64,000 bases of DNA. Origin: Candidatus Gastranaerophilales bacterium (GTDB lineage Bacteria; Cyanobacteriota; Vampirovibrionia; Gastranaerophilales; Gastranaerophilaceae). This document shows positions 1 to 64,000 of this stretch, one piece after another. The translations under genes were made by a program, and so were the position numbers. The notes beneath the pieces were generated by a model. It made no database searches. It had not been told where the DNA came from and saw nothing but the letters and a program-made list of their open reading frames with translations. Position 1 is the first letter of the stretch. Every line of letters begins with the position of its first letter. Where the stretch lies: the NCBI GenBank assembly GCA_947625305.1, contig CANQNW010000001.1, positions 62,001-126,000 of the forward strand, in the 5' to 3' direction.

Positions 1-824
1 TTTCTATCACTTTTTCTCATCAGTTCAACAGCAATGCTTTTTAATGAGCGGGCAGACGAAGTTTGTTTTGGTTCTGCAAATACAGTATTGCTTAATATGC
101 TGTTGTACTTTGTTTCAACGGTATCTTGAAAGGTTTTATCTTCAATGGCTTTGATAATTTGGTCTATTGTGTGATACGGAAGGTTATTGTTTCTTAATTC
201 AAGTTCACAACGAAACAGGTTTATTTGATATAGAAGTATTCCATATCTATCACCTCCAGTAGAGTACCCCATTGGTAGCTCTGGTATTTCAACAAGTTCT
301 TTCAAAGGCAGTACTCTATTTGCTTTATCTATATCAATCAGTTGGGTTGCTTTATCATAACATTTTATAAGAAGTTTTGGTTTATGCTTATTAGAGCTTA
401 AATTCTTCTTCTTCTCAATATATACAGTTTCGATAGAGTCAGTTTTCTTTGTATCTACAATATAGCCATTCAAATATTCATGGTCAAGCAGAGTATCAAG
501 ATAACTCTTTACTTCATCACGAAGTAACACGTCTTTTGCCAAATCTATTCTATGAACGTCAAGGTCTTGACCAGCCACTTCTCTTAGACGTTTTAGAAAT
601 TTACAGAATTCCTCTAAAGGTATCATCTGTAAGTTATGGTTGTATCCCATATAACCCTCTCTATTTTGTTTGGTTGGTGTTACCTCACATAACAACTTAT
701 TGTGTGCATACTTGCTTTGAAATTTTTCATAGTATTGTTCGACAATTTCTTTAATCATTTTAGATGTGTCAGAATCAACCTTTACACTAAAACTTAACTT
801 GTCTATTTTAACTGTTTTAATCAT
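1..824 (-). CDS. Replication initiation factor-like protein (partial, C-terminus outside window)
   Basis: An open frame of 274 codons starts at ATG 824 and runs off the left edge. Conserved-looking stretches are HRIDLAKD (residues 91-98), KCYDKAT (154-160) and FRCELELR (204-211). These match the R-x-D, YDK and R-x-E-x-x-x-R pattern of plasmid and filamentous-phage replication initiators of the Rep_trans/RstA kind. Such proteins nick the origin for rolling-circle replication. The start overlaps the stop of the upstream gene by 8 bases (ATGATTAA), so the two are probably translationally coupled. It lies in the same element as the serine recombinase at 3042. The family call is inferred from short motifs only; an unrelated accessory protein cannot be excluded. 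Confidence 0.5.
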   Translation of the reverse strand, partial: MIKTVKIDKLSFSVKVDSDTSKMIKEIVEQYYEKFQSKYAHNKLLCEVTPTKQNREGYMGYNHNLQMIPLEEFCKFLKRLREVAGQDLDVHRIDLAKDVLLRDEVKSYLDTLLDHEYLNGYIVDTKKTDSIETVYIEKKKNLSSNKHKPKLLIKCYDKATQLIDIDKANRVLPLKELVEIPELPMGYSTGGDRYGILLYQINLFRCELELRNNNLPYHTIDQIIKAIEDKTFQDTVETKYNSILSNTVFAEPKQTSSARSLKSIAVELMRKSDR

Positions 825-2280
825 AGAATCTCTTATAAAACTCATTTAAAGTATATGTAGGAGCAAGTCCTTTTTCTTTTTTACTTACATTTTTTATTAT
901 TTTCTTAATCTTGTCTGAGGTTCTTACATCTAAAGGTGCAAGCTCTTTATCTATAATATCCTTATTTTTTTGAAACAACTCAAGTATAATTATCATGTAG
1001 TCTATATGACTATTCTTTATTTTTAGTTTTGTCAACCCCTCTCTTATAATCTTGATTAACTTGTCATCAGGAAAAGGCTTTTTGATATCATTGAAGGCAA
1101 GTTGTAGCATAGCCCTTTTTGTGAGAATTTTAACCTTATCATCATCGCTAATATCGGATATAACTTGAAAATTACCATTTGCTACAAAATCTTTTGCATT
1201 CAATCTTATTTCTCTTTTTAACTGTTCGTGTTGTTGAATAAAGGACAGTAAGATATACAGTATTTTATAATGAGCTAAGTATATATCATCGCTGTCGTTT
1301 ATGCTTGAAAATAGCGAAACTGGGCATTGGTCTAAGTCTATAAACGAAGCAAACACGCAGTCCACCATATCTTTACTCACTATAGTAGTATCACAAGTTA
1401 GTATATTTTCTTTTTCCAGCTTGTAACTGCATTTGATAAACCTTGCTGAAAAATTTGTATCGGACGGAACATTGTCTATGACTGGAGTATAAAGTGTAGA
1501 AGTGAAATCTTGTTCTTTTGGTCTGAATGTGAACACAATTTGGTTTTCATTCTCACTTTTTATTAAGAAGCCATAAGCAGATGCTAATTGCTTTAGTTGT
1601 AAGAACCAAGTATAGTTATCATCAGCATTTATAGAAATTGTATAAACAACTTTTGTTATAATCGGTGTAAGGTAGGTGAGTACCGAATTTATAACATCAA
1701 TTAAGTCTTTTTTGTTATACTTAGAAGAATAGTTGTTGGTCTGATAATATAGGGAAAATAATACCAAATACAATAGACTTTGTGCATACAGCACAGGGTC
1801 CTTTGCCGTGGACTTGTTTGGAAATAATTTAACTATTAGCTTAGTTTCATCTATACTTATGGATAACTTTAGTATATTGTTAAGTCTATCAGCTTTTATA
1901 TCTCTTTTAAGTTCTTTTAAGTAATCTTTCAGTATCAGTCTTAGCACTCTGTATTCATGACCCCAAAATGTATCGCATTTATAAGAATAGTTACATAATT
2001 TTTTTAAATCTTCTTTATTTAATTCTTCTATACTTCTCATAAACTCTTTCTTAAACAAAGAACAATAGCTACTATTTACCAGACTATATAATTTCTCTCT
2101 GTCTTTATTGTTTTTGAGAATACTCTCTATACTAATCATACTGTTGATTTCGACCACTTCTACACACATACTTTTGTCATGGGTGTTCCTATTATATATA
2201 GCTTGTGATAAATCTATATACTTGTCTTGTGTGTCAGTGTTTGTATTTGATGGGCTAAGCCCTAAACTCTCATCGTTCAT
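817..2280 (-). CDS. Unknown 487-aa protein of the integrated element
   Basis: I do not recognise this protein. It is rich in Lys, Ile, Leu, Asp and Ser, looks soluble and mostly helical, and shows no signal peptide or membrane segment. The frame stays open upstream to 2376, but that part covers a terminator hairpin. ATG 2280 is preceded by GGAG with 6 bases spacing, so I chose it (protein begins MNDESLGLSP). It is the middle gene of a leftward cassette and overlaps the replication-like gene by 8 bases, suggesting a shared role in element maintenance. The ribosome-binding site lies inside an unusual set of inverted repeats described separately. Function unknown. Confidence 0.7.
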   Translation of the reverse strand: MNDESLGLSPSNTNTDTQDKYIDLSQAIYNRNTHDKSMCVEVVEINSMISIESILKNNKDREKLYSLVNSSYCSLFKKEFMRSIEELNKEDLKKLCNYSYKCDTFWGHEYRVLRLILKDYLKELKRDIKADRLNNILKLSISIDETKLIVKLFPNKSTAKDPVLYAQSLLYLVLFSLYYQTNNYSSKYNKKDLIDVINSVLTYLTPIITKVVYTISINADDNYTWFLQLKQLASAYGFLIKSENENQIVFTFRPKEQDFTSTLYTPVIDNVPSDTNFSARFIKCSYKLEKENILTCDTTIVSKDMVDCVFASFIDLDQCPVSLFSSINDSDDIYLAHYKILYILLSFIQQHEQLKREIRLNAKDFVANGNFQVISDISDDDKVKILTKRAMLQLAFNDIKKPFPDDKLIKIIREGLTKLKIKNSHIDYMIIILELFQKNKDIIDKELAPLDVRTSDKIKKIIKNVSKKEKGLAPTYTLNEFYKRFYD

Positions 2281-2356
2281 ACGACTCTCCATTTCTCGAC
2301 TCTCACTTTGAAAAGAAAAGAGGTGGATGAGAGTCGTATTATAACCACCTCTTTTT
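2281..2356 (-). promoter_or_regulatory. Terminator hairpin with competing repeats over the next gene's ribosome-binding site
   Basis: On the minus strand AAAAGAGGTGG (2355-2345) pairs with CCACCTCTTTT (2326-2316), followed by a T-rich run, which gives a terminator-like hairpin. The loop contains ACGACTCTCA. This can pair with TGAGAGTCG (2305-2297) or with GAGAGTCGT (2289-2281); the second segment includes the GGAG ribosome-binding site of ATG 2280. Hairpin and loop pairing together would make a pseudoknot or an on/off switch. The hairpin loop also contains TATAAT, so a promoter is an alternative reading. Confidence 0.5.
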
Positions 2357-2365
2357 AAAATATAA

Positions 2366-2707
2366 TTAATCATCAAGTTCTACTTCCAATCTGTAATCCT
2401 CTTGTTCTTGGTCTTGTTCCAATAAAAGAGGAATAGAAAAAGCAAGTGCTTCGTTTACAATATTTGATACCGATGTTTTTGTTATCAATGCTTTCCACCA
2501 TAACCGCAAAGCTAATAAAATTGGAATCTTAACTTCAAGTGGAACTGAATGGGAAATATTATCATACCTCTGTTCAGTTTTTACATTGTCAATATGATTA
2601 CTGATAGAATTTTCAATGAACTTGTCGAGTTCAATGTATCCTTCTTCCTTGAATGAATTGATTATCTCTGTTATACTTGGTGAAAACTGCAATTTTAGTA
2701 TTATCAT
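2366..2707 (-). CDS. Small unknown protein (113 aa) of the integrated element
   Basis: Not recognised. The frame is open upstream to a GTG at 2779, but ATG 2707 has the better ribosome-binding site (AGAGG, spacing about 6) and follows the stop of the small gene at 2736 without overlap, so I use it. The protein begins MIILKLQFSP, contains a hydrophobic stretch near PILLALRLWW and ends in an acidic tail rich in Gln, Glu and Asp. It is second in a leftward operon and is followed by a terminator hairpin at 2316-2355. A small DNA-binding or partition-accessory protein would fit the setting, but nothing in the sequence proves it. Confidence 0.6.
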   Translation of the reverse strand: MIILKLQFSPSITEIINSFKEEGYIELDKFIENSISNHIDNVKTEQRYDNISHSVPLEVKIPILLALRLWWKALITKTSVSNIVNEALAFSIPLLLEQDQEQEDYRLEVELDD

Positions 2708-2735
2708 GTGAGCCTCTTTTTGTGGTTTTACCACC

Positions 2736-2882
2736 TTATCTATTACTATTTGTACCTGCTTTTTCTTGTCCCAGTTCACATATCAAAGAAACATAAGCAG
2801 CAAGCCTGTTAACTTCTTCTGTATGAGAAGTTTCTTCTGCTCTATGGAGTTTTATAGTAAAGTTATCTACTTTTAGTTCCAT
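2736..2882 (-). CDS. Very small unknown protein (48 aa), first gene of element operon
   Basis: A 49-codon frame starts at ATG 2882 with AGGA 7 bases upstream and ends at TAA 2736, just before the 113-aa gene. The product begins MELKVDNFTI and is charged and helical. Its size and close spacing to the next gene suggest a small regulatory or accessory protein of the mobile element. The good ribosome-binding site and operon position argue for a real gene; there is no family assignment. Confidence 0.55.
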   Translation of the reverse strand: MELKVDNFTIKLHRAEETSHTEEVNRLAAYVSLICELGQEKAGTNSNR

Positions 2883-2940
2883 TGGTGTTCCTTTGTTCTT
2901 TCTATAAGAAAATGATAACTCCCAATGAGTATCTTCTCCG

Positions 2941-2964
2941 TAACTTTAGTTATAACTTTGGTTA
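2941..2964. promoter_or_regulatory. Palindromic operator candidate between recombinase and accessory operon
   Basis: A 24-bp interrupted palindrome with arms TAAC/GTTA at the ends and the perfect core AGTTATAACT (2948-2957). It lies in the 159-bp divergent region between the leftward accessory operon and the recombinase. This is where a repressor controlling integration versus maintenance would be expected to bind. Confidence 0.4.
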
Positions 2965-3006
2965 TGAGTAATATGTAAATCTTGTTGGCTTGGATGCAGC
3001 ATTATA

Positions 3007-3035
3007 TTTACTGGTTAGCTTATTTCTGCTACAAT
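3007..3035 (+). promoter_or_regulatory. Promoter of the serine recombinase, probably leaderless
   Basis: TTTACT at 3007-3012 and TACAAT at 3030-3035 are separated by exactly 17 bases. The expected start of transcription falls on about 3042, the A of the recombinase ATG. No ribosome-binding site precedes that ATG, which fits a leaderless mRNA. Confidence 0.45.
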
Positions 3036-3041
3036 ACAAGC

Positions 3042-4658
3042 ATGAAGAAAGCTGTATTATATGCTCGTGTATCATCAAAAAGACAAGAGGAAGAAGGTTT
3101 TTCAATTCCTGCTCAAGTCAAATATTTGCATGAGTATGCTTTGAAAAACAATATTGAAGTTGTTAGGGAATTTGTTGAGGCAGAAACAGCAAAAAAAGCT
3201 GGTCGTACTGAGTTCAATAATATGGTTAATTATCTTCAAGAGCATGAAGATGAAAGAATTATACTGGTTGAAAAAGTTGATAGACTATACAGAAACTTCT
3301 CAGACTATGGAACGATAGAGAATATCAAAGGGTTAGTAGTTCATTTTGTTAAAGAGAATGAGGTTTTGTCTGAAAATTCCCGTTCAAGTATGAAGCTTAT
3401 GATGGGTATGCGTTTACTAATGGCGAAACATTATATTGATAACTTAGCTGAAGAGTCCGCCAAAGGTTTGAATGAGAGAATAGAACAAGGTTATGCTCTT
3501 TATCCCCCATTAGGATATATGTATGGTAATGACGGCACAAATAAACATGCAATAATTAAAGACCCGGAACGTTACCCTTATGCTATTAAAGCATTTAATA
3601 TGTATGTATATGATAACTTGTCAGCTTCTTCTATTAACAATATTCTTTATGAGGAAGGCTTAAGAAATCCATCAGGCAATAAATATGCTGTATCTACAAT
3701 TCAAAGAATGTTTAGAAATCCGATGTATGTCGGGGATTATATTTATCAAGGCAAATTATACCCCAATGGTAAACACGAACCTTTAATCAGTAGAGAATTA
3801 TTCCAACTTGCACAAAATAAGCTGAACAATGCTAATAATACAACAAGAAAGCATGAAATAGAGTTCCCTTATATTGGGCTGTTCAAATGTGGTGTGTGTG
3901 GTTGCAGTTACACAGCAGAGAGGAAAGTTAAACCGAGCGGAAAAGAATATATATACTACCACTGTACTGGCAAGGGTAAAATCAAAACTTGTAAGAAGGC
4001 TTCATACATTAGTGAAACTAAAATAGAGAAGTTCATTGTGGAAATTCTCAAACAGTTAGAGAACATACCTCAAGAGTTCATAGATGAAATTAAAGTTAAT
4101 TTAAAAGAACTCCATGAGCAAAGGTATGAATATAGTTCTACTGCTCAAGATAGTATAAATAAACGCATCAAAGAAATAGACAGCATGCTTGCTAATGGTT
4201 ATAAACGAATGCTTAGAAACACAGACGGTAGTGAAGATGAATTGTGGAATACTACTTATAAACAGTTGAATGCCGAGAAAACAGAATTAAGAGAAAAATT
4301 GGCATATATAGATAAGGCTGATGACGAGTTCTATAAACAGTCTGACCTAATAATAAAGTTTTGCAAGGATGCAAGTAATATTTTCATCAAATCTACCCCT
4401 TCACAGAAAAGAACAATTTGTGAAATTATAGGTTCGAACTTTATTGCACATGCCCAAAAAATAGATGTAACACTGTATCCTGTGTTCTATGACATAATTG
4501 AAATGAATCATTTAAGTCGTTCTCAAAACGGAAGGTTCGAACTCACTGAAACGCAATTAGGACAACAAAAAAGAGCTTCTAAAAAAGCTCTTGAATTAAA
4601 TGGCGGGACCGACGAGGCTCGAACTCGCGACCTTCTGCGTGACAGGCAGACACTCTAA
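3042..4658 (+). CDS. Large serine recombinase (integrase)
   Basis: 538 aa. The N-terminal resolvase domain carries the catalytic serine in YARVSSKRQ (residues 7-15) and the conserved VDRLYRN arginines. It is followed by a recombinase domain (PLGY ... NPMYVGDYIYQG), a zinc ribbon (CGVC ... YYHC ... CKKAS) and a coiled-coil region, the usual order for large serine integrases. These enzymes join attP and attB through a covalent serine intermediate. The ATG at 3042 is chosen because the resolvase fold starts at once (MKKAVLYARV). The last roughly 35 codons read through a tRNA terminator and into the 3' half of tRNA-Asp, so the C-terminal tail was probably acquired at the insertion site and is not conserved protein. 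Confidence 0.93.
   Translation: MKKAVLYARVSSKRQEEEGFSIPAQVKYLHEYALKNNIEVVREFVEAETAKKAGRTEFNNMVNYLQEHEDERIILVEKVDRLYRNFSDYGTIENIKGLVVHFVKENEVLSENSRSSMKLMMGMRLLMAKHYIDNLAEESAKGLNERIEQGYALYPPLGYMYGNDGTNKHAIIKDPERYPYAIKAFNMYVYDNLSASSINNILYEEGLRNPSGNKYAVSTIQRMFRNPMYVGDYIYQGKLYPNGKHEPLISRELFQLAQNKLNNANNTTRKHEIEFPYIGLFKCGVCGCSYTAERKVKPSGKEYIYYHCTGKGKIKTCKKASYISETKIEKFIVEILKQLENIPQEFIDEIKVNLKELHEQRYEYSSTAQDSINKRIKEIDSMLANGYKRMLRNTDGSEDELWNTTYKQLNAEKTELREKLAYIDKADDEFYKQSDLIIKFCKDASNIFIKSTPSQKRTICEIIGSNFIAHAQKIDVTLYPVFYDIIEMNHLSRSQNGRFELTETQLGQQKRASKKALELNGGTDEARTRDLLRDRQTL
4566..4592 (-). terminator. Rho-independent terminator of tRNA-Asp
   Basis: AAGAGCTT (4571-4578) and AAGCTCTT (4585-4592) form an 8-bp stem. 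The A-run at 4567-4572 becomes a U-run on the minus strand. It lies just after the tRNA 3' end and inside the recombinase reading frame. Confidence 0.7.
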
Positions 4659-4678
4659 CCAAACTGAGCTACGATCCC
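4601..4678 (-). tRNA. tRNA-Asp (GTC)
   Basis: 78 bases including an encoded CCA. The acceptor stem GGGATCG pairs with CGGTCCC, the D arm has GCTCAG..GGTTAGAG, the anticodon loop is CTGTCAC (anticodon GTC), and the T loop is TTCGAGC. The 3' end faces the recombinase and overlaps its last codons, which makes this tRNA the likely chromosomal target of the element at 1-4600. Confidence 0.95.
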
Positions 4679-4795
4679 AACGCAAATTATTATATTCTAA
4701 CCAAAAAAAAATTGCAACAATATTGTTTCTTTTATATTTTACTATTTATTTTTTTACAATATAATTTTATATATATTACATTTACGAGGCTAATT

Positions 4796-6823
4796 ATGAA
4801 TAAATATCTTCTTGAAATAGGAACCGAAGAACTTGCTTATAAATTTATACCGTCTGCTATGGAACAGTTAAAAACTGAATTTACAAAAGCATTAGAAGAA
4901 AATCAAATAAATTATTCCAAAATCAATGTATATGCAACTCCCCGCAGACTTGCAGTTATTATTGAGAATTTACCTGAAAAACAAGAAGATACAGAAAAAA
5001 TAATTAAAGGACCTATTGCCACAATTGCTTACGACGAAAACGGTAATTTAACGAATGCAGGCTTGGGGTTTGCGAAAAAAAATAATGTAGAACCCGATAA
5101 CTTATTTAAACAAGATAATTATATCTGGGCAAAAATTTCACAAAAAGGTAAAAACACTCAAGCTATTTTAAAAACATTAGTCCCTGAAATAATTCTCAAA
5201 TTAAAAGGCACTCATTTTATGAGATGGGCGGATTTGGATATTAAGTTTCAAAGACCAATCAGATGGATTGTTTCCTTATTTAATAATAATATTGTTGAGT
5301 TTGAATTTGCCAATATTAAAGCTTCAAACATTACAAGAGGTCATAGATTTTCTAAGACCAACATAGAAATTAACACCCCTGATGAGTATCTTTCAAAGCT
5401 TGAAAACGCAAATGTTATTGCGGATGTTGCTAAAAGAAAAGAAACTATCGTTACTTTAGCAAAAGCTAAAGCTAAAGAAATTAATGCTGAAATCATAATA
5501 GATGAAGATTTACTTGACGAAGTTACTTTTATAACAGAATGGCCAATCCCTGTAATATGCTCATTTGAAGAAAAATATCTTCAAATCCCCGAAAAAGTTG
5601 CAGTTACCGTTATGGCAGTTCATCAAAGATATTTCCCGTTATATAAAGACGGAAAACTTTTAAATAAATTTATTACTATAAGCAACTACGTTGGTGATAC
5701 CTTTGATAATATTAAAGCAGGAAACGAAAGAGTTGTAAGAGCAAGACTTGAAGATGCCGTATTCTTCGTACATGAAGATACTCAAAAACCTTTAATATCT
5801 TACCTTGAAGACTTAAAAGGAGTAACATTCCAAAAAGGATTTGGCTCAGTGTATGATAAAACTCAAAGAATATGCACATTAGCAAAAACAATATCTAAAC
5901 AATTAAAAATAATGTCTGTAGATATAGAAAGAACAGCTTTATTATGTAAGACAGACCTTGTAACCAAACTGGTATTTGAATTTACGGAACTTCAAGGTTA
6001 TATTGGCGCAGATTATGCCCTAAGAAGCGGTGAATCAAAAGAAGTAGCAAAAGGAATTATGGAACACTATTTTCCGCTCAATGCAGATTCTGAAACAGCT
6101 ACAGGAGTTGAAGGACAGGTTGTTGGTATAGCAGATAAAATTGATACAATCGTCACTGTTTTTGCTGACGGAAAGAAAATATCAGGTTCCCAAGACCCGC
6201 TTGGTGTAAGAAGAGCAACCCTTGGGATACTTAAGACCATCTTACAAAACAACTTAAAAATTAATCTTTCAGACCTGATAAAACAAGCAATTGACCTTAT
6301 GCCTGTTCAAATTGAAGATAAAAATAAACTTTTCCAAAATATTAAGGAATTTTTTGAACAAAGATTGATAATATTATTATCAGACAAATATAAACACGAT
6401 ATACTAGAAGCCTGCATAAGCGAAAAAGATGTTTTAACCGATTTAGAAGACTTTATAACAAGACTAAATATTGTCTCCGGTATTATAAAACAAAATGATT
6501 ACGGACTTTTCCATGAAAGTATAAACAGAATAATAAGAATTATAAAAAACGAAACTAATTTTTCATCAGTTAATGAAACTTTGCTTACAGTTAACAGTGA
6601 AAAAACTCTTTGGACACAAACAAAGAAAATCAATGAAAAAGAATTGTCTTATGATAATCTTGAAACTGCTTTATTTGAACTGGTGCCTGCAATTTCAGAT
6701 TTCTTTGATAAAGTGCTTGTTATGGATAAAGATGAAAGTATTAAAAAGAACAGAATTAATCTATTAAATGAAGTAAAAAATAAATTCTCAGCAATTGCTG
6801 ATTTCAGCAAAATAGTTTACTGA
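4796..6823 (+). CDS. glyS: Glycine--tRNA ligase beta subunit
   Basis: 675 aa, near the usual length for GlyS. The N-terminus MNKYLLEIGTEELAYKFIP and the stretches ATPRRLAV, MRWADLDIKFQRPIRWIVSL and VFFVHEDTQKPL are typical of the family. The beta subunit works with GlyQ in a two-chain enzyme that charges tRNA-Gly in the cytoplasm. ATG 4796 is chosen because it has GAGG upstream (ACGAGGCTAATT); the frame is open further upstream without a better start. No glyQ lies beside it. Its 3' end overlaps the convergent gene by 7 bases. Confidence 0.96.
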   Translation: MNKYLLEIGTEELAYKFIPSAMEQLKTEFTKALEENQINYSKINVYATPRRLAVIIENLPEKQEDTEKIIKGPIATIAYDENGNLTNAGLGFAKKNNVEPDNLFKQDNYIWAKISQKGKNTQAILKTLVPEIILKLKGTHFMRWADLDIKFQRPIRWIVSLFNNNIVEFEFANIKASNITRGHRFSKTNIEINTPDEYLSKLENANVIADVAKRKETIVTLAKAKAKEINAEIIIDEDLLDEVTFITEWPIPVICSFEEKYLQIPEKVAVTVMAVHQRYFPLYKDGKLLNKFITISNYVGDTFDNIKAGNERVVRARLEDAVFFVHEDTQKPLISYLEDLKGVTFQKGFGSVYDKTQRICTLAKTISKQLKIMSVDIERTALLCKTDLVTKLVFEFTELQGYIGADYALRSGESKEVAKGIMEHYFPLNADSETATGVEGQVVGIADKIDTIVTVFADGKKISGSQDPLGVRRATLGILKTILQNNLKINLSDLIKQAIDLMPVQIEDKNKLFQNIKEFFEQRLIILLSDKYKHDILEACISEKDVLTDLEDFITRLNIVSGIIKQNDYGLFHESINRIIRIIKNETNFSSVNETLLTVNSEKTLWTQTKKINEKELSYDNLETALFELVPAISDFFDKVLVMDKDESIKKNRINLLNEVKNKFSAIADFSKIVY

Positions 6824-8049
6824 TTTTTTAAACTTTCTATGACCGCCTTAATATTTGGATTTGATACTTTTTCAATAACGGAAACTAAATCAACACCTTC
6901 AAGCATATTTAGATTTTTTAAAGCAGTAACAGTTTCGCACAATATAATTTCATCCTCAGAATTTAAAAGTTCTTTCACATTTGCGAAAGCTTCTTTTAAA
7001 TTTAACTCGCAAATTAAAGAAAGAACAGCGGATATATCAGAGTTTGAACCATTTAATCCGTTTAACAATATTTTTTTTTGTTTATTCCAAAACTCATTAC
7101 CTGCACCCTGCAGTAATTTCAATATGGAAGATATTTCATACTTTGTATCTTTAGTTTCATCGTAAACATACTCGGGGTTTTCACAGAATAATTTAAATTT
7201 AACGAGTGCCCTTAAAAGTATCTCAGAGATTTTCCAAGCAGGGGAATTATCATGCTCATTTTTTTGAATAAGATAGTCAATAACATCATATAATTCAAAC
7301 TGAAATATATCTTCTAACGGTAATATTTCACCCAAACCCGCTAGAATATAATCAATAACAGATAATATATCATTGAATTTATCAGTTTTTAAAAGAGCCG
7401 ATAAACTAACGGAATATGGGATTTGCCCTGCTATATTTTCAGGAATTTTAGAAGTATTCATAGCCCTAATTATTTCATCTAAAGGATAATTCCTGCGATA
7501 AGCCGTAAAAAATTTAACTGCTTTTAATTTTTCAAAATCATCATTAGAGGATAAATAACTTATAGCAATATCATATGATACATCATCCTGCATTTGCCCG
7601 AGAGCTTCCGCAGAATTATAACTAAGCATTTCATTATCGGAAAAAGCATATTTACCTAATAATTCAAGTGCAATAGTATCAGGAATATAAGAAAAATATT
7701 TTGCCGAATATGTTTTTTGTGATTCAGAACCTTTTTCCAATAATTCAAATATATCATCCGTTAAGTCTTGATTAGCATGCTTTGCCAGTATAGATGCAAA
7801 TAAATCATCATAATAAGGTGAATAAATATCGAAAAATTTAATTAAATTTATAAAATTTTCCTTAGTAACAACTTTTTCAATTCGCTTATTTACATTGTTC
7901 CTAACGAAATCAAATAAAAATTCGGTCTTTTCGACAAGCATTTTAAAAAGTTTAACATCACAGCAAGATACAAGATAATTAGCAGATTCTATGGCTTTTT
8001 CTTCATCTTTGCCTGTCAGATTTTTTAAATATTCATTTAAATTTTCCAT
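6817..8049 (-). CDS. HEAT-like helical repeat protein
   Basis: 410 aa, soluble, with no signal peptide. It shows repeated helix pairs and alternating Leu/Ala patterns, for example NSAEALGQMQDDVSYDIAIS and a following LKAVKFF segment, as in HEAT or ARM-like scaffolds that bind other proteins. There is no catalytic motif. The ATG directly follows a strong promoter with no ribosome-binding site, so it is probably leaderless. Convergent with glyS with a 7-base overlap. Specific function unknown. Confidence 0.75.
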   Translation of the reverse strand: MENLNEYLKNLTGKDEEKAIESANYLVSCCDVKLFKMLVEKTEFLFDFVRNNVNKRIEKVVTKENFINLIKFFDIYSPYYDDLFASILAKHANQDLTDDIFELLEKGSESQKTYSAKYFSYIPDTIALELLGKYAFSDNEMLSYNSAEALGQMQDDVSYDIAISYLSSNDDFEKLKAVKFFTAYRRNYPLDEIIRAMNTSKIPENIAGQIPYSVSLSALLKTDKFNDILSVIDYILAGLGEILPLEDIFQFELYDVIDYLIQKNEHDNSPAWKISEILLRALVKFKLFCENPEYVYDETKDTKYEISSILKLLQGAGNEFWNKQKKILLNGLNGSNSDISAVLSLICELNLKEAFANVKELLNSEDEIILCETVTALKNLNMLEGVDLVSVIEKVSNPNIKAVIESLKNQ

Positions 8050-8055
8050 ACAGTT

Positions 8056-8084
8056 ATTATAAATGTAAATTTAATGATTTACAA
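8056..8084 (-). promoter_or_regulatory. Strong promoter, leaderless transcript for the HEAT-like gene
   Basis: On the minus strand TTGTAA (8084-8079), a 17-base spacer, and TATAAT (8061-8056). Transcription would start near 8049, the first base of the ATG. No Shine-Dalgarno sequence exists in the 6 bases between -10 and ATG. Confidence 0.65.
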
Positions 8085-8085
8085 T

Positions 8086-8117
8086 AAAAAACCTCCGAAA
8101 TTATTCGGAGGTTTTTT
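8086..8117. terminator. Rho-independent terminator after the SLH protein gene
   Basis: Stem AAAAAACCTCCGAA / TTCGGAGGTTTTTT with a 4-base loop. It serves the leftward SLH gene ending at 8134 and separates it from the next leftward gene. Confidence 0.85.
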
Positions 8118-8133
8118 ATTTATTTTTAACAAG

Positions 8134-9522
8134 TTATTTTGTTTCAGTTGCTTTTGTTTCAGCTGCTGAGTTTGTTTTTGTTTCTGTAATAGTTCTTGTT
8201 GTTGTAGTTACTTGTTTTGTGTAATCATTCCATAAACTGCAATCAACTTTTAATTCAATAAATACATCTTCGTTAGCTCTTGCTTTGAAGTTAACACCGG
8301 GTGTTAAGAAACCTGCTAACAGACCAACACCGGCACCTGTCGGGAAACCTATTGCCATACCGTCACCTGAACGATCGTTAGCCTCGCCTACAGGAAGTCC
8401 TATTGCCGCACCACCTATCGCAGCACCTGCAACAGTATATTCTAACGGTTTTAACCATTTATTTTCAGTTAATACACCCTCGTTATTATTAAGAACCCTT
8501 GCTATAAACGGATATTCATGACCGTTAGGGAATACCATTTTATCAAAATGTAAATATACTTCAGTATTTTTATTAATCCATCTTTTATCTTTTAATTCAG
8601 CAATAGTTGCATATAATTTTGTATTTGCCGGTATAACTAATGTTCCTTCTTTTGTTACGACATCTTTTTTAAAGTAAAAAGGTATTACATCACCAATTTT
8701 ATGTTTTGTAGAATTAAAAGGTTCAACGAAAGAAACTTTAAAAATATTCTTAGCCAGAATTATCAATCTCATATTTGTAATAGAAACTCTGTCTACTACT
8801 GCTCTGCCGTAGTCATCGAGGTGTTCAACAGAAAGTACGTATTCTTTAGGTTCTTCAGGTTCAGCAGGTTCAGCTGCTTTTTTATCATCTTCAACAAGAT
8901 TAAGTGCTTTCATTAATTTTGCAAGAAGAACTGCTGCTTCTGCTCTGTTTAATTCTCTGTTAGGATTTAATTCATTTTCTAGAGGCCAGTTAACATATAA
9001 ATCGTATTTTATAGCTTTAGAGAACGGAATTTTACCCCATTCAGGAATTTTATCCGAATCGGCAAATTGATTTAAATTAGAAGTATCTACATCCGTATCA
9101 ACAGTAATATGACTCATTATGGAAGCTGTTTCGACTTTAGTAATAAATCTTTGAGGTTTAAATTCTCCGTCGGTATAACCGTATATCAAACCATATTGAT
9201 CGGATTTTGCAATATGCTCATAACCGTAAGTTGCCTCTGTAACATCTGAATAATTAGGTGCTGTAGTAACAGGAGCCTGACTTAAACCTAAAGCTCTTAA
9301 TAGCCAATCTGTCCAATCAACCCTTGTAACTTTTTCCAATGGTCTATATGTATTATCCCCAAATAAAGGAATAACATTTCTTGTAACAACATCTTCAATT
9401 TCTTCAGCTGCCCAATAATCATCCGATACATCGGTATAATTTTTAGCGAGTGCGGAAGAAACACTTGTAAGCAGCAGAGTTAAGCTTAAAAATATTGCTG
9501 CAAAGTTTTTTCTAATATTCAT
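8134..9522 (-). CDS. Secreted SLH-domain protein with glycine-zipper tail
   Basis: 462 aa. It has a signal peptide (hydrophobic core IFLSLTLLLTSVSSALA) and then three S-layer homology-like units at about residues 27-75, 87-140 and 150-210 (YTDVSDDYWAAEEIEDVV; YGYTDGEFKPQRFITKVETA; LNRAEAAVLLAKLM). A beta-rich middle and a Gly/Ala-rich segment (AAIGGAAIGLPVGEA ... GAGVGLLAGF) of glycine-zipper type follow near the C-terminus. SLH units attach proteins to cell-wall polymers. It is a close paralogue of the gene at 10396, on the other side of two tRNAs. Probably a cell-envelope structural protein. Confidence 0.85.
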   Translation of the reverse strand: MNIRKNFAAIFLSLTLLLTSVSSALAKNYTDVSDDYWAAEEIEDVVTRNVIPLFGDNTYRPLEKVTRVDWTDWLLRALGLSQAPVTTAPNYSDVTEATYGYEHIAKSDQYGLIYGYTDGEFKPQRFITKVETASIMSHITVDTDVDTSNLNQFADSDKIPEWGKIPFSKAIKYDLYVNWPLENELNPNRELNRAEAAVLLAKLMKALNLVEDDKKAAEPAEPEEPKEYVLSVEHLDDYGRAVVDRVSITNMRLIILAKNIFKVSFVEPFNSTKHKIGDVIPFYFKKDVVTKEGTLVIPANTKLYATIAELKDKRWINKNTEVYLHFDKMVFPNGHEYPFIARVLNNNEGVLTENKWLKPLEYTVAGAAIGGAAIGLPVGEANDRSGDGMAIGFPTGAGVGLLAGFLTPGVNFKARANEDVFIELKVDCSLWNDYTKQVTTTTRTITETKTNSAAETKATETK

Positions 9523-10091
9523 ATTTACCTCACTTAAAACTTATTTTTCCTGTACTATTCTAATATACAAAAATTATATGTTAAAAGATTTAATAAGGCA
9601 ACAAAAGTAATTATAATGGTGTAGAAAAATTAAATATTTATATACTATTTATACAATAATAATTTTAAACACCTCTAACATAGCATTAACAATACTTAAT
9701 AATAAAATAAATACGTCGATAGGATAGGCTTGAAAAGACTGTCTTGTGTGTTAGCTTTTAACGGCTTTCCGTGCCGAATGCTCTTCGCATCCGTCACTTC
9801 AACCGCAGCTCACTCGCGCTCGAACTAAAAACCGAGCTCCGCTCGGTGAGTTCTTGTCTCTTTAACAAAAAAAGAATAAGTATTACCTACTTATTCTTTT
9901 ATTAATGGGCATAATGTCGTCAAAATCTAACTTTTGCTCCTGTAGAGTTTTGCTTTGCAAAACTCTTACGGCGCCCTCGTTCAGTGTCGAGCTGTCTGCC
10001 GTTGCTCACCGCAACACCATCACGCTCTCACCTCCGTATGCTTTTTCGTTTTCGCCTACTCCATCGGAGTACGGCTCAAACTTCAAAAGTT
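9523..10091. other. Intergenic region with GC-rich mini-hairpin patch and terminator
   Basis: 569 bases without a convincing gene. 9523-9720 is plain AT-rich sequence upstream of the SLH gene. From about 9740 to 9860 and 9950 to 10090 the sequence is clearly richer in G+C and consists of short self-complementary words such as CCGAGCTCCGCTCGG. A terminator sits at 9867-9900. Short open frames here have no ribosome-binding site or protein character. Confidence 0.6.
9867..9900. terminator. Rho-independent terminator downstream of tRNA-Leu/tRNA-Lys
   Basis: A 12-bp stem AAAGAATAAGTA / TACTTATTCTTT with loop TTACC and an A-run/T-run on both sides. Positioned to end the leftward tRNA-Lys to tRNA-Leu transcript after about 190 bases of GC-richer trailer. 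Confidence 0.75.
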
Positions 10092-10170
10092 TGGGCATGA
10101 AGAGACTCGAACTCCCACGCTTGCGCACCAGTTCCTAAGACTGGCGTGTCTACCATTTCACCACATGCCC
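10092..10170 (-). tRNA. tRNA-Leu (TAG)
   Basis: Acceptor stem GGGCATG/CATGCCC, anticodon stem CCAGT/ACTGG with loop CTTAGGA (anticodon TAG), a short variable arm and T loop TTCGAGT. 79 bases; CCA is not encoded. Second in a leftward pair behind tRNA-Lys. Confidence 0.93.
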
Positions 10171-10215
10171 GAGGAATGAATTAAATTTAACATAATATAT
10201 ATGTACAGTCAAATA

Positions 10216-10288
<73 letters not shown>

Positions 10289-10395
10289 GATTCATATAAC
10301 GATTATAATATAAACAAAAATTTTATTGCAATATATAATTTGTTATTATATAATTCAGATGTTAGTTTAATTTACATTTTAAAATGGAGAAAAAA

Positions 10396-11658
10396 ATGAA
10401 AAAGATTTTAGCTATGTTTGCTGTATTTTTCATGATGACTGCTCTTAATCCTGCAAACGCAGACGTTTATAAAGACGTTCCTGCTGATTACTGGGCAAAT
10501 ACAGAAATTACAGCAGTCGTTAAAGACGGCATTTTACCTTTAGAAGGAAAATCATTCTTACCCGAACAAGATGTTTCAAGATCAGACTTTAACTCAGCAT
10601 TATTAAGAACATTAGGTCACAGACAAACAGCATTGTCTGATGCCAATCCGTTCAGCGATGTTGACAGCACAAGAACTGATTATTATGACATCTTATTATC
10701 ATCAAAATTAGGTTTAATTTACGGTTACAATGACGGTACATTTAAACCCGACAGAATTATGACTAAAACAGAAGCAGCTTCTGTAATCAGCCATATTACA
10801 AAAGACTTTAAAGGAAACACAAAATCTTTAAATCCATTTAAAGATAAAGATGAAATTCCTGCTTGGGGTACTCGTCAATTCGCAAAAACAATTGACTTAG
10901 GTGTTTATGTAAATTATCCTGATGCTGATGAATTATTACCTAATAAAAACTTAAACAGAGCAGAAGCAGCTGTTTTATTATACAAATTAAAACAACAAAT
11001 CGGCGCTGTTAAAACTGAATATATCAGCCATGAATCTTTATTATCTACAGAACACTTAAATGTTACAAGAAAAGCTGAAGTTAACGAAGTTCAAGTTACT
11101 AATACAAGAAAAATCGTTTTAGCTGACAATATTATTAAAGGTTACTTCTACTCAGATTTTTCATCAAAAGATGCTAATGTAGGTGATACAGTTACATTTA
11201 CTGCAAAATATGATGTATATACAGAAGAAGGTACTTTAGTAATTCCGGCAGGAACAACAATGAATGCTAAAATTACTGATTTAGAACCTAAAAAATGGTG
11301 GAACAAAAACGATAAAGTTACTGTAGAATTTGACAAAATGACTTTACCTTCAGGTGTTTGCACACCATTCAAAGCAGAAGTTTTAAATCATAATGGTGTT
11401 TTAACTGAAAACAGATGGGCAAAACCTCTTGGTTATACAGTTGGCGGTGCTTTAGTAGGCGGCGGTATCGGTGTTGCTGCCGGCAGTGCTAAACATCACG
11501 GACATCGTCACTATGGTGAAGGTGTTGCTATCGGTGCTCCTGTTGGTGCAGGTCTTGGCTTACTTACAGGTTTAACTACACCGGGCAGAACATATAAAGC
11601 TCACGAGGGTGAATATGTTTGGTTAAAATTAACTCAAGATTTATCTGTTCCTAACTAG
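10396..11658 (+). CDS. Secreted SLH-domain protein with glycine-zipper tail (paralogue)
   Basis: 420 aa. ATG 10396 is chosen over the ATG at 10384 because GGAG lies 7 bases before it. Signal peptide (KKILAMFAVFFMMTALNPANA), then three SLH-like units (YKDVPADYWANTEITAVV; YGYNDGTFKPDRIMTKTEAA; LNRAEAAVLLYKL), a beta-rich middle and a Gly-rich zipper (GGALVGGGIGVAAGSAKH; GAGLGLLTGL). The same architecture and many identical stretches as the gene at 8134 show an old duplication. Likely an abundant envelope protein: codon use is strongly biased (TTA, AAA, GAA) and a good terminator follows. Confidence 0.87.
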   Translation: MKKILAMFAVFFMMTALNPANADVYKDVPADYWANTEITAVVKDGILPLEGKSFLPEQDVSRSDFNSALLRTLGHRQTALSDANPFSDVDSTRTDYYDILLSSKLGLIYGYNDGTFKPDRIMTKTEAASVISHITKDFKGNTKSLNPFKDKDEIPAWGTRQFAKTIDLGVYVNYPDADELLPNKNLNRAEAAVLLYKLKQQIGAVKTEYISHESLLSTEHLNVTRKAEVNEVQVTNTRKIVLADNIIKGYFYSDFSSKDANVGDTVTFTAKYDVYTEEGTLVIPAGTTMNAKITDLEPKKWWNKNDKVTVEFDKMTLPSGVCTPFKAEVLNHNGVLTENRWAKPLGYTVGGALVGGGIGVAAGSAKHHGHRHYGEGVAIGAPVGAGLGLLTGLTTPGRTYKAHEGEYVWLKLTQDLSVPN

Positions 11659-11682
11659 TCAGTTAATTTTAATACAAAATTT

Positions 11683-11717
11683 AAAATCGCTTGAAAAAAC
11701 TTTCAAGCGATTTTTTT
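11683..11717 (+). terminator. Rho-independent terminator after SLH paralogue
   Basis: Long stem AAAATCGCTTGAAA / TTTCAAGCGATTTT with loop AAAC, followed by a T-run. Confidence 0.9.
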
Positions 11718-11799
11718 ACAATACTTGAAATATAAATATTTTCTTGTTAGTATTTGATTAACGAAATAGATAAAAGTTTAAAGGTGGTGAAAAAACAAG

Positions 11800-11973
11800 A
11801 TGCCTGAAGTTAGAGTTGGCGATAACGAAAGTATAGAAAGCGCTTTAAAAAGATTCAAGAAAAAAATTCAAAAAGCAGGAATACTTTCTGAAATCAAACG
11901 TCGTGAACGTTATGAAAAACCGAGTGTAAAAAGAAAACGCAAATCTGAAGCGGCTCGTAAAAGAAGAGTATAA
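11800..11973 (+). CDS. rpsU: 30S ribosomal protein S21
   Basis: 57 codons starting [20 protein letters not shown], with the basic C-terminal tail [16 protein letters not shown] typical of S21. This small protein binds the 30S subunit near the mRNA exit and helps initiation. The ATG is preceded by AAGGTGGTGA. The family usually has 57-71 residues, so it is complete. It stands alone between an SLH gene and a lineage-specific gene, with terminators on both sides, so it is probably a single-gene unit. Confidence 0.96.
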
Positions 11974-11975
11974 AT

Positions 11976-12005
11976 AAAAAGAGAACTTTTTAAGTTCTCT
12001 TTTTT
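11976..12005. terminator. Bidirectional terminator between rpsU and the next convergent gene
   Basis: Stem AAAAAGAGAACTT / AAGTTCTCTTTTT with a 3-4 base loop, symmetric A and T runs. Serves rpsU on the plus strand and the 376-aa gene on the minus strand. Confidence 0.85.
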
Positions 12006-13134
12006 ATTTATCAGAAACCCCAAAACCAAATAATTTAAAGAAATTTTTAATTAAATTTAAAAGGTTTCCTTTTCTTCTGGCAATTACATGCCCGTTTGAA
12101 TCTTCAATAACATCAGGCAGTAATGGTTTATCGTCCGTTGATATAATATCAAGTCCCGATTTATTAGGTTCAGCCAAAGTTTCTGCCGACTTATTATTTA
12201 TAGCTCTTTTTTGAGTTTCTAAAACATCATCATAACTTAAAATATATTTATTATCCTTTTCAATAACAGAACGGTCTAATCTTGGTATTTTCTGAGAGTT
12301 TGCGGGAACATTTTCTGCCGGTACTGTTTTTGTTTCAGGCAAAGCTTTAGGAGTTTCTATAGGTTTTTGTTCAAGTAATTTTGGTTCTGTTGATACTTTA
12401 ACAGGAGCATCATCATGTAAAGGCAGTGCAAGTCTTTCATCAGCAACAGGAGTTTGCGAAGGTTCTGCATTTGTCACTTTTTTGCCCCATTTAGGAAGTT
12501 TTTCCTTTAAACCTGCAAATATACCTGATAATTTAGGCATTTTTACAGATATATTTTTCAATCCTGCAGATATATTTTTAGGAGTATCTTTAATACATTT
12601 TCCCAAAGCTTGGAAAATATTCATATTTTTAGCATTTTCAACACCCGATGCTTTTAATGCAGATTTAGCGCCCAATGCAGAAACACCAAGAGTAAAAGTA
12701 CCTGAACCCATACCTTGCCATGCTTTTCTGGCTTGTTCATCTGTTTTAGCGGTTGCTTGTTTATAAATACCTTTTCCTATTTGGATTGCACCTGCCGCTG
12801 CACCTGCCGCAACAAATAAAGGAGCCGCTGCACCGCCTGTTAAGGCAATTAATGCAGCACCACCCGCTACTGATAATGCAGTTAAAGCTATATTTTTTGG
12901 TGATGAGAACATTGTTTTAACAGGTGCTATAAGCCCTTTTCCAAAGTTTTTTAATTTTTCTTTAAAGCTTATTTTACCGTCATCCTTGCCGTCTTGTGTA
13001 TTTGAAGGAGTATAACTGTCTTTTTGTGTTTTAGGTACTGTTCCGTATCTTTTTTTAGGCCCTGATTTCATAACAGATAATATCAATCCTGTATTATCCA
13101 TTAAATTATTTTGAACTCTAAACAAATCCTGCAT
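12004..13134 (-). CDS. Unknown protein with Gly/Ala-rich hydrophobic core
   Basis: 376 aa, not recognised. The N-terminus is polar, then a long Gly/Ala-rich hydrophobic stretch follows at about residues 80-120 (IALTALSVAGGAALIALTGG and on), another near TFTLGVSALGAK, and then a Pro/Glu/Lys-rich region with PxETK-type spacers and a basic C-terminus. No signal peptide. Its layout, polar head with membrane-active middle and disordered tail, recalls secreted pore or effector-like proteins, but no family motif supports this. It lies next to the NUMOD1-like array genes, transcribed in the same direction. Confidence 0.6.
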   Translation of the reverse strand: MQDLFRVQNNLMDNTGLILSVMKSGPKKRYGTVPKTQKDSYTPSNTQDGKDDGKISFKEKLKNFGKGLIAPVKTMFSSPKNIALTALSVAGGAALIALTGGAAAPLFVAAGAAAGAIQIGKGIYKQATAKTDEQARKAWQGMGSGTFTLGVSALGAKSALKASGVENAKNMNIFQALGKCIKDTPKNISAGLKNISVKMPKLSGIFAGLKEKLPKWGKKVTNAEPSQTPVADERLALPLHDDAPVKVSTEPKLLEQKPIETPKALPETKTVPAENVPANSQKIPRLDRSVIEKDNKYILSYDDVLETQKRAINNKSAETLAEPNKSGLDIISTDDKPLLPDVIEDSNGHVIARRKGNLLNLIKNFFKLFGFGVSDK

Positions 13135-13231
13135 AATTATCCCTGTTAATTTTTGTGATATATATATAAAAAAATTTTTAACATTAAAATTGACTTAATG
13201 TTAAAAATTATATTAATAAAATGTTATAATT

Positions 13232-15532
13232 CTAATTTGTCGTTTTAGGAAATGCGTTATAATATATTTCTTTTATTTTTTCTTTATCGTCAACGAAGTT
13301 ACCGTCTTTATCAAGTTTAGTTACATCATCTGAACTTAAGAATATACATCCTCTTTTTTTGATTTCGGGATTATCTATCATTTCTTTAATAACAGAAACA
13401 GGGATTTTAGTTCGATTTTCAGCTTCTTTAAAAGATTTAAACTTAAATACATTTCCTTTTGCGGTAACTGCATATATAATGAATAACTCATGAAGATTTT
13501 GTGCATCTTTAATATTTGTATCAATATCAGAAGCCTTAACAAATTTATACCCGTCAACCTCCGGAACAATTCCGCCTAAACAGTTAGATATTTCCCAAGG
13601 TTTTATCCATAATTTATTTGCAGCTTCAGTTATACCCGAATACAATTTATAATTTCCGTCCTCATCGATTGCGTATATTTCATGACCTTTTTGTTTTTTA
13701 TCAGGTAATTCCTGTTTTTTTGACCCTTTTAATTCATTAATTTTTTCTGCCATTTTTAGTTTATCTAAAGTTAAATTTAAATTATCATCAATAACATCAA
13801 CATCTGAAGCTTTTATACAGAAATATTTTGCTCTGCTTGCGGGTTCTCCGTTCAATTTTTTTTCTATGGTTATAGGACTAATACTCAGTTTTTGTCTAAT
13901 TTCTTCAATATATTTAAATTTTCTGTAAAATCCGTTAACATCTACAACGTAAATATCATCATTTTTATAATTAGCTTTAATAAGATTATAAAGTTTAGAT
14001 TTATCAACTGCTGTTTTACCGTCAGCCCTTTTTGTTTCAATATCAGAGGCATAAACGCAGTAACCGTCTTCAAAATTGTAATTTGAACTTTCCAAATGTT
14101 TTTTTAATGCAGCATTATTTATATTCAAAACCTTGGAGGCTTCAAGTATAGAATTATACCGTTTATAGTCATTAATATCTTTTATAATATAAACAGGAAT
14201 ACCCTTTGGTTTTTTATCTGAATTAACAGATTTTACTTTTTGTGCGGGATTTAAAACAGCAACAGCCTCTTGTAATTTTTGCTGATTAACTCCTATAAAT
14301 TGTCCGTTTTTATCTCTAACCTCGATATCCTTTGCACTAATACATACGTGCCCTTTTACGGTTTTTGTCACTCCGTTTATATTATTTATTATATTAGGAT
14401 ATTGAACACCTAAATGCTCAGCAGCTGATTTTTTTGAAAAATATTTTTTATAATTCCCTGATTTATCAATAACATATACTTGTTTTTCACCGTTTCTTTT
14501 ACTCAAGTAATCATTAAGTTCTTTAGCTATTTGAGCAATCTTTTCTTCGTTTAATGATTTAGTCCCGTCTTGATTTTTTATTTCGACATCTTGAGCTAAT
14601 ACCGCAGCATATTCTCCTGCATATTTTGAGTAGCCTGATAAGCAATTTGAAATTATCGAAGTACTTAAACCTGTTTCTTTTGCTGCAGATTTACATTTAT
14701 CAAACTTTTTTATTTGTTTTTTTGCATTAATTAAATAAAAAATTCTTTCGTTTCTTTGTCGTTTTTTATTATTTAATACTTTTTTTGCTTCATTTATTTT
14801 CTCAACGTCAATATAAGTATTGCCGTTTTCATCATTTACTTCTAAATCATCTGCGTATAAAAATACATAACCTTTATAGTACTTTAATTTCCCGTTTAAA
14901 TTATTTGATATATAAGTGTTGTATAATCCGAGTTTGTCGCTTGCTTCTTTACCAGAGGAAAATTTTGTGTAGTTACCGTCTTTATCGACCGAATATATTT
15001 GTTTTGTTCTTTTTGTTTTTTTATACTTTAATACTTTTTTTATCTTATCAGTATCAACATGTATTTTTCCGTTTTCATCCTTAGTTTCTATATCTTTTGC
15101 ATATAAAAATACATAACCGTTAGTGTAAATTAATTTCCCGTTTAAATTTTTAGATATATAAGTCTTGTCTATATTGAGTTCTTCGCTTGCTTCTTTAAGA
15201 GATGAAAATTTTCTGTAGTTCCCGTCTTTATCAACAGCATATATTTGTATTGTTTTTTTCCTTTTTTCAGGGTTATTCGGGTCTTCATCAGCATATTTCA
15301 AAGTGTACCCGTATAGGGTCTTTCTTCTTCCGCACATATAGTCATATATATTTTGCTTATGAACTCCTAATATTTTCGCAGCCTCCACGACTGAAGGATA
15401 TTCTACCTGATTTCCGTCTTTATCCGTGCCGATTATATGAGTGCTTTTGCCTTTAAAATTTATATTAAAAGCAGGTTTAGGAACTTTAACCTTATAAATA
15501 TTACTTTTTATTGTAGAAAAATTAACTCTCAA
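13232..15532 (-). CDS. Protein of nine tandem NUMOD1-like modules
   Basis: 766 aa. After the N-terminal motif NINFKG (about residues 23-28) it is built of nine units of 70-85 aa with the pattern IYAVDKDGNYxKFxSxxEAAxxL, a helix-turn-helix-like step ending in xISxxLxG, then GYxFxxAxDIE and a tail with DKxKI. This matches NUMOD1, a small DNA-contacting module usually attached to HNH or GIY-YIG homing nucleases. No nuclease domain is present. The start is TTG 15532 with AGGA upstream; it gives MRVNFS, like the paralogue's MRVLFN. Last gene of a three-gene leftward set. DNA binding is plausible from the module; the cellular role is unknown. Confidence 0.75.
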   Translation of the reverse strand: MRVNFSTIKSNIYKVKVPKPAFNINFKGKSTHIIGTDKDGNQVEYPSVVEAAKILGVHKQNIYDYMCGRRKTLYGYTLKYADEDPNNPEKRKKTIQIYAVDKDGNYRKFSSLKEASEELNIDKTYISKNLNGKLIYTNGYVFLYAKDIETKDENGKIHVDTDKIKKVLKYKKTKRTKQIYSVDKDGNYTKFSSGKEASDKLGLYNTYISNNLNGKLKYYKGYVFLYADDLEVNDENGNTYIDVEKINEAKKVLNNKKRQRNERIFYLINAKKQIKKFDKCKSAAKETGLSTSIISNCLSGYSKYAGEYAAVLAQDVEIKNQDGTKSLNEEKIAQIAKELNDYLSKRNGEKQVYVIDKSGNYKKYFSKKSAAEHLGVQYPNIINNINGVTKTVKGHVCISAKDIEVRDKNGQFIGVNQQKLQEAVAVLNPAQKVKSVNSDKKPKGIPVYIIKDINDYKRYNSILEASKVLNINNAALKKHLESSNYNFEDGYCVYASDIETKRADGKTAVDKSKLYNLIKANYKNDDIYVVDVNGFYRKFKYIEEIRQKLSISPITIEKKLNGEPASRAKYFCIKASDVDVIDDNLNLTLDKLKMAEKINELKGSKKQELPDKKQKGHEIYAIDEDGNYKLYSGITEAANKLWIKPWEISNCLGGIVPEVDGYKFVKASDIDTNIKDAQNLHELFIIYAVTAKGNVFKFKSFKEAENRTKIPVSVIKEMIDNPEIKKRGCIFLSSDDVTKLDKDGNFVDDKEKIKEIYYNAFPKTTN

Positions 15533-15594
15533 AACGCAATGTCCTTATATTATTCTTTAATTGTATAATAAAAAAAGATTTTAGAGTGAATATA

Positions 15595-16989
15595 TTAATT
15601 TTCTATTCCGAATTTTTCTTCAATTAAAGATTGTATTTTGTCTTCATCTTCAACAAAGTTGCCGTTTTCATCAAGTTTCATTACCTGAGCGGAGGTTAAA
15701 AACATAGACCCGTTAATTATTTTATTTGTGTCATCAAGACAATCTTCTATTTTATCATATGGAATTCTTGTCATCTTTTGAGCTTGAGCCATAGAAACAA
15801 ATATTTTATTTATACCGTCTTTATCAATCTGATATATATAAAAAGGCATTTTTTGTTTGGCCTGTCCTGTTCTGACGGGAAAACTTTTAACTATTTCATC
15901 AATTTTTTCTTGGTTAAGAGTAACTTTTCCGGTATCTGTAATTTCTTCAATAGAAGAAGCAAGAGCAAATTTAAATCCTGAAGCTGTTGATTTTTTACCT
16001 ATCGTACAGTTAACTATATCGGCAGGTGTAATCTTTAATTTTTTAGCAGCATCGGTTATTCCGCTATATAAAATAACCTTACCATAACGGTTAACAGCAT
16101 ATATTTCATGTCCTGTACGTTTTTCAGGGATATATGGCGGAACTTGTATATTATGACTTTTAGGTGTTTCGCTTTTGCGTATGGGGCTATTTTGTTTTTT
16201 CTCAGTAGTTATTTTTTTCTCAGAAGTTTGGGGAGATTTTGCTTTTTTTCCGGTTTTTTTATTATCTTCTTTTGCAATAACCGCTTTTTCTGCGGAAGCA
16301 GCAGGAGAGTTCGCCCTTTTTTCAGTTTTTGTATTATCTTCTTTTGCTATATTTATTTTTGGTGCAGAAACCGCAGGAACTTTTGCCTTTCTTTCGGGTT
16401 TTTTATTTTCCTCTTTTGCATTATCTTCTTTTTCCGCTGAGGTTTTGGGAGTTTTTATTCCTTTTTCTGTTTTGTTTTTTTTAATTTTGAATGTGTCATC
16501 CGATGAATCCAAATGAACTCCTTCAAGTTTCCAATCAAAATTTTCTTTTGCAATTCTTAATCTTGTTTCATAGCCTAACGGTGTATCTAAAGTACGTGCA
16601 GGACTTTCGGTCTCATTTGTTATTTCCTGATTTAATTTAACTTCCTCAGACCTTTTTGGTACAGAAGGAACTGTTTGAGTTTTTTGGCTTAATACTTCAT
16701 TCGGTTTTTTCTTTCTTAATTTAGACAATTTGGCAGCCAGCATATTAACTTTATCATTATCAACATAAGAACTGCCGTCACCCTTATGTATTTCTATTAC
16801 TTCTCCATCAACTATTTTATACAGCATTCTTGTGTTCGGATTTGTTTTATATAAATCATGAAGATATTTATTTGCTTCTTTAAGCGAATTAAATTTAATT
16901 AAACTTGAGTCATACCCAAGTACATATATATTTTTTAGAGGTGCTTTAAAAGAGATATTATTAATTATCGGATTAAACATTATTTTCAT
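15595..16989 (-). CDS. NUMOD1-like module protein with long Lys-rich linker
   Basis: 464 aa. ATG 16989 is used because AAGGA precedes it by 8 bases and it begins 4 bases after the previous gene's stop; an upstream in-frame start would overlap that gene. Motif NNISFKAP near residue 12, one N-terminal module, then about 220 residues of low-complexity Lys/Glu/Ala/Pro linker (repeats like AKEDNKKTEKKAKSP), then two C-terminal modules (GHEIYAVNRYGKVILYSG..; FYIYQIDKDGINKIFVS..). The last two modules and the acidic tail match those of both neighbours. The repetitive linker suggests a disordered spacer that can vary in length. Confidence 0.72.
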   Translation of the reverse strand: MKIMFNPIINNISFKAPLKNIYVLGYDSSLIKFNSLKEANKYLHDLYKTNPNTRMLYKIVDGEVIEIHKGDGSSYVDNDKVNMLAAKLSKLRKKKPNEVLSQKTQTVPSVPKRSEEVKLNQEITNETESPARTLDTPLGYETRLRIAKENFDWKLEGVHLDSSDDTFKIKKNKTEKGIKTPKTSAEKEDNAKEENKKPERKAKVPAVSAPKINIAKEDNTKTEKRANSPAASAEKAVIAKEDNKKTGKKAKSPQTSEKKITTEKKQNSPIRKSETPKSHNIQVPPYIPEKRTGHEIYAVNRYGKVILYSGITDAAKKLKITPADIVNCTIGKKSTASGFKFALASSIEEITDTGKVTLNQEKIDEIVKSFPVRTGQAKQKMPFYIYQIDKDGINKIFVSMAQAQKMTRIPYDKIEDCLDDTNKIINGSMFLTSAQVMKLDENGNFVEDEDKIQSLIEEKFGIEN

Positions 16990-16993
16990 ATTT

Positions 16994-19081
16994 TTATTCC
17001 TTTTTATTAGTTCCAAAAACTTCATAATAAAGACTTTTTAATTTATCTTTATCGTCAACATAGCTGCCGTTTTCATCAAGTTTCATTGCTTCACCTGCAC
17101 TTAAAAATATACATCCTCTTACTATACATTCAGGTTTATCAAGTGAATCTTCCACCATAAAAGCGGGAATTTTTGTTTCTTTTTCAATTTGTTCAACGGA
17201 ATTAAACTTTAATACTCTGCCTTTTTTTGTCATTACGTATATGTATGATGGCAGCTGATTAATTTTATTTGTTGGTTTAACTATTGGGGTAAATGATTCA
17301 ACAATAGCATTTAATTTATCTTTATCAACGCAAGAAGTACCATCAGGCAAGGTTTTTTCAAGGTTTTTGGCATAGATAAATTTTAAACCTTTAACGCAAT
17401 CTGTTGCACCGCTAACACAATTAACAATCACGGCAGGAGAAATTCCAAGTTTTGTTGATGCCTCGGTTACTCCGCTATATTGCACTAATTTACCCTTTTT
17501 ACTTACGGCATATAATTCATGCCCTGTTTTCTTTTTGATTTCTTGCTGTTTTACAGTCTTTTCAGGTTTTATTTTACTGACAGGAGGTTTTTGTTTTTTC
17601 TCAACTATTCCATCTTTAGGTTTTTTATATATTTTTTTATCTGTCTGAATATTAGATTTATTTGCAGATTTTAATGAATCAGGTTTTTGCGGTTTGATTT
17701 TTTGAGTATCCGCATTAGTATTACGGGGTTTATTAAAGTCAGGTCTGAATTTTTCAATATGTTTTCTGGTTCTTCTCTCTTTATTAATTGAATTTAATTT
17801 ATCAATATCTAATTTGTATGTTCCATCGGACTGCTTTGTTTCAACTTCGTTTGCATAAATAATAACATAGCCTTTTACAATTTTTCTTATACCTTTTGCA
17901 CCTGAAGAAATTTTATCATAAGCAACCCCTAATTTTTCTGCTGCTTCCCTTTGAATACTATATCTTTCATAACTGCCATCATCCTCTACAAGATAAACAG
18001 GACTGTTTTTAACACGAATACCTTCAGAAAGCTCTCTTATTTTACCTTCATTTATAATTACTCTTCCGTCATCAGTTGTATCTTCGACCTCAGCAGCCTC
18101 AACAAATCTGTATCTGCCGACACTTGAAAATTCACCTTGCAGATATCTTATTATATTATCTTCCGAAATATTAAGTTCTTTTCCTGCAATTGAAATATCA
18201 TCAAACTTTTTATACTTACCTTCTATACCTATTGCATAAATTGGTTTACCTGCTATATCTTTTATATATTTTCTTGAAAATTTTTGTATTATTACTTCTT
18301 TAATTTTATTTTCGTCAACAAAATAACTTCCGTCATCATTTCGGATTTGAACGTCCAAGGCTTTTGAAAAAGTATAATCGCCGGCTGTATTTTTTCTTCC
18401 CGTAAGGCAATTTGATATTCTTGATGGCGCAATACCCAGTTTTTCGGAGGCTTTTAATTGAGAATCAAATCTTTCATAAGTTCCGTTTTTATGAATAGCA
18501 TAAAAAGAATTTCCGTTATTTGATTCATAAGCTTTAATTTGTAATTCTTTAAGTGCATCAGTATCAATAGTTATATTGCCGTTTTCATCTTTTTTTTCAA
18601 CTTGGGAAGCAAAAACAAAAATTTGATTTTTCCCTCCGCCATGCGACATATGATATCTCATATTTGATGGTTCTATGCCGTAATATTCAGCTGCTTCTTT
18701 TTCATTAGCAAATTTTTTATAATTGCCTTTTTCATCAATAGAGTATACAGCAATTGCCTTCCCTTTATGTCCATCCGGGATATTATTAACTTCATTAATT
18801 TTAGCTTTTAATTTATCATTATCTATAACGGAATTTCCATCACTATCTTTACTTTCAATTTCTGAGGCTCTAAAAAAATAATATCCTTTTGTTTTTTTGA
18901 CATGTCCGCATAAACATCCCGAAACAGATTTTGGATTAATACCTAATTTTTCTTGTATCTCTGAAGTTCCTTGAAATTTATCACATGATAAATCATCTTT
19001 TACAGCATAAATATAAGGTTTAACACCACCTTTAAAACTTAAATAATTTGATATTTTACATGGATTAAATAACACTCTCAT
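16994..19081 (-). CDS. Protein of seven tandem NUMOD1-like modules
   Basis: 695 aa. N-terminal motif NYLSFKGG (about residues 12-19), five modules, a basic linker rich in Lys and Pro (about residues 450-520), then two C-terminal modules of the same type as in the two following genes. Module signature: xxYAIxxxGxYxxFxSxxEAxxxLGI, then IxxxLxG, then GYxFxxAxxVE. No nuclease, signal peptide or membrane segment. First gene of the set; its stop is only 4 bases from the next start, so the genes are co-translated. Paralogues of unequal module number point to expansion by recombination between repeats. Confidence 0.75.
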   Translation of the reverse strand: MRVLFNPCKISNYLSFKGGVKPYIYAVKDDLSCDKFQGTSEIQEKLGINPKSVSGCLCGHVKKTKGYYFFRASEIESKDSDGNSVIDNDKLKAKINEVNNIPDGHKGKAIAVYSIDEKGNYKKFANEKEAAEYYGIEPSNMRYHMSHGGGKNQIFVFASQVEKKDENGNITIDTDALKELQIKAYESNNGNSFYAIHKNGTYERFDSQLKASEKLGIAPSRISNCLTGRKNTAGDYTFSKALDVQIRNDDGSYFVDENKIKEVIIQKFSRKYIKDIAGKPIYAIGIEGKYKKFDDISIAGKELNISEDNIIRYLQGEFSSVGRYRFVEAAEVEDTTDDGRVIINEGKIRELSEGIRVKNSPVYLVEDDGSYERYSIQREAAEKLGVAYDKISSGAKGIRKIVKGYVIIYANEVETKQSDGTYKLDIDKLNSINKERRTRKHIEKFRPDFNKPRNTNADTQKIKPQKPDSLKSANKSNIQTDKKIYKKPKDGIVEKKQKPPVSKIKPEKTVKQQEIKKKTGHELYAVSKKGKLVQYSGVTEASTKLGISPAVIVNCVSGATDCVKGLKFIYAKNLEKTLPDGTSCVDKDKLNAIVESFTPIVKPTNKINQLPSYIYVMTKKGRVLKFNSVEQIEKETKIPAFMVEDSLDKPECIVRGCIFLSAGEAMKLDENGSYVDDKDKLKSLYYEVFGTNKKE

Positions 19082-19128
19082 TATTTTTTATCTTTCTCAT
19101 AATATTTGCAGGATAAAATTTTAGAAAT

Positions 19129-19158
19129 AAAAAGCCGAAGACAAACCTTCGGCTTTTT
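19129..19158. terminator. Rho-independent terminator
   Basis: 12-bp stem AAAAAGCCGAAG / CTTCGGCTTTTT, loop ACAAAC. Ends the leftward transcript of the 121-aa gene and separates it from the NUMOD1-like genes downstream. Confidence 0.88.
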
Positions 19159-19164
19159 AAATAA

Positions 19165-19530
19165 CTAAATTACATCAAATTTATAACTTGTTGATGCCTT
19201 TTCATTATGTTTTTTAGCGATTTTTTCTACTTTAGCCATATCTACTTCGCCATTTTTACCTTGAATATCCTGATATCTTGCAACAACATAATGTCCTGTA
19301 GGTAAAGCTCGTTTTTTCATGCTTTCTGCAATAGGACCTTGTAATGTTTTTTGAGATAAAATATCACTTTTTATTGCAGCATAATTATATAAACCTTCAG
19401 GTGATTTAACTAAGTTTGCATCGGGAGATATTACATAAAAACTGTTAACCCAGCTTATTTGACCCTTATCGGACTTTTGTCTTGCACTAAAATTTACATT
19501 CCCATAATTTGGGGAAAAAGATACTTTCAT
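19165..19530 (-). CDS. Small NUMOD1-array-related protein with N-terminal NFSAR motif
   Basis: 121 aa from ATG 19530 (AAAGGA upstream; the frame is open further but has no better start). It begins MKVSFSPNYGNVNFSARQ, like the N-termini of the neighbouring module proteins, and ends with a single degenerate unit (GHYVVARYQDIQGKNGEVD, then MAKVEKIAKKHNEK) that matches the end of a NUMOD1-like module. The helix-turn-helix part is not clear. Separated from the larger paralogues by a terminator. Function unknown. Confidence 0.65.
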   Translation of the reverse strand: MKVSFSPNYGNVNFSARQKSDKGQISWVNSFYVISPDANLVKSPEGLYNYAAIKSDILSQKTLQGPIAESMKKRALPTGHYVVARYQDIQGKNGEVDMAKVEKIAKKHNEKASTSYKFDVI

Positions 19531-19596
19531 TTTTTTTAAATTCCTTTCTTTTAGATTTACAATCAAACAAAAAACCATAAAAATTTTTTTTGCTAA

Positions 19597-20226
19597 TTAA
19601 AATTTTTTATTATCATGGTTTACCGTAAATTGAAGGAAATTACCTATCAGATTTTCATTCCAAACCTGAACATAATTAGGGACATTTAATACGCAAGGTG
19701 TAAAATTCCAAATATATTTAATACCCGATTTAACTAAAAAATCCGTAACTTCTTGAGCAAATTGCCTCGGAACGGTTAAAATAACAATTTTAACCTCCTG
19801 TCTTTCAGCCATTTCAGGAAGTTTATCGATATCATATACTTTTTTTCCGTTAATTATTGTACCGATTTTTAAATAACTGTTATCAAAAAGAGCAGAAATA
19901 TGAAATCCGTATGCTTCAAAATTATCATACTTCGCAAGCGCCATAGCAAGATTGCCCGCTCCTACTATATAAGCATTTTTTATAGTCTTAAACTTTAAAG
20001 TTTCTTCTATTAAACTTTTTAAATCATAAGCTTTGTATCCGACTTTGCACTTTCCTTTATACTTTAAAAGTGCAATATCTTTTCTTACTTGAGTATTATC
20101 AATATGCAATAAATCAGCTATTTGAGGACTTGATATATATTCAATATTTTTTTCTATATAATCTGTCAAAATGCTGTGATATAAAGTTAACCTGTTAATA
20201 ACTTTATCCGTAATAACTTTTTTCAT
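19597..20226 (-). CDS. rex: Redox-sensing transcriptional repressor Rex
   Basis: 209 aa. N-terminal winged helix (IADLLHIDNTQVRKDIALL at about residues 36-54, the Rex DNA-recognition pattern) followed by a Rossmann fold with GAGNLAMAL for NADH binding. Rex represses fermentation genes until the NADH/NAD+ ratio rises. It lies directly downstream of adhE, its classic target, with only a terminator between them. The C-terminus matches normal Rex (NFTPCVLNVP). Confidence 0.93.
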   Translation of the reverse strand: MKKVITDKVINRLTLYHSILTDYIEKNIEYISSPQIADLLHIDNTQVRKDIALLKYKGKCKVGYKAYDLKSLIEETLKFKTIKNAYIVGAGNLAMALAKYDNFEAYGFHISALFDNSYLKIGTIINGKKVYDIDKLPEMAERQEVKIVILTVPRQFAQEVTDFLVKSGIKYIWNFTPCVLNVPNYVQVWNENLIGNFLQFTVNHDNKKF

Positions 20227-20238
20227 TTAGATAATCCT

Positions 20239-20267
20239 AAAAAAGAGAGGAGCAAAAAGCCCCTCTC
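20239..20267 (-). terminator. Terminator after adhE
   Basis: Minus-strand stem GAGAGGGGC / GCTCCTCTC with loop TTTTT and a following T-run; one G-U pair. Located between the adhE stop and the rex start. Confidence 0.8.
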
Positions 20268-20279
20268 AAAATGTGTAAA

Positions 20280-22973
20280 TTAAACTATACCTTTATATGC
20301 ATCAAGGTAAATTTTCTTTATGTCTGACATTAACGGATAAACAGGGTTAGCGCCCGTGCATTGATCGTCAAATGCAAGTTCAACAAGTTCATCCAAGTTA
20401 GCCATAAAGGTCTTTTCATCAACACCAAAATCTTTAATAGAATTTGGAAGATTAATTTTCTTCATAAGGTTATCAACGGCTTTAATAAGAAGTTCAACCT
20501 TTTCATCATCATTCTTACCGCCCAAGCCGAGTTCATCAGCAACCTGTCCGTATCTTGTTTTAGCGCAAGGGAACTTGTACTGAGGGAATATGGCTTGTTT
20601 TTTCGGTGCGTCAGATGCGTTAAATTTAATAACTTGTCTGATTAATAAAGCATTAGCAACACCATGCGGTACATGATACATCGCACCTAACTTATGAGCC
20701 ATAGAGTGGCAAACACCTAAGAACGAGTTAGCGAATGCCATACCTGCAATAGTTGCGGCATAATGCATTTTTTCTCTTGCTATAGGATCATTAGCACCTT
20801 CATTATATGACCGTTCTAAGTATCTGAATACCAATTTTGTTGCCTCTAAAGCATTTGAATTAGTAAAGTTTGTTGCCATATTTGAAACATAAGCTTCAAG
20901 TGCATGAACTAAAGCATCAATACCTGAAGCGGAGGTTAAACCTTTCGGCATTCCGTCAACAAAGTTCGGGTCTACGATTGCCATATTAGGTGTTAATGCA
21001 TAATCTGCTATAGCATATTTTACGTGTGTTTCATCATCCGTAATAATAGCAAACGGAGTAACTTCACTGCCCGTACCTGATGTTGTAGGAATTGCAACCA
21101 TTGTAGCCTTTTTCCCAAGCTCCGGTATTGAGCAGATTCTCTTTCTTATATCCATAAATCTCATTGAAATATCAGAGAAATTAGTTTCAGGCTGTTCATA
21201 CATTAACCATAATATTTTAGCGGCATCCATAGGAGAACCCCCGCCTAATGCAATAATTACATCAGGTTCAAAAGGTCTTAAAATAGATATTGCCTGATTA
21301 ATTGTAGATAATGTCGGGTCGGGTTTTACATCAAAGAATACTTCATGTTCAATGCCGATTTCATCAAGAACTTTAGTAATAGTATCAACGGCACCCGAGT
21401 TAAATAAAAATCTGTCCGTAACAATAAATGCACGTTTTTTACCTGCAAGTTCTCTTAATGCTAAATCGGTAGCACCTCTTTTGAAGTAAATTTTAGCAGG
21501 AACCTTAAACCACAACATATTTTCTCTCCTTTCAGCAACGGTTTTGTAGTTAAGTAAGTTTTCAACACCAACGTTACCCGAAACGGCATTGCCGCCCCAA
21601 GAACCGCAGCCGAGTGTTAAAGACGGTTCTAATTTAAAGTTATATAAGTCGCCGATACCGCCTTGAGAAGATGGTGAGTTAACCAAAACTCTGCATGTAG
21701 GCATTTTTTCGGCATATTGGTCAATTCTTTCTTTATGGCGGTCATCGGTATAAATAACCGAAGTATGACCTGCACCGCCTTTTGAAACAAGTTCATAAGC
21801 CATTTCAGCAGCCTCTTCAAAATTCTTTGCTTTATACATTGATAAAACAGGGGATAATTTTTCACGGCTGAACGGGTCATTCCAATCAACTTTTGGTCTT
21901 TCAACCAATAATATTTTAGCATTATCGGGAACTTTAAATCCTGCAAGTTTAGCAATTGTATGAGCAGTTTGTCCTACTACTGCAGCATTTGCAGTTCCTC
22001 TTTTAGGATCAATTAAAGGTAAATCAACTAATTTTTGTGTTTCAGTTTTATTTACAAGGTAAGCACCACGATATACAAATTCTTTTTTAACTTCTTCATA
22101 AACATCTTTAACAACAATAACGGATTGTTCCGATGCACAAATCATACCGTTATCAAATGTCTTAGACATAAGGATTGAAGAAACAGCCGTTTTAATATCA
22201 GCAGTTTCATCAATAACCGCAGGAGTATTGCCGGGGCCTACACCTAATGCAGGGTTGCCGGATGAGTATGCGGCTTTAACCATGCCGGGACCGCCCGTTG
22301 CTAAGATACAATCAATTTCTTTATGATTCATTAAAGCACTGGATAATTCAATAGAAGGAACATCAATCCAGCCGATAATATTTTCGGGAGCTCCTGCTTT
22401 AACTGCTGCATCCAAAACGACTTTAGCAGCCGCTATAGTTGATTTTGTAGCTCTCGGATGCGGTGAAAAGATAATACCGTTTCTTGTTTTTAAAGCGATT
22501 AACGATTTAAATATTGCGGTAGAAGTAGGGTTTGTTGTAGGAATAATACCTGCTAACACCCCTAAAGGTTCAGCAACGACTTTTATACCGTTAGCTTTAT
22601 CTTCTCTAATAATTCCGCAGGTTTTAGCATTTTTATGTTTATTATAAATATATTCTGATGCAAAGTGATTTTTAATAATTTTATCCTCTAAAACCCCCAT
22701 GCCTGTTTCTTCAACAGCCATTCTTGCAAGAGGAATACGAGCCTTATCGGCAGCAGCTGCTGCAGCTTTAAATATTGCATCCACTTGTTCTTGAGTGTAT
22801 GTTTCAAATATTTTTTGAGCTTTTTTAACTTTTGATATCAATACTTCTAACTGTTCTAAGGTTTCAACAGTATTTGTTTGATTCAAAGCTTTTTCTAAAG
22901 CATCAACATTTTTTTTGGTCTTTACCGTTTTCTTTACGGTAGTTTTAGTCGTAGATTTACCCTTTGTTGCCAT
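20280..22973 (-). CDS. adhE: Bifunctional aldehyde-alcohol dehydrogenase AdhE
   Basis: 897 aa. The N-terminal half is a CoA-acylating aldehyde dehydrogenase with catalytic Cys279 in DNGMICASEQS. The C-terminal half is an iron-dependent alcohol dehydrogenase with GGGSPMDAAK and metal-binding histidines in ALVHALEAYVS and HSMAHKLGAMYHVPHG. It turns acetyl-CoA into ethanol and reoxidises two NADH. Unusual is a Lys/Thr-rich extension of about 25 residues at the N-terminus (KSTTKTTVKKTVKTKK) before the normal start. The next gene encodes Rex, the usual regulator. This marks the organism as an ethanol-forming fermenter. Confidence 0.97.
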   Translation of the reverse strand: MATKGKSTTKTTVKKTVKTKKNVDALEKALNQTNTVETLEQLEVLISKVKKAQKIFETYTQEQVDAIFKAAAAAADKARIPLARMAVEETGMGVLEDKIIKNHFASEYIYNKHKNAKTCGIIREDKANGIKVVAEPLGVLAGIIPTTNPTSTAIFKSLIALKTRNGIIFSPHPRATKSTIAAAKVVLDAAVKAGAPENIIGWIDVPSIELSSALMNHKEIDCILATGGPGMVKAAYSSGNPALGVGPGNTPAVIDETADIKTAVSSILMSKTFDNGMICASEQSVIVVKDVYEEVKKEFVYRGAYLVNKTETQKLVDLPLIDPKRGTANAAVVGQTAHTIAKLAGFKVPDNAKILLVERPKVDWNDPFSREKLSPVLSMYKAKNFEEAAEMAYELVSKGGAGHTSVIYTDDRHKERIDQYAEKMPTCRVLVNSPSSQGGIGDLYNFKLEPSLTLGCGSWGGNAVSGNVGVENLLNYKTVAERRENMLWFKVPAKIYFKRGATDLALRELAGKKRAFIVTDRFLFNSGAVDTITKVLDEIGIEHEVFFDVKPDPTLSTINQAISILRPFEPDVIIALGGGSPMDAAKILWLMYEQPETNFSDISMRFMDIRKRICSIPELGKKATMVAIPTTSGTGSEVTPFAIITDDETHVKYAIADYALTPNMAIVDPNFVDGMPKGLTSASGIDALVHALEAYVSNMATNFTNSNALEATKLVFRYLERSYNEGANDPIAREKMHYAATIAGMAFANSFLGVCHSMAHKLGAMYHVPHGVANALLIRQVIKFNASDAPKKQAIFPQYKFPCAKTRYGQVADELGLGGKNDDEKVELLIKAVDNLMKKINLPNSIKDFGVDEKTFMANLDELVELAFDDQCTGANPVYPLMSDIKKIYLDAYKGIV

Positions 22974-23166
22974 AATGTTTCGAATCCTTTCGTGATTAAA
23001 ATCTCTATTTACAGCAAACCATAAAATTTCATGAAAGTCAATAATTTCACAGATTAAGAACTTATAAAGATACTCGGAATATTTTTAACAAAATACCCTC
23101 TAAACAGAGTAGGGAATTAAAAAATCTTTATGATATAACTTATTGATATAAATCGGATATAGTTAT

Positions 23167-23646
23167 ATGGGAAATACTTTAATGCACGAATTAAGCGACA
23201 GTTTTAAAAAATATTTATTGGTAAAATATACACAATCAAAATTAAATCACAGCAGGAAGAATTTATTTAAAACACTTCCCTGGATACAAAGTAAAAGTAT
23301 TTTTAATACAATTAATACACATTTAAACTTATTATTAAATTCTTTATTATCAACATCTGACAGACAATCTTTAAGACAAAATAAATTTATAGTAGATTCT
23401 ATTTTTAAATATACTCTTGAAAGAAGTGAAAACCTTTTAAAATCCAATAAAAAGACAAGAGATATTAAATCTTATATGCAATTAAACTCATATATTGTTT
23501 ATGATGAAATAATTAAGGGATTAAAATCCGATAAAAACAAAAAGACAATAAAATTTAACATTGAAAAGCAATTATCCGAAATTCAGGAAAAATTGGATTC
23601 AAAAACAGATATAAATTCAATATTAGAAACAGTAATTACTCAATAA
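23167..23646 (+). CDS. Unknown small helical protein
   Basis: Up to 159 aa, not recognised. It is rich in Lys, Ser, Asn and Leu, predicted helical, and has no signal peptide. ATG 23167 has a -10-like TATAGT only 3 bases upstream. ATG 23182, five codons later, has GGGA about 8 bases upstream and may be the true start. It lies divergent from adhE and convergent with the next gene, from which it is separated by 11 bases. Confidence 0.55.
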   Translation: MGNTLMHELSDSFKKYLLVKYTQSKLNHSRKNLFKTLPWIQSKSIFNTINTHLNLLLNSLLSTSDRQSLRQNKFIVDSIFKYTLERSENLLKSNKKTRDIKSYMQLNSYIVYDEIIKGLKSDKNKKTIKFNIEKQLSEIQEKLDSKTDINSILETVITQ

Positions 23647-23657
23647 TATCAGTTAAA

Positions 23658-24125
23658 TTATTTTTGTTTAACAGATGCCTTCACCGATTTACTATTTTTT
23701 TGATTTAACCATTGAGTTTTATATTTTAATACCAAGGCAAACGGACAATTATTACCTTCCCAAGTGCCGCTTATAACTTTTTCGGATTTATCAACCTCCA
23801 AAATTCTGTTACAATAAGCATTAATTGACTGACCACCAAAAGTTGTACCTTGATAATATGAAGTATTTCCATAGTGGTTGATTGTACCACTTGTATCTGA
23901 AGGCATATCAATTGTTTTATTATCTCTCCAAACATAAATTTTTCTGCCTGCAATAACCTTTTCTTCAGATGGAAATCCCCATTGATTAATTACCGTATTT
24001 ATATTTTCTCCAATCCAGCTTTCAATTATTGTAGTCATTGTTTTATTAACACCGGCAGAAAATGAGGGCTGAATACTAAAAAAAACTACTGATATAAATA
24101 TAAAACTTTTTAGAATAAATTTCAT
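23658..24125 (-). CDS. Small exported protein of unknown function
   Basis: 155 aa from ATG 24125 (an in-frame GTG lies 5 codons upstream). Signal peptide KFILKSFIFISVVFFSIQPSFSAG, then a compact domain that begins with WIGENINTVINQWGFPSEE, resembling the opening of small envelope proteins of the SmpA/BamE kind, followed by KIYVWRD. Two cysteines (YCNRI and NNCPF) could form a disulphide outside the cytoplasm. Basic C-terminal tail. Role in the envelope is inferred from the signal peptide. Confidence 0.65.
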   Translation of the reverse strand: MKFILKSFIFISVVFFSIQPSFSAGVNKTMTTIIESWIGENINTVINQWGFPSEEKVIAGRKIYVWRDNKTIDMPSDTSGTINHYGNTSYYQGTTFGGQSINAYCNRILEVDKSEKVISGTWEGNNCPFALVLKYKTQWLNQKNSKSVKASVKQK

Positions 24126-24187
24126 ATTAATTTTTTCCACTCACTTTAATTAGTATTATACCTATATTTGCTAAAAACACAAATATA

Positions 24188-26005
24188 TTAACAAGGCTGT
24201 CTTAATATATAATCAAACTTTTTAAGACCGTTAATTAAAGCGGGATTATGAATACCTTTAGCCTGTAATGCTTTCACTAAAGCATCTGCAAAATTTAAAC
24301 CTTTACCTTTAGAAAGATTATCAAAATATTCTTTTTCATAATCTCTTGTTGCTCTATAAGCCCAATTTGCACTTTGTGTATTAGGTTCATTAATTCTTCT
24401 ATCAGAACCTAAAATATCAGGCAGAGTAGCAAATTGATTTTTTGTAGTAAATAATTCAGCAAAAGCTGCATCTGCAAGTTTTTTATTTGATGATTTAAGT
24501 TCATGTGCATTTAATTTTAAATCTTTAGCCAATATTTCTGCTTTATTTGGCGAATCTTTTTTATTCGTAACCTGCTCTATTAAAGTAGGGTCATCGTGTG
24601 TACCTATACCAATTGTATAATCACCGGGTTTCATATTCTGGTATTTATTATCAGACTTCGCTTCATAGTGTTTAACCCTGCCCCAATCAGACTTTGAATA
24701 ACGGGTTATATGAATTAATTCTGCGCCTGTATTTTTTACGGCCTCCAATGAGTCATAAGCATTTCCACCCAGCAGTTCCAAAAATACTCTATCATGAGGT
24801 ACATTATTATTATCCGCAGCTTTTAAAATAATATTTTTTATAATATATCTGCCGTTATCAGGAACTTTCGGATCAGAAATTTTTTTGCCCAGCTTATTCC
24901 CGTTTGAATCGAATTTATCGTACCCGTTTTCTTTAATCGGCTCACAGAGTATTGGTTTAATTAACTGCCAAGCTGCATCAATTCTTACACCGTTATATCT
25001 TTTGAAGAATAAGTTAAATTTATTATATAAAAGTTCACCCGCATCGGATTTTATCTTTCCGAAATCAATAGCAGGCGACCAGCAGGAATACTGATTATTC
25101 CCTATATCACAGCCAAAATCGATATTATCGTAAAATGCCGACTTATGCGCCCATACATCTTTAGCCGAAAACCCTATCTGACAGTCGCCGTAGATTTCAA
25201 TACCCTGGCGGTTAAATTCTGCTTTAGATTCTTGCTGCTGTTTATCTGCGATAAATTGAACAAATTCACTAAAATCAACAATATTTATGCCATTTTCATC
25301 GGTAACTTTTTTAAGATTTTCAATTAATTTTTTGTTACCTTCTTTTGTTGCAAAAACATTTTGATACTCATACGGCCAATCTTTTACATTTTCTGATTTA
25401 TTTAATTGCGCACTCGCATCAAACAGCGCATCTTTTTCAAGCCAATATTCATTTTCTTTTTTAAATTTTTCAAATTCTTTTTTTAAAGGCGAAGAAGAAT
25501 CCAATTTGGAAAACTCTACAAAAGCCTTCTTAAGCATAGCTTTCTGCCCGTCAGCACTAAATATATTATCATAATTGACCGAATCCGATTTTTTTGTACG
25601 ATTCATATATGAAGAATTAATATCATCTTCTGAAAGTAAACTGCCGTAACGGTCACTTTGAAGCTTTGTTAAATCTATAATATGCATACCGAGTGAAAAA
25701 CTTGTTCCCGAGTATGGGGAGCGGATAAAATTAGAAATTTCGCCCTGAGGCTGCAACTGAATAGAGTTTATACCGCACATTGCCTTTAAAAATCTCGCCA
25801 TCTTTTGAGCATCATACGAAAAACTTGATCCTATTCCCGTGTCATGTTCTTGAGTAGGTACACTGAAATCAAATATTGTTGCCGTAGTTTTTTCCAGACC
25901 CAATGCTTGTTTGGCCTGATTTTGAAGAGCAGAAAATTCTTCTTTTTCTTTACTTGTCAAACTTCTGCCGAAAGACACCATTGGTTTAATGCTAGTTACT
26001 TGCAT
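24188..26005 (-). CDS. Divergent 4-alpha-glucanotransferase (GH77, MalQ-like)
   Basis: 605 aa from ATG 26005 (AGGAG 9 bases upstream). GH77 landmarks are SPYSGTSFSLG (residues 97-107), GIEIYGDCQIGFSAKDVWAH (268-287), nucleophile Asp343 in GVRIDAAWQ, acid/base Glu410 in FLELLGG and the third acidic residue Asp471 in GTHDDPT. The enzyme moves alpha-1,4-glucan chains between acceptors in glycogen or maltodextrin metabolism. Motifs are looser than in standard MalQ (RIDAAWQ instead of RIDHFRG), so substrate choice may differ. The N-terminus MQVTSIKPMVSFGRS resembles the short NFKG-like leader found on other lineage-specific proteins here. Confidence 0.8.
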   Translation of the reverse strand: MQVTSIKPMVSFGRSLTSKEKEEFSALQNQAKQALGLEKTTATIFDFSVPTQEHDTGIGSSFSYDAQKMARFLKAMCGINSIQLQPQGEISNFIRSPYSGTSFSLGMHIIDLTKLQSDRYGSLLSEDDINSSYMNRTKKSDSVNYDNIFSADGQKAMLKKAFVEFSKLDSSSPLKKEFEKFKKENEYWLEKDALFDASAQLNKSENVKDWPYEYQNVFATKEGNKKLIENLKKVTDENGINIVDFSEFVQFIADKQQQESKAEFNRQGIEIYGDCQIGFSAKDVWAHKSAFYDNIDFGCDIGNNQYSCWSPAIDFGKIKSDAGELLYNKFNLFFKRYNGVRIDAAWQLIKPILCEPIKENGYDKFDSNGNKLGKKISDPKVPDNGRYIIKNIILKAADNNNVPHDRVFLELLGGNAYDSLEAVKNTGAELIHITRYSKSDWGRVKHYEAKSDNKYQNMKPGDYTIGIGTHDDPTLIEQVTNKKDSPNKAEILAKDLKLNAHELKSSNKKLADAAFAELFTTKNQFATLPDILGSDRRINEPNTQSANWAYRATRDYEKEYFDNLSKGKGLNFADALVKALQAKGIHNPALINGLKKFDYILRQPC

Positions 26006-26134
26006 GCACACATACTCCTATAAGACCTTATATATATAATAAACGTAAAAAAAATATTTGCCAGTTTTAATAAAAATATTAACAAATAATAAAAAATATG
26101 ATATTTTATATTTTGTACCTGCCGGAGAAAAAGT

Positions 26135-27439
26135 ATGGAAGAAAAAAGACCCGAGTGGAGTTCGCATATCAGTTTTATTATTGCGACTGTAGGTAGTGCT
26201 GTAGGACTTGGCAATATTTGGAGATTTCCTTATATTATGGGAAAAAACGGCGGGGCTATTTTCCTTTTTACTTATCTTTTATTAATTGCATTTATTTGTA
26301 TAATTCCACTTTGCTGTGAATTAGGGTTAGGAAAAATATACAAAAAAGATGCCATTAATACTTTTAAAACGATAAATCCAAAATATAAATGGCTCGGCTG
26401 GCTATGTATTATAACGGTTACATTAATACCATGTTTTTATTTTGTTGTCGGAGGCTGGATTTTAAATTATATCTGGGTATTTATAACAGGTCAGCTCCCC
26501 GATAATTTCTCACTATATTTTTCCTCTTTCAGCGCACAAGCTTTTATGCCTTGCTTTTTAACGATTTTATTTTTAATAATGACCGCCATATTTCCGTTTA
26601 GAGGAATAAATGACGGAATTGAAAAAGCTAATAATTTAATGATGCCTTTATTTGCGGTAATGCTGTTTATACTTGCAATTTTTGCACTTACCCTGCCGGG
26701 GGCAAAAGAAGGATTAGCTTTTATGTTTCACCCCGATTTTTCAAGATTTGATAAAACAATGGTTTTAACTGCATTAGGGCAGGCATTATTTACCTTAAGT
26801 ATAGGAATGGGAACTATTTTAACCTACGGAAGTTATATGAAAGAAAATACAAAAATTGTAAAATCAGCTTATACTTTGATTATATGCGATACAACCATTG
26901 CAATACTCGCAGGAATAATGATATTCCCTATTGTATTTTCTTTTGGAGTTGAGCCTTCAGCAGGTGCAGCTCTTGCATTTATTTCAATGCCTCAAATGTT
27001 TTCTCAGTTTCCTTTAGGAGTTATCTTCGGGCTGATATTTTTTGCCCTTTTATTCTTTGCATCAATAACATCAGGTATAAGCATGATGGAAACAACCGTC
27101 GCTGCTTTTATTGATAATTTTAAACTTTCAAGAAAAAAATCAACCCTATTGGCAACGGTAATAATCGGATTAATAAGTATCCCCGCTTCACTGTCTTTCG
27201 GGATTTTGAGCAATTTTAAAATATTTGATAAAACAATTTTTGACCTGCTTGATTACTCAACATCAAATATATTCTTACCTTTTAATACACTTTTGATTTG
27301 TTTAATAGCGGGATGGTGCATTCCAAACTTTTGGAAAAAAGTTTTCGGAGAAAGCTTTTTTGGCGGAGTATTTAATATTTTATTAAAATTTATAGTACCT
27401 TTTGTTCTTATTTGTGTACTAATTTCGGGAATATATTAA
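26135..27439 (+). CDS. Sodium-dependent transporter, NSS (neurotransmitter:sodium symporter) family
   Basis: 434 aa with about 11-12 membrane spans. The first span carries the family signature WSSHISFIIATVGSAVGLGN, continuing IWRFPYIMGKNGGAIF. Bacterial members of the LeuT type import amino acids with sodium. GGAG precedes ATG 26135 by 7 bases. It stands alone between the GH77 gene (divergent) and a small unknown gene. The substrate cannot be read from the sequence. Confidence 0.92.
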   Translation: MEEKRPEWSSHISFIIATVGSAVGLGNIWRFPYIMGKNGGAIFLFTYLLLIAFICIIPLCCELGLGKIYKKDAINTFKTINPKYKWLGWLCIITVTLIPCFYFVVGGWILNYIWVFITGQLPDNFSLYFSSFSAQAFMPCFLTILFLIMTAIFPFRGINDGIEKANNLMMPLFAVMLFILAIFALTLPGAKEGLAFMFHPDFSRFDKTMVLTALGQALFTLSIGMGTILTYGSYMKENTKIVKSAYTLIICDTTIAILAGIMIFPIVFSFGVEPSAGAALAFISMPQMFSQFPLGVIFGLIFFALLFFASITSGISMMETTVAAFIDNFKLSRKKSTLLATVIIGLISIPASLSFGILSNFKIFDKTIFDLLDYSTSNIFLPFNTLLICLIAGWCIPNFWKKVFGESFFGGVFNILLKFIVPFVLICVLISGIY

Positions 27440-27523
27440 TTTTTGTAACAATAATAATTACTATAAGAAAATTATATATAACAATCGTTTTTTTTATATA
27501 TAAGTAATAAGAAAGGGTTATTT

Positions 27524-28123
27524 ATGATTAATAATGTTCAATACCCAAATTTAAATATTAGAAACATAGCTGCCAATAAAAATATACAAAAGAATGAAAT
27601 AAATCAAACCGTCAATAAAAAGAGTTCAGATATAATTTCTATAACTGATAATATAGAAGAAAGTATTATAAAAAGAGGTAAATTGAGTTTAAAAGACCCT
27701 AAAACAATTTATTCCGGAACTATTAATAATAAACAGACATATATAGAAGGTGTAACTAAAGGTCTTTTTAAAATCAAAGGGAGTTATAAAGGTATTATTG
27801 ATAATAAGCCCATAAATTTTAATCAAGAAGGTAGAAATATCATAGGAAGTTACAATAACATAGATTTTGATTTAAAATTTGAAAATAAAATATTTAATCC
27901 GATAAAAATTACGGGAACCATAAACGGGGAAGAAATATCTTTTGAATTTCCGGGTTCTAAAATACCTGAAGATAGCGCAACTCAAGATTTATTAACCATG
28001 TTTTTAATGCTTAATGGTTATAAAGCATCTGCAAAAAATGGTGAATATAAAAAATTGCAATTATCTAATTGGTCACGAAAAGAACAAGAAATGGCACTTT
28101 TATATAATATGAACTGTAAATAG
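27524..28123 (+). CDS. Unknown 199-aa protein
   Basis: Not recognised. Polar Asn/Lys-rich N-terminus, then a beta-rich middle with repeated short strands ending in G-x-I/Y-x-G (KTIYSGTINNKQTYIEG; GSYKGIIDNKPI; GSYNNIDFDLK; ITGTINGEEIS), suggesting a small beta-barrel or lipocalin-like fold. No signal peptide. Ribosome-binding site GAAAGG upstream of ATG 27524; a terminator follows at 28139. Function unknown. Confidence 0.6.
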   Translation: MINNVQYPNLNIRNIAANKNIQKNEINQTVNKKSSDIISITDNIEESIIKRGKLSLKDPKTIYSGTINNKQTYIEGVTKGLFKIKGSYKGIIDNKPINFNQEGRNIIGSYNNIDFDLKFENKIFNPIKITGTINGEEISFEFPGSKIPEDSATQDLLTMFLMLNGYKASAKNGEYKKLQLSNWSRKEQEMALLYNMNCK

Positions 28124-28464
28124 TACGTAATTTATATTAAAAAAGGGAAGTTCTTACTTCCCTTTTTAGTATTTATACCTTTTTTTGGCTCGTTCGCTTT
28201 GCTCAACTCCGCCCTACGGAAAACCGCTTCTTGTAATTTCCTTACGGCTCAATCTTGTATCTTCGTTTCAAAAGCCTTTCGGCTTTTTGCACTCCGACCG
28301 ATTTGCGCCTTCTCGGGCTCGTTCGCTTTGCTCAACTCCGCCCTACGGAAAATCCGTTTCTTGAAATTGCTTTTCGCTCGTTTTTGTCGTTGCTTACGCA
28401 TTCGCTGTCGCAACTTCAAAACTCGCTTACCGGGTTCGTTTCACTCCACCCGTCCGCAATTTCG
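28124..28464. other. GC-rich mini-hairpin patch with 40-bp direct repeat
   Basis: 341 bases without a gene. After a terminator, 28187-28464 is much richer in G+C than its surroundings. A unit beginning GGCTCGTTCGCTTTGCTCAA is present twice (about 28187-28229 and 28316-28358). Short hairpins with GNRA-type loops on the minus strand occur, for example AAAAGCC-GAAA-GGCTTTT at about 28266-28288. It would form the 3' trailer of the leftward GGGtGRT transcript. Confidence 0.6.
28139..28167. terminator. Bidirectional terminator
   Basis: Stem AAAAAGGGAAG / CTTCCCTTTTT, loop TTCTTA. Ends the 199-aa gene on the plus strand and probably the long trailer of the GGGtGRT gene on the minus strand. Confidence 0.85.
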
Positions 28465-29463
28465 CTATGCCATAGCCTTTTCAACAGCAACTGCAACAGC
28501 AACCGTTGCACCTACCATCGGGTTATTACCCATTCCGATTACACCCATCATTTCAACGTGAGCCGGAACGGAGGATGAACCTGCAAATTGCGCATCACTG
28601 TGCATTCTGCCCATTGTATCAGTCATACCGTAGCTTGCAGGGCCTGCTGCAACGTTATCGGGGTGAAGTGTTCTTCCTGTTCCTCCGCCTGATGCTACTG
28701 AGAAGTATTTCCTTCCGTTTTCGATAGCCCATTTCTTATATGTTCCTGCAACGGGATGTTGAAATCTTGTCGGGTTCGTTGAGTTACCTGTTATAGATAC
28801 ATCAACACCTTCTTTTATCATAATTGCAACACCTTCTGATACATCATCAGCGCCGTAGCATTTAACTTTTGCTCTTTCTCCGTCTGAGAACGGTGTTTCT
28901 TTTACAACTTTTAATTCGCCTGTTTTATAGTTATATTCGGTTTCAACATGGGTAAAACCGTTTATTCTTGAAATTACATATGCCGCATCTTTACCTAAAC
29001 CGTTTAAAATTACTCTTAAAGGCTCTTTTCTTACTTTATTTGCATTTCTTGCAATACCAATAGCGCCTTCAGCGGCAGCAAATGATTCGTGACCAGCTAA
29101 GAAACAGAAACATTTTGTTTCTTCTCTTAATAACATAGCACCTAAATTACCGTGACCTAAGCCTACTTTTCTTGTATCACCTACTGACCCCGGAACTGCA
29201 AACGCTTGCAACCCCTCTCCGATAGCTTCAGCTGCATCTGCCGCATTCTTTATACCTTTTTTTATTGCAATGGCACATCCCAGTGTATATGCCCAAGAGG
29301 CATTATCAAATGCAATCGGCTGAATGCCTTTTACTATTTCATCTACATTTATTCCTTTTGACAAACATAATTCGTTAGCTTCGTCCAAAGACTTAAATCC
29401 GTATTTATCAAGGGCTTTTGCTAAGGATTTTTCACGTCTGTCCTGTCCTTCAAATTTTGCCAT
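28465..29463 (-). CDS. GGGtGRT family protein
   Basis: 332 aa. The family is named for the motif seen here as SGGGTGRTLHPDNVAAGPAS; the C-terminus GMTDTMGRMHSDAQFAGSSS and NNPMVGATVAVAV is also typical. Members are found beside an iron-sulphur scaffold-like partner, as in this window (gene at 29506, 42 bases upstream), so they are thought to act together in iron-sulphur or redox metabolism of anaerobes; the reaction is not established. Ribosome-binding site AAGGAAA before the ATG. Complete. Confidence 0.9.
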   Translation of the reverse strand: MAKFEGQDRREKSLAKALDKYGFKSLDEANELCLSKGINVDEIVKGIQPIAFDNASWAYTLGCAIAIKKGIKNAADAAEAIGEGLQAFAVPGSVGDTRKVGLGHGNLGAMLLREETKCFCFLAGHESFAAAEGAIGIARNANKVRKEPLRVILNGLGKDAAYVISRINGFTHVETEYNYKTGELKVVKETPFSDGERAKVKCYGADDVSEGVAIMIKEGVDVSITGNSTNPTRFQHPVAGTYKKWAIENGRKYFSVASGGGTGRTLHPDNVAAGPASYGMTDTMGRMHSDAQFAGSSSVPAHVEMMGVIGMGNNPMVGATVAVAVAVEKAMA

Positions 29464-29505
29464 ATCTTTATTTCCTTTTTAATTAGTTCTACTTTTTTGT
29501 CATTA

Positions 29506-30198
29506 CTATTGCTTACGAGGGTCTATTGTTTTAACCGCATCGGCAAATCTGCCGTATGTTCCGATATTCTTTTCATAAGCTTCTTTCGGGTCAACTCCTT
29601 TTTTAATTGCATCCATAACCTTACCTAAGTTTACGAATTTATACCCGATAACTTCATCATTTTTATCTAAACCGAGTTCTAAGATATAGCCTTCAGTTAA
29701 AGAAAGATATCTTACACCTTTTTGTTTTGTTGAGTGTATAGTACCTACCATTGAGCATAAACCTTTACCAAGGTCTTCTAAACCTGCGCCTACAGGAAGT
29801 CCGCCTTCAGAAAATGCTGTTTGTGTTCTGCCGTATACTATTTGTAAGAATAATTCTCTCATTGCTACGTTAATTGCATCACAAACAAGGTCTGTATTTA
29901 AAGCTTCAAGAATGGTTTTTCCGGGAAGAATTTCGCCTGCCATAGCAGCCGAATGTGTCATGCCCGAACATCCTATTGTTTCTACCAAAGCTTCTTGAAT
30001 AACACCTTCTTTAACATTTAAAGTTAATTTGCAGGTACCCTGTTGAGGCGCACAGCACCCGCATCCGTGAGTTAAACCTGATATATCTTTAATCTCTTTG
30101 CATTTTGTCCATTCGCCTTCTTGCGGAATTGGAGCAGGTATGCCTTTTACACCTCTTTTTACACAGCATTGATTTTCGATTTCATGTGTAATTTGCAT
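29506..30198 (-). CDS. NifU N-terminal-like iron-sulphur scaffold protein (GGGtGRT partner)
   Basis: 230 aa. Cys-rich N-terminus (NQCCVKRG; HGCGCCAPQQGTC) followed by a NifU-like region with IGCSGMTHSAAMAGEILPGK, where the conserved Cys would hold a cluster. First of two genes with the GGGtGRT protein, which follows after 42 bases, an arrangement known from many anaerobes. GGAGG lies before the ATG. Likely assembles or carries an iron-sulphur cluster in the cytoplasm; the client is unknown. Confidence 0.85.
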   Translation of the reverse strand: MQITHEIENQCCVKRGVKGIPAPIPQEGEWTKCKEIKDISGLTHGCGCCAPQQGTCKLTLNVKEGVIQEALVETIGCSGMTHSAAMAGEILPGKTILEALNTDLVCDAINVAMRELFLQIVYGRTQTAFSEGGLPVGAGLEDLGKGLCSMVGTIHSTKQKGVRYLSLTEGYILELGLDKNDEVIGYKFVNLGKVMDAIKKGVDPKEAYEKNIGTYGRFADAVKTIDPRKQ

Positions 30199-30279
30199 TA
30201 TTACCTCCTGTTTTTTATATAAAATTGATTTCGTTAATTTGATTATATTACAAATATAAATTTATTTATGTCATGAAGT

Positions 30280-33279
30280 TTAATTTCCGAGGCTAAAAAT
30301 ATTATAAATTTCTTCATCGGAAAGTTCAGTTATAACTTTTTCGCCTTCAAATACGGCAAGGTTTACAAGTTCTTTTTTCTGTTTTATCATTTCGTCGATT
30401 TTTTCTTCAAAAGTTCCTAAAGTAACAAGCCTATGAACCATAACATTTTTATCCTGACCTATGCGGTAGCTTCTGTCTGTTGCCTGTTCTTCAACTGCAG
30501 GATTCCACCATAAGTCATAATGAATAACATTTGTTGCTGATGTTAAGTTTAAACCCGTTCCGCCCGCTTTTAATGATAAAAGCATTATCTTTTGTTCGGG
30601 ATTTGTTTCAAATTCATTAAGCATTGCCTGCCTTTGATTTGTATTTAATGAACCGTGGAAAAACAGAGGGGTTACATTTAATTCATTTTGAATAATAGTT
30701 GAAAGAATATTCCCCATTTCTTTATATTGAGTAAATGCAATTACCTTTTCATCATTTTCCAAAATTTGAGAAAGCAGAGATATAAATTTCTCGGTTTTGC
30801 CCGATACATCCTTTGTCATTTCCCCGTATTTTAAATATTGGAACGGATGATTACAAATTTGTTTTAAAGCTGTTATGAGTTTAAATATAATTCCTCGTCT
30901 GTTTATGCCCTTTTGACCTGAAATATCCGTCATTAAGGTATTCAGAGTTCTTTCATACAAAGCTGCCTGAGTTTTTGTCAAGTAACAATATTCATCAAGC
31001 ACCATTTTTTCGGGCAAATCGTCTATAATTGTTTTATCGGTTTTTAATCGTCTTAAAACAAACGGAGATATTGAAAGCTTAAGTTTATCAGCCTGTTCGT
31101 ACTGTTTAAATCTTTCAATGGGGATAGCATAACATTTTTGGAAATCCCTTATTGAACCTAAATATCCTTTGTTTATAAAGTCAAATATACTCCATAGTTC
31201 GGTTAATTTATTTTCAACGGGAGTACCCGTCATTGCTATTTTTATGTCTGATTTTAATGACTTAACCGCTGTTGTTTGAGAGGTATCGGGGTTTTTAATA
31301 TTTTGAGCCTCATCAACAACCACCATGCCCCACTCATGTTTTTTAACTTCTTCTATATCAATTCTCAATATTGCGAAAGTTGTAATTATAACATCAGCTT
31401 TCAGGTCAAGTTCTCTTTCAGGGCCATGATATGCGCTTGCTTTTAAAGAGGGAGCAAACATATTCAACTCTTTAATCCAGTTTCCCATAAGTGTTGTAGG
31501 ACAAATAACCAAAATAGGTGCCTTTAACTTTCCTTCCTCTTTAAGTTTAAGCATTAAGCTTATCACCTGAATTGTTTTACCAAGCCCCATATCATCTGCT
31601 ATGCAAGAGCCAAACCCTTTTGTCGTATTGGTATAAAGCCATTTTAACCCGCCCACCTGATACGGTCTTAATACTCCGTTTAAGCCTTCTGGCGGTGTTA
31701 CTTCCACTGTTTTACCTATATCTTTTACAATATTTGCAAATGCCTCGTCATAATCAAATTCATACTCGTTCAAATGCCCTGAAAATGCGGCATGAAGCAT
31801 TTCCATTCTGCTTATTTTATCAATTTTCGGATTTTTTAATTTATTTATTATTGCTTGCGCTTCATTTTGATCTATTAAAATATATTTGTTTTTAAACTCT
31901 ATAATTCCGTTGGCATCTTTTATAAGTTTTTCAAACTCCTCAACGGAAATTTTTTCATCCCCGATTGAGACTTGGAAAGAAAAATCAAAAATTCCCGCTA
32001 AGCTAATATTTCCGCCTTTTCCGTTTAATATATCAGCAACATCCTGTTCTCTTGAGGTCTTAATTTTGGCATTAATAGAAGCTCTTGGGACGACAATATT
32101 GCCGAAATTTGGCGGGAAGTTTATATTAATCCCCGCTTTATTAAGGTAATAAGCGGTATGTATCATTAATTTATAAACATCATTTAATGATAAGAATAAT
32201 TTTAAATTTTCCTCATCTTCAAATAGAGTTTCCAGTTCTTTATAATACCTCAGTGCATAATTCAGCTGTTTTTCAACGATATTAACCAGATAACTGCTTT
32301 GATATCCCCAGTATGTACCGTTTTTATATATTTCAAGGAGCGGTTTTGCGGGTTCTTTTTCATTTAATTTTTTATCATTAGCTTTAACGGATATTGTTAA
32401 AACAAATTTATCCTCTTCAAGTTTTTCAATATCGAGTTGAGGGCTCACGGGGTATTTACCTATATAAATTTCATCCAGCCATTCGCTGATTGCATCCGCC
32501 AAATCCAATGAGCGGATATATCTTTTATTATTTACGGGTTTTAAAAAGTATATTGAAGATACTATTTCTTTAAATCTGTATGCTTTAAATTTAAGGAAGC
32601 TGAAAATTAAATAATTTAAGTAGTTTTCAATTAAAATGTCCGCAATATTTTTTATATTGGAAATTTTTGAAAAATTAAGAGAATAAACCTCATCAATTGA
32701 ACTTTGCAATAAATCATTTATGGCAAACATCTCATAGTTTATTGAAAAGAACTTATCCGTTTTATTAACTTTCGGAAGAAAATAAAGTTTTTCAACTACT
32801 TTTTTTACAAACTGGGTAAGTACGTTTAAAATTTGGAAAGATTCAGATACTGACGGATTATCAATAATACAATCAAAACCCGAAAAATATTCCCAAATGA
32901 GTTCTAAAGGGATTTTATATCCTATTTTTTCAACTACTTCACCATTTTCTTCAACCCCGTATGCGACTGAGGAAAATCTAAACATAGAGCCTTTTGATTT
33001 TAAATAAAAATCAAAATTATTTGTGGGAGTAACAAAAACTTCTATTTTCCCCGATTCTTTTATTATATGAAAATCCGTATTTTTAATAACATTACTTGAA
33101 TTTTGAAAAGTTGAAGCAAATTCATCTTCAACCAGCTGATAAATAGTGCTGAGCATCAGCCTAAAGTCTTTTTTTTCACATCCTACAGGGTTTTCCGTAA
33201 GATTATGAAACATTTCATCTATATTATTTTTTTTAAACGAAAACGAAAATTTATTATTAATAAGTGTTTCAGCTGTCAT
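30280..33279 (-). CDS. SNF2-family helicase/ATPase
   Basis: 999 aa. The N-terminal 500 residues are a lineage-variable region without a zinc finger. The SNF2 ATPase follows with DDMGLGKTIQVISLM (Walker A), VVVDEAQNIKNPDT (motif II), MTGTPVENKLTELWS (III) and AGGTGLNLTSATNVIHYD plus WWNPAVEEQATDRSYRIGQ (V-VI). These are ATP-driven DNA translocases that remodel protein-DNA contacts, for example RapA-like recycling of RNA polymerase. A second, SWIM-containing member is at 45903. Divergent from the Cys-rich exported protein. Confidence 0.93.
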   Translation of the reverse strand: MTAETLINNKFSFSFKKNNIDEMFHNLTENPVGCEKKDFRLMLSTIYQLVEDEFASTFQNSSNVIKNTDFHIIKESGKIEVFVTPTNNFDFYLKSKGSMFRFSSVAYGVEENGEVVEKIGYKIPLELIWEYFSGFDCIIDNPSVSESFQILNVLTQFVKKVVEKLYFLPKVNKTDKFFSINYEMFAINDLLQSSIDEVYSLNFSKISNIKNIADILIENYLNYLIFSFLKFKAYRFKEIVSSIYFLKPVNNKRYIRSLDLADAISEWLDEIYIGKYPVSPQLDIEKLEEDKFVLTISVKANDKKLNEKEPAKPLLEIYKNGTYWGYQSSYLVNIVEKQLNYALRYYKELETLFEDEENLKLFLSLNDVYKLMIHTAYYLNKAGININFPPNFGNIVVPRASINAKIKTSREQDVADILNGKGGNISLAGIFDFSFQVSIGDEKISVEEFEKLIKDANGIIEFKNKYILIDQNEAQAIINKLKNPKIDKISRMEMLHAAFSGHLNEYEFDYDEAFANIVKDIGKTVEVTPPEGLNGVLRPYQVGGLKWLYTNTTKGFGSCIADDMGLGKTIQVISLMLKLKEEGKLKAPILVICPTTLMGNWIKELNMFAPSLKASAYHGPERELDLKADVIITTFAILRIDIEEVKKHEWGMVVVDEAQNIKNPDTSQTTAVKSLKSDIKIAMTGTPVENKLTELWSIFDFINKGYLGSIRDFQKCYAIPIERFKQYEQADKLKLSISPFVLRRLKTDKTIIDDLPEKMVLDEYCYLTKTQAALYERTLNTLMTDISGQKGINRRGIIFKLITALKQICNHPFQYLKYGEMTKDVSGKTEKFISLLSQILENDEKVIAFTQYKEMGNILSTIIQNELNVTPLFFHGSLNTNQRQAMLNEFETNPEQKIMLLSLKAGGTGLNLTSATNVIHYDLWWNPAVEEQATDRSYRIGQDKNVMVHRLVTLGTFEEKIDEMIKQKKELVNLAVFEGEKVITELSDEEIYNIFSLGN

Positions 33280-33339
33280 AAAATACCTCTAAACCGCCCT
33301 TGAAATATTATACATTAAAAAAAATTTTAAAAAAAATAT

Positions 33340-33368
33340 TTGTTTATGATTTTGCAATATGCTATAAT
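33340..33368 (+). promoter_or_regulatory. Promoter of the Cys-rich exported protein
   Basis: TTGTTT (33340-33345), 17-base spacer, TATAAT (33363-33368). Followed by a 35-base leader with AGGAG before ATG 33404. Confidence 0.65.
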
Positions 33369-33403
33369 CAGCTTGTTTTTAGATGTAAAAACAGGAGTGA
33401 AGT

Positions 33404-34213
33404 ATGAAAAAATTTTTAACAGGATTATTTACGTTAGTCCTTACACTATGTTTTTCCTGCATAGCAAATGCTTGTGACATTGAAGGATTATATGCAAACT
33501 ATCAGGCAGTATATATACCTAAAATAAAAACTTGGTCAACCGCCGGAATGGCAGAGGGCAGAATAATATTAACAAAGAGAACAACGATAGGTTCGGGAAA
33601 TTATTCCGAATACTACTATGGGAACGGGAAACTTGCCATCGCACTAAAATCTAATTTTGAATTTATTAAAGACGGACAGCTTATCGGTGTTGATAATGCA
33701 GGTTTAAAATATTACAAAATCCGCTATAATACAAAATCTAAAAAATTTGTTGAAACTCCGTTATCGGAAAAAGAGTTACAAAAATTATTTCCTAACGCAA
33801 AAATCGTAAAAATTTCACAATTTACAAACAATGAATATACTTTAAATAAACCGTTTTTTAAAGAAAGAACAATTCTTCTTTTAAATGATACTGATAAATA
33901 TTTTCACAAATACACATATACCCCTTCATCAGTACAAACAACAGATATTAAAGGTTTAATTACGGTAAAACATATAGGAAAAGTTAAATTTTCATTATAC
34001 GGCGATAAAACAAATGTGTTAACAATCAAAGTTAAAGATAAAAAAGCATGCTGTAAATGCGGAGTTGATTGTACATGTTCACCAAAATGCAATTGTAAAA
34101 ATGAATGCAAATGCGGTAGAGATTGTAACTGCGCACCGAAATGCAAATGTGGTAAAGATTGCAAATGCGCTCCAAAATGTAATTGTGCTCCGAAATGCAA
34201 CTGCAAAAAATAG
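33404..34213 (+). CDS. Exported protein with metallothionein-like Cys-rich tail
   Basis: 269 aa. Signal peptide (KKFLTGLFTLVLTLCFSCIANA), a unique domain of about 190 residues, and a 55-residue tail with 19 cysteines in CxC and CxxxxC spacing (CNCKNECKCGRDCNCAPKC is typical). The tail is made of near repeats of 8-12 residues with Lys between cysteines, as in metallothioneins, and suggests metal (zinc, copper) binding outside the cytoplasm. Alternatively the tail could be a disulphide-linked wall anchor. The body has no recognised family. Own promoter upstream and strong terminator downstream. Confidence 0.75.
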   Translation: MKKFLTGLFTLVLTLCFSCIANACDIEGLYANYQAVYIPKIKTWSTAGMAEGRIILTKRTTIGSGNYSEYYYGNGKLAIALKSNFEFIKDGQLIGVDNAGLKYYKIRYNTKSKKFVETPLSEKELQKLFPNAKIVKISQFTNNEYTLNKPFFKERTILLLNDTDKYFHKYTYTPSSVQTTDIKGLITVKHIGKVKFSLYGDKTNVLTIKVKDKKACCKCGVDCTCSPKCNCKNECKCGRDCNCAPKCKCGKDCKCAPKCNCAPKCNCKK

Positions 34214-34229
34214 TAAATATTACAATGAT

Positions 34230-34259
34230 AAAAAAACCTCCCAAAAGGAGGTTTTTTTT
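34230..34259 (+). terminator. Rho-independent terminator
   Basis: Stem AAAAAACCTCC / GGAGGTTTTTT with a 5-base loop and T8 tail, ending the Cys-rich protein transcript before gatC. Confidence 0.88.
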
Positions 34260-34313
34260 AATGAAAAAAAATAATGCTTATGATAAAATTTTTATAAGTT
34301 ATGGAGTAAAAAC

Positions 34314-34595
34314 ATGATAGGAACAAAAGACGTAGAGCATGTTGCAAAACTTGCAAGATTAAAACTTACGGAAGAAGAAACGGAAAAATATTCAAAACAG
34401 CTGGGCGAAATATTAAAATATGTAGAGCAAATGAATGAAGTTGATACTACAGGGGTAGAACCTATGCCCCATGCAATCCCCGTATATAATGTAATGCGGG
34501 AAGATGAAGTTAAATACGAACAGACAAAAGAAGAATTAATGGCAAATGCTCCGTATGAAGAGAACGGATTTTTCAGAGTGCCGAAGATAAATTAA
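34314..34595 (+). CDS. gatC: Asp/Glu-tRNA amidotransferase subunit C
   Basis: 93 aa, full length for GatC. VEHVAKLARLKLTEEETEKY at the N-terminus and ENGFFRVPKI at the C-terminus are family hallmarks. GatC stabilises the GatA-GatB complex, which turns Glu-tRNA-Gln into Gln-tRNA-Gln. gatA and gatB are not in the window. GGAG precedes the ATG; the next gene pyrG starts 15 bases downstream, so they are co-transcribed. Confidence 0.94.
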   Translation: MIGTKDVEHVAKLARLKLTEEETEKYSKQLGEILKYVEQMNEVDTTGVEPMPHAIPVYNVMREDEVKYEQTKEELMANAPYEENGFFRVPKIN

Positions 34596-34610
34596 CGAAT
34601 AGAGGAAAGA

Positions 34611-36245
34611 ATGAGTACTAAATATATATTTGTAACAGGCGGTGTTGTATCATCATTGGGGAAAGGAATAGTTGCCGCATCATTAGGCAGATTGTTAAAA
34701 GCAAGAGGATTTAATGTAGTAATCCAAAAATTTGACCCGTATATTAACGTAGACCCCGGAACAATGAGCCCATTCCAGCATGGTGAGGTTTTTGTAACCG
34801 ATGACGGTGCTGAAACAGATTTAGATTTAGGGCATTATGAAAGATTTACCGATACAAATCTTGGACAGATAAATAATGTTACCTCTGGAAGTATTTATCA
34901 AACCGTTATAAATAAAGAAAGAAGAGGAGATTATTTAGGCGCTACGGTACAAACAATTCCTCACATCACAAACGAAATAAAATCAAGAATAAAAAAGGCA
35001 ACTCAGCAATTTAAGCCTGATTTCATAATAGCTGAAATCGGCGGAACTATAGGTGATATAGAGAGTTTGCCGTTTATTGAAGCAATAAGACAATTCCGCT
35101 CGGAAACAGGGTTCGGGAACAGTATATCAATCCACGTAACACTTTTACCCTACCTTCCGACCTCGGGCGAATTAAAAACAAAACCTTCCCAGCACAGTGT
35201 AACAAACTTAAGAAGTTACGGAATACAGCCTGAAATACTTGTTTGCAGAACTGCAAAACCTATTCCTAAAAAAGAAAAAGAAAAACTTGCGCTGTTCTGC
35301 TCTGTTCCTAAAGATGCAATTATTGAATGCCGTGATATGAAAAGTATTTATGAAGTTCCTCTGGCATTAGAAGAACAAAACCTGGCAGGGGTTGTACTTC
35401 AAAGGTTATTTATGCAGGATGTAAAACCCGACTTAGACTCTTGGAAAAATCTTGTATACAAAATAAAAAATCCTAAAAAGACAATAAGAGTAGCCATTGC
35501 AGGGAAATATACAAAACTGTCTGATGCATATATCTCAGTTGTGGAATCCTTAAAACATGCAGGCTATTATAACGATGCACAAATTGATATTAAATGGATA
35601 AACTCCGAAGACTGCATTGAATATGAAAAAGCAAAAGAAGCATTAGCGGATGTTGATGCTCTTGTAGTCCCCGGGGGCTTTGGCATTAGAGGAATTGAAG
35701 GGAAATTAAACGTAATAAGATACGCAAGAGAAAATAACCTTCCGTTCTTGGGCTTATGCTTGGGTATGCAATGCGCTGTTATTGAATATGCAAGAAATGT
35801 TGTAGGCTTAAAAGATGCAAATTCAATGGAATTTAATGAAAATACTCCGTATCCCGTTATAGATTTAATGGTTGAACAAAAACACGTAGAAGGCTACGGC
35901 GGAACAATGAGATTAGGCAAATATGAATGTCATATAGCAAAAGGTACAAAAGCTGAAGAGGCATACGGCACAAATGTAATATTTGAAAGGCATCGCCACA
36001 GATATGAAGTAAATAACGAATACCGCAAGCAAATAGCAGATGCAGGCTTAGTCTTTTCAGGACTTTCACCTGACGGAATGTTATGCGAAATGGTAGAATT
36101 ACCTAAAAACGATTGGTTTGTCGCATGCCAGTTCCACCCCGAATTTAAGTCAAGACCCGAAAGACCTCATCCTTTATTTGCAGGCTTAATCAATGCAGCA
36201 AATAAAAGACTTGAAGCAAAAAATCAGGAACTTGCAAAGGTATAA
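34611..36245 (+). CDS. pyrG: CTP synthase
   Basis: 544 aa, the usual length. N-terminal synthetase domain ([40 protein letters not shown]) and C-terminal glutamine amidotransferase with the nucleophile Cys in [10 protein letters not shown] and the catalytic His-Glu in [18 protein letters not shown]. It makes CTP from UTP with ATP and glutamine. Translationally close to gatC; the terminator at 36249 follows directly. Confidence 0.97.
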
Positions 36246-36248
36246 AAT

Positions 36249-36274
36249 AAAAAATCCCTTTTTAGGGATTTTTT
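36249..36274. terminator. Shared terminator of pyrG and era
   Basis: Stem AAAAAATCCCT / AGGGATTTTTT, loop TTTT; convergent genes on both sides. The era stop codon overlaps its edge. Confidence 0.85.
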
Positions 36275-37160
36275 AATACATTTTTTCCATATCTTTGGAT
36301 TTTTTGCGCCAATCTTTAATAACTTTAACCTGCAGTTCCAAATATACTTTATTGCCGGAGGTTTCTTCAAGTTCTTTTCTGGCCTCCGTGCCTATTTTTT
36401 TCAGCATAGAACCGTTTTTACCTATGATAATTCCTTTTTGAGTTTCCTGTTCAACAATAATTTTAGCCGTAATTCGGTCAAGATTTTCTTTTTCCTCATA
36501 GTTTTCAATAATAACGGCAACACTGTGCGGAACTTCATCATGAGTATATAAAAGTATTTTTTCTCTTATAAGTTCACGGGCAATATTACGCATTGTTTCA
36601 TCGGTTATTTCGTCATCATCATAGATTTTTTCACCCGCAGGAAGTTTCCTTGTTATATTTTTAATCAATGTATCAAAATTTCTGCCGGTTTTAGCGGAAA
36701 TTTTTATGCAGGAATAATTTTTTTCAAACAAAGTTTTATAAGTTAAAAGGTTTTCTTCCCTCTTATTTAAATCTTTTTCAAGGTCATACTTATTAGCAAC
36801 AATAAGCATATCGCCCGAATAATTTTTTAAGCAGTTTTCAACAATCCACTTATCGCCTCTTCCCGCCGAGGTTGAACCGTCCACAACAAACAAAACCAAA
36901 TCAACGTCAGGTATTGCGCTTTTTGCTTCATCCACAAGGCACTCGCCGAGTTTATCAACAGGTTTATGAATACCGGGGGTATCAACAAACACAACTTGAG
37001 CCTCATCTGTAGTTAAAATCCCGTTAATTCTGCGTCTTGTAGTTTGAGCTTTATTTGTTGCAATAGCAATCTTTTGACCGACTAACCTGTTAAGAATAGT
37101 TGATTTACCCACATTAGGACGGCCTATTATTGCAACATATCCGAATTTATAATGTTTCAT
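36273..37160 (-). CDS. era: GTPase Era
   Basis: 295 aa. GTPase motifs GRPNVGKSTILN (G1), DTPGIHKP (G3) and NKYD (G4), then a C-terminal KH RNA-binding domain (KGIIIGKNGSMLKKIG). Era binds 16S rRNA and helps mature the 30S subunit. Its start overlaps the end of the upstream CDF-CorC-type gene by 14 bases, so translation is coupled. Confidence 0.96.
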   Translation of the reverse strand: MKHYKFGYVAIIGRPNVGKSTILNRLVGQKIAIATNKAQTTRRRINGILTTDEAQVVFVDTPGIHKPVDKLGECLVDEAKSAIPDVDLVLFVVDGSTSAGRGDKWIVENCLKNYSGDMLIVANKYDLEKDLNKREENLLTYKTLFEKNYSCIKISAKTGRNFDTLIKNITRKLPAGEKIYDDDEITDETMRNIARELIREKILLYTHDEVPHSVAVIIENYEEKENLDRITAKIIVEQETQKGIIIGKNGSMLKKIGTEARKELEETSGNKVYLELQVKVIKDWRKKSKDMEKMY

Positions 37161-38985
37161 TTGATTCTGTTACTTCTTCATTTTTTTCAACTTCAACAAA
37201 AGGAGTATCTTTTCTCATAATAACTCTTGAAATTCTAATCCCGTCAAGTTCTATAACTTCAAAAGAAAGATTTTTATCTTCCACCTTGTCGCCGATTTCA
37301 GGCTCTCTGCCGAGAAGTCCGAAAACATACCCGCCGATTGTTTGGAAATCTTCACTTGGTATATCCAAATCATATTTTTCGTTAATGTCTTCAATATCCA
37401 TTTGAGAGGAAACATTTAAAGTATTATCATCAATCTTTATAAGTTCAGGGACAGGTGCCTCATCAAACTCGTCATAGATTTCGCCGACTATTTCTTCAAT
37501 AATATCCTCAACAGTAACAATACCTGCGATACCGCCATGTTCATCCACAACAGCAGCTATTTGATTTTTAGTAGTCGTAAAATCATTCAATAAATCACTG
37601 ATAAATTTATTTTCAGGGATAATAAGAATTTCTCTGGCAAGTGATTTAATCTCAAACCCTTCCTGTTCATAGATTTTATCTCTTAATGCTCTCAGTGCAT
37701 CTTTCGCATTAATAACACCTATAAGATTATCAACAGTATCTTGATAAATAGGAATTCTGGTATGCCCTGATTCAATAATAACATCAATTAAAGTATTAAG
37801 ATTATCTTCCGCATCAATAAATTGAACTTGCGGGCGGGGAATCATAATCTCTTTAACAACTGTTTGAGCGAATGAATAGAAGTTAGAAAGCATATTAGCC
37901 TCTTTATTGTCAATAACTTCGATTTTTTCACCCTCTTGAATAATTTTATCGAACTTATTTTCCCAGTTTTCCTCTGCATCATTAGAATCTATTTCAACTG
38001 AAACGTGAGATATATTTTTAATATTTTCCCTTATTTTACGTTCCACCATTTCGGTAATATCATCAGCCTCTTTTACTTGAATTTCGGGATCAACTTCAAT
38101 TTTAATATTAACAATTAAGCCTGATGTTCCCATGTTCATAGTTTTTAATTCTTTTACACAGCTTACGCAGTGCAGATTTTCGGCAATTTGTTTAATAACT
38201 TCTTCAACCTGCGGTTCAGCGGATAATCCCGTTAAAAGGTTAACATTGTTTTTAAGCATATAGCCCGCTAAAAACAGAAGCAATGAGGCAATAATACCTG
38301 AAGCTACACCATCAGGGATGTATGCAACATTTTCAGGCATAATTTTTGAAACAGAAACCGCAATAAAAGCGACTATAACACCCGTAAGAGCCACAACATC
38401 TTCATACCAAACATATTTTGTTGTAGGTGTATTTATTTTATGCACATATTTGACGGATTTAATAAAGTCCACAAAAGGATTTTTATGTTCGATTTGAGAT
38501 TCTTCAAGAACCGCATGAACAGCGCTGTTTACAGCCCAGCTTTCAAAACATATACTTGCTATAAGTATAACCGCAAGTGCATGGTAATTGCTTAAAAGCT
38601 GTTTATTAACAAAAATCTTATCATAAGCACTGATTAACGAAACAGCAGCACCTATAAACATCAAAATACAAGCAATAATAGTCCAAACATTAGTTTCTAA
38701 GCCGTGTCCAAAGGGGTGAACCCTGTCTGATGGTCTTGAGCCTCGTTTTAAACCGACCATAAGACAGATACTGTTAAATGAATCTACCCCCGAGTGAACA
38801 GCTTCCGCAAACATAGCAGAACTTTTGGTAAAATACCAAGAGGCAAATTTTATTAAAGTAATAAAAACATTTGCAAGGAAAGCACGAACAACCGCTCTAA
38901 ATTTTAAATTAGTATGTTGAGTTTTTTCTCCGGAATTTTGGATATCATCAATATTAACCTGCACCGGAATATCGTCTGACGTCAT
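37147..38985 (-). CDS. Fusion of cation diffusion facilitator and CBS/CorC_HlyC domains
   Basis: 612 aa. Residues about 25-330 are a cation diffusion facilitator with membrane spans, EAVHSGVDSFNS (metal-site span), the HPFGHG motif and a cytoplasmic dimerisation domain (LIVNIKIEVDPEIQVKEADDI). Residues about 370-500 hold a CBS pair (EIMIPRPQVQFIDAED; AAVVDEHGGIAGIVTVEDII) and about 510-600 a CorC_HlyC domain (GGYVFGLLGREPEIGDKV). CDF proteins export zinc, iron or manganese in exchange for protons. CBS plus CorC_HlyC normally accompany CNNM/CorC-type magnesium or cobalt transporters. The fusion would put nucleotide or metal sensing onto a CDF exporter. The same order in one frame without a stop argues against an artefact. 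Confidence 0.85.
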   Translation of the reverse strand: MTSDDIPVQVNIDDIQNSGEKTQHTNLKFRAVVRAFLANVFITLIKFASWYFTKSSAMFAEAVHSGVDSFNSICLMVGLKRGSRPSDRVHPFGHGLETNVWTIIACILMFIGAAVSLISAYDKIFVNKQLLSNYHALAVILIASICFESWAVNSAVHAVLEESQIEHKNPFVDFIKSVKYVHKINTPTTKYVWYEDVVALTGVIVAFIAVSVSKIMPENVAYIPDGVASGIIASLLLFLAGYMLKNNVNLLTGLSAEPQVEEVIKQIAENLHCVSCVKELKTMNMGTSGLIVNIKIEVDPEIQVKEADDITEMVERKIRENIKNISHVSVEIDSNDAEENWENKFDKIIQEGEKIEVIDNKEANMLSNFYSFAQTVVKEIMIPRPQVQFIDAEDNLNTLIDVIIESGHTRIPIYQDTVDNLIGVINAKDALRALRDKIYEQEGFEIKSLAREILIIPENKFISDLLNDFTTTKNQIAAVVDEHGGIAGIVTVEDIIEEIVGEIYDEFDEAPVPELIKIDDNTLNVSSQMDIEDINEKYDLDIPSEDFQTIGGYVFGLLGREPEIGDKVEDKNLSFEVIELDGIRISRVIMRKDTPFVEVEKNEEVTESNETL

Positions 38986-39063
38986 TTTTACCCTTGTATT
39001 GTTATATAACGGGTATATTATAAAATAAATGACAAAAAATGTCTATTAGCATAATTTAAATTA

Positions 39064-39525
39064 CTAATCTGCAGGTTTTAATTCGTTGTAATCTAATTTT
39101 GGAGGCATATAATCATTCATTGTTTCACCGTTTTGGTTATTATTTGGACTTGGACATGAAAAATATATGGGAGCAAACAGCACAAATAATAAAAGTGTAA
39201 CAGGTATTGCAATTGGTAAAAGAATAATAGAACCGATAACTTTACCTGTTTTCATCAAGAATCCTTCTTCGGCAGAAGGTGCCTCTTGTTTTATCGTATC
39301 TTTAACAGAATATGCAGGATTGTATTGAACTTTTGAAGGATTAACTTCTTTTTCAACATTCTGCTTTATAACATTATTACTTTTATATTTGTTTTCTTGA
39401 ACTTTAAATTCAATTTTTTTACCGGTTTTTGAGTCCTGACCAATATAAACACGACTATTTGAAGCATATGCCAATTGAGAAAGAAAGGAAAACATAATTA
39501 ATAAAACTGATAAAAATTCTTTCAT
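39064..39525 (-). CDS. Small exported membrane protein, phase-variable promoter
   Basis: 153 aa, unknown. Signal peptide (KEFLSVLLIMFSFLSQLAYA), a polar Lys-rich part (RVYIGQDSKTGKKIEFKV), then a membrane span LLPIAIPVTLLLFVLFAPIY and a short polar tail. GAGGAG precedes the ATG. Its promoter has nine Gs in the spacer, so expression likely varies from cell to cell. Surface or periplasmic exposure is inferred from the signal peptide and single membrane span. Confidence 0.65.
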   Translation of the reverse strand: MKEFLSVLLIMFSFLSQLAYASNSRVYIGQDSKTGKKIEFKVQENKYKSNNVIKQNVEKEVNPSKVQYNPAYSVKDTIKQEAPSAEEGFLMKTGKVIGSIILLPIAIPVTLLLFVLFAPIYFSCPSPNNNQNGETMNDYMPPKLDYNELKPAD

Positions 39526-39542
39526 AATTTGCTCCTCAAAAA

Positions 39543-39572
39543 ATTATACCCCCCCCCGAAGAAAAATGTAAA
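39543..39572 (-). promoter_or_regulatory. Promoter with poly-G spacer (39064 gene)
   Basis: On the minus strand TTTACA (39572-39567), an 18-base spacer ending in G9, and a perfect TATAAT (39548-39543). Loss of one G would give the optimal 17-base spacing, gain would weaken it. Confidence 0.7.
39549..39557. repeat. Poly-C/G tract (9 bases) in promoter spacer
   Basis: Nine consecutive C on the plus strand (G on the coding strand), directly next to the -10 box of the 153-aa exported protein gene. Such tracts are prone to slippage. Confidence 0.9.
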
Positions 39573-39599
39573 TAAAAAAGGTTTAAAAAAATTTTTTTA

Positions 39600-39890
39600 G
39601 TATTAAAATAATATTATTGAATTAATGAAAATTAAATACTCAAATCGGGATGTGGCGCAGACAAATTTTGCGTAGGCTGAAGCGAAGCAAAATGCCGAAG
39701 TAACACCGAAATAGCGAACGACTTTTGCAAAGCAAATAGTGAGCGACTTGAAGGTGTGAAGCAATAATTTGTAACCGTTACAAACAATCGGGATGTGGCG
39801 CAGTTTGACTCTGCCGACGAGAACGATTGATAATCGTTCGAGGAGAGGTAGCACCGTAGGTGCGCTACTGAATGAAAATTAAATACTAAT
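39600..39890 (+). repeat. Two truncated copies of the tRNA-Pro 5' end in GC-rich spacer
   Basis: CGGGATGTGGCGCAG at 39646-39660 and CGGGATGTGGCGCAGTTTG at 39789-39807 copy the first 15 and 19 bases of the intact tRNA-Pro at 39891. AATGAAAATTAAATACT precedes the first copy (39624-39640) and the intact gene (39871-39887). Between them lies GC-richer DNA with small hairpins, such as GAACGATT/AATCGTTC. Neither copy can fold as a tRNA. Confidence 0.75.
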
Positions 39891-39964
39891 CGGGATGTGG
39901 CGCAGTTTGGTAGCGCACCGTGTTCGGGTCGCGGGGGTCGCAAGTTCGAATCTTGTCATCCCGA
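39891..39964 (+). tRNA. tRNA-Pro (CGG)
   Basis: 74 bases. Acceptor CGGGATG/CATCCCG, D arm GCGC..GCGC, anticodon stem CCGTG/CGCGG with loop TTCGGGT (anticodon CGG), T loop TTCGAAT. CCA is not encoded. A terminator follows at 39976. Confidence 0.94.
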
Positions 39965-39975
39965 TACTTTATTTT

Positions 39976-40007
39976 AAAGGGTTTTAGTTAGTAAGCTAAA
40001 ACCCTTT
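39976..40007 (+). terminator. Hairpin terminator after tRNA-Pro
   Basis: 12-bp stem AAAGGGTTTTAG / CTAAAACCCTTT, loop of 8, followed by a broken T-rich run. Confidence 0.7.
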
Positions 40008-40294
40008 AATTTTGTTTTTGTGTAAATTTTGTGTAATTAATATTGTTGTCTTTTAAAGTCCGTTTTGAGTCGGAAGTTTTTTGTCGTCTATTCGCCTCTG
40101 TTATAAACACAATGCCAATTTCTGTGGTCGGAAACAAAATGATTTGCTCTATTTGAAATCGGTCAAAAACGGACTTTTATTACCCCAAAACTGACTTAAA
40201 ATTTTGATTTTAGCGGACATTTGCCCAACTTTTATAACTGATGTTGAATGATAATAAATGAAATTATTATCGCAAAATATATAAAACCTTAAAT
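40008..40294. other. Non-coding spacer with long inverted repeat
   Basis: No supportable gene. AAAGTCCGTTTTGA (40055-40068) returns inverted as TCAAAAACGGACTTT (40163-40177) with about 95 bases between. The arms could be ends of a small non-coding mobile element or a long-stem structure. A short minus-strand open frame here has no ribosome-binding site. Confidence 0.4.
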
Positions 40295-40324
40295 TTGCAA
40301 CGGGGGGGGTAAAAATGGTATAAT
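40295..40324 (+). promoter_or_regulatory. Promoter with poly-G spacer (kelch gene)
   Basis: TTGCAA (40295-40300), an 18-base spacer containing G8, and a perfect TATAAT (40319-40324). Same layout as the promoter at 39543-39572: one G fewer gives 17 bases. Confidence 0.7.
40302..40309. repeat. Poly-G tract (8 bases) in promoter spacer
   Basis: Eight consecutive G between the -35 and -10 boxes of the kelch-repeat gene, in a region otherwise very poor in G. Confidence 0.9.
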
Positions 40325-40353
40325 GATTTTGTTTAAGAATTAAGGTGGTTTTT

Positions 40354-41520
40354 ATGATTGATGATAAAGAGAATATATCGCATGAGAATTTTAATAAAAC
40401 AATATATAAACTCTTAATTTTTCTTATGTGTTTGGTTATATTTATTATAGTTTTTTTATTTTTACAAGAAGGGTTTTGTTTTGATAAAAATGACATATTT
40501 AAAAAATATAGTTTTAAAAAAATATCTAATTTTATAGAATCAAGAGGTATAGATTCTACCGCAACAGAATTAAGAGATGGGAGAATTATATATATTGGTG
40601 GTATTAATAAAAATTACTTATCTTCATCAGAAATTTATGATTTAAAATATAATAAATTTACAAAAACTGCCAATTTGAATATTCCAAGAGCTCGTCATTC
40701 CGCAATTTTATTAAATGATGGAAATGTTTTGGTTACAGGCGGCAATACTGAAATAGATGGAAAATATAAAGTATTGAAAAGTGCAGAGATTTATAATGTG
40801 AAAAATAATAAATTTATAGAAATTTCAGATATGAACAATGAAATGTGGTATCATAAAATGTTCCTATTAGAGAATGGCAATGTTTTGATTGTTTCAAATC
40901 CTAATAAATTAGAAATATATGATCCCCAAAAATCCGAATTCAAAAAAATAGAGGGTTTTTCTATTGTAAGTGATAATGAAATTTATAATTTTTTGCAATT
41001 ATCTCAAAATACGATATTAATGTATCCCAAATATTACAAACTTCAAAAAACACCGCTTTTTATTATGAATCTGAATGACTTATCATTTACTGAGTTAAAA
41101 ATTAATTTATTTGATAGAAAAGTTTCCTCATACAGCATAGCCAAAATATCAGATGATAAAATTTTAGTTACAGGAGGAGATTATAATCAATTAGATTCAA
41201 AAATAATAGATTTAAATAAGATGATTGTAACTCAAACTTCAAACTTATCACAAAAAAGATATAGGCATATTTCAATAATTTTAGACAGAAATAATATTTT
41301 ATTGTTAGGTGGCGAATCGGGTGTCGGACCTGAATTAAAAAGTTTAAAAACAACTGATTTGTATAATATAAAAGAAGCTAAATTCATTAAATTTAAAAAT
41401 ATGAATTATAACAGAGGAGTTTGCAATTATTTAAAATTAAGCAACGGCAATTATATTATATATGGGGGTTATTCATTTTTGTATGGTAACCAACCACCTG
41501 AAATGTTGATATTAAAATAG
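40354..41520 (+). CDS. Membrane-anchored kelch-repeat beta-propeller protein, phase-variable promoter
   Basis: 388 aa from ATG 40354 (AGGTGG 5 bases upstream; a GTG three codons earlier is less likely). A signal-anchor span LLIFLMCLVIFIIVFLFLQE lies at about residues 20-40 and is followed by kelch-like blades with the pattern ATELRDGRIIYIGG, SEIYDL, PRARHSAILLNDGNVLVTGG and ILVTGGD. Kelch propellers bind proteins or sugars; with the single N-terminal span the propeller should face outside the membrane. The promoter contains G8 in its spacer, which suits a variably displayed surface protein. Confidence 0.8.
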   Translation: MIDDKENISHENFNKTIYKLLIFLMCLVIFIIVFLFLQEGFCFDKNDIFKKYSFKKISNFIESRGIDSTATELRDGRIIYIGGINKNYLSSSEIYDLKYNKFTKTANLNIPRARHSAILLNDGNVLVTGGNTEIDGKYKVLKSAEIYNVKNNKFIEISDMNNEMWYHKMFLLENGNVLIVSNPNKLEIYDPQKSEFKKIEGFSIVSDNEIYNFLQLSQNTILMYPKYYKLQKTPLFIMNLNDLSFTELKINLFDRKVSSYSIAKISDDKILVTGGDYNQLDSKIIDLNKMIVTQTSNLSQKRYRHISIILDRNNILLLGGESGVGPELKSLKTTDLYNIKEAKFIKFKNMNYNRGVCNYLKLSNGNYIIYGGYSFLYGNQPPEMLILK

Positions 41521-41899
41521 AAACAAGTAGGTTGAGTTTGACTACTTTTGTCAAAATTTAAAAATTTTGTGCAAAATGTCTGGTTTCTCATAACCCAACT
41601 TACATAACTAAGCGATGATGATATTAAACTCGTTTACAAACTTTTAATGAAAAAATATGGTGAATAAATATTATTCCAATGATATTTATGTTTGTTTTAT
41701 ATTTTGTATATTATTAAATAATTTTTCACAAAATTGTTATTATATATTGTTAATAATTTGATTTTTATATTTTTCAAATAGTAATATATTTTCACACCCA
41801 TTTCGATTATAACAGACAGTTTGATTTTTATGCCTGAAACCCCTAATTTTACGGGTCTACAATGGAATCTTAACGGAACTTATTAAATTTTGTAAATGA
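41521..41899. other. AT-rich spacer without a clear gene
   Basis: 379 bases. I see only a possible C-terminal remnant (about 41611-41668, reading LSDDDIKLVYKLLMKKYGE then stop, with a stop just before it) and strongly AT-rich sequence. No hairpin terminator of convincing strength was seen after the kelch gene. Confidence 0.4.
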
Positions 41900-42784
41900 T
41901 TAATCTATAGAAATAATTTCGTAATCTCTGTTTCCGAGTCCGAGTTTGTATGCTGATTCAACAGTATGTATACCGTGTCTTGAATTCATTCTTTCAATCA
42001 AAGCTTTTTTCCCTTCATCGGGAGAATTTATTACTGCGTCATAGCAGGCTTGATCAATGGCAACAGGGTCTAAAGAAGCAAAAATTCCGATGTCATCCAT
42101 TTCAGGCTCGGCAGGATGTGAGTCGCAGTCACAATCAACGGATAATCTGTTTGCAATGTTAATATAAACCATATTTTCTTTACCCATAAACTCGATAACA
42201 GATTTACTTGCGTCTGCCATCGACTCTAAAAAGTCATCTTGCTTTGGTAAATTATCAAATAATTTAGATGCTTCGGTTGTAACACCAGCAGTATGAATAT
42301 TCGTTTTTCCTGCTGTCGAAGCTATTCCTATACTGATATTTTTGAGCGCTCCGCCAAACCCTGCCATCAGATGACCTTTAAAATGTGATAAAACGAGTAT
42401 TGACGAATAGTGTTTTAAGTGTTCTCCAACATAATTTTCTTTTAAATGAAATCCGTTATTTACTATAAGAGGCATATCATTTGTTTCATCCATAATGTCA
42501 CAAGGCGCAATTGCTTTAAATCCGTGGTCTTCCATAACCTTCCAATGTTCTTTAGGATCCATTCTTTTGCCTTCATATGCAGTACAGCATTCCACAATAG
42601 TACCGTTGACTTTGTTAACAAGGTCTTTTATTAAAGAAGGTTTTAAAAAGTTATGACCGCCGGGTTCTCCTGTTGATAATTTTACGGCAACTTTATTTTT
42701 TAACGTTACTCCTAATTTATCATAAATTTTAATCAAGCTTTGAGGGGTAATTTCTTTAGTAAAATAAACTTTTGATTTTGTCAT
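41900..42784 (-). CDS. DUF362 family protein
   Basis: 294 aa. KVAVKLSTGEPGGHNFLKP, then a SHFKGHLMAGFGGALKNISI motif and SLDPVAIDQACYDAV are typical of DUF362, a family found in anaerobes and often joined to ferredoxin domains. Here the ferredoxin-like part is absent. The Cys-containing VDCDCDSHPAEPEMDDIG stretch is present and may bind metal. The reaction is not known. Ribosome-binding site GGAGAG before ATG 42784. Single gene. Confidence 0.8.
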   Translation of the reverse strand: MTKSKVYFTKEITPQSLIKIYDKLGVTLKNKVAVKLSTGEPGGHNFLKPSLIKDLVNKVNGTIVECCTAYEGKRMDPKEHWKVMEDHGFKAIAPCDIMDETNDMPLIVNNGFHLKENYVGEHLKHYSSILVLSHFKGHLMAGFGGALKNISIGIASTAGKTNIHTAGVTTEASKLFDNLPKQDDFLESMADASKSVIEFMGKENMVYINIANRLSVDCDCDSHPAEPEMDDIGIFASLDPVAIDQACYDAVINSPDEGKKALIERMNSRHGIHTVESAYKLGLGNRDYEIISID

Positions 42785-42877
42785 AACTATCTCTCCAATT
42801 CTATAATAATATGATAAATTTGATAGTAACTATTAGTCAAGCATTTAGCTGAAGAAAAATCTTGTAACAATGATTGC

Positions 42878-43039
42878 CGATACAATACCGAAAAAGTCGG
42901 CACTTATAAAACAAATTCAAACAGTGTAACAACCAAATATGATAAGTACGGACAGAAGACAGGCTATTTCAAAAAAGATTCATCGGGCAGGTAAACCGAT
43001 TACGATAAATACGGAAGTAAAGCCGGAAGTTATAAGTAA
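42878..43039 (+). pseudogene. Remnant of a YDKYG-repeat protein
   Basis: One frame reads three 20-residue-type repeats, RYNTEKVGTYKTNS, YDKYGQKTGYFKKDSSG and YDKYGSKAGSYK, interrupted by TAA at 42992-42994 and ended by TAA at 43037. There is no start codon with a ribosome-binding site. The repeat pattern looks like the C-terminal part of a tandem-repeat surface or secreted protein that decayed here. Confidence 0.6.
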
Positions 43040-43232
43040 ATTCAAAATAATTAAACTAAATGCACAAACATAAATATTCCGTCGCATACTTCTCTCGTAT
43101 GCCTTCGCAAAGCTCCTTCTTCGCTTGCTCAGATGTTCGCTTTGTAACACCTTCTGCTTATAAAAATTTACTCGGACATCAATATTATGTCAAACGCAAG
43201 TTAGAAAAGTATTTATATGGCAAGCCTATCTA
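43040..43232. other. GC-richer patch downstream of the LuxR-type gene
   Basis: Short hairpin-rich, GC-richer sequence (about 43080-43160) of the same style as the patches near 9800, 28300 and 39700; on the minus strand it contains GAGCAAGCGAAGAAGGAGC. No supportable gene. Confidence 0.5.
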
Positions 43233-43592
43233 TTACAATTGCAGAATATTTATAATTCTATCTTTTATTGCAACTACTACAGCCTCTGTTCTGTCACTGA
43301 CTGATAGCTTTGAAAATATATTTCTTATATGCGCTTTTGTTGTATGCAGACTTATATTTAATTCATTTGAAATCTCATTATTATTTAAACCCTTTGCAAG
43401 TTGTTTTAATACTTCAACTTCTCTTTTTGTTATTGAAGTATCATTATAATTATTATTAAAACTAATTCCCGTTGATGTTATATTATTCAATATCGATTTA
43501 CATATTTTTATCTCTATAAATCCATCATCAAATTCACTATCATCAACTAAAATAATTCGCACATTTCCACTCGTAAGATTTTTAGAATTCAT
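43233..43592 (-). CDS. LuxR-type HTH regulator, no receiver domain
   Basis: 119 aa. The C-terminal 65 residues form a GerE/LuxR DNA-binding domain (ITKREVEVLKQLAKGLNNNE, ISNELNISLHTTKAHIRNIF, SVSDRTEAVVVAI). The first 50 residues are short and include RIILVDDSEFDDGFIEIKI, too little for a complete receiver. It may be a stand-alone regulator or a shortened response regulator. GGAGG precedes the ATG. The target is unknown; the neighbours are a repeat-protein remnant and a U32-like protein. Confidence 0.8.
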   Translation of the reverse strand: MNSKNLTSGNVRIILVDDSEFDDGFIEIKICKSILNNITSTGISFNNNYNDTSITKREVEVLKQLAKGLNNNEISNELNISLHTTKAHIRNIFSKLSVSDRTEAVVVAIKDRIINILQL

Positions 43593-43695
43593 AATTCCTC
43601 CTAAAAATTATTATATCAAGTTGTGAAAAAATAAGACTAACATATTTTCCGTATTCAAAAATTTACAAAAATTAATATTTAATTGAAGTGTCATA

Positions 43696-44787
43696 TTAAA
43701 TTTTCAAATGTTTATTTATATTTTCGGCACAATCAAGGCAGTATCTGCATTCATTTCCGCATATTGATGCACATAAATGCCCATTCTTTATAAAATGTTT
43801 AATATTCGGCAAATAGGATTTAACATCTTTTACTTTAACATTCATTTCGAAATTAATATAATGATGAATAAAGTATTTTAATTCAATGTCTTCAATATTT
43901 TTATAATTATCAATACCTTTTAAATAGTATAAATAATAATCTAAATATCTACCGTCATAAAATTGGTCGCAGTTTCTTCCGACAAGCTTGAAATTTTTAA
44001 TACCTATTTTAGAATATTCTTCTACCTCCCAAGGGTAGATGTTTTTAGAATGGCAAATCTGGTCAAAAGTACTACCTACAGAATAACAATATTTTGTAAA
44101 CCAGGTTGGAGTTAAATCCTCGTTAATTTCGCAAATCTTAGGAGTGAAAATTGTCGGCATAGACATTGCATGCCAAAATCTAAAAGGACACCCGCCTAAA
44201 CAACCTTCATTCAGCATAATCTCAATACTTAGGTTCGGATATTGTTTACGTAGTGTTTTTAACAACTTAAAATTTTTATTAATCTCATGAGAAGGTACTA
44301 TTTGTTTAATCTGAGGAAATAAAGTCAATAAATTTTGGATTTGTTTAACTTGAGTATATTCAAAAGAAGTTGAAGCATATAATTCCATATCGGGATAATG
44401 TTTTGCTATATATCCCATTAATTGAATATTGGAAATCCTTAATTTTCTTAAATCTTCACTACGGAGTTTATTAATCAGCTTATCAAGTTTATCCAGTTGA
44501 TGATTTAAATACGGACTTTCATACAATAAAGGTCTTGAGGAATTTAATAAATATACAAAGTCAAAGTCTTTATCCCGAGCATGATTAATTATCTTTTTCC
44601 AATAATTAAAATCAGTTATTTTTTCAATACTTGTTCTGTTTTGTTCGAATGTACTTTTATCTTTATCTGTTACAGGCAAAGCAAAATAAACACTTGTAAT
44701 TTTACTTTTTTCCACTTGAGTATTTATCTGAGCAAGTTTATCAATAAAACTTTCTTCAAAAGGCATTGGAACAGATATTTCATTCAT
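43696..44787 (-). CDS. Peptidase U32-like protein
   Basis: 363 aa. The N-terminus MNEISVPMPFEESFIDKLAQ and the central LSIEIMLNEGCLGGCPFRFW followed by His resemble the U32 (collagenase-like, PrtC/YhbU) superfamily with its N-x-G-C..CPFR..H centre. C-terminal cysteines CASICGNECRYCLDC could bind an iron-sulphur cluster. Members act as proteases or, in other branches, as iron-sulphur tRNA or quinone hydroxylases; which applies cannot be told. A second, related protein lies in the RiPP-like locus at 50680. Confidence 0.65.
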   Translation of the reverse strand: MNEISVPMPFEESFIDKLAQINTQVEKSKITSVYFALPVTDKDKSTFEQNRTSIEKITDFNYWKKIINHARDKDFDFVYLLNSSRPLLYESPYLNHQLDKLDKLINKLRSEDLRKLRISNIQLMGYIAKHYPDMELYASTSFEYTQVKQIQNLLTLFPQIKQIVPSHEINKNFKLLKTLRKQYPNLSIEIMLNEGCLGGCPFRFWHAMSMPTIFTPKICEINEDLTPTWFTKYCYSVGSTFDQICHSKNIYPWEVEEYSKIGIKNFKLVGRNCDQFYDGRYLDYYLYYLKGIDNYKNIEDIELKYFIHHYINFEMNVKVKDVKSYLPNIKHFIKNGHLCASICGNECRYCLDCAENINKHLKI

Positions 44788-44900
44788 AAAAATTAATCTT
44801 TCATACTTAATTTTATTTTATTCCATCAAATTTTAAATGTAAAGTTACAGATGGCAAGCAAATATTTTGCTTATTTCTAATAAATATCTGCAATCTGCTT

Positions 44901-44927
44901 AACAAAACAATATATTATTGTTTTGTT
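44901..44927 (-). terminator. Palindromic terminator at the end of the cytidylyltransferase gene
   Basis: Stem AACAAAACAATA / TATTGTTTTGTT around a 3-base loop. It overlaps the last codons of the gene. A-T rich, so strength is uncertain. Confidence 0.5.
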
Positions 44928-45304
44928 AAATATGATTTTGTTTGTGCGCTTGAAACATTAGGAGTTCTTGGCAAATATATAACTTCACAATAATTTTTTA
45001 AATAATCAAATTTACCTTTCCAATCATCTCCCATAACAATAATATCCGCTTGGTATTTTATAATATCTTCTTTTTTTTGTTCCCAATTGTTTTCAGGAAT
45101 AACCAAATCAACATATCTGCAACCTTCAAGCATTATTTTTCTTTGATTATAAGGGTAATATGATTTCTTATTTTTTATTGCATTAAATTCATCACTTGAA
45201 AGTCCGACTATTAAATAATCACCGAGTGCTTTCGCCCTTTTAAGCAGATTTATATGCCCAAAATGCAATACATCAAATGTACCGTATGTAATTATCCTTT
45301 TCAA
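44915..45304 (-). CDS. tagD: Glycerol-3-phosphate cytidylyltransferase (TagD-like)
   Basis: 129 aa, normal length. Nucleotidyltransferase motifs GTFDVLHFGHINLL (HxGH) and the late YLPRTPNVSSAQTK. TagD/TarD makes CDP-glycerol from CTP and glycerol-3-phosphate for teichoic-acid-like or capsular polymers. Start is TTG 45304 with AAAGG upstream, since the fold begins at once (MKRIITYGTFDVLHFGH). Upstream is a palindrome at 45326. A related nucleotidyltransferase with another small alcohol phosphate as substrate is possible. Confidence 0.85.
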   Translation of the reverse strand: MKRIITYGTFDVLHFGHINLLKRAKALGDYLIVGLSSDEFNAIKNKKSYYPYNQRKIMLEGCRYVDLVIPENNWEQKKEDIIKYQADIIVMGDDWKGKFDYLKNYCEVIYLPRTPNVSSAQTKSYLTKQ

Positions 45305-45325
45305 TATAATTTTACCTTTTATATA

Positions 45326-45355
45326 TTTACTACTTTTTTAATTAAAAATAGTAAA
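45326..45355. promoter_or_regulatory. Operator-like palindrome upstream of tagD and the HTH gene
   Basis: TTTACTA ... TAGTAAA with TTTTTTAATTAAAAA between them, 30 bases, in the divergent region between tagD and the XRE-type regulator at 45471. Likely a regulator binding site. Confidence 0.35.
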
Positions 45356-45470
45356 ACATACTACTTGAACAAAACAATAATAGCATATAAAACTATAAAA
45401 TACATATTTAATAGCAAATTAAATTATTTCATTTAACAATATCCTTTTATATTATTAAAAAGAGGAATTA

Positions 45471-45797
45471 ATGAAATCATTAAAGCAAAAACTAGGAGCA
45501 AGAATACAAGAAATAAGAAAAAGTAAGAATATTACTCAAGAAGTTCTTGCGGAAAAAATTGATATAGATAAACCCAACTTAAGCAATATTGAATGCGGAA
45601 AAAGATTTATGACCGCAGAAACATTGGAAAGAATAGCTAAAGCCTTAGGAGTGGAAGAAAAAGAACTTTTTGATTTCGGGCACATAAAAGATAGGGAAGA
45701 AATTATAGATTATTTAAAACAAATAATTACAAATGCTGATGAAAAGGAATTAAGGTATATTTATAAAGTAGTTACATCTTTAAAATATCTGAAATAA
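45471..45797 (+). CDS. XRE-family HTH regulator
   Basis: 108 aa. N-terminal HTH_XRE (LGARIQEIRKSKNITQEVLA, then KIDIDKPNLSNIECGKRF) and a helical C-terminal part (LKQIITNADEKELRYIYKVV). Paralogue of the gene at 61723, with the same SNIECG helix. GAGG before the ATG. Divergent from tagD with a palindrome between, so it may regulate that gene or itself. Upstream of an SNF2 helicase by 105 bases. Confidence 0.88.
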   Translation: MKSLKQKLGARIQEIRKSKNITQEVLAEKIDIDKPNLSNIECGKRFMTAETLERIAKALGVEEKELFDFGHIKDREEIIDYLKQIITNADEKELRYIYKVVTSLKYLK

Positions 45798-45902
45798 TAT
45801 ATTTGCGTTTTTTTTTGTTTTATGTATAATTATTATTGTAGATAAGAGTTTTTCTGCTTAATACGGTAAGTATTTTTTTGCAGGGTTACTATAAGAGATT
45901 TC

Positions 45903-48900
45903 ATGACTGTTTGTAATTTTAATTTTAAGTATTTAAAGGATAATTCCACACCGGGCAGCTGGAGGCGCGGTTATGAATACCACCAAAAAGAGCAGGTGGA
46001 TTCTTTTGAAGTCGGTAAAACGGGAATTAAAGCTAAAGTAAAAGGTAATTTTAAATCTTTTTACGATGTAGAATTAAAATTTAAAAAAACAGGGGTAGAG
46101 CCTTCTTGTTCTTGCCCGTTAAAAGAAAAATGGTGTAAACATGCTATAGCCGTTGCACTTAAAGCAATTAATGAACACGTATATGATGAATATCTTGAAA
46201 GAAAATTTAAAATTAAACCCGATTACTCTGACAGCGATACTCAGATGAACGAAAACCCCATGGGCGGATATATATTCCACTTTAACCCGAAAAGACGGCA
46301 AAATTTCTTTTCCATTCTTGTTATGGATAGAACTACGGGTAAAGTTATAAGAGATTTAGAAGCACTATTAAAAGCTGTAATAGCAGCCCAAAGGTCAGAT
46401 GAAAATTTTGAACTGAATAACTCGCAAAAGATAGAACTTGCTATCTTTCAGCAGTTAATGAAAAATTCCAGACTGGATAAAAAAGCAGGCTGGTATGATA
46501 TTCCGATAGCTAAATTTGATAACTTTTTTCAATTGTTATCTAAAGCAGATGACGTAATTGACGGGAAAACAAAAGATAAATTACAGTTTTGCTCAGACGA
46601 GTGGAAACTTTCAATGGCCGTTAATTTTTCAATGGTAGGTAATGTTTTATTATCCCTATATTGGCAAAGACCTGATAAAGATGATATTATACCGTTTGAA
46701 GAAGTAAGATACTTTTCCCGCCAATTAAAATGGGGGAGATATAAAAATAAAATATTTCCTATAAATGTAGCATTATCTGCTCTGCCTCAAAATTTAATCA
46801 AATCAACTTTTACTGATGTAAAAGATGCGGAAGGAGCTAAATTTTTATACGAAGAACTCCCCAAATTAAGACAGTTAATACCTTGTGAGGTATCTGAAAT
46901 TATAGATAAATTAACCCTTGAACAAAAACCGCCTATAAATGTGGTTACAATGGGACTGGATTATGACGGTGCTTTAAAGGCGGAACTTGAATTTGACTAT
47001 GACGGAACAAGAGTTGCATATTCAAAATTGGCTTCAAAAAGTCCTTATGTAACAATAAAAAAGCCTAAAGAAGATTTATTATACTGGGTTAAAAGAAATA
47101 TCGCCCACGAAGAAAGAGCATATCAAATGCTTTTAGCCTGCAAATTTGCACCGATGCAGACCAATAATCTTGCAATAGAAAAAGAAAACGCAATTGATTT
47201 TTATAACTACTATTTAAAACGGGCAGGCGACGGCTGGAAATTTGAAGAAAAAGATGATATGAGTTTCTTTAAATTATCGCCTAAACCTTTTGAAATGATA
47301 GCGGATATTGATTTTGCCATTGATTCAACAGATAGTTTTGAAGTTAATTTATACGGTAAAGTAGGGGATGAGGAAATTTCTTTTGACGAAATTTATAATC
47401 TTATTGTTGAAGGCGATAAATATTTAAGAGTTAAAAATTACGGATTTGTAGAAGTTCCCGGGCAGGATATATTTTCTATTTTAAAATCCTTTAATACCTT
47501 TGATGTTTATAAAAACGAAGATAATAAATACATAGTAAAAACCTTCAGGGCAGGGCTTTTATCAGAAATGCAGAACTTAGGCTTTAAACTAAAAATGAGC
47601 AGAAAGTTCTCGGCATTTTGGAAGCAGATTTCAACTTTTTCAACTATGGATAATGCACCTTTACCGAAAGATATTAATGCGGAATTAAGAGAATATCAAT
47701 ATAAAGGGTTCAGCTGGCTTTGGTTTTTGTATAAATACGGACTTAACGGTATACTGGCTGATGATATGGGGCTTGGTAAAACACTTCAGGCACTTACACT
47801 TTTACAAAAAGCAAAAGAAAAAGATAAAAAAGCGCCCAACCTTGTTATATGCCCTACCTCCGTTGTATTTAACTGGGAAAACGAAGTTCAAAAATTCATT
47901 CCATCATTAAAATGTCTTAAATTAAGCGGAATGGAAAGAAAAGAACATTTTAAAGAAATTCCCAAATGCGATATCGTTATTACCAGCTACGCACTTATAA
48001 GACGTGATATAGAAAAACTTAAAAAATTTGAATTCAGATATATTATTCTTGATGAATCACAAAACATAAAAAACCCCGAATCCATAACGGCAAAATCGGT
48101 TAAAATGCTGAATGGCAAGCATAAACTGGCACTATCCGGCACACCGATTGAAAATAAATTAGAAGAACTTTGGTCTGTCTTTGACTTCTTAATGCCGGGA
48201 TTTTTGCTTAATTTATCGGAATTTAATTACCGTTATGTTACTCCGATTGTGGATAGAGGCGAAAAAATCGTTGAAAAACGTTTAAAATCGCAGATATATC
48301 CGTTTATATTGCGCCGTATGAAAAGAGATGTTGCAAAAGATCTCCCCGATAAAGTTGAAAATATTGCATACTGCGAACTTACCCCTGAACAAAAAGACTT
48401 TTATCTTGAAGTTCTTGACTCAACAAAAGAAGAATTATTTAAATCAATTGCGGAAAACGGACTTGAAAAAAGCCGTATGAGCATATTCTCGGCACTGTTA
48501 AGACTGCGCCAGATATGCTGTCACCCAAGGTTATATGATAAAGAAAACAAAAAAGGCATAGAAACTTCAGGCAAATTTGAACAGTTAAAATCAATGCTCG
48601 AAGAAATTATCTCGGAAGGTCACAGAATACTTCTGTTCTCGCAATTTGTTGATATGCTTGATATCGTAAAAGAATGGCTTATTAAAGAAGGTATAAAACA
48701 CGAATACTTAACAGGTTCAACCAAAAACCGTCAGGAAGTTGTTGAAAGATTTAATACCGATGAAACAATACCTATTTTCTTAGTAAGTTTAAAAGCAGGC
48801 GGAACCGGTTTGAATTTGACGGGTGCTGATTATGTTATCCACTATGACCCGTGGTGGAATCCTGCAGTTGAAGATCAGGCAACAGATAGAGCCTACCGTA

Positions 48901-49079
48901 TAGGGCAGACTAAAAAAGTATTTGTTTACCGCTTAATTACTAAAAACACGGTTGAAGAAAAAATTCAAAAACTTAAGCAGGATAAGAGAAATCTTGTTGA
49001 TTCCGTTATAAGTGTAGATAGAAATATAGGTAAAACTCTTACTTATGCCGATTTGCAGGATATCTTCTCTATTGATTAA
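45903..49079 (+). CDS. SWIM zinc-finger SNF2-family helicase
   Basis: 1058 aa. N-terminal SWIM zinc finger (CSCPLKEKWCKHAIAVALKA, Cys-x-Cys..Cys-x-His at about residues 66-78), a long helicase-associated region, then the SNF2 ATPase: DDMGLGKTLQALTLLQKAK, IILDESQNIKNPES, LSGTPIENKLEELWSVFDF, and VSLKAGGTGLNLTGADYVIH with WWNPAVEDQATDRAYRIGQ. Bacterial members with SWIM are often linked to transcription or DNA-repair remodelling. Distinct from the helicase at 30280, which lacks SWIM. The 3' end overlaps the convergent calpain-like gene by 11 bases. Confidence 0.93.
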   Translation: MTVCNFNFKYLKDNSTPGSWRRGYEYHQKEQVDSFEVGKTGIKAKVKGNFKSFYDVELKFKKTGVEPSCSCPLKEKWCKHAIAVALKAINEHVYDEYLERKFKIKPDYSDSDTQMNENPMGGYIFHFNPKRRQNFFSILVMDRTTGKVIRDLEALLKAVIAAQRSDENFELNNSQKIELAIFQQLMKNSRLDKKAGWYDIPIAKFDNFFQLLSKADDVIDGKTKDKLQFCSDEWKLSMAVNFSMVGNVLLSLYWQRPDKDDIIPFEEVRYFSRQLKWGRYKNKIFPINVALSALPQNLIKSTFTDVKDAEGAKFLYEELPKLRQLIPCEVSEIIDKLTLEQKPPINVVTMGLDYDGALKAELEFDYDGTRVAYSKLASKSPYVTIKKPKEDLLYWVKRNIAHEERAYQMLLACKFAPMQTNNLAIEKENAIDFYNYYLKRAGDGWKFEEKDDMSFFKLSPKPFEMIADIDFAIDSTDSFEVNLYGKVGDEEISFDEIYNLIVEGDKYLRVKNYGFVEVPGQDIFSILKSFNTFDVYKNEDNKYIVKTFRAGLLSEMQNLGFKLKMSRKFSAFWKQISTFSTMDNAPLPKDINAELREYQYKGFSWLWFLYKYGLNGILADDMGLGKTLQALTLLQKAKEKDKKAPNLVICPTSVVFNWENEVQKFIPSLKCLKLSGMERKEHFKEIPKCDIVITSYALIRRDIEKLKKFEFRYIILDESQNIKNPESITAKSVKMLNGKHKLALSGTPIENKLEELWSVFDFLMPGFLLNLSEFNYRYVTPIVDRGEKIVEKRLKSQIYPFILRRMKRDVAKDLPDKVENIAYCELTPEQKDFYLEVLDSTKEELFKSIAENGLEKSRMSIFSALLRLRQICCHPRLYDKENKKGIETSGKFEQLKSMLEEIISEGHRILLFSQFVDMLDIVKEWLIKEGIKHEYLTGSTKNRQEVVERFNTDETIPIFLVSLKAGGTGLNLTGADYVIHYDPWWNPAVEDQATDRAYRIGQTKKVFVYRLITKNTVEEKIQKLKQDKRNLVDSVISVDRNIGKTLTYADLQDIFSID

Positions 49080-50148
49080 TTTCTTCTTTATCAAAATCTA
49101 AATTGTATAAATTAAACATTTCTAATGACAATAAATTATCTATGGGAATATTGATGTCCTTTGAAGTATCATGAGGATTTACTAAAGTTACAATCCCGTC
49201 AGCTACTTTTGAAACACAATATGCATGAGGGCCAAATAACTGAATAGTATTACCATCTGCATCTTTAACTTTTTCCATACCCATTGTCGCAAAAACCATC
49301 ATTGAATTATCATTATCATTTTCAAAATTGTTTAATAATTCAAGTGATTTCTTATCAGCTTCATCAATATTCGGAATATAAACATCCGATAAAAATACCT
49401 CTGTCGGAAGAATTATATCATTATTTGACCCATCCGGATTTTTAATATAAATTAAAGATTTATCCTGTGTCATACCTCGGGCAGTATATTCATTCCCTTC
49501 TTTAAAAGTAACATCTTCACCTTTTGCATCTTTGACATTATATGTAGTACAAGGAATAAATGTCTTTTTCAAAGTACCGTCATTTTTAATAACGGTTTCG
49601 GATTTTTCTCCCGTAAACAAATATGTTACTGCAGCAGGATTAACTCCGTTTAATTTATCATCTTTATTTAAATTAGTATAATTATCAACCAAATCTCGAA
49701 GTTCTTTATCTTTGGATTTTTCAAAACATTTTTCAATAGCAAGTTCTATTACGGTCATATCGTCATCACCGCGGCTGTAAACACGTTCAGTTTCATAATT
49801 TCCGTGATATTCTTTTGCTTTTTCAAGTTCTTTTTGAGTTATATTATAAGTTTCATCTGTACCTTTAAAATGTATATCATAACTTTCAACTTCGCCTGAT
49901 GAATTTACATTAATTGTTATGGCATCTTTAATAGCATTAAAGCCTTCTTCTGATAATGATAAAGAATAAACGGTTGATAATAAAGCACAATCACCAATAT
50001 TCCCTTGAGAAAAATCAACATCAATTTCGCCGTTTGCATTACTGTTTTCATAATCAAATATAGAAGAAACATTTCCATTATCTTGCGGAACTTCATCCGA
50101 TTTAATAAAATTGTTAAAATCAAAATTATTTAATGCATTTATAAGCAT
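49069..50148 (-). CDS. Calpain-like cysteine protease
   Basis: 359 aa. The calpain (C2) catalytic pattern is visible: QGNIGDCALLS with Gln48 and Cys54, His308 in FGPHAYCV and Asn324 in LVNPHD, in the right order. No signal peptide and no calcium-binding modules. N-terminus rich in Asn, Asp and Phe. Calpain-type proteases cut few selected proteins; bacterial members are rarely studied. It sits between two SNF2/zinc-ribbon genes and overlaps the former at the 3' end. Substrate unknown. Confidence 0.85.
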   Translation of the reverse strand: MLINALNNFDFNNFIKSDEVPQDNGNVSSIFDYENSNANGEIDVDFSQGNIGDCALLSTVYSLSLSEEGFNAIKDAITINVNSSGEVESYDIHFKGTDETYNITQKELEKAKEYHGNYETERVYSRGDDDMTVIELAIEKCFEKSKDKELRDLVDNYTNLNKDDKLNGVNPAAVTYLFTGEKSETVIKNDGTLKKTFIPCTTYNVKDAKGEDVTFKEGNEYTARGMTQDKSLIYIKNPDGSNNDIILPTEVFLSDVYIPNIDEADKKSLELLNNFENDNDNSMMVFATMGMEKVKDADGNTIQLFGPHAYCVSKVADGIVTLVNPHDTSKDINIPIDNLLSLEMFNLYNLDFDKEEINQ

Positions 50149-50252
50149 ATTTTGTATCCTCTATATATATAAAGTATATATAGATTAAAATATTGCTATT
50201 TTTTATATTTTTGTGAACTTGACTTAAAAAAAAATATAATTATAAAAGAAAT

Positions 50253-50630
50253 ATGTTACTTGATTTCCTGAAACAAAAACACGAATGCACACATAAACAC
50301 GTAAGTCCCGCCGTTGATGAGGCTTATTGTCCCGATTGCGGTGCTTTAATCAAAAACAAGTGGTACTTAGTGAGATGCAGCTGCTGTAATATTAAAAGGA
50401 CAGCACATAGCGAATATAACAAAATTATACCGAACAGTAAATTTTGTCCCAACTGCGGCGGAACGGATTTTTACATTGAAGAACTGGATAATATTAATTT
50501 TATTGATGTAAATTACGCAATTTATAGAAAAGAAATAATTTCCCCAAAAACAAATACCATAAGTCAAGTTTGGATTGAAAATGAAAATAAGTTATTAAAT
50601 GCAAAAAAACTGCTCGGCTGTATCAGTTAA
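50253..50630 (+). CDS. Small zinc-ribbon protein
   Basis: 125 aa, unknown family. It has several metal-ligand pairs: CTHKH near the start, CPDCG, CSCC and CPNCG, enough for two zinc sites. The C-terminal half has no cysteines until the end and looks like a small alpha-beta domain (NFIDVNYAIYRKEI). It may bind nucleic acid or assist an enzyme. The gene is convergent with the RiPP-like operon and shares its terminator. Confidence 0.65.
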   Translation: MLLDFLKQKHECTHKHVSPAVDEAYCPDCGALIKNKWYLVRCSCCNIKRTAHSEYNKIIPNSKFCPNCGGTDFYIEELDNINFIDVNYAIYRKEIISPKTNTISQVWIENENKLLNAKKLLGCIS

Positions 50631-50657
50631 AAAGGAGGCTTATAAAGCCTCCTTTTT
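50629..50657. terminator. Bidirectional terminator between zinc-ribbon gene and RiPP-like operon
   Basis: 13-bp stem AAAAAGGAGGCTT / AAGCCTCCTTTTT, loop ATA. Ends both convergent transcripts. Confidence 0.9.
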
Positions 50658-50679
50658 ATTAAACATTATACCCTTATTT

Positions 50680-51654
50680 TCAACAAATTAATAAGGCTAT
50701 TCTTCTATTAGTTTCAAGCATTTCAGCACTGATTTTATCAATTTTATTTCTTATTTCTTCTTTTGAATATTTATTATTAAAAAAGTTATCATATAATTCA
50801 TCATAAAGCATATCAAAAAGAAGAGAACGACCTTGGATTTTTAATTTTTTTACACCTAAATCAATAACTTTTTGAACTTGTTCTCCCGTAAGATGTACAT
50901 TTCTATACCCTTCTTTATATTTTGGACACAAACTGAAATGTTCATGTCCGCATTCTGTATCTGTCCAGTATTTAACTTTTCTTCTTTTTTCTATATCTCC
51001 GTCACATTCATCTATTTGAGCTAAAAAATCATAATGAGCTCTATGGTTTGAGCAATTAAAATGACAAGTCTGATTAATTAATACTTCTACTCTTGAAATA
51101 TCATTAAGCAGCTTATCAAGTTTATCGGTATTTTCTATAACATACTCGGGCCTTATTACTACAACTTCATATTTATCAAGCATTTCATTATAAAATCTTG
51201 TTTCATCAAAACCTTTTTCTTCCGTGTATTTAGTCATTGGCTGAAGAATAGAACAATGCAATTTTGCATTAGGATAACGGGATTTAATATGATTATATAA
51301 ATCATCTGTTGATACAAGAAATCTTGAGTTGCATTTATAAGCGATATCAAGCAGATTATTCGAATATTCATCGTTTAGGTTTTCTTTTGTATTTAAATTT
51401 GTAAATGTAAATGTTGGTATCACATTATATTTATTTGTTAATTTATTCAAATAATTTTCAATCAAAGTTAAATTATTGAATTTAAAAATAGCCGGTCTTG
51501 CACCTACACCCCACTTACAATAAGGACTGCCATATACATATTTTATAGGATTTTCATTTTCTAAAAGTTTATGCAAAATAGGAATAAAAATATCATTACA
51601 AAAAAGAAAAGGCATAAAATATTCTATATTACTATATCTTACTAACTTTTTCAC
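50680..51654 (-). CDS. Peptidase U32-like protein in RiPP-like operon
   Basis: 324 aa from GTG 51654, preceded by AAGGA with 8 bases spacing; it overlaps the radical-SAM gene by 23 bases. It shares with U32-like proteins the early KYVYGSPYCKWGVGARP (pattern YGS..G.GRP), the centre INQTCHFNCSNHRAHYDF and the later GVKKLKIQGR. Related to the gene at 43696. Tight coupling to a radical-SAM/SPASM enzyme and a small peptide gene suggests it processes or modifies that peptide, for example as a leader peptidase or a second metal-dependent modifying enzyme. Family assignment is by motif resemblance. Confidence 0.6.
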   Translation of the reverse strand: MKKLVRYSNIEYFMPFLFCNDIFIPILHKLLENENPIKYVYGSPYCKWGVGARPAIFKFNNLTLIENYLNKLTNKYNVIPTFTFTNLNTKENLNDEYSNNLLDIAYKCNSRFLVSTDDLYNHIKSRYPNAKLHCSILQPMTKYTEEKGFDETRFYNEMLDKYEVVVIRPEYVIENTDKLDKLLNDISRVEVLINQTCHFNCSNHRAHYDFLAQIDECDGDIEKRRKVKYWTDTECGHEHFSLCPKYKEGYRNVHLTGEQVQKVIDLGVKKLKIQGRSLLFDMLYDELYDNFFNNKYSKEEIRNKIDKISAEMLETNRRIALLIC

Positions 51655-53005
51655 TATTTTTTCCTTTTTTATCAAAATATACACTTTTTAATGCATTATA
51701 ATATGCTTTGGCATTTTCACAAGAAATAGGCTGTTTTTTCATAAAAGTATTATTATATGAAGAAGTATCAGGGCAATAAAAACAATATTTACAGTATTCT
51801 TCATCAAAACATTCAGTTAAATTTTTTCTGATGAACTTCTTTTTAAAATCCTTAAGTGTTGTTTCTTTAATCTCGACTAATGAAGTTTTATTCAGATTAC
51901 CCAAAACATAATCAAAAGCTACACAAGGCATAACATCGAGTCTGGGAGTAATACATAATCTATCTGAGCCTGCTTCACATATAAGATTATCATCTTTTTT
52001 AAATCTTGGTTTCATAAAAGGAAGTATTGGGGTTTTTTCCATATAGAATTTTTTTATTTCATCATATGTCATTTTTAAATGTAAATTGTTGTTTTCAGGA
52101 TTACTTGTAAATATACAGTTATCACCGTATATAGCCCCTATAGAATTTGCAAATTCTTGTACTTCCTTATAACTTTCTTTGTTATAAGATATTAGTTGTG
52201 TAGCAATTTTCATATGGATATTTGGATATTCTTTTGTCTTATTAATAGCATTCATTGTTTTTTGCCAAGAGCCTTTTACTCCTGTTATAGAATCATGAAC
52301 ATTTTCATCCATACTGTAAATGCTATATTGTATAAAAGAAGGATATAAATTTATAAATTTTTTAAATAATTCATCATTATCACTAAATGTTTGTCCGTTA
52401 GTAAAAACACAAAGTTTTAAGTATTTACTTCTGATATATTCACATATTTTAAGAAAATCCTTATTAATTGTACATTCACCACCGGTTAACCTGACTGTAA
52501 ATATACCCATATTATAAGCTTCGTCTATTGCTTTCTTTGCTTCTTCAAAAGATAAATACTTATCAATATTTTTATGGTTATAACAATGTTTACATTTTAA
52601 ATTGCAATTATAATTAAGTTCCAAAATTAATGCATTTATAAAGCCATGGCAAAGAGCAAATTCAGACATTTTAACATCGAAATACTGCATTTGTTTACTT
52701 GGTTTATCAAATATTTTGTTAGCCAAAAAATTATAATTTGATTTTTCAAAAGTTTTATCCGTTGTAATTATTTTTCTTTCTTTAAGTTCATATAATAAGG
52801 CCGATAATTCATTTTCTATATTATTATTTTTTGCATAAGACATTACTTCTTCAAAATCTTGATATTTGACAATTAAATCCCACAAAGTTGAACTTATCCC
52901 TTTCAAAAAATAATATACTTTATGTTTAGCATCTAAAATTAAGCTGACTGATACATTCTCACTAAGAAAATAAGTTCTTGTACAAATATATAAACATAAT
53001 TTCAT
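51632..53005 (-). CDS. Radical SAM/SPASM peptide-modifying enzyme with PqqD-like N-terminus
   Basis: 457 aa. Residues about 10-85 look like a PqqD-type peptide-recognition domain (ILDAKHKVYYFLKGISSTLW ... LKERKIITTD). The radical-SAM cluster ligands are Cys134, Cys138 and Cys141 (CNLKCKHC), with LTGGECT after it. The C-terminal SPASM part has CEAGSDRLCITPRLDVMPC and CKYCFYC for extra iron-sulphur clusters. This is the layout of enzymes that make carbon-carbon, thioether or epimer changes in small peptides. A 52-aa peptide gene lies immediately upstream. Confidence 0.9.
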   Translation of the reverse strand: MKLCLYICTRTYFLSENVSVSLILDAKHKVYYFLKGISSTLWDLIVKYQDFEEVMSYAKNNNIENELSALLYELKERKIITTDKTFEKSNYNFLANKIFDKPSKQMQYFDVKMSEFALCHGFINALILELNYNCNLKCKHCYNHKNIDKYLSFEEAKKAIDEAYNMGIFTVRLTGGECTINKDFLKICEYIRSKYLKLCVFTNGQTFSDNDELFKKFINLYPSFIQYSIYSMDENVHDSITGVKGSWQKTMNAINKTKEYPNIHMKIATQLISYNKESYKEVQEFANSIGAIYGDNCIFTSNPENNNLHLKMTYDEIKKFYMEKTPILPFMKPRFKKDDNLICEAGSDRLCITPRLDVMPCVAFDYVLGNLNKTSLVEIKETTLKDFKKKFIRKNLTECFDEEYCKYCFYCPDTSSYNNTFMKKQPISCENAKAYYNALKSVYFDKKGKNSEKVSKI

Positions 53006-53024
53006 AAGATTTCACATCCTCTCC

Positions 53025-53183
53025 TTAACAGTTAGAAAGATATATTTTTGTTATTCCGCCACCGGCACCCATAAAACAAACAGTAGCAATTAAAGGTTGA
53101 GGTGTTTCAATAATATCTTTAAATAAATCATTTATTTCATCCATTGAAATGTCCTGTAAACCATCCTCATCAAAATTGTTCAT
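53025..53183 (-). CDS. Putative RiPP precursor peptide (52 aa)
   Basis: ATG 53183 is preceded by AAGGAG with 7 bases spacing; stop TAA 53025-53027 is followed within 20 bases by the radical-SAM gene. The first 30 residues are acidic and helical (MDEINDLFKDIIETPQP), like leader peptides bound by PqqD-type domains. The last part TVCFMGAGGGITKIYLSNC has two cysteines framing a Gly-rich core, with Cys as the last residue. No similarity to a known peptide family is evident to me. Its role as substrate of the adjacent enzyme is inferred from position, size and composition. Confidence 0.75.
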   Translation of the reverse strand: MNNFDEDGLQDISMDEINDLFKDIIETPQPLIATVCFMGAGGGITKIYLSNC

Positions 53184-53195
53184 AATAATTCTCCT

Positions 53196-54150
53196 TTATC
53201 TTAACTTTAAACTTTTAAATAATTTTTTAAAGAATTTTTCTTTTAACATTTCTGAAGGTAAATAACCAGATACAGGGGTAAATGTCATTTCAGCAAAATA
53301 TAAATGATTGTTATACATCATCCAATCAACTCGAACAAATTTAAATCCTTCACAAAGAATTTTACTTAGTTTTAATGATTTTTTTACATAATCTTTGCTG
53401 TTCTCTATATCAATTCCTTCCGTGAAAGGTTCTGAATTTGCGCACCAAACTCCCATTTCTATACCTTTTTCATTTATATTGTCACGCATTAAAGGTTCTA
53501 TAAAAAGCTGCGGTTTAATATATTTGTATTGAATTTCAAAATCACTGTAACCAAAAAAAGACTGAGTAATCCAACTGTCAAATTTTTCTTTTATAACTTT
53601 AAACAGTAATTTATTTTCTAAAAATTGGGTTTTATCCTTTATAATCATATGCCACTTACAACCGTGGTTACACTTTATAACAAAGCTATCCGGCAATTCA
53701 CCAAAAGGAATATTATCAAAATTTTTACCTACCCAAAGAACAGGTTTTAAATATTCTTCACCTATTTTTTCCTTAATCCAATCTCTAACAAGAATTTTAT
53801 CGGTTAATATTGTTTTAATCGGAATATTATCATATATTTTTAGCCACTGGATTTTTTGATTTAAATTTTTAGGATGTTTTAAATTAAGTTTTTCACCTGT
53901 TTTCATATAATAAGCTTGACAAAGATATTTTGGATAATCTTTCTCAGCAAGGCTCATCATAAAGTCATAATTAAAAGCAGCTGCACCATTATTATTTTTT
54001 AAGTAAGTACCGGCATCAATACTGTAAGAATTAACTGTTTGTCTAAAACCATTAAAGAACTTTTTTAAAAATAAAGTTCCAAATCCCCCCCCCCGCGGCT
54101 AAATTCAGAGGGTTAAAAAATTTTGAAAAAATTTGTATTTGCTTATTCAT
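53196..54150 (-). CDS. TupA-like ATP-grasp protein, phase-variable (out of frame with G10)
   Basis: From internal Met 53960 the 254-residue body is intact: LNLKHPKNLNQKIQWLKIYD, DKILVRDWIKEKIGEEYLKP, FVIKCNHGCKWHMIIKD, CEGFKFVRVDWMMYNNHLYF and EMTFTP are typical of the TupA-like ATP-grasp family (capsule/teichuronopeptide-type synthesis). The true start is ATG 54150, directly after a promoter. From there the frame reads MNKQIQIFSKFFNPLNLAA into ten Gs and ends after about 32 codons. With nine or twelve Gs it continues as GFGTLFLKKFFNGFRQTVNS into the body, giving 317 aa with nine. The gene is therefore OFF in this sequence. It is first in the peptide/radical-SAM operon. Confidence 0.8.
54085..54094. 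repeat. Poly-C/G tract (10 bases) inside coding sequence
   Basis: Ten C on the plus strand, ten G in the coding direction, 18 codons after ATG 54150 of the TupA-like gene. The tract sets the reading frame: 9 or 12 is in frame, 10 is out. Confidence 0.92.
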
Positions 54151-54158
54151 AATAAATA

Positions 54159-54187
54159 ATCTTACAATTAAATTTTTTATATTTCAA
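54159..54187 (-). promoter_or_regulatory. Promoter of the TupA-like/RiPP operon, leaderless
   Basis: Minus strand TTGAAA (54187-54182), 17-base spacer, TAAGAT (54164-54159), then 8 bases to ATG 54150. No Shine-Dalgarno sequence. This places the transcription start at or within 2-3 bases of the ATG and supports that start codon. Confidence 0.6.
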
Positions 54188-54198
54188 GGCCTTTTTAA

Positions 54199-55131
54199 TT
54201 AAACATCTAATTTTTTTATTTCACTAATAAGGCTTTCTAATGTAGCGGAAACATTATCATTATCAACCTGACAAGTACCCGCATTAACATGCCCGCCGCC
54301 ATCGTATTCATACATCATAGCACCAACATCAATCGGGCAGCTGCGGTTAACAATAGATTTACCGACTGCAAAAACAGTATTTTGATTTTGTTTTCCGTGC
54401 ATAATATGAATTGAAATATTACATTCAGGGTGCAGGGCATAAATCATAAATCTGTTACCGACGTGAATTATTTCTTCATTTCTTAAATCTAAAACAGCTA
54501 TTTTATCATCAATGTGAGTACATTTTTCAATTTGATTAATAAATTTATCTTGTTCCTCAAAATAAAGGTCAACTCTTTCTTTAACATCACTATCATGCAT
54601 TATTTTATCAATAGGCATTTGAGCACATAAATCAACTAATTTGAGCATTAAGTTATAATTAGAAATGTTGAAATTTTTAAATCTGCCAAGACCGGTTCTC
54701 GGATCCATTAAATAGTTTAACAAAACCCATCCTTGCGGATTTAATACATCTTCTTTAGTAAAACTTGTACAATCGGCTTTATCTACAGCATCCATAAGAT
54801 CATGCAGGTTTGAAGAAAATCTTTCCTGTCCGCCGAAGTATTCATAAATAATTCTGGCACTTGAAGGTGCTGCAGGTTCTATAATGTAATTATCTTTAAC
54901 CTCTTTAGTTCTTACAGCCTCACTTGAATGATGGTCAAATGCCATATATACTCCATCACAATATGGAAGTGATGCTGTTATATCATTAGGCCCTAGTTCA
55001 ATTTTACCATCCTGAACATCTTTAGGATGTACAAATTTAACGTCTTCTATTAAGCCGATTTCTTTTAAAAGAGCAGCACATACCAGTCCGTCAAAATTTG
55101 AACGTGTATATAATGTATAAGTTTCACTCAT
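54199..55131 (-). CDS. DHH-family phosphoesterase-like protein
   Basis: 310 aa from ATG 55131 (GAGG 7 bases upstream). RSNFDGLVCAALL replaces the usual SHxxxDxDG opening of DHH proteins; YMAFDHHSSE is the DHH motif; the C-terminus has YDGGGHVNAGTCQV, the GGGH motif of the DHHA1 domain. DHH proteins cleave phosphodiesters such as cyclic dinucleotides or short RNAs with Mn2+. The N-terminal Asp-rich motif is altered, so substrate may differ. It lies alone between valS and the RiPP-like operon. Confidence 0.85.
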   Translation of the reverse strand: MSETYTLYTRSNFDGLVCAALLKEIGLIEDVKFVHPKDVQDGKIELGPNDITASLPYCDGVYMAFDHHSSEAVRTKEVKDNYIIEPAAPSSARIIYEYFGGQERFSSNLHDLMDAVDKADCTSFTKEDVLNPQGWVLLNYLMDPRTGLGRFKNFNISNYNLMLKLVDLCAQMPIDKIMHDSDVKERVDLYFEEQDKFINQIEKCTHIDDKIAVLDLRNEEIIHVGNRFMIYALHPECNISIHIMHGKQNQNTVFAVGKSIVNRSCPIDVGAMMYEYDGGGHVNAGTCQVDNDNVSATLESLISEIKKLDV

Positions 55132-55193
55132 AATTGTCCTCACAGATTAAACTATCCAATTATATTATAATATTTTTTTTTAATTTTTCAAAA

Positions 55194-57839
55194 TTATTTT
55201 AATGAATTAATAAGTTCATTAATCGCATTTTCCTGAACCGTTATCTCATCTATACGATTTTTGGTCTGTTCTATCAGTTCAGGTTTTGCATTATTCATAA
55301 ACTTTTCATTGTTAACTCTTGCAAGCAGAATGTTTTTTTCGTTTAAAAGCTTATCAAGCTTTTTATTCTGCCTTTTAACTTCTTCCTCCAAATCAATTAA
55401 CCCTGCTAAAGGAACAATGATTTTTGAATTACTTACAATTGCAGAAGCAGACTGCTTTTCGGTTTTATGAGTTTCATCAACATATTTTATATTTTCAACC
55501 CTTGCCAAACGATGAATATATGCTTCTACTTTTTTAAATATATTTCCTTCATCTTTTGATGCAAGTATTTCAATATTTAATTTTGTCGAAATAGGGATAT
55601 TAAAGCTTTGCCTTAAATTTCTTAATGATTTAATAGTTTCAAATACAAACTCCATTTGAATATTTTCTTCGTTGAATTTCAAATTGCTATGATAAATGGG
55701 GAATTCAGACAGCATTATTGCTTTAACATCCGTATTTTTAGGTAATAATTGCCAAATAGCTTCCGTTATATGAGGCATAACAGGGTGTAAAAGCCTTAAT
55801 GTCATATCAAGAACATACCTTAAAACTCTTTGTGTATTGAGTTTCAAATTTTCATCCTGAAGCTGAATTTTAGCTATTTCAACATACCAATCGCAATAAT
55901 AATTCCAGAAGAAATCATATAAGGTATGAGCCATCTCGCCTATTCTGTAACTTTGGATATTTTCATTGGTTTCTTTTGCCGTTTCGTTCAATTTATTTAA
56001 AATCCATTTATCAGCTAAAGTTAAGTTATTAAAATCGATTTCTTTATTATCAACTCCGTTTAGGTTCATCAAAACAAACCTTGAGGCATTCCAAATTTTA
56101 TTTGCGAAGTTTCTTCCGTATTCAAATTTTTCATCGCTTATTTTAATATCCTGACCGCCGTAGGTGCATAGAGATGTTAGCGTAAATCTTAGGGCATCAC
56201 AGCCATATTTGTCGATAATTCCGACGGGGTCAATCGTATTACCTTTGGATTTAGACATTTTTTGCCCGTTTTCATCCCTAATTAACCCGTGGATATAGAC
56301 GGTTGAAAATGGTGCTTTTTTTGTAAATTCTTCACCCATTGTAATCATTCTTGCAACCCAGAAGAAAATAATATCAAAACCTGTTACAAGAGTTGAGGTC
56401 GGGTAGAATTTTTTAAAGTCCTCGGCATCAGTATTAGGCCAGCCCATTGTTGAAAACGGCCATAAGCCTGAAGAAAACCAGGTATCAAGTACATCTGAAT
56501 CTTGAGTATATTTATCAGGGTCAGGATTTTCTTTTGCGACAACCATTTCCCCTGTTTCATTGTTATAATATGCGGGTATTTGATGTCCCCACCATAATTG
56601 ACGGGAAATACACCAATCTCGAATATTTGTCATCCAGCCCAAGTAATTTTTTGTCCAGCGCTCGGGTACAAACTTTATTTTGCCCGATTCAACCGTTTCA
56701 ATAGCAGCTTTTGCTAAAGGAGCCATTCTTACAAACCACTGTTCCGATAATAACGGTTCTATTGTTGTATTACATCTTTGGCATTTTCCTACGTTATGCT
56801 CAATAGGAACAATTCTTACCAGACTGTTATTGTATTGAAGAAGTTCTATAGTCTTTTTACGAGCTTCTTCTCTGGTTAAGCCTTGGACATCAGGATGAAC
56901 TTCTGCGCAGTGTTTCATTCTGCCTTCTTCATCAATTACCCAAATAGGTTTAAGATTATGTCTTTTCCCTACTTCGTAATCGTTAGGGTCGTGTGCGGGA
57001 GTAATTTTTAAAGCTCCCGTGCCGAAAGATTTATCAACATAGTCATCGGCAATAATCGGGATTTCTCTTCCCGTTAAAGGTATTAAAACCGTTTTACCGA
57101 TTAAATCTTTATATTTAAAATCGTTAGGATTAACTGCAACAGCCGCATCGCCATAGATTGTTTCGGGTCTTGTCGTAGCTACAACGATTGCCCCCGGCTC
57201 ATCTTTTAATGAATAGCTAATTTCCCACAGATTGCTTTTTTCGGTTTCATAATCCGTTTCAATATCTGATATAGCACTCTGACAGCGAGGGCACCAGTTT
57301 ACAATATATGCTCCTTTATAGATTAAGTCTTTTTCATATAGTTTAACAAAAACTTCTTTTACCGCATCAGAGCAGCCCTTATCAAGTGTAAATCTCTCTC
57401 TTGAACGGTCAAAGGAAGCTCCGAGCCTTTTAAATTGATTTAATATTGCACTTTTATGCTCATTAGCCCATTCCCAAGTTAATTCAACAAATTTTTCTCT
57501 GCCAAGGTCAAAGCGGGTTTTGCCTTCCTGTCTTAATTTCTTTTCAACAACATTTTGAGTCGCAATACCTGCATGGTCAGTCCCCGGCATCCAGAGTGTT
57601 TCATAACCTGACATTCTGTGGTAACGGACAAGAATATCCTGCAAAGTACCATCTAAGGCATGGCCCATATGCAATACCCCTGTTACATTCGGCGGGGGAA
57701 TTACAATTGAATATGGTTCTTTTTCGCTTTTTGCATTAGCCTTAAAGCATTCATTATCTTCCCAGAATTTATAAATCGTTTCTTCTGTTTCTTTTGCACT
57801 ATATACTGTCGGTAAATCTTCTATTTTTGCTAAACTCAT
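55194..57839 (-). CDS. valS: Valine--tRNA ligase
   Basis: 881 aa. Class I motifs PPNVTGVLHMGHAL (HIGH) and GQKMSKSKGN (KMSKS), the editing domain with TTRPETIYGDAAVAV, and a C-terminal coiled coil (LEEEVKRQNKKLDKLLNEKN) typical of ValRS. Charges tRNA-Val and removes misactivated threonine. Complete. AAAGG before the ATG. Located divergent from the SGNH-like gene. Confidence 0.97.
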   Translation of the reverse strand: MSLAKIEDLPTVYSAKETEETIYKFWEDNECFKANAKSEKEPYSIVIPPPNVTGVLHMGHALDGTLQDILVRYHRMSGYETLWMPGTDHAGIATQNVVEKKLRQEGKTRFDLGREKFVELTWEWANEHKSAILNQFKRLGASFDRSRERFTLDKGCSDAVKEVFVKLYEKDLIYKGAYIVNWCPRCQSAISDIETDYETEKSNLWEISYSLKDEPGAIVVATTRPETIYGDAAVAVNPNDFKYKDLIGKTVLIPLTGREIPIIADDYVDKSFGTGALKITPAHDPNDYEVGKRHNLKPIWVIDEEGRMKHCAEVHPDVQGLTREEARKKTIELLQYNNSLVRIVPIEHNVGKCQRCNTTIEPLLSEQWFVRMAPLAKAAIETVESGKIKFVPERWTKNYLGWMTNIRDWCISRQLWWGHQIPAYYNNETGEMVVAKENPDPDKYTQDSDVLDTWFSSGLWPFSTMGWPNTDAEDFKKFYPTSTLVTGFDIIFFWVARMITMGEEFTKKAPFSTVYIHGLIRDENGQKMSKSKGNTIDPVGIIDKYGCDALRFTLTSLCTYGGQDIKISDEKFEYGRNFANKIWNASRFVLMNLNGVDNKEIDFNNLTLADKWILNKLNETAKETNENIQSYRIGEMAHTLYDFFWNYYCDWYVEIAKIQLQDENLKLNTQRVLRYVLDMTLRLLHPVMPHITEAIWQLLPKNTDVKAIMLSEFPIYHSNLKFNEENIQMEFVFETIKSLRNLRQSFNIPISTKLNIEILASKDEGNIFKKVEAYIHRLARVENIKYVDETHKTEKQSASAIVSNSKIIVPLAGLIDLEEEVKRQNKKLDKLLNEKNILLARVNNEKFMNNAKPELIEQTKNRIDEITVQENAINELINSLK

Positions 57840-58024
57840 ATATTTGCCTTTATATGTTTATATCAATATATTAATATAATACGATATAAATTTTAAACTT
57901 GAATACATATAAAAAAACTTTTAAAATAATTTTTATAAATATATTTCTGTCAAAGTTCTATATGTAACATTATATGTTTATATTAATATTAATATTAATA
58001 TTATAATTAATTGAGTAAAAATAT

Positions 58025-58984
58025 ATGAAAAATCCAACACAAAATATGGAAAAATTTAAAAAAATTATTTTGATAACTTTTATAAGTATTTTTTCTTTAT
58101 TCTTTTTCACAATTATTACAGAATTAATTTTAGCATTTAACAGCTATAAAGATTTTAAAAATAACCATGTACCTATTCAATTAAGAAATAATTATCATTT
58201 TTCTAATCATTTATCTGAAAGATATCTACACAATAAATTAATTAATGAATATAAATTAAGAGATCCTGCAGGATTAGAATATATAAATAAAAACCCCTTA
58301 AAAGGAAGTATAATATTAGTAGGTTGTTCATATACTTATGGTGTTGATTTGAAATATGATGAAACTTTTGGTTATTTACTTTCAAAATATACCAAAAGAC
58401 CTGTTTTTAACTTGGGTATCCCGGGCGGCGGCCCCAGAGAAATACTGTATTTATTAAGAACTAACAAAATTATTGAACTTTCTCAAAAAGAAAAAAATAA
58501 TGTTGATTATATTATCTATACTTATATATGGGATCATCAAGTCAGATTATATTCAAACTTACTACCTTTAGTCCCAAAATATAAAAAAACAAAATATAAT
58601 ACTCTTGTTGAACAAAAATTACATTTCTACAATAAATCTTTTATTTATACCAATTTAACAAGATTTAAATTCTTTCATTATGATATTAATAATTCTTTTA
58701 ACCTTTTAAATATTTATATTTCAGAAATATATAAAGAAATATGCAATAAATTTAATTATCAAAAAACACCTCCAAAATTGATAATTTTAGTTTATACGGA
58801 TAATATCAATGAAAACGGGTGGGAAAATTTAAAAAAAAATAAGAATATAACAATAATAAATGTTAAAGACTTAACGGGAAAAGATATGTATAATGATAAG
58901 GAATATTTGACTTTTTCTAATCATCCTAATGTTAAAGCTTGGCAGATTATAGTTCCTGCTTTAGCAAAAGAACTTAATTTATAA
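58025..58984 (+). CDS. Membrane-anchored SGNH/GDSL-like hydrolase
   Basis: 319 aa. One N-terminal span (KIILITFISIFSLFFFTIIT, residues 12-31), then an SGNH-like domain: GCSYTYGVDL matches the GDSxT block with the catalytic Ser, NLGIPGGGP the Gly block, and the late NHPNVKAWQ the DxxH block with Asn in place of Asp. Enzymes of this type remove acetyl groups from surface polysaccharides or lipids. The loss of the Asp in DxxH may lower activity. The upstream region is a stretch of ATTAAT repeats. Terminator shared with gpmI. Confidence 0.75.
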   Translation: MKNPTQNMEKFKKIILITFISIFSLFFFTIITELILAFNSYKDFKNNHVPIQLRNNYHFSNHLSERYLHNKLINEYKLRDPAGLEYINKNPLKGSIILVGCSYTYGVDLKYDETFGYLLSKYTKRPVFNLGIPGGGPREILYLLRTNKIIELSQKEKNNVDYIIYTYIWDHQVRLYSNLLPLVPKYKKTKYNTLVEQKLHFYNKSFIYTNLTRFKFFHYDINNSFNLLNIYISEIYKEICNKFNYQKTPPKLIILVYTDNINENGWENLKKNKNITIINVKDLTGKDMYNDKEYLTFSNHPNVKAWQIIVPALAKELNL

Positions 58985-58985
58985 T

Positions 58986-59008
58986 AAAAGCCCCATTTAA
59001 GGGGCTTT
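58986..59008. terminator. Bidirectional terminator between SGNH-like gene and gpmI
   Basis: Stem AAAGCCCC / GGGGCTTT, loop ATTTAA, between convergent genes. Confidence 0.85.
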
Positions 59009-59013
59009 AAAAT

Positions 59014-60534
59014 TTATTTTATAAGTGAATTTCCGCTCATTTCAGTTGGTTTTTGTATTCCCATTATATCAAGAACAGTCGGAGCAATATCGCACAATGC
59101 GCCTGTTTCTTTTAATTTTATATCACCTGCATTCATAATGAACAGCGGAACAGGATTTGTGGTATGAGCAGTATATGGAGCATGCGTGGTTTTATCCTCC
59201 ATATATTCTGCGTTTCCGTGGTCTGCAGTTAATACAACGGCAACACCCTTTTGTTTTGCCTTTTCAACAATTTTGCCTACGCAAGTGTCAACCGTTGCGC
59301 AAGCCTTGACAGCAGCCTCCATAACCCCTGTATGACCAACCATATCAGGGTTTGCAAAGTTTACTAATATAAAACCGTATTCATCATTATCCAAAGCACC
59401 TAAAACTTTTTCGCAAACCTCGGGGGCACTCATTTCAGGCTGAAGATCATATGTAGCAACCTTTGGAGAGTTAACAAGCACTCTTGTTTCAAGCTTATTC
59501 GGTGCTTCAACTCCGCCATTAAAGAAGAAAGTAACGTGTGCGTATTTTTCCGTTTCAGCGGTTCTAAACTGTTTTATTCCGTTTTTATCAAGCACTTCGC
59601 CTAAAATATTCGTAAGTTTTTGAGGCTCAAATGCAACAGGGAAGGGAAATGTTGCATCATACTGCGTAAATGTTACATAGTATATGTTTTTTCTTACCGC
59701 TTTGCGGTTAAACCCGTCAAAGTTTTCAAAGTTTATGGCTTTTGAAATTTCTCTTGCGCGGTCGGGGCGGAAGTTAAAGAAGATTATTGCGTCATTATCT
59801 TCAATGCGTGAATTAGGCACATTAATAACAGTCGGTTCAACGAATTCATCGGTTACACCTTTTTCATAAGAAGCCTTAACCGCATCAATTGCGCTTTCCG
59901 CTTTATTGCCCTCACCTAAGATAAGCATATTGTATGCTTTTTCTATTCTTTCCCAGCGGTTATCTCTATCCATAGCGTAGTATCTGCCTGAAACTGATGC
60001 TATAGGGGGCAATCCTGCTTCTTTTAATTTATCTTCAACTTTTTGTAAGAACTCAACGGCACTCTTTGGAGGAGTATCACGACCATCCAAAAATGCGTGA
60101 AAGTATACTTTTTTCAGACCTTGCTGTTTTGCAAACTCTATTAATGCAAGTATATGGTCTAATGAACTATGAACACCGCCCGTTGATACAAGCCCGTACA
60201 AGTGGAGCGACGAATTATTTTTCTTTACGTGCTCAACTGCATTTAAAAACTTTTCATTTTTAAAGAAACTGCCTTCTTTAATTTCTTTATTAATTTTAGT
60301 TAATTCCTGATAAACAATCCTGCCTGCACCTATATTTAAGTGTCCTACTTCTGAATTCCCCATCTGCCCGTCAGGTAAACCGACATGTTCACCATCTGCA
60401 TATATTTGAATATTAGGTTCAGTCTTATAAAATTTATCTAAATTAGGAGTATAGGCAGCTTTTGTTGCGTCTTTTGGGCTGTCTTTACTAATTCCCCATC
60501 CGTCCATAATACAAAGCAAAACTCTTTTTGTCAT
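59014..60534 (-). CDS. gpmI: 2,3-bisphosphoglycerate-independent phosphoglycerate mutase
   Basis: 506 aa from ATG 60534 (AAGGGA 8 bases upstream; the frame is open for 10 more codons). LLCIMDGWGIS, the catalytic Ser in GQMGNSEVGHLNIGAGR, DGRDTPP and the metal site TADHGNAEYM are all present. Uses Mn2+ to convert 3- to 2-phosphoglycerate in glycolysis. Standard length. Confidence 0.97.
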   Translation of the reverse strand: MTKRVLLCIMDGWGISKDSPKDATKAAYTPNLDKFYKTEPNIQIYADGEHVGLPDGQMGNSEVGHLNIGAGRIVYQELTKINKEIKEGSFFKNEKFLNAVEHVKKNNSSLHLYGLVSTGGVHSSLDHILALIEFAKQQGLKKVYFHAFLDGRDTPPKSAVEFLQKVEDKLKEAGLPPIASVSGRYYAMDRDNRWERIEKAYNMLILGEGNKAESAIDAVKASYEKGVTDEFVEPTVINVPNSRIEDNDAIIFFNFRPDRAREISKAINFENFDGFNRKAVRKNIYYVTFTQYDATFPFPVAFEPQKLTNILGEVLDKNGIKQFRTAETEKYAHVTFFFNGGVEAPNKLETRVLVNSPKVATYDLQPEMSAPEVCEKVLGALDNDEYGFILVNFANPDMVGHTGVMEAAVKACATVDTCVGKIVEKAKQKGVAVVLTADHGNAEYMEDKTTHAPYTAHTTNPVPLFIMNAGDIKLKETGALCDIAPTVLDIMGIQKPTEMSGNSLIK

Positions 60535-60593
60535 AATGTTTCCCTTTTTTAATATCCTATACATTAATTATAAGCGAAACATAAAAATTAGTA

Positions 60594-60914
60594 TTATTCA
60601 AAAGTTTTGATAATATCTAATATTTGTTTTTGTTTATTAGGTTCAAGTAACTTAATTTTTGCTATTATTTGATTCATAATAGAAATATTTTGACTTTTGG
60701 GCATAGAGAAACTAAATAAATCAATTTCTTGAATTTTTAAAACTTTACATATAGAACATAAATTTTTATATTTAATAAATGTTTTACCGTTTTCCAACAT
60801 ACTTATAGTATTAGTTGAGACATTAGATAATTCCGCAAGTTTTTCTTGACTTAATCCATTGCTAATTCTATAACCTTTTAATTTTTTTCCAAAACTTTTA
60901 AGAAATGCACTCAT
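60594..60914 (-). CDS. XRE-family HTH regulator
   Basis: 106 aa from ATG 60914 (the frame is open 20 codons further upstream, through the operator-like palindrome, so I use the later start). HTH_XRE fold: FGKKLKGYRISNGLSQEKLA, then ELSNVSTNTISMLENGKTFI. C-terminal helical tail. A TTGTTA-16-TATTAT promoter and a palindrome upstream suggest self-control. Distantly related to the XRE proteins at 45471 and 61723. Confidence 0.85.
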   Translation of the reverse strand: MSAFLKSFGKKLKGYRISNGLSQEKLAELSNVSTNTISMLENGKTFIKYKNLCSICKVLKIQEIDLFSFSMPKSQNISIMNQIIAKIKLLEPNKQKQILDIIKTFE

Positions 60915-60958
60915 AACAATAGGGTATAATATTTTTGTTTTGTTATCTAACAATTTGT

Positions 60959-60976
60959 ATTTGTATATATACAAAT
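60959..60976. promoter_or_regulatory. 18-bp palindrome upstream of the XRE gene
   Basis: Perfect palindrome ATTTGTATATATACAAAT, 45 bases before ATG 60914, a likely binding site of the encoded regulator. Confidence 0.5.
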
Positions 60977-61092
60977 TAAATTTGTTATTTTTTGAGGCAA
61001 TTTTTGATTTATAATTACAAAATACAAATTACTTTCAATACGATAAATATTAGCATTCAAGGATATTAAAAAAAATAAAAAAGGGGTAATAA

Positions 61093-61635
61093 TTAAATTT
61101 TTATTATGCCGTATTTTATCCCGGTAACAACTGCCTGAACTGCATTTTTTGCATTTAATTTATTAAGCAGACAATGATAATAGTAATTACAATCGTGCAT
61201 ATTTCGGAGTTTCAATTTTTCCATGATATGCTTTCTTGTATAACTTTGAGACAGCAGTAATAAAAATTTATATTCTTTTTCCGATAATTCAAGATTATTT
61301 GGTGTTTTCACTTCAACAGAAACGGGAATATTGTTAGGTTTTAAAAATCTTTTCCTGCACCTTGGAGAAATATTTTTATAAGAGATTATTTTTTGCTCAA
61401 TAGCTTTTAATAGTAATTCTTTACGGTAATGGACATTAAATTTTTTATAAAGATTTAAGGTGCGTTTTTTTATATTATTTGGTGTTTTATCAAGTTTTTG
61501 TGCGATTTCAGGTATTGTTTTTCCGCTTGCAAGTTCAAGTAAAAGTTCTTTTTGACTTTTTATTAATTTTATCTTTAATGATTTTGGTAAATCAAATTCA
61601 GGCATATAGTATTTCTTAAACTTTTTATAAATCAT
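61093..61635 (-). CDS. Protein with two tandem LuxR-like HTH domains
   Basis: 180 aa. Two GerE-like units follow each other: residues about 25-75 (ELLLELASGKTIPEIAQKLD ... NIKKRTLNLYKKFNV) and about 115-175 (LSEKEYKFLLLLSQSYTRKH ... YYYHCLLNKLNAKNAVQAVV). The second unit departs more from the consensus. AAAGGA before the ATG. No sensor domain. Such a two-headed DNA-binding protein could bridge or recognise repeated sites. Near two XRE regulators; target unknown. Confidence 0.75.
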   Translation of the reverse strand: MIYKKFKKYYMPEFDLPKSLKIKLIKSQKELLLELASGKTIPEIAQKLDKTPNNIKKRTLNLYKKFNVHYRKELLLKAIEQKIISYKNISPRCRKRFLKPNNIPVSVEVKTPNNLELSEKEYKFLLLLSQSYTRKHIMEKLKLRNMHDCNYYYHCLLNKLNAKNAVQAVVTGIKYGIIKI

Positions 61636-61690
61636 TTTATTATCCTTTAAATATTCTAATTATCTTCTATTTAGAAAATATTATCAATAA

Positions 61691-61725
61691 CATAATTTAA
61701 TAAAAAATATTATTGTTAAATTATG
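61691..61725 (+). promoter_or_regulatory. Inverted repeat spanning the start codon of the XRE gene
   Basis: CATAATTTAA (61691-61700) and TTAAATTATG (61716-61725) are exact inverted copies; the second ends with the ATG. A -10-like TATTAT lies between them (61709-61714). A bound repressor would block both promoter and start codon; the transcript would be leaderless. Confidence 0.55.
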
Positions 61726-62040
61726 AATACTATTAAGAAACTTTTAGGGAAAAGAATTAAAAAATTAAGAACTGCTAAAAAGTTAACACAAGAGGATTTA
61801 GCTGATATTTTGGGAACAGACCAAAAACATATAAGCAATATCGAATGTGGTGTTACTTTTCCTTCACAATTATTAAAAGAAATAGCAAACGCATTAAATG
61901 TTTCTCTGCCCGAATTGTTTGAATTTGAACACCTTAAATACGATGCAAAATATAAGAAAAATTACATTGTTAACAGCCTTGAAACCATTACGGATTCTGA
62001 CTTAGATTTATTATTCAGAATAACAAAATCAATGAAATAA
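61723..62040 (+). CDS. XRE-family HTH regulator
   Basis: 105 aa. N-terminal HTH_XRE with LLGKRIKKLRTAKKLTQEDL and DQKHISNIECGVTFPSQLLK, a close paralogue of the gene at 45471 (SNIECG, LFEFEHLK versus LFDFGHIK). No ribosome-binding site before the ATG; a -10 element lies 8 bases upstream. The stop is only 2 bases from the convergent TPR gene. Probably self-regulated through the inverted repeat over its start. Confidence 0.87.
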   Translation: MNTIKKLLGKRIKKLRTAKKLTQEDLADILGTDQKHISNIECGVTFPSQLLKEIANALNVSLPELFEFEHLKYDAKYKKNYIVNSLETITDSDLDLLFRITKSMK

Positions 62041-62042
62041 AC

Positions 62043-63452
62043 TTATTTTCCGAAAAGTTTCATAATCTTATCGATAAGCCCTTCTTCGCTGTTTACGGGA
62101 GCGGAAGAAGAAGTATCCATTTTAGCAAGTTTTTCTTTCAGCTTTTCGGTATCAGGCGACAATGGCGCTTTTGCCAGATACTTTTCATAAGCCTGTTTTG
62201 CACTTGATAAATCTTTTATTTTTTCGTAGGCAAACCCTATTTTATTATAAATTTCATAATCCGTTATGCCTGCTTTTACAGCTTTTTCATAGTATTCAAG
62301 CGCATTTCTGAATTCATATAAATCCGCATAAACATCGCCTAAACCTTTTAGGGCAAAGGTATTATCGGGTTCTTGGCGGACAAGCTTTTCATAAAACTCC
62401 ATTAAACTTGTTTTATCGCCGAGTGTTTCATTTATTTTAATTATTTCTTTAACCGCATCGCTCTTTGAGGGGTCTTGCCTATGGGCATTCAAGTATTCAT
62501 TGAGCGCCAGTTCATAATCCTGCCTATATGAATAGCATTTGCCCATATTATAATGATATCCGTATACATCGCCGTTTGCATCGCATACAAGTGCTTTCAT
62601 TTGGTATACAAGCGGATTTTGAGGCGATAAATTATTGAATTTTTCAATATATTCACCGCATTTTTCCCAATCTTTAAGATTAAAATAATACTCTGCCATA
62701 AGCGCAAAATAATTTGCATTATTTTCATCTTTGTTTTCGTTCAAAAGCTTAAAGGCACTTTCATTATCACCTTTCATAAGATATGCTTTCACCTTCGTAT
62801 ACGGTGTTTTTGCACTTTCAAGCGCTTTATCGTATTCGCCTTCCCTTATATATAAACCCGACAGATACTCACCGAGTTCAACAACTTGAGGGAAAGCTTT
62901 TACGGCTTTTTCCAATACATTAATAGCTGAAAATCTGTCATTCTGCTCGCAATACAAGTCTGCAAGCTTGTAATATATTGCCATATCATCTTTTTGAGAG
63001 ATTATACTATAATACTCATCAATGGCATTTTGGATTTTTCCCGTATGCTCATAAGCTTTTGCCAGCAAAAATCTTGCATTGATGATGTCAGTTTCTTCCG
63101 TTGTAGAATTTATTGCTTTTTTGTAATCATCAATAGATTGAGATACTTTTTCATTTAAAATTTTATATTTTGCCCTTGTAATGTAATATTTATAATTATC
63201 TTTACCACTATAGATATCCAATAATTCGGAATACCCGATTAAAGAATTAGGATTAACCTTAACCAGTTCTTCCCAAAACTTAGCGGCATCTTCGTTTTTT
63301 TCAAGTGTCTTAGCAAGCAGAGCAGTTTTTTCAAGATATTCGGCATCGTCTTTTAATTTATCATAAGAGTTTATAAGCATTTCATATGCTCTGTCATACT
63401 GTTCTTCATCTATAAGCATTTGTGCTTGAACTAAAACACCGTTATTACTCAT
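62043..63452 (-). CDS. Tetratricopeptide-repeat protein
   Basis: 469 aa. About 10-11 TPR units (for example AKYKILNEKVSQSIDDYKKA; LLAKAYEHTGKIQNAIDEYY; LKGLGDVYADLYEFRNALEY; IGFAYEKIKDLSSAKQAYEK) over most of its length, soluble, without signal peptide. TPR proteins are scaffolds that bind partner peptides. Ribosome-binding site AAGGGA before the ATG. It lies divergent from the Cas9-like gene, whose start is 125 bases away; a link is not implied. Confidence 0.88.
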   Translation of the reverse strand: MSNNGVLVQAQMLIDEEQYDRAYEMLINSYDKLKDDAEYLEKTALLAKTLEKNEDAAKFWEELVKVNPNSLIGYSELLDIYSGKDNYKYYITRAKYKILNEKVSQSIDDYKKAINSTTEETDIINARFLLAKAYEHTGKIQNAIDEYYSIISQKDDMAIYYKLADLYCEQNDRFSAINVLEKAVKAFPQVVELGEYLSGLYIREGEYDKALESAKTPYTKVKAYLMKGDNESAFKLLNENKDENNANYFALMAEYYFNLKDWEKCGEYIEKFNNLSPQNPLVYQMKALVCDANGDVYGYHYNMGKCYSYRQDYELALNEYLNAHRQDPSKSDAVKEIIKINETLGDKTSLMEFYEKLVRQEPDNTFALKGLGDVYADLYEFRNALEYYEKAVKAGITDYEIYNKIGFAYEKIKDLSSAKQAYEKYLAKAPLSPDTEKLKEKLAKMDTSSSAPVNSEEGLIDKIMKLFGK

Positions 63453-63577
63453 TATTTTTCCCTTTATCCCTTTGTTTTTATATATATCACAAAGTAAGTT
63501 TTTTTTAAATAAACCATTATTTACATGAGTTAATAAAATTTGTTATACTCTATAAAAAGTAACTTTAGGGAGAATAT

Positions 63578-64000
63578 ATGAAGAAGATTTTTGCATTTGA
63601 TATGGGAAAAGCAAGTATCGGCTACTGTGTTAGAGAAGATAACGAAATAAAAGAATTGGGGTCAATAATAATAGATAAAGACCATTCTTCCGTTGCAGAC
63701 AACAGAGCAAGAAGAAGGGTAATGAGAACTTTAAAATCTCATAGAGCAAGAGAAAAATGGTTTGATGAATTTTGGCAAAACCATGGGCTTTGTGTTTTAG
63801 ATAAAAGCGATGAAAAATTTAAAAGAGAATTTGCTACTAAAAATGATAATACAATTTATAATTCTACTTTGTTAAGAATAGCACTAATACAGGGCAGAAA
63901 ACTTGAAGAATGGCAGATATATAAAGCATTACATAATGCGTTCCAAAGAAGAGGTTATGATATAAATATTGCATGGGCAAACGGAACGGACGATGAAAAA
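63578..64000 (+). CDS. cas9: Cas9-like CRISPR nuclease (partial, N-terminal 141 residues)
   Basis: The frame starts at ATG 63578 with AGGGAGA upstream and runs off the right edge. It opens with a RuvC-I motif, IFAFDMGKASIGYCV (compare LDIGTNSVGWAV in Cas9, catalytic Asp at residue 8). An Arg-rich bridge helix follows (residues 44-65, NRARRRVMRTLKSHRAREKW), then LHNAFQRRGYD, matching the Cas9 AKRRGY segment. These three features in this order define the start of Cas9. The subtype is unclear. No CRISPR array, cas1 or cas2 is inside the window, so the rest of the locus must lie to the right if it exists. Confidence 0.85.
   Translation, partial: MKKIFAFDMGKASIGYCVREDNEIKELGSIIIDKDHSSVADNRARRRVMRTLKSHRAREKWFDEFWQNHGLCVLDKSDEKFKREFATKNDNTIYNSTLLRIALIQGRKLEEWQIYKALHNAFQRRGYDINIAWANGTDDEK

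Follow-up and report, generated by a model that had tools for sequence, protein, structure and literature searches.

Is a TupA-like ATP-grasp gene that is interrupted by a run of G's a sequencing error, a gene in decay, or a gene that cells can turn off and on? This question is raised by a locus in a 64,000-nucleotide stretch of “Candidatus Gastranaerophilales” DNA (referred to here as the window), which belongs to a 1.97-Mb genome assembly of 26 contigs. From the ATG at position 54150, the minus-strand frame enters a tract of exactly 10 G and stops after 32 codons, giving the product MNKQIQIFSKFFNPLNLAAGGGIWNFIFKKVL followed by the stop, while the ATP-grasp body occupies a second, out-of-phase frame with 295 open codons. 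Joining the two frames requires 1 G less or 2 G extra, and the gene as assembled is out of frame (OFF). An earlier interpretation based on the letters and open reading frames of this DNA (the sequence-only reading) had located the tract, the start codon, and the early stop correctly to the base, and its claim that the joined frame carries no further lesion was confirmed. In the first 260 nt past the tract there are three in-frame ATGs (53960, 53957, and 53906), none with a Shine-Dalgarno sequence, and no known structured RNA was found at the tract.

Table 1. Features of the locus, with positions in the window
Feature	Position	Strand	Basis
Predicted promoter, TTGAAA-17-TAAGAT, 8 nt short of the ATG	54159..54187	-	Consensus scan and homologue boxes
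5' leader of the ATP-grasp gene, ATG 54150 to tract, 56 nt, encoding MNKQIQIFSKFFNPLNLA	54095..54150	-	Window sequence, homologues
G10 tract, proposed switch	54085..54094	-	Window sequence, run counts, genome-wide tract set
TupA-like ATP-grasp body, 295 codons, second frame	53196..54083	-	PF14305 (E = 5e-23); conserved positions
Putative precursor peptide gene, 52 aa, conserved leader (..ISMDEINDLFKDIIE..), variable tail	53025..53183	-	Homologue comparison
Radical SAM/SPASM protein, putative peptide maturase	51632..53005	-	PF04055 (6e-21), PF13186 (9e-6)
Further insert gene, no family match above cutoff	50680..51684	-	Pfam and NCBIfam profile searches

The homopolymer is far longer than expected and is placed such that its length toggles the reading frame. 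At a GC content of about 31%, the window contains 6 matches to a run of 8 G, against 0.18 expected from shuffled sequences. In 302 kb, made up of the window and of sequence from relatives that was unselected for tracts, the run spectrum is bimodal, with 2 runs at length six, none at length seven, and six at lengths 8 to 10. Thus, something besides base composition maintains the long runs. Genome-wide, there are 65 G/C runs of at least 9 (40 nines, 20 tens, and 5 elevens) and 3 of exactly 7.

The 65 long runs, together with two runs of eight, were classified within the stretches surrounding them. Thirty-three are intragenic and have their G's on the coding strand (19 of them in frame, 14 out of frame), and another ten are intragenic with C on the coding strand. 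The genes concerned include GT2, GT8, GT61, RgpF (rhamnan synthesis), UDP-galactopyranose mutase, DegT aminotransferase, WbqC, PEP mutase/cytidylyltransferase, four FkbM methyltransferases, and other methyltransferases, and a LicD gene sits behind a promoter tract; this spectrum of tract-bearing genes is that of known contingency loci. Three FkbM methyltransferase paralogues (L153:2942, L158:5352, and L172:4215) have similar short leaders and carry G9, G9, and G10, respectively, at the same place, one being in frame and two out of frame. Within 12 nt downstream of ten tracts lies a perfect TATAAT, compared with about 1.2 cases expected from the TATAAT density of the whole window, a value that would be somewhat higher in AT-rich intergenic DNA. 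Two of these ten promoter-spacer tracts lie in the window: a G9 at 39549-39557 (minus strand), directly against a perfect TATAAT (0 nt upstream of it), and a G8 at 40302-40309 (plus strand), 9 nt upstream of a perfect TATAAT and before a kelch gene. Kelch homologues elsewhere in the genome show the same promoter layout with G9.

Both MutS1 and MutL are present in this genome, and loss of mismatch repair is therefore not the explanation for the tracts. The presence of these genes counts against a switch, though slippage remains compatible with it. Four genomes of the same family have no MutL match and a divergent MutS below the mutS1 cutoff; their tract numbers range from none to many, without a consistent excess.

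The sequence-only reading had proposed counting the G's in related genomes. At the orthologous site, the relatives compared have no match to the ATP-grasp, radical SAM, or third gene. Among homologous copies, a tract of G8 to G11 lies ahead of the body in 17 of 63 distinct TupA copies having upstream sequence. Tract length differs between close copies, with all phases represented. Four of the 16 interpretable tract-bearing copies are in frame, five need 1 G fewer, and seven need one more, a count in which three OFF leaders are less certain. In one genome (G020), neighboring tandem copies with near-identical promoters and leaders (about three substitutions) have 10 versus 9 G and are OFF versus ON, respectively, and in a genome of another genus (G286), two copies with an identical 45-nt leader again have 10 versus 9 G. 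The out-of-frame bodies that were checked are intact and under purifying selection even while out of frame, with dN/dS values of about 0.31 and about 0.22 for two pairs of OFF copies. In homologues without a tract, a comparable N-terminal segment is joined straight to the body.

These copies bear on an alternative in which programmed frameshifting or transcriptional slippage acts on a tract of fixed genomic length, such that some transcripts or ribosomes always shift and the gene is never fully OFF. Polymerase can slip on long homopolymers, and most TupA copies, although conserved, are out of frame in the assemblies, as this alternative would have it. However, a fixed shift predicts a single direction, and the presence of all three phases argues against it; the genomic tract length is not the same in near-identical copies, and some tracts lie in promoter spacers, where the reading frame is irrelevant. 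We regard programmed slippage as unlikely.

An error of assembly or base calling, with the true tract being fixed and in frame, is less probable still. All of the sequences are metagenome assemblies, which can miscall homopolymer length; long G runs are error-prone, and one contig-end poly-G run (in genome G013) looks artefactual. This counts against a switch, but such errors cannot generate about 65 long G runs that sit in promoter spacers and in genes of the contingency type, nor the gap at length 7, and a tract of miscalled length would remain a hypermutable switch site. The poorest candidate is a decaying pseudogene that was broken by the frameshift and is being lost, for which it can be said that the cassette is an accessory insert, that two loci of this genome have the leader and tract but no ATP-grasp body, and that two highly conserved residues are changed in the window copy, against which stand 295 open codons with no other lesion, the retention of 49 of 51 highly conserved positions, intact downstream peptide and radical SAM genes, and other out-of-frame homologues that are intact and under purifying selection.

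We therefore consider it likely (probability of about 0.8) that the G10 tract is a slipped-strand phase-variation (contingency) switch of a RiPP-like cassette, which is OFF as assembled. The contingency reading had been put forward from the sequence alone, and it now gains support from the tract enrichment, the occurrence of all phases, the one-G differences within duplicate pairs, and the intact OFF bodies. Its scope was too narrow, as about 65 such tracts exist in this genome and the position of the gene at the head of a RiPP-like cassette had been missed. The sequence-only reading knew of no description for this kind of organism, and our literature search combining phase variation with Gastranaerophilales or Melainabacteria likewise gave nothing relevant, the lone joint match being a flagellin survey.

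The claim that the start codon at 54150 has its own -35/-10 promoter is supported by the homologues and not by the window locus itself. A consensus promoter scan of this locus, taken alone, scores no better than shuffled sequences, while 11 of the 17 homologous tract-bearing copies have a TATAAT-like box exactly 6 nt 5' of the ATG. This spacing suggests leaderless transcripts, and the promoter predicted at the window locus likewise points to a transcript with no leader or almost none. The ATG and the tract are separated by 56 nt in the window and by exactly 53 nt in seven homologues.

What would the switch control? The body matches ATPgrasp_TupA (PF14305) with 82.3 bits, compared with a curated gathering cutoff of 25, and the protein is a putative amide ligase. 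An identity as a graspetide-type (RimK-like) ATP-grasp ligase was considered and rejected, since Pfam gives a match to TupA only and NCBIfam gives none; a search for a related solved structure found no credible match. The peptide gene begins 12 nt past the ATP-grasp stop in the window and 4 nt past it in most homologues. More than 20 TupA loci have a radical SAM neighbor, and in most of these the short gene separates the two. Its products have a common leader motif that approximates LSxxEINxLFxDIIE, and their mean pairwise identity is 45% in the leader versus 18% in the tail. A peptide profile search gave matches in 24 of 98 related genomes, 23 of the 24 being in this genus, with 9 matches in the present genome and up to 45 elsewhere. 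The cassette of an ATP-grasp, a peptide with a leader and hypervariable tail, and a radical SAM-SPASM protein recurs, almost only in this genus. Two genomes of the genus, G022 and G009, have 45 and 36 putative precursor genes, respectively, yet few G tracts; precursor expansion occurs there without obvious phase variation.

As in RiPP clusters, a putative short precursor with a conserved leader and a variable core lies beside a modifying enzyme. The N-terminal 110 residues of the radical SAM protein have no Pfam match, RRE included. Because this protein falls far below the NCBIfam cutoffs of the named maturases listed, no NCBIfam model names the short peptide, and a literature search found nothing that pairs a TupA-type ATP-grasp with a RiPP, we call the cassette RiPP-like rather than a proven RiPP cluster. 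ValS-DHH and SNF2 are syntenic in the relatives compared, in which the ATP-grasp, the radical SAM protein, and the third gene all lack a match between DHH and SNF2; the block is thus an accessory insert.

Some tracts may act on the peptide genes themselves. On contig C8 of this genome (L162:3002-3340, approximately 25.5 to 25.8 kb), a tandem pair of putative precursor genes has poly-C runs, C11 and C9, exactly at the leader/core junction, immediately 3' of the leader motif. At these lengths, both tails are shortened or translated in a different frame; two similar tails, ..RVAMDT..GCGGPK and ..RIAMDS..SCGGGK, lie in the alternative frames, and both would be read at ten C. Poly-C at the leader/core junction is not a general feature, as it was seen twice in this genome and in no other genome of 58 searched. 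At two further loci of this genome, L175:3030-3230 (contig C14) and L178 (near 3280, contig C17), a TupA-type leader and G tract directly precede a peptide gene without an ATP-grasp body, and at L178 the end of the leader frame overlaps the start codon of the peptide gene. This arrangement suggests that the switch may act downstream by translational coupling.

The proposed mechanism begins with slipped-strand mispairing at replication, which would add or remove G's at the tract and which we take to be frequent and reversible in living cells. Where the leader from ATG 54150 falls in frame with the ATP-grasp body, the gene would be ON; where it runs into the early stop, it would be OFF, and OFF cells would probably lack the ATP-grasp step. 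Because the next genes of the cassette encode a peptide with a leader and variable tail and a putative radical SAM maturase, the switch probably governs the making of a modified peptide, i.e., it would decide if one member of a modified-peptide family is produced, or completed, in a given cell. Translational coupling and transcriptional polarity may also reduce expression of the downstream genes, which is the least certain step. As a more tentative extension of the same reading, to which we give somewhat less than even odds, poly-G and poly-C tracts would randomly toggle single cassettes such that each cell has a different subset of modified peptides; the toggle would act within the first enzyme, while at one locus it would act where leader and core of the precursors meet.

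The tracts extend beyond this genome. Among 157 related genomes, nine-G matches range from 0 to over 500 per genome, and most of the tract-rich genomes belong to the same family. A pattern of TATAAT, six nucleotides, ATG, and a G run 42 to 66 nt further on occurs in 23 of the 288 genomes searched in the family. Some tracts found by this pattern in other genera precede type IV pilin-like bodies (..FTLAEVLITLGIIGIVAA..), mostly out of frame as assembled; at nine loci of these genera, G8 to G12 follows soon after the start codon of a type IV pilin-like gene. A DNA search of the genus gave no close copy, and a second strain of the locus, sought in viral contigs, gave no match. For the neighboring DHH-family gene, most of the nearest named relatives are “Candidatus Gastranaerophilales” metagenome assemblies, and several of them are labeled as animal gut.

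If the switch is real, these gut relatives of cyanobacteria, with about 65 tracts and with tracts widespread in the family, would be among the richest users of the strategy. Strong fluctuating selection on the surface would be indicated, perhaps from phages or hosts. With the putative RiPP cassette, the strategy would gain a novel type of target, a secondary metabolite being chosen at random within a clonal population.

The mechanism is already known; we found no description of it for this lineage and target. The best-known contingency loci driven by slippage come from a handful of host-adapted genera of proteobacteria. In Campylobacter jejuni NCTC11168, there are 29 polyG/C tracts of at least 7, of which 23 are coding (PMC8437040). 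The present genome resembles C. jejuni in having long G runs in AT-rich DNA that are mostly coding, clustered in surface-modification genes, and predicted to turn a frame ON or OFF; it differs in belonging to nonphotosynthetic relatives of cyanobacteria, in its approximately 65 runs of at least 9, in having a RiPP-like target as well, and in the presence of both MutS and MutL. In Neisseria, tracts in promoter spacers give rise to transcriptional phase variation. The tracts at 39549 and 40302, directly upstream of TATAAT boxes, are similarly placed, whereas the genes concerned are those of a gut commensal, kelch and LicD among them, and a transcriptional effect is predicted here from the layout. 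PF14305 is named after TupA of teichuronopeptide synthesis. The ATP-grasp belongs to this family by its score above the gathering cutoff, but instead of a teichuronopeptide locus, it is linked here to a radical SAM protein and a short variable peptide. With RiPP clusters and graspetides, the cassette shares a radical SAM/SPASM protein next to a short peptide that has a conserved leader and a variable core, as well as an ATP-grasp in the cluster, and with prochlorosins it shares the many precursor variants; unlike RiPP clusters and graspetides, it has no precursor family match, a radical SAM protein below the cutoffs of the named maturases listed, and an ATP-grasp of the TupA type.
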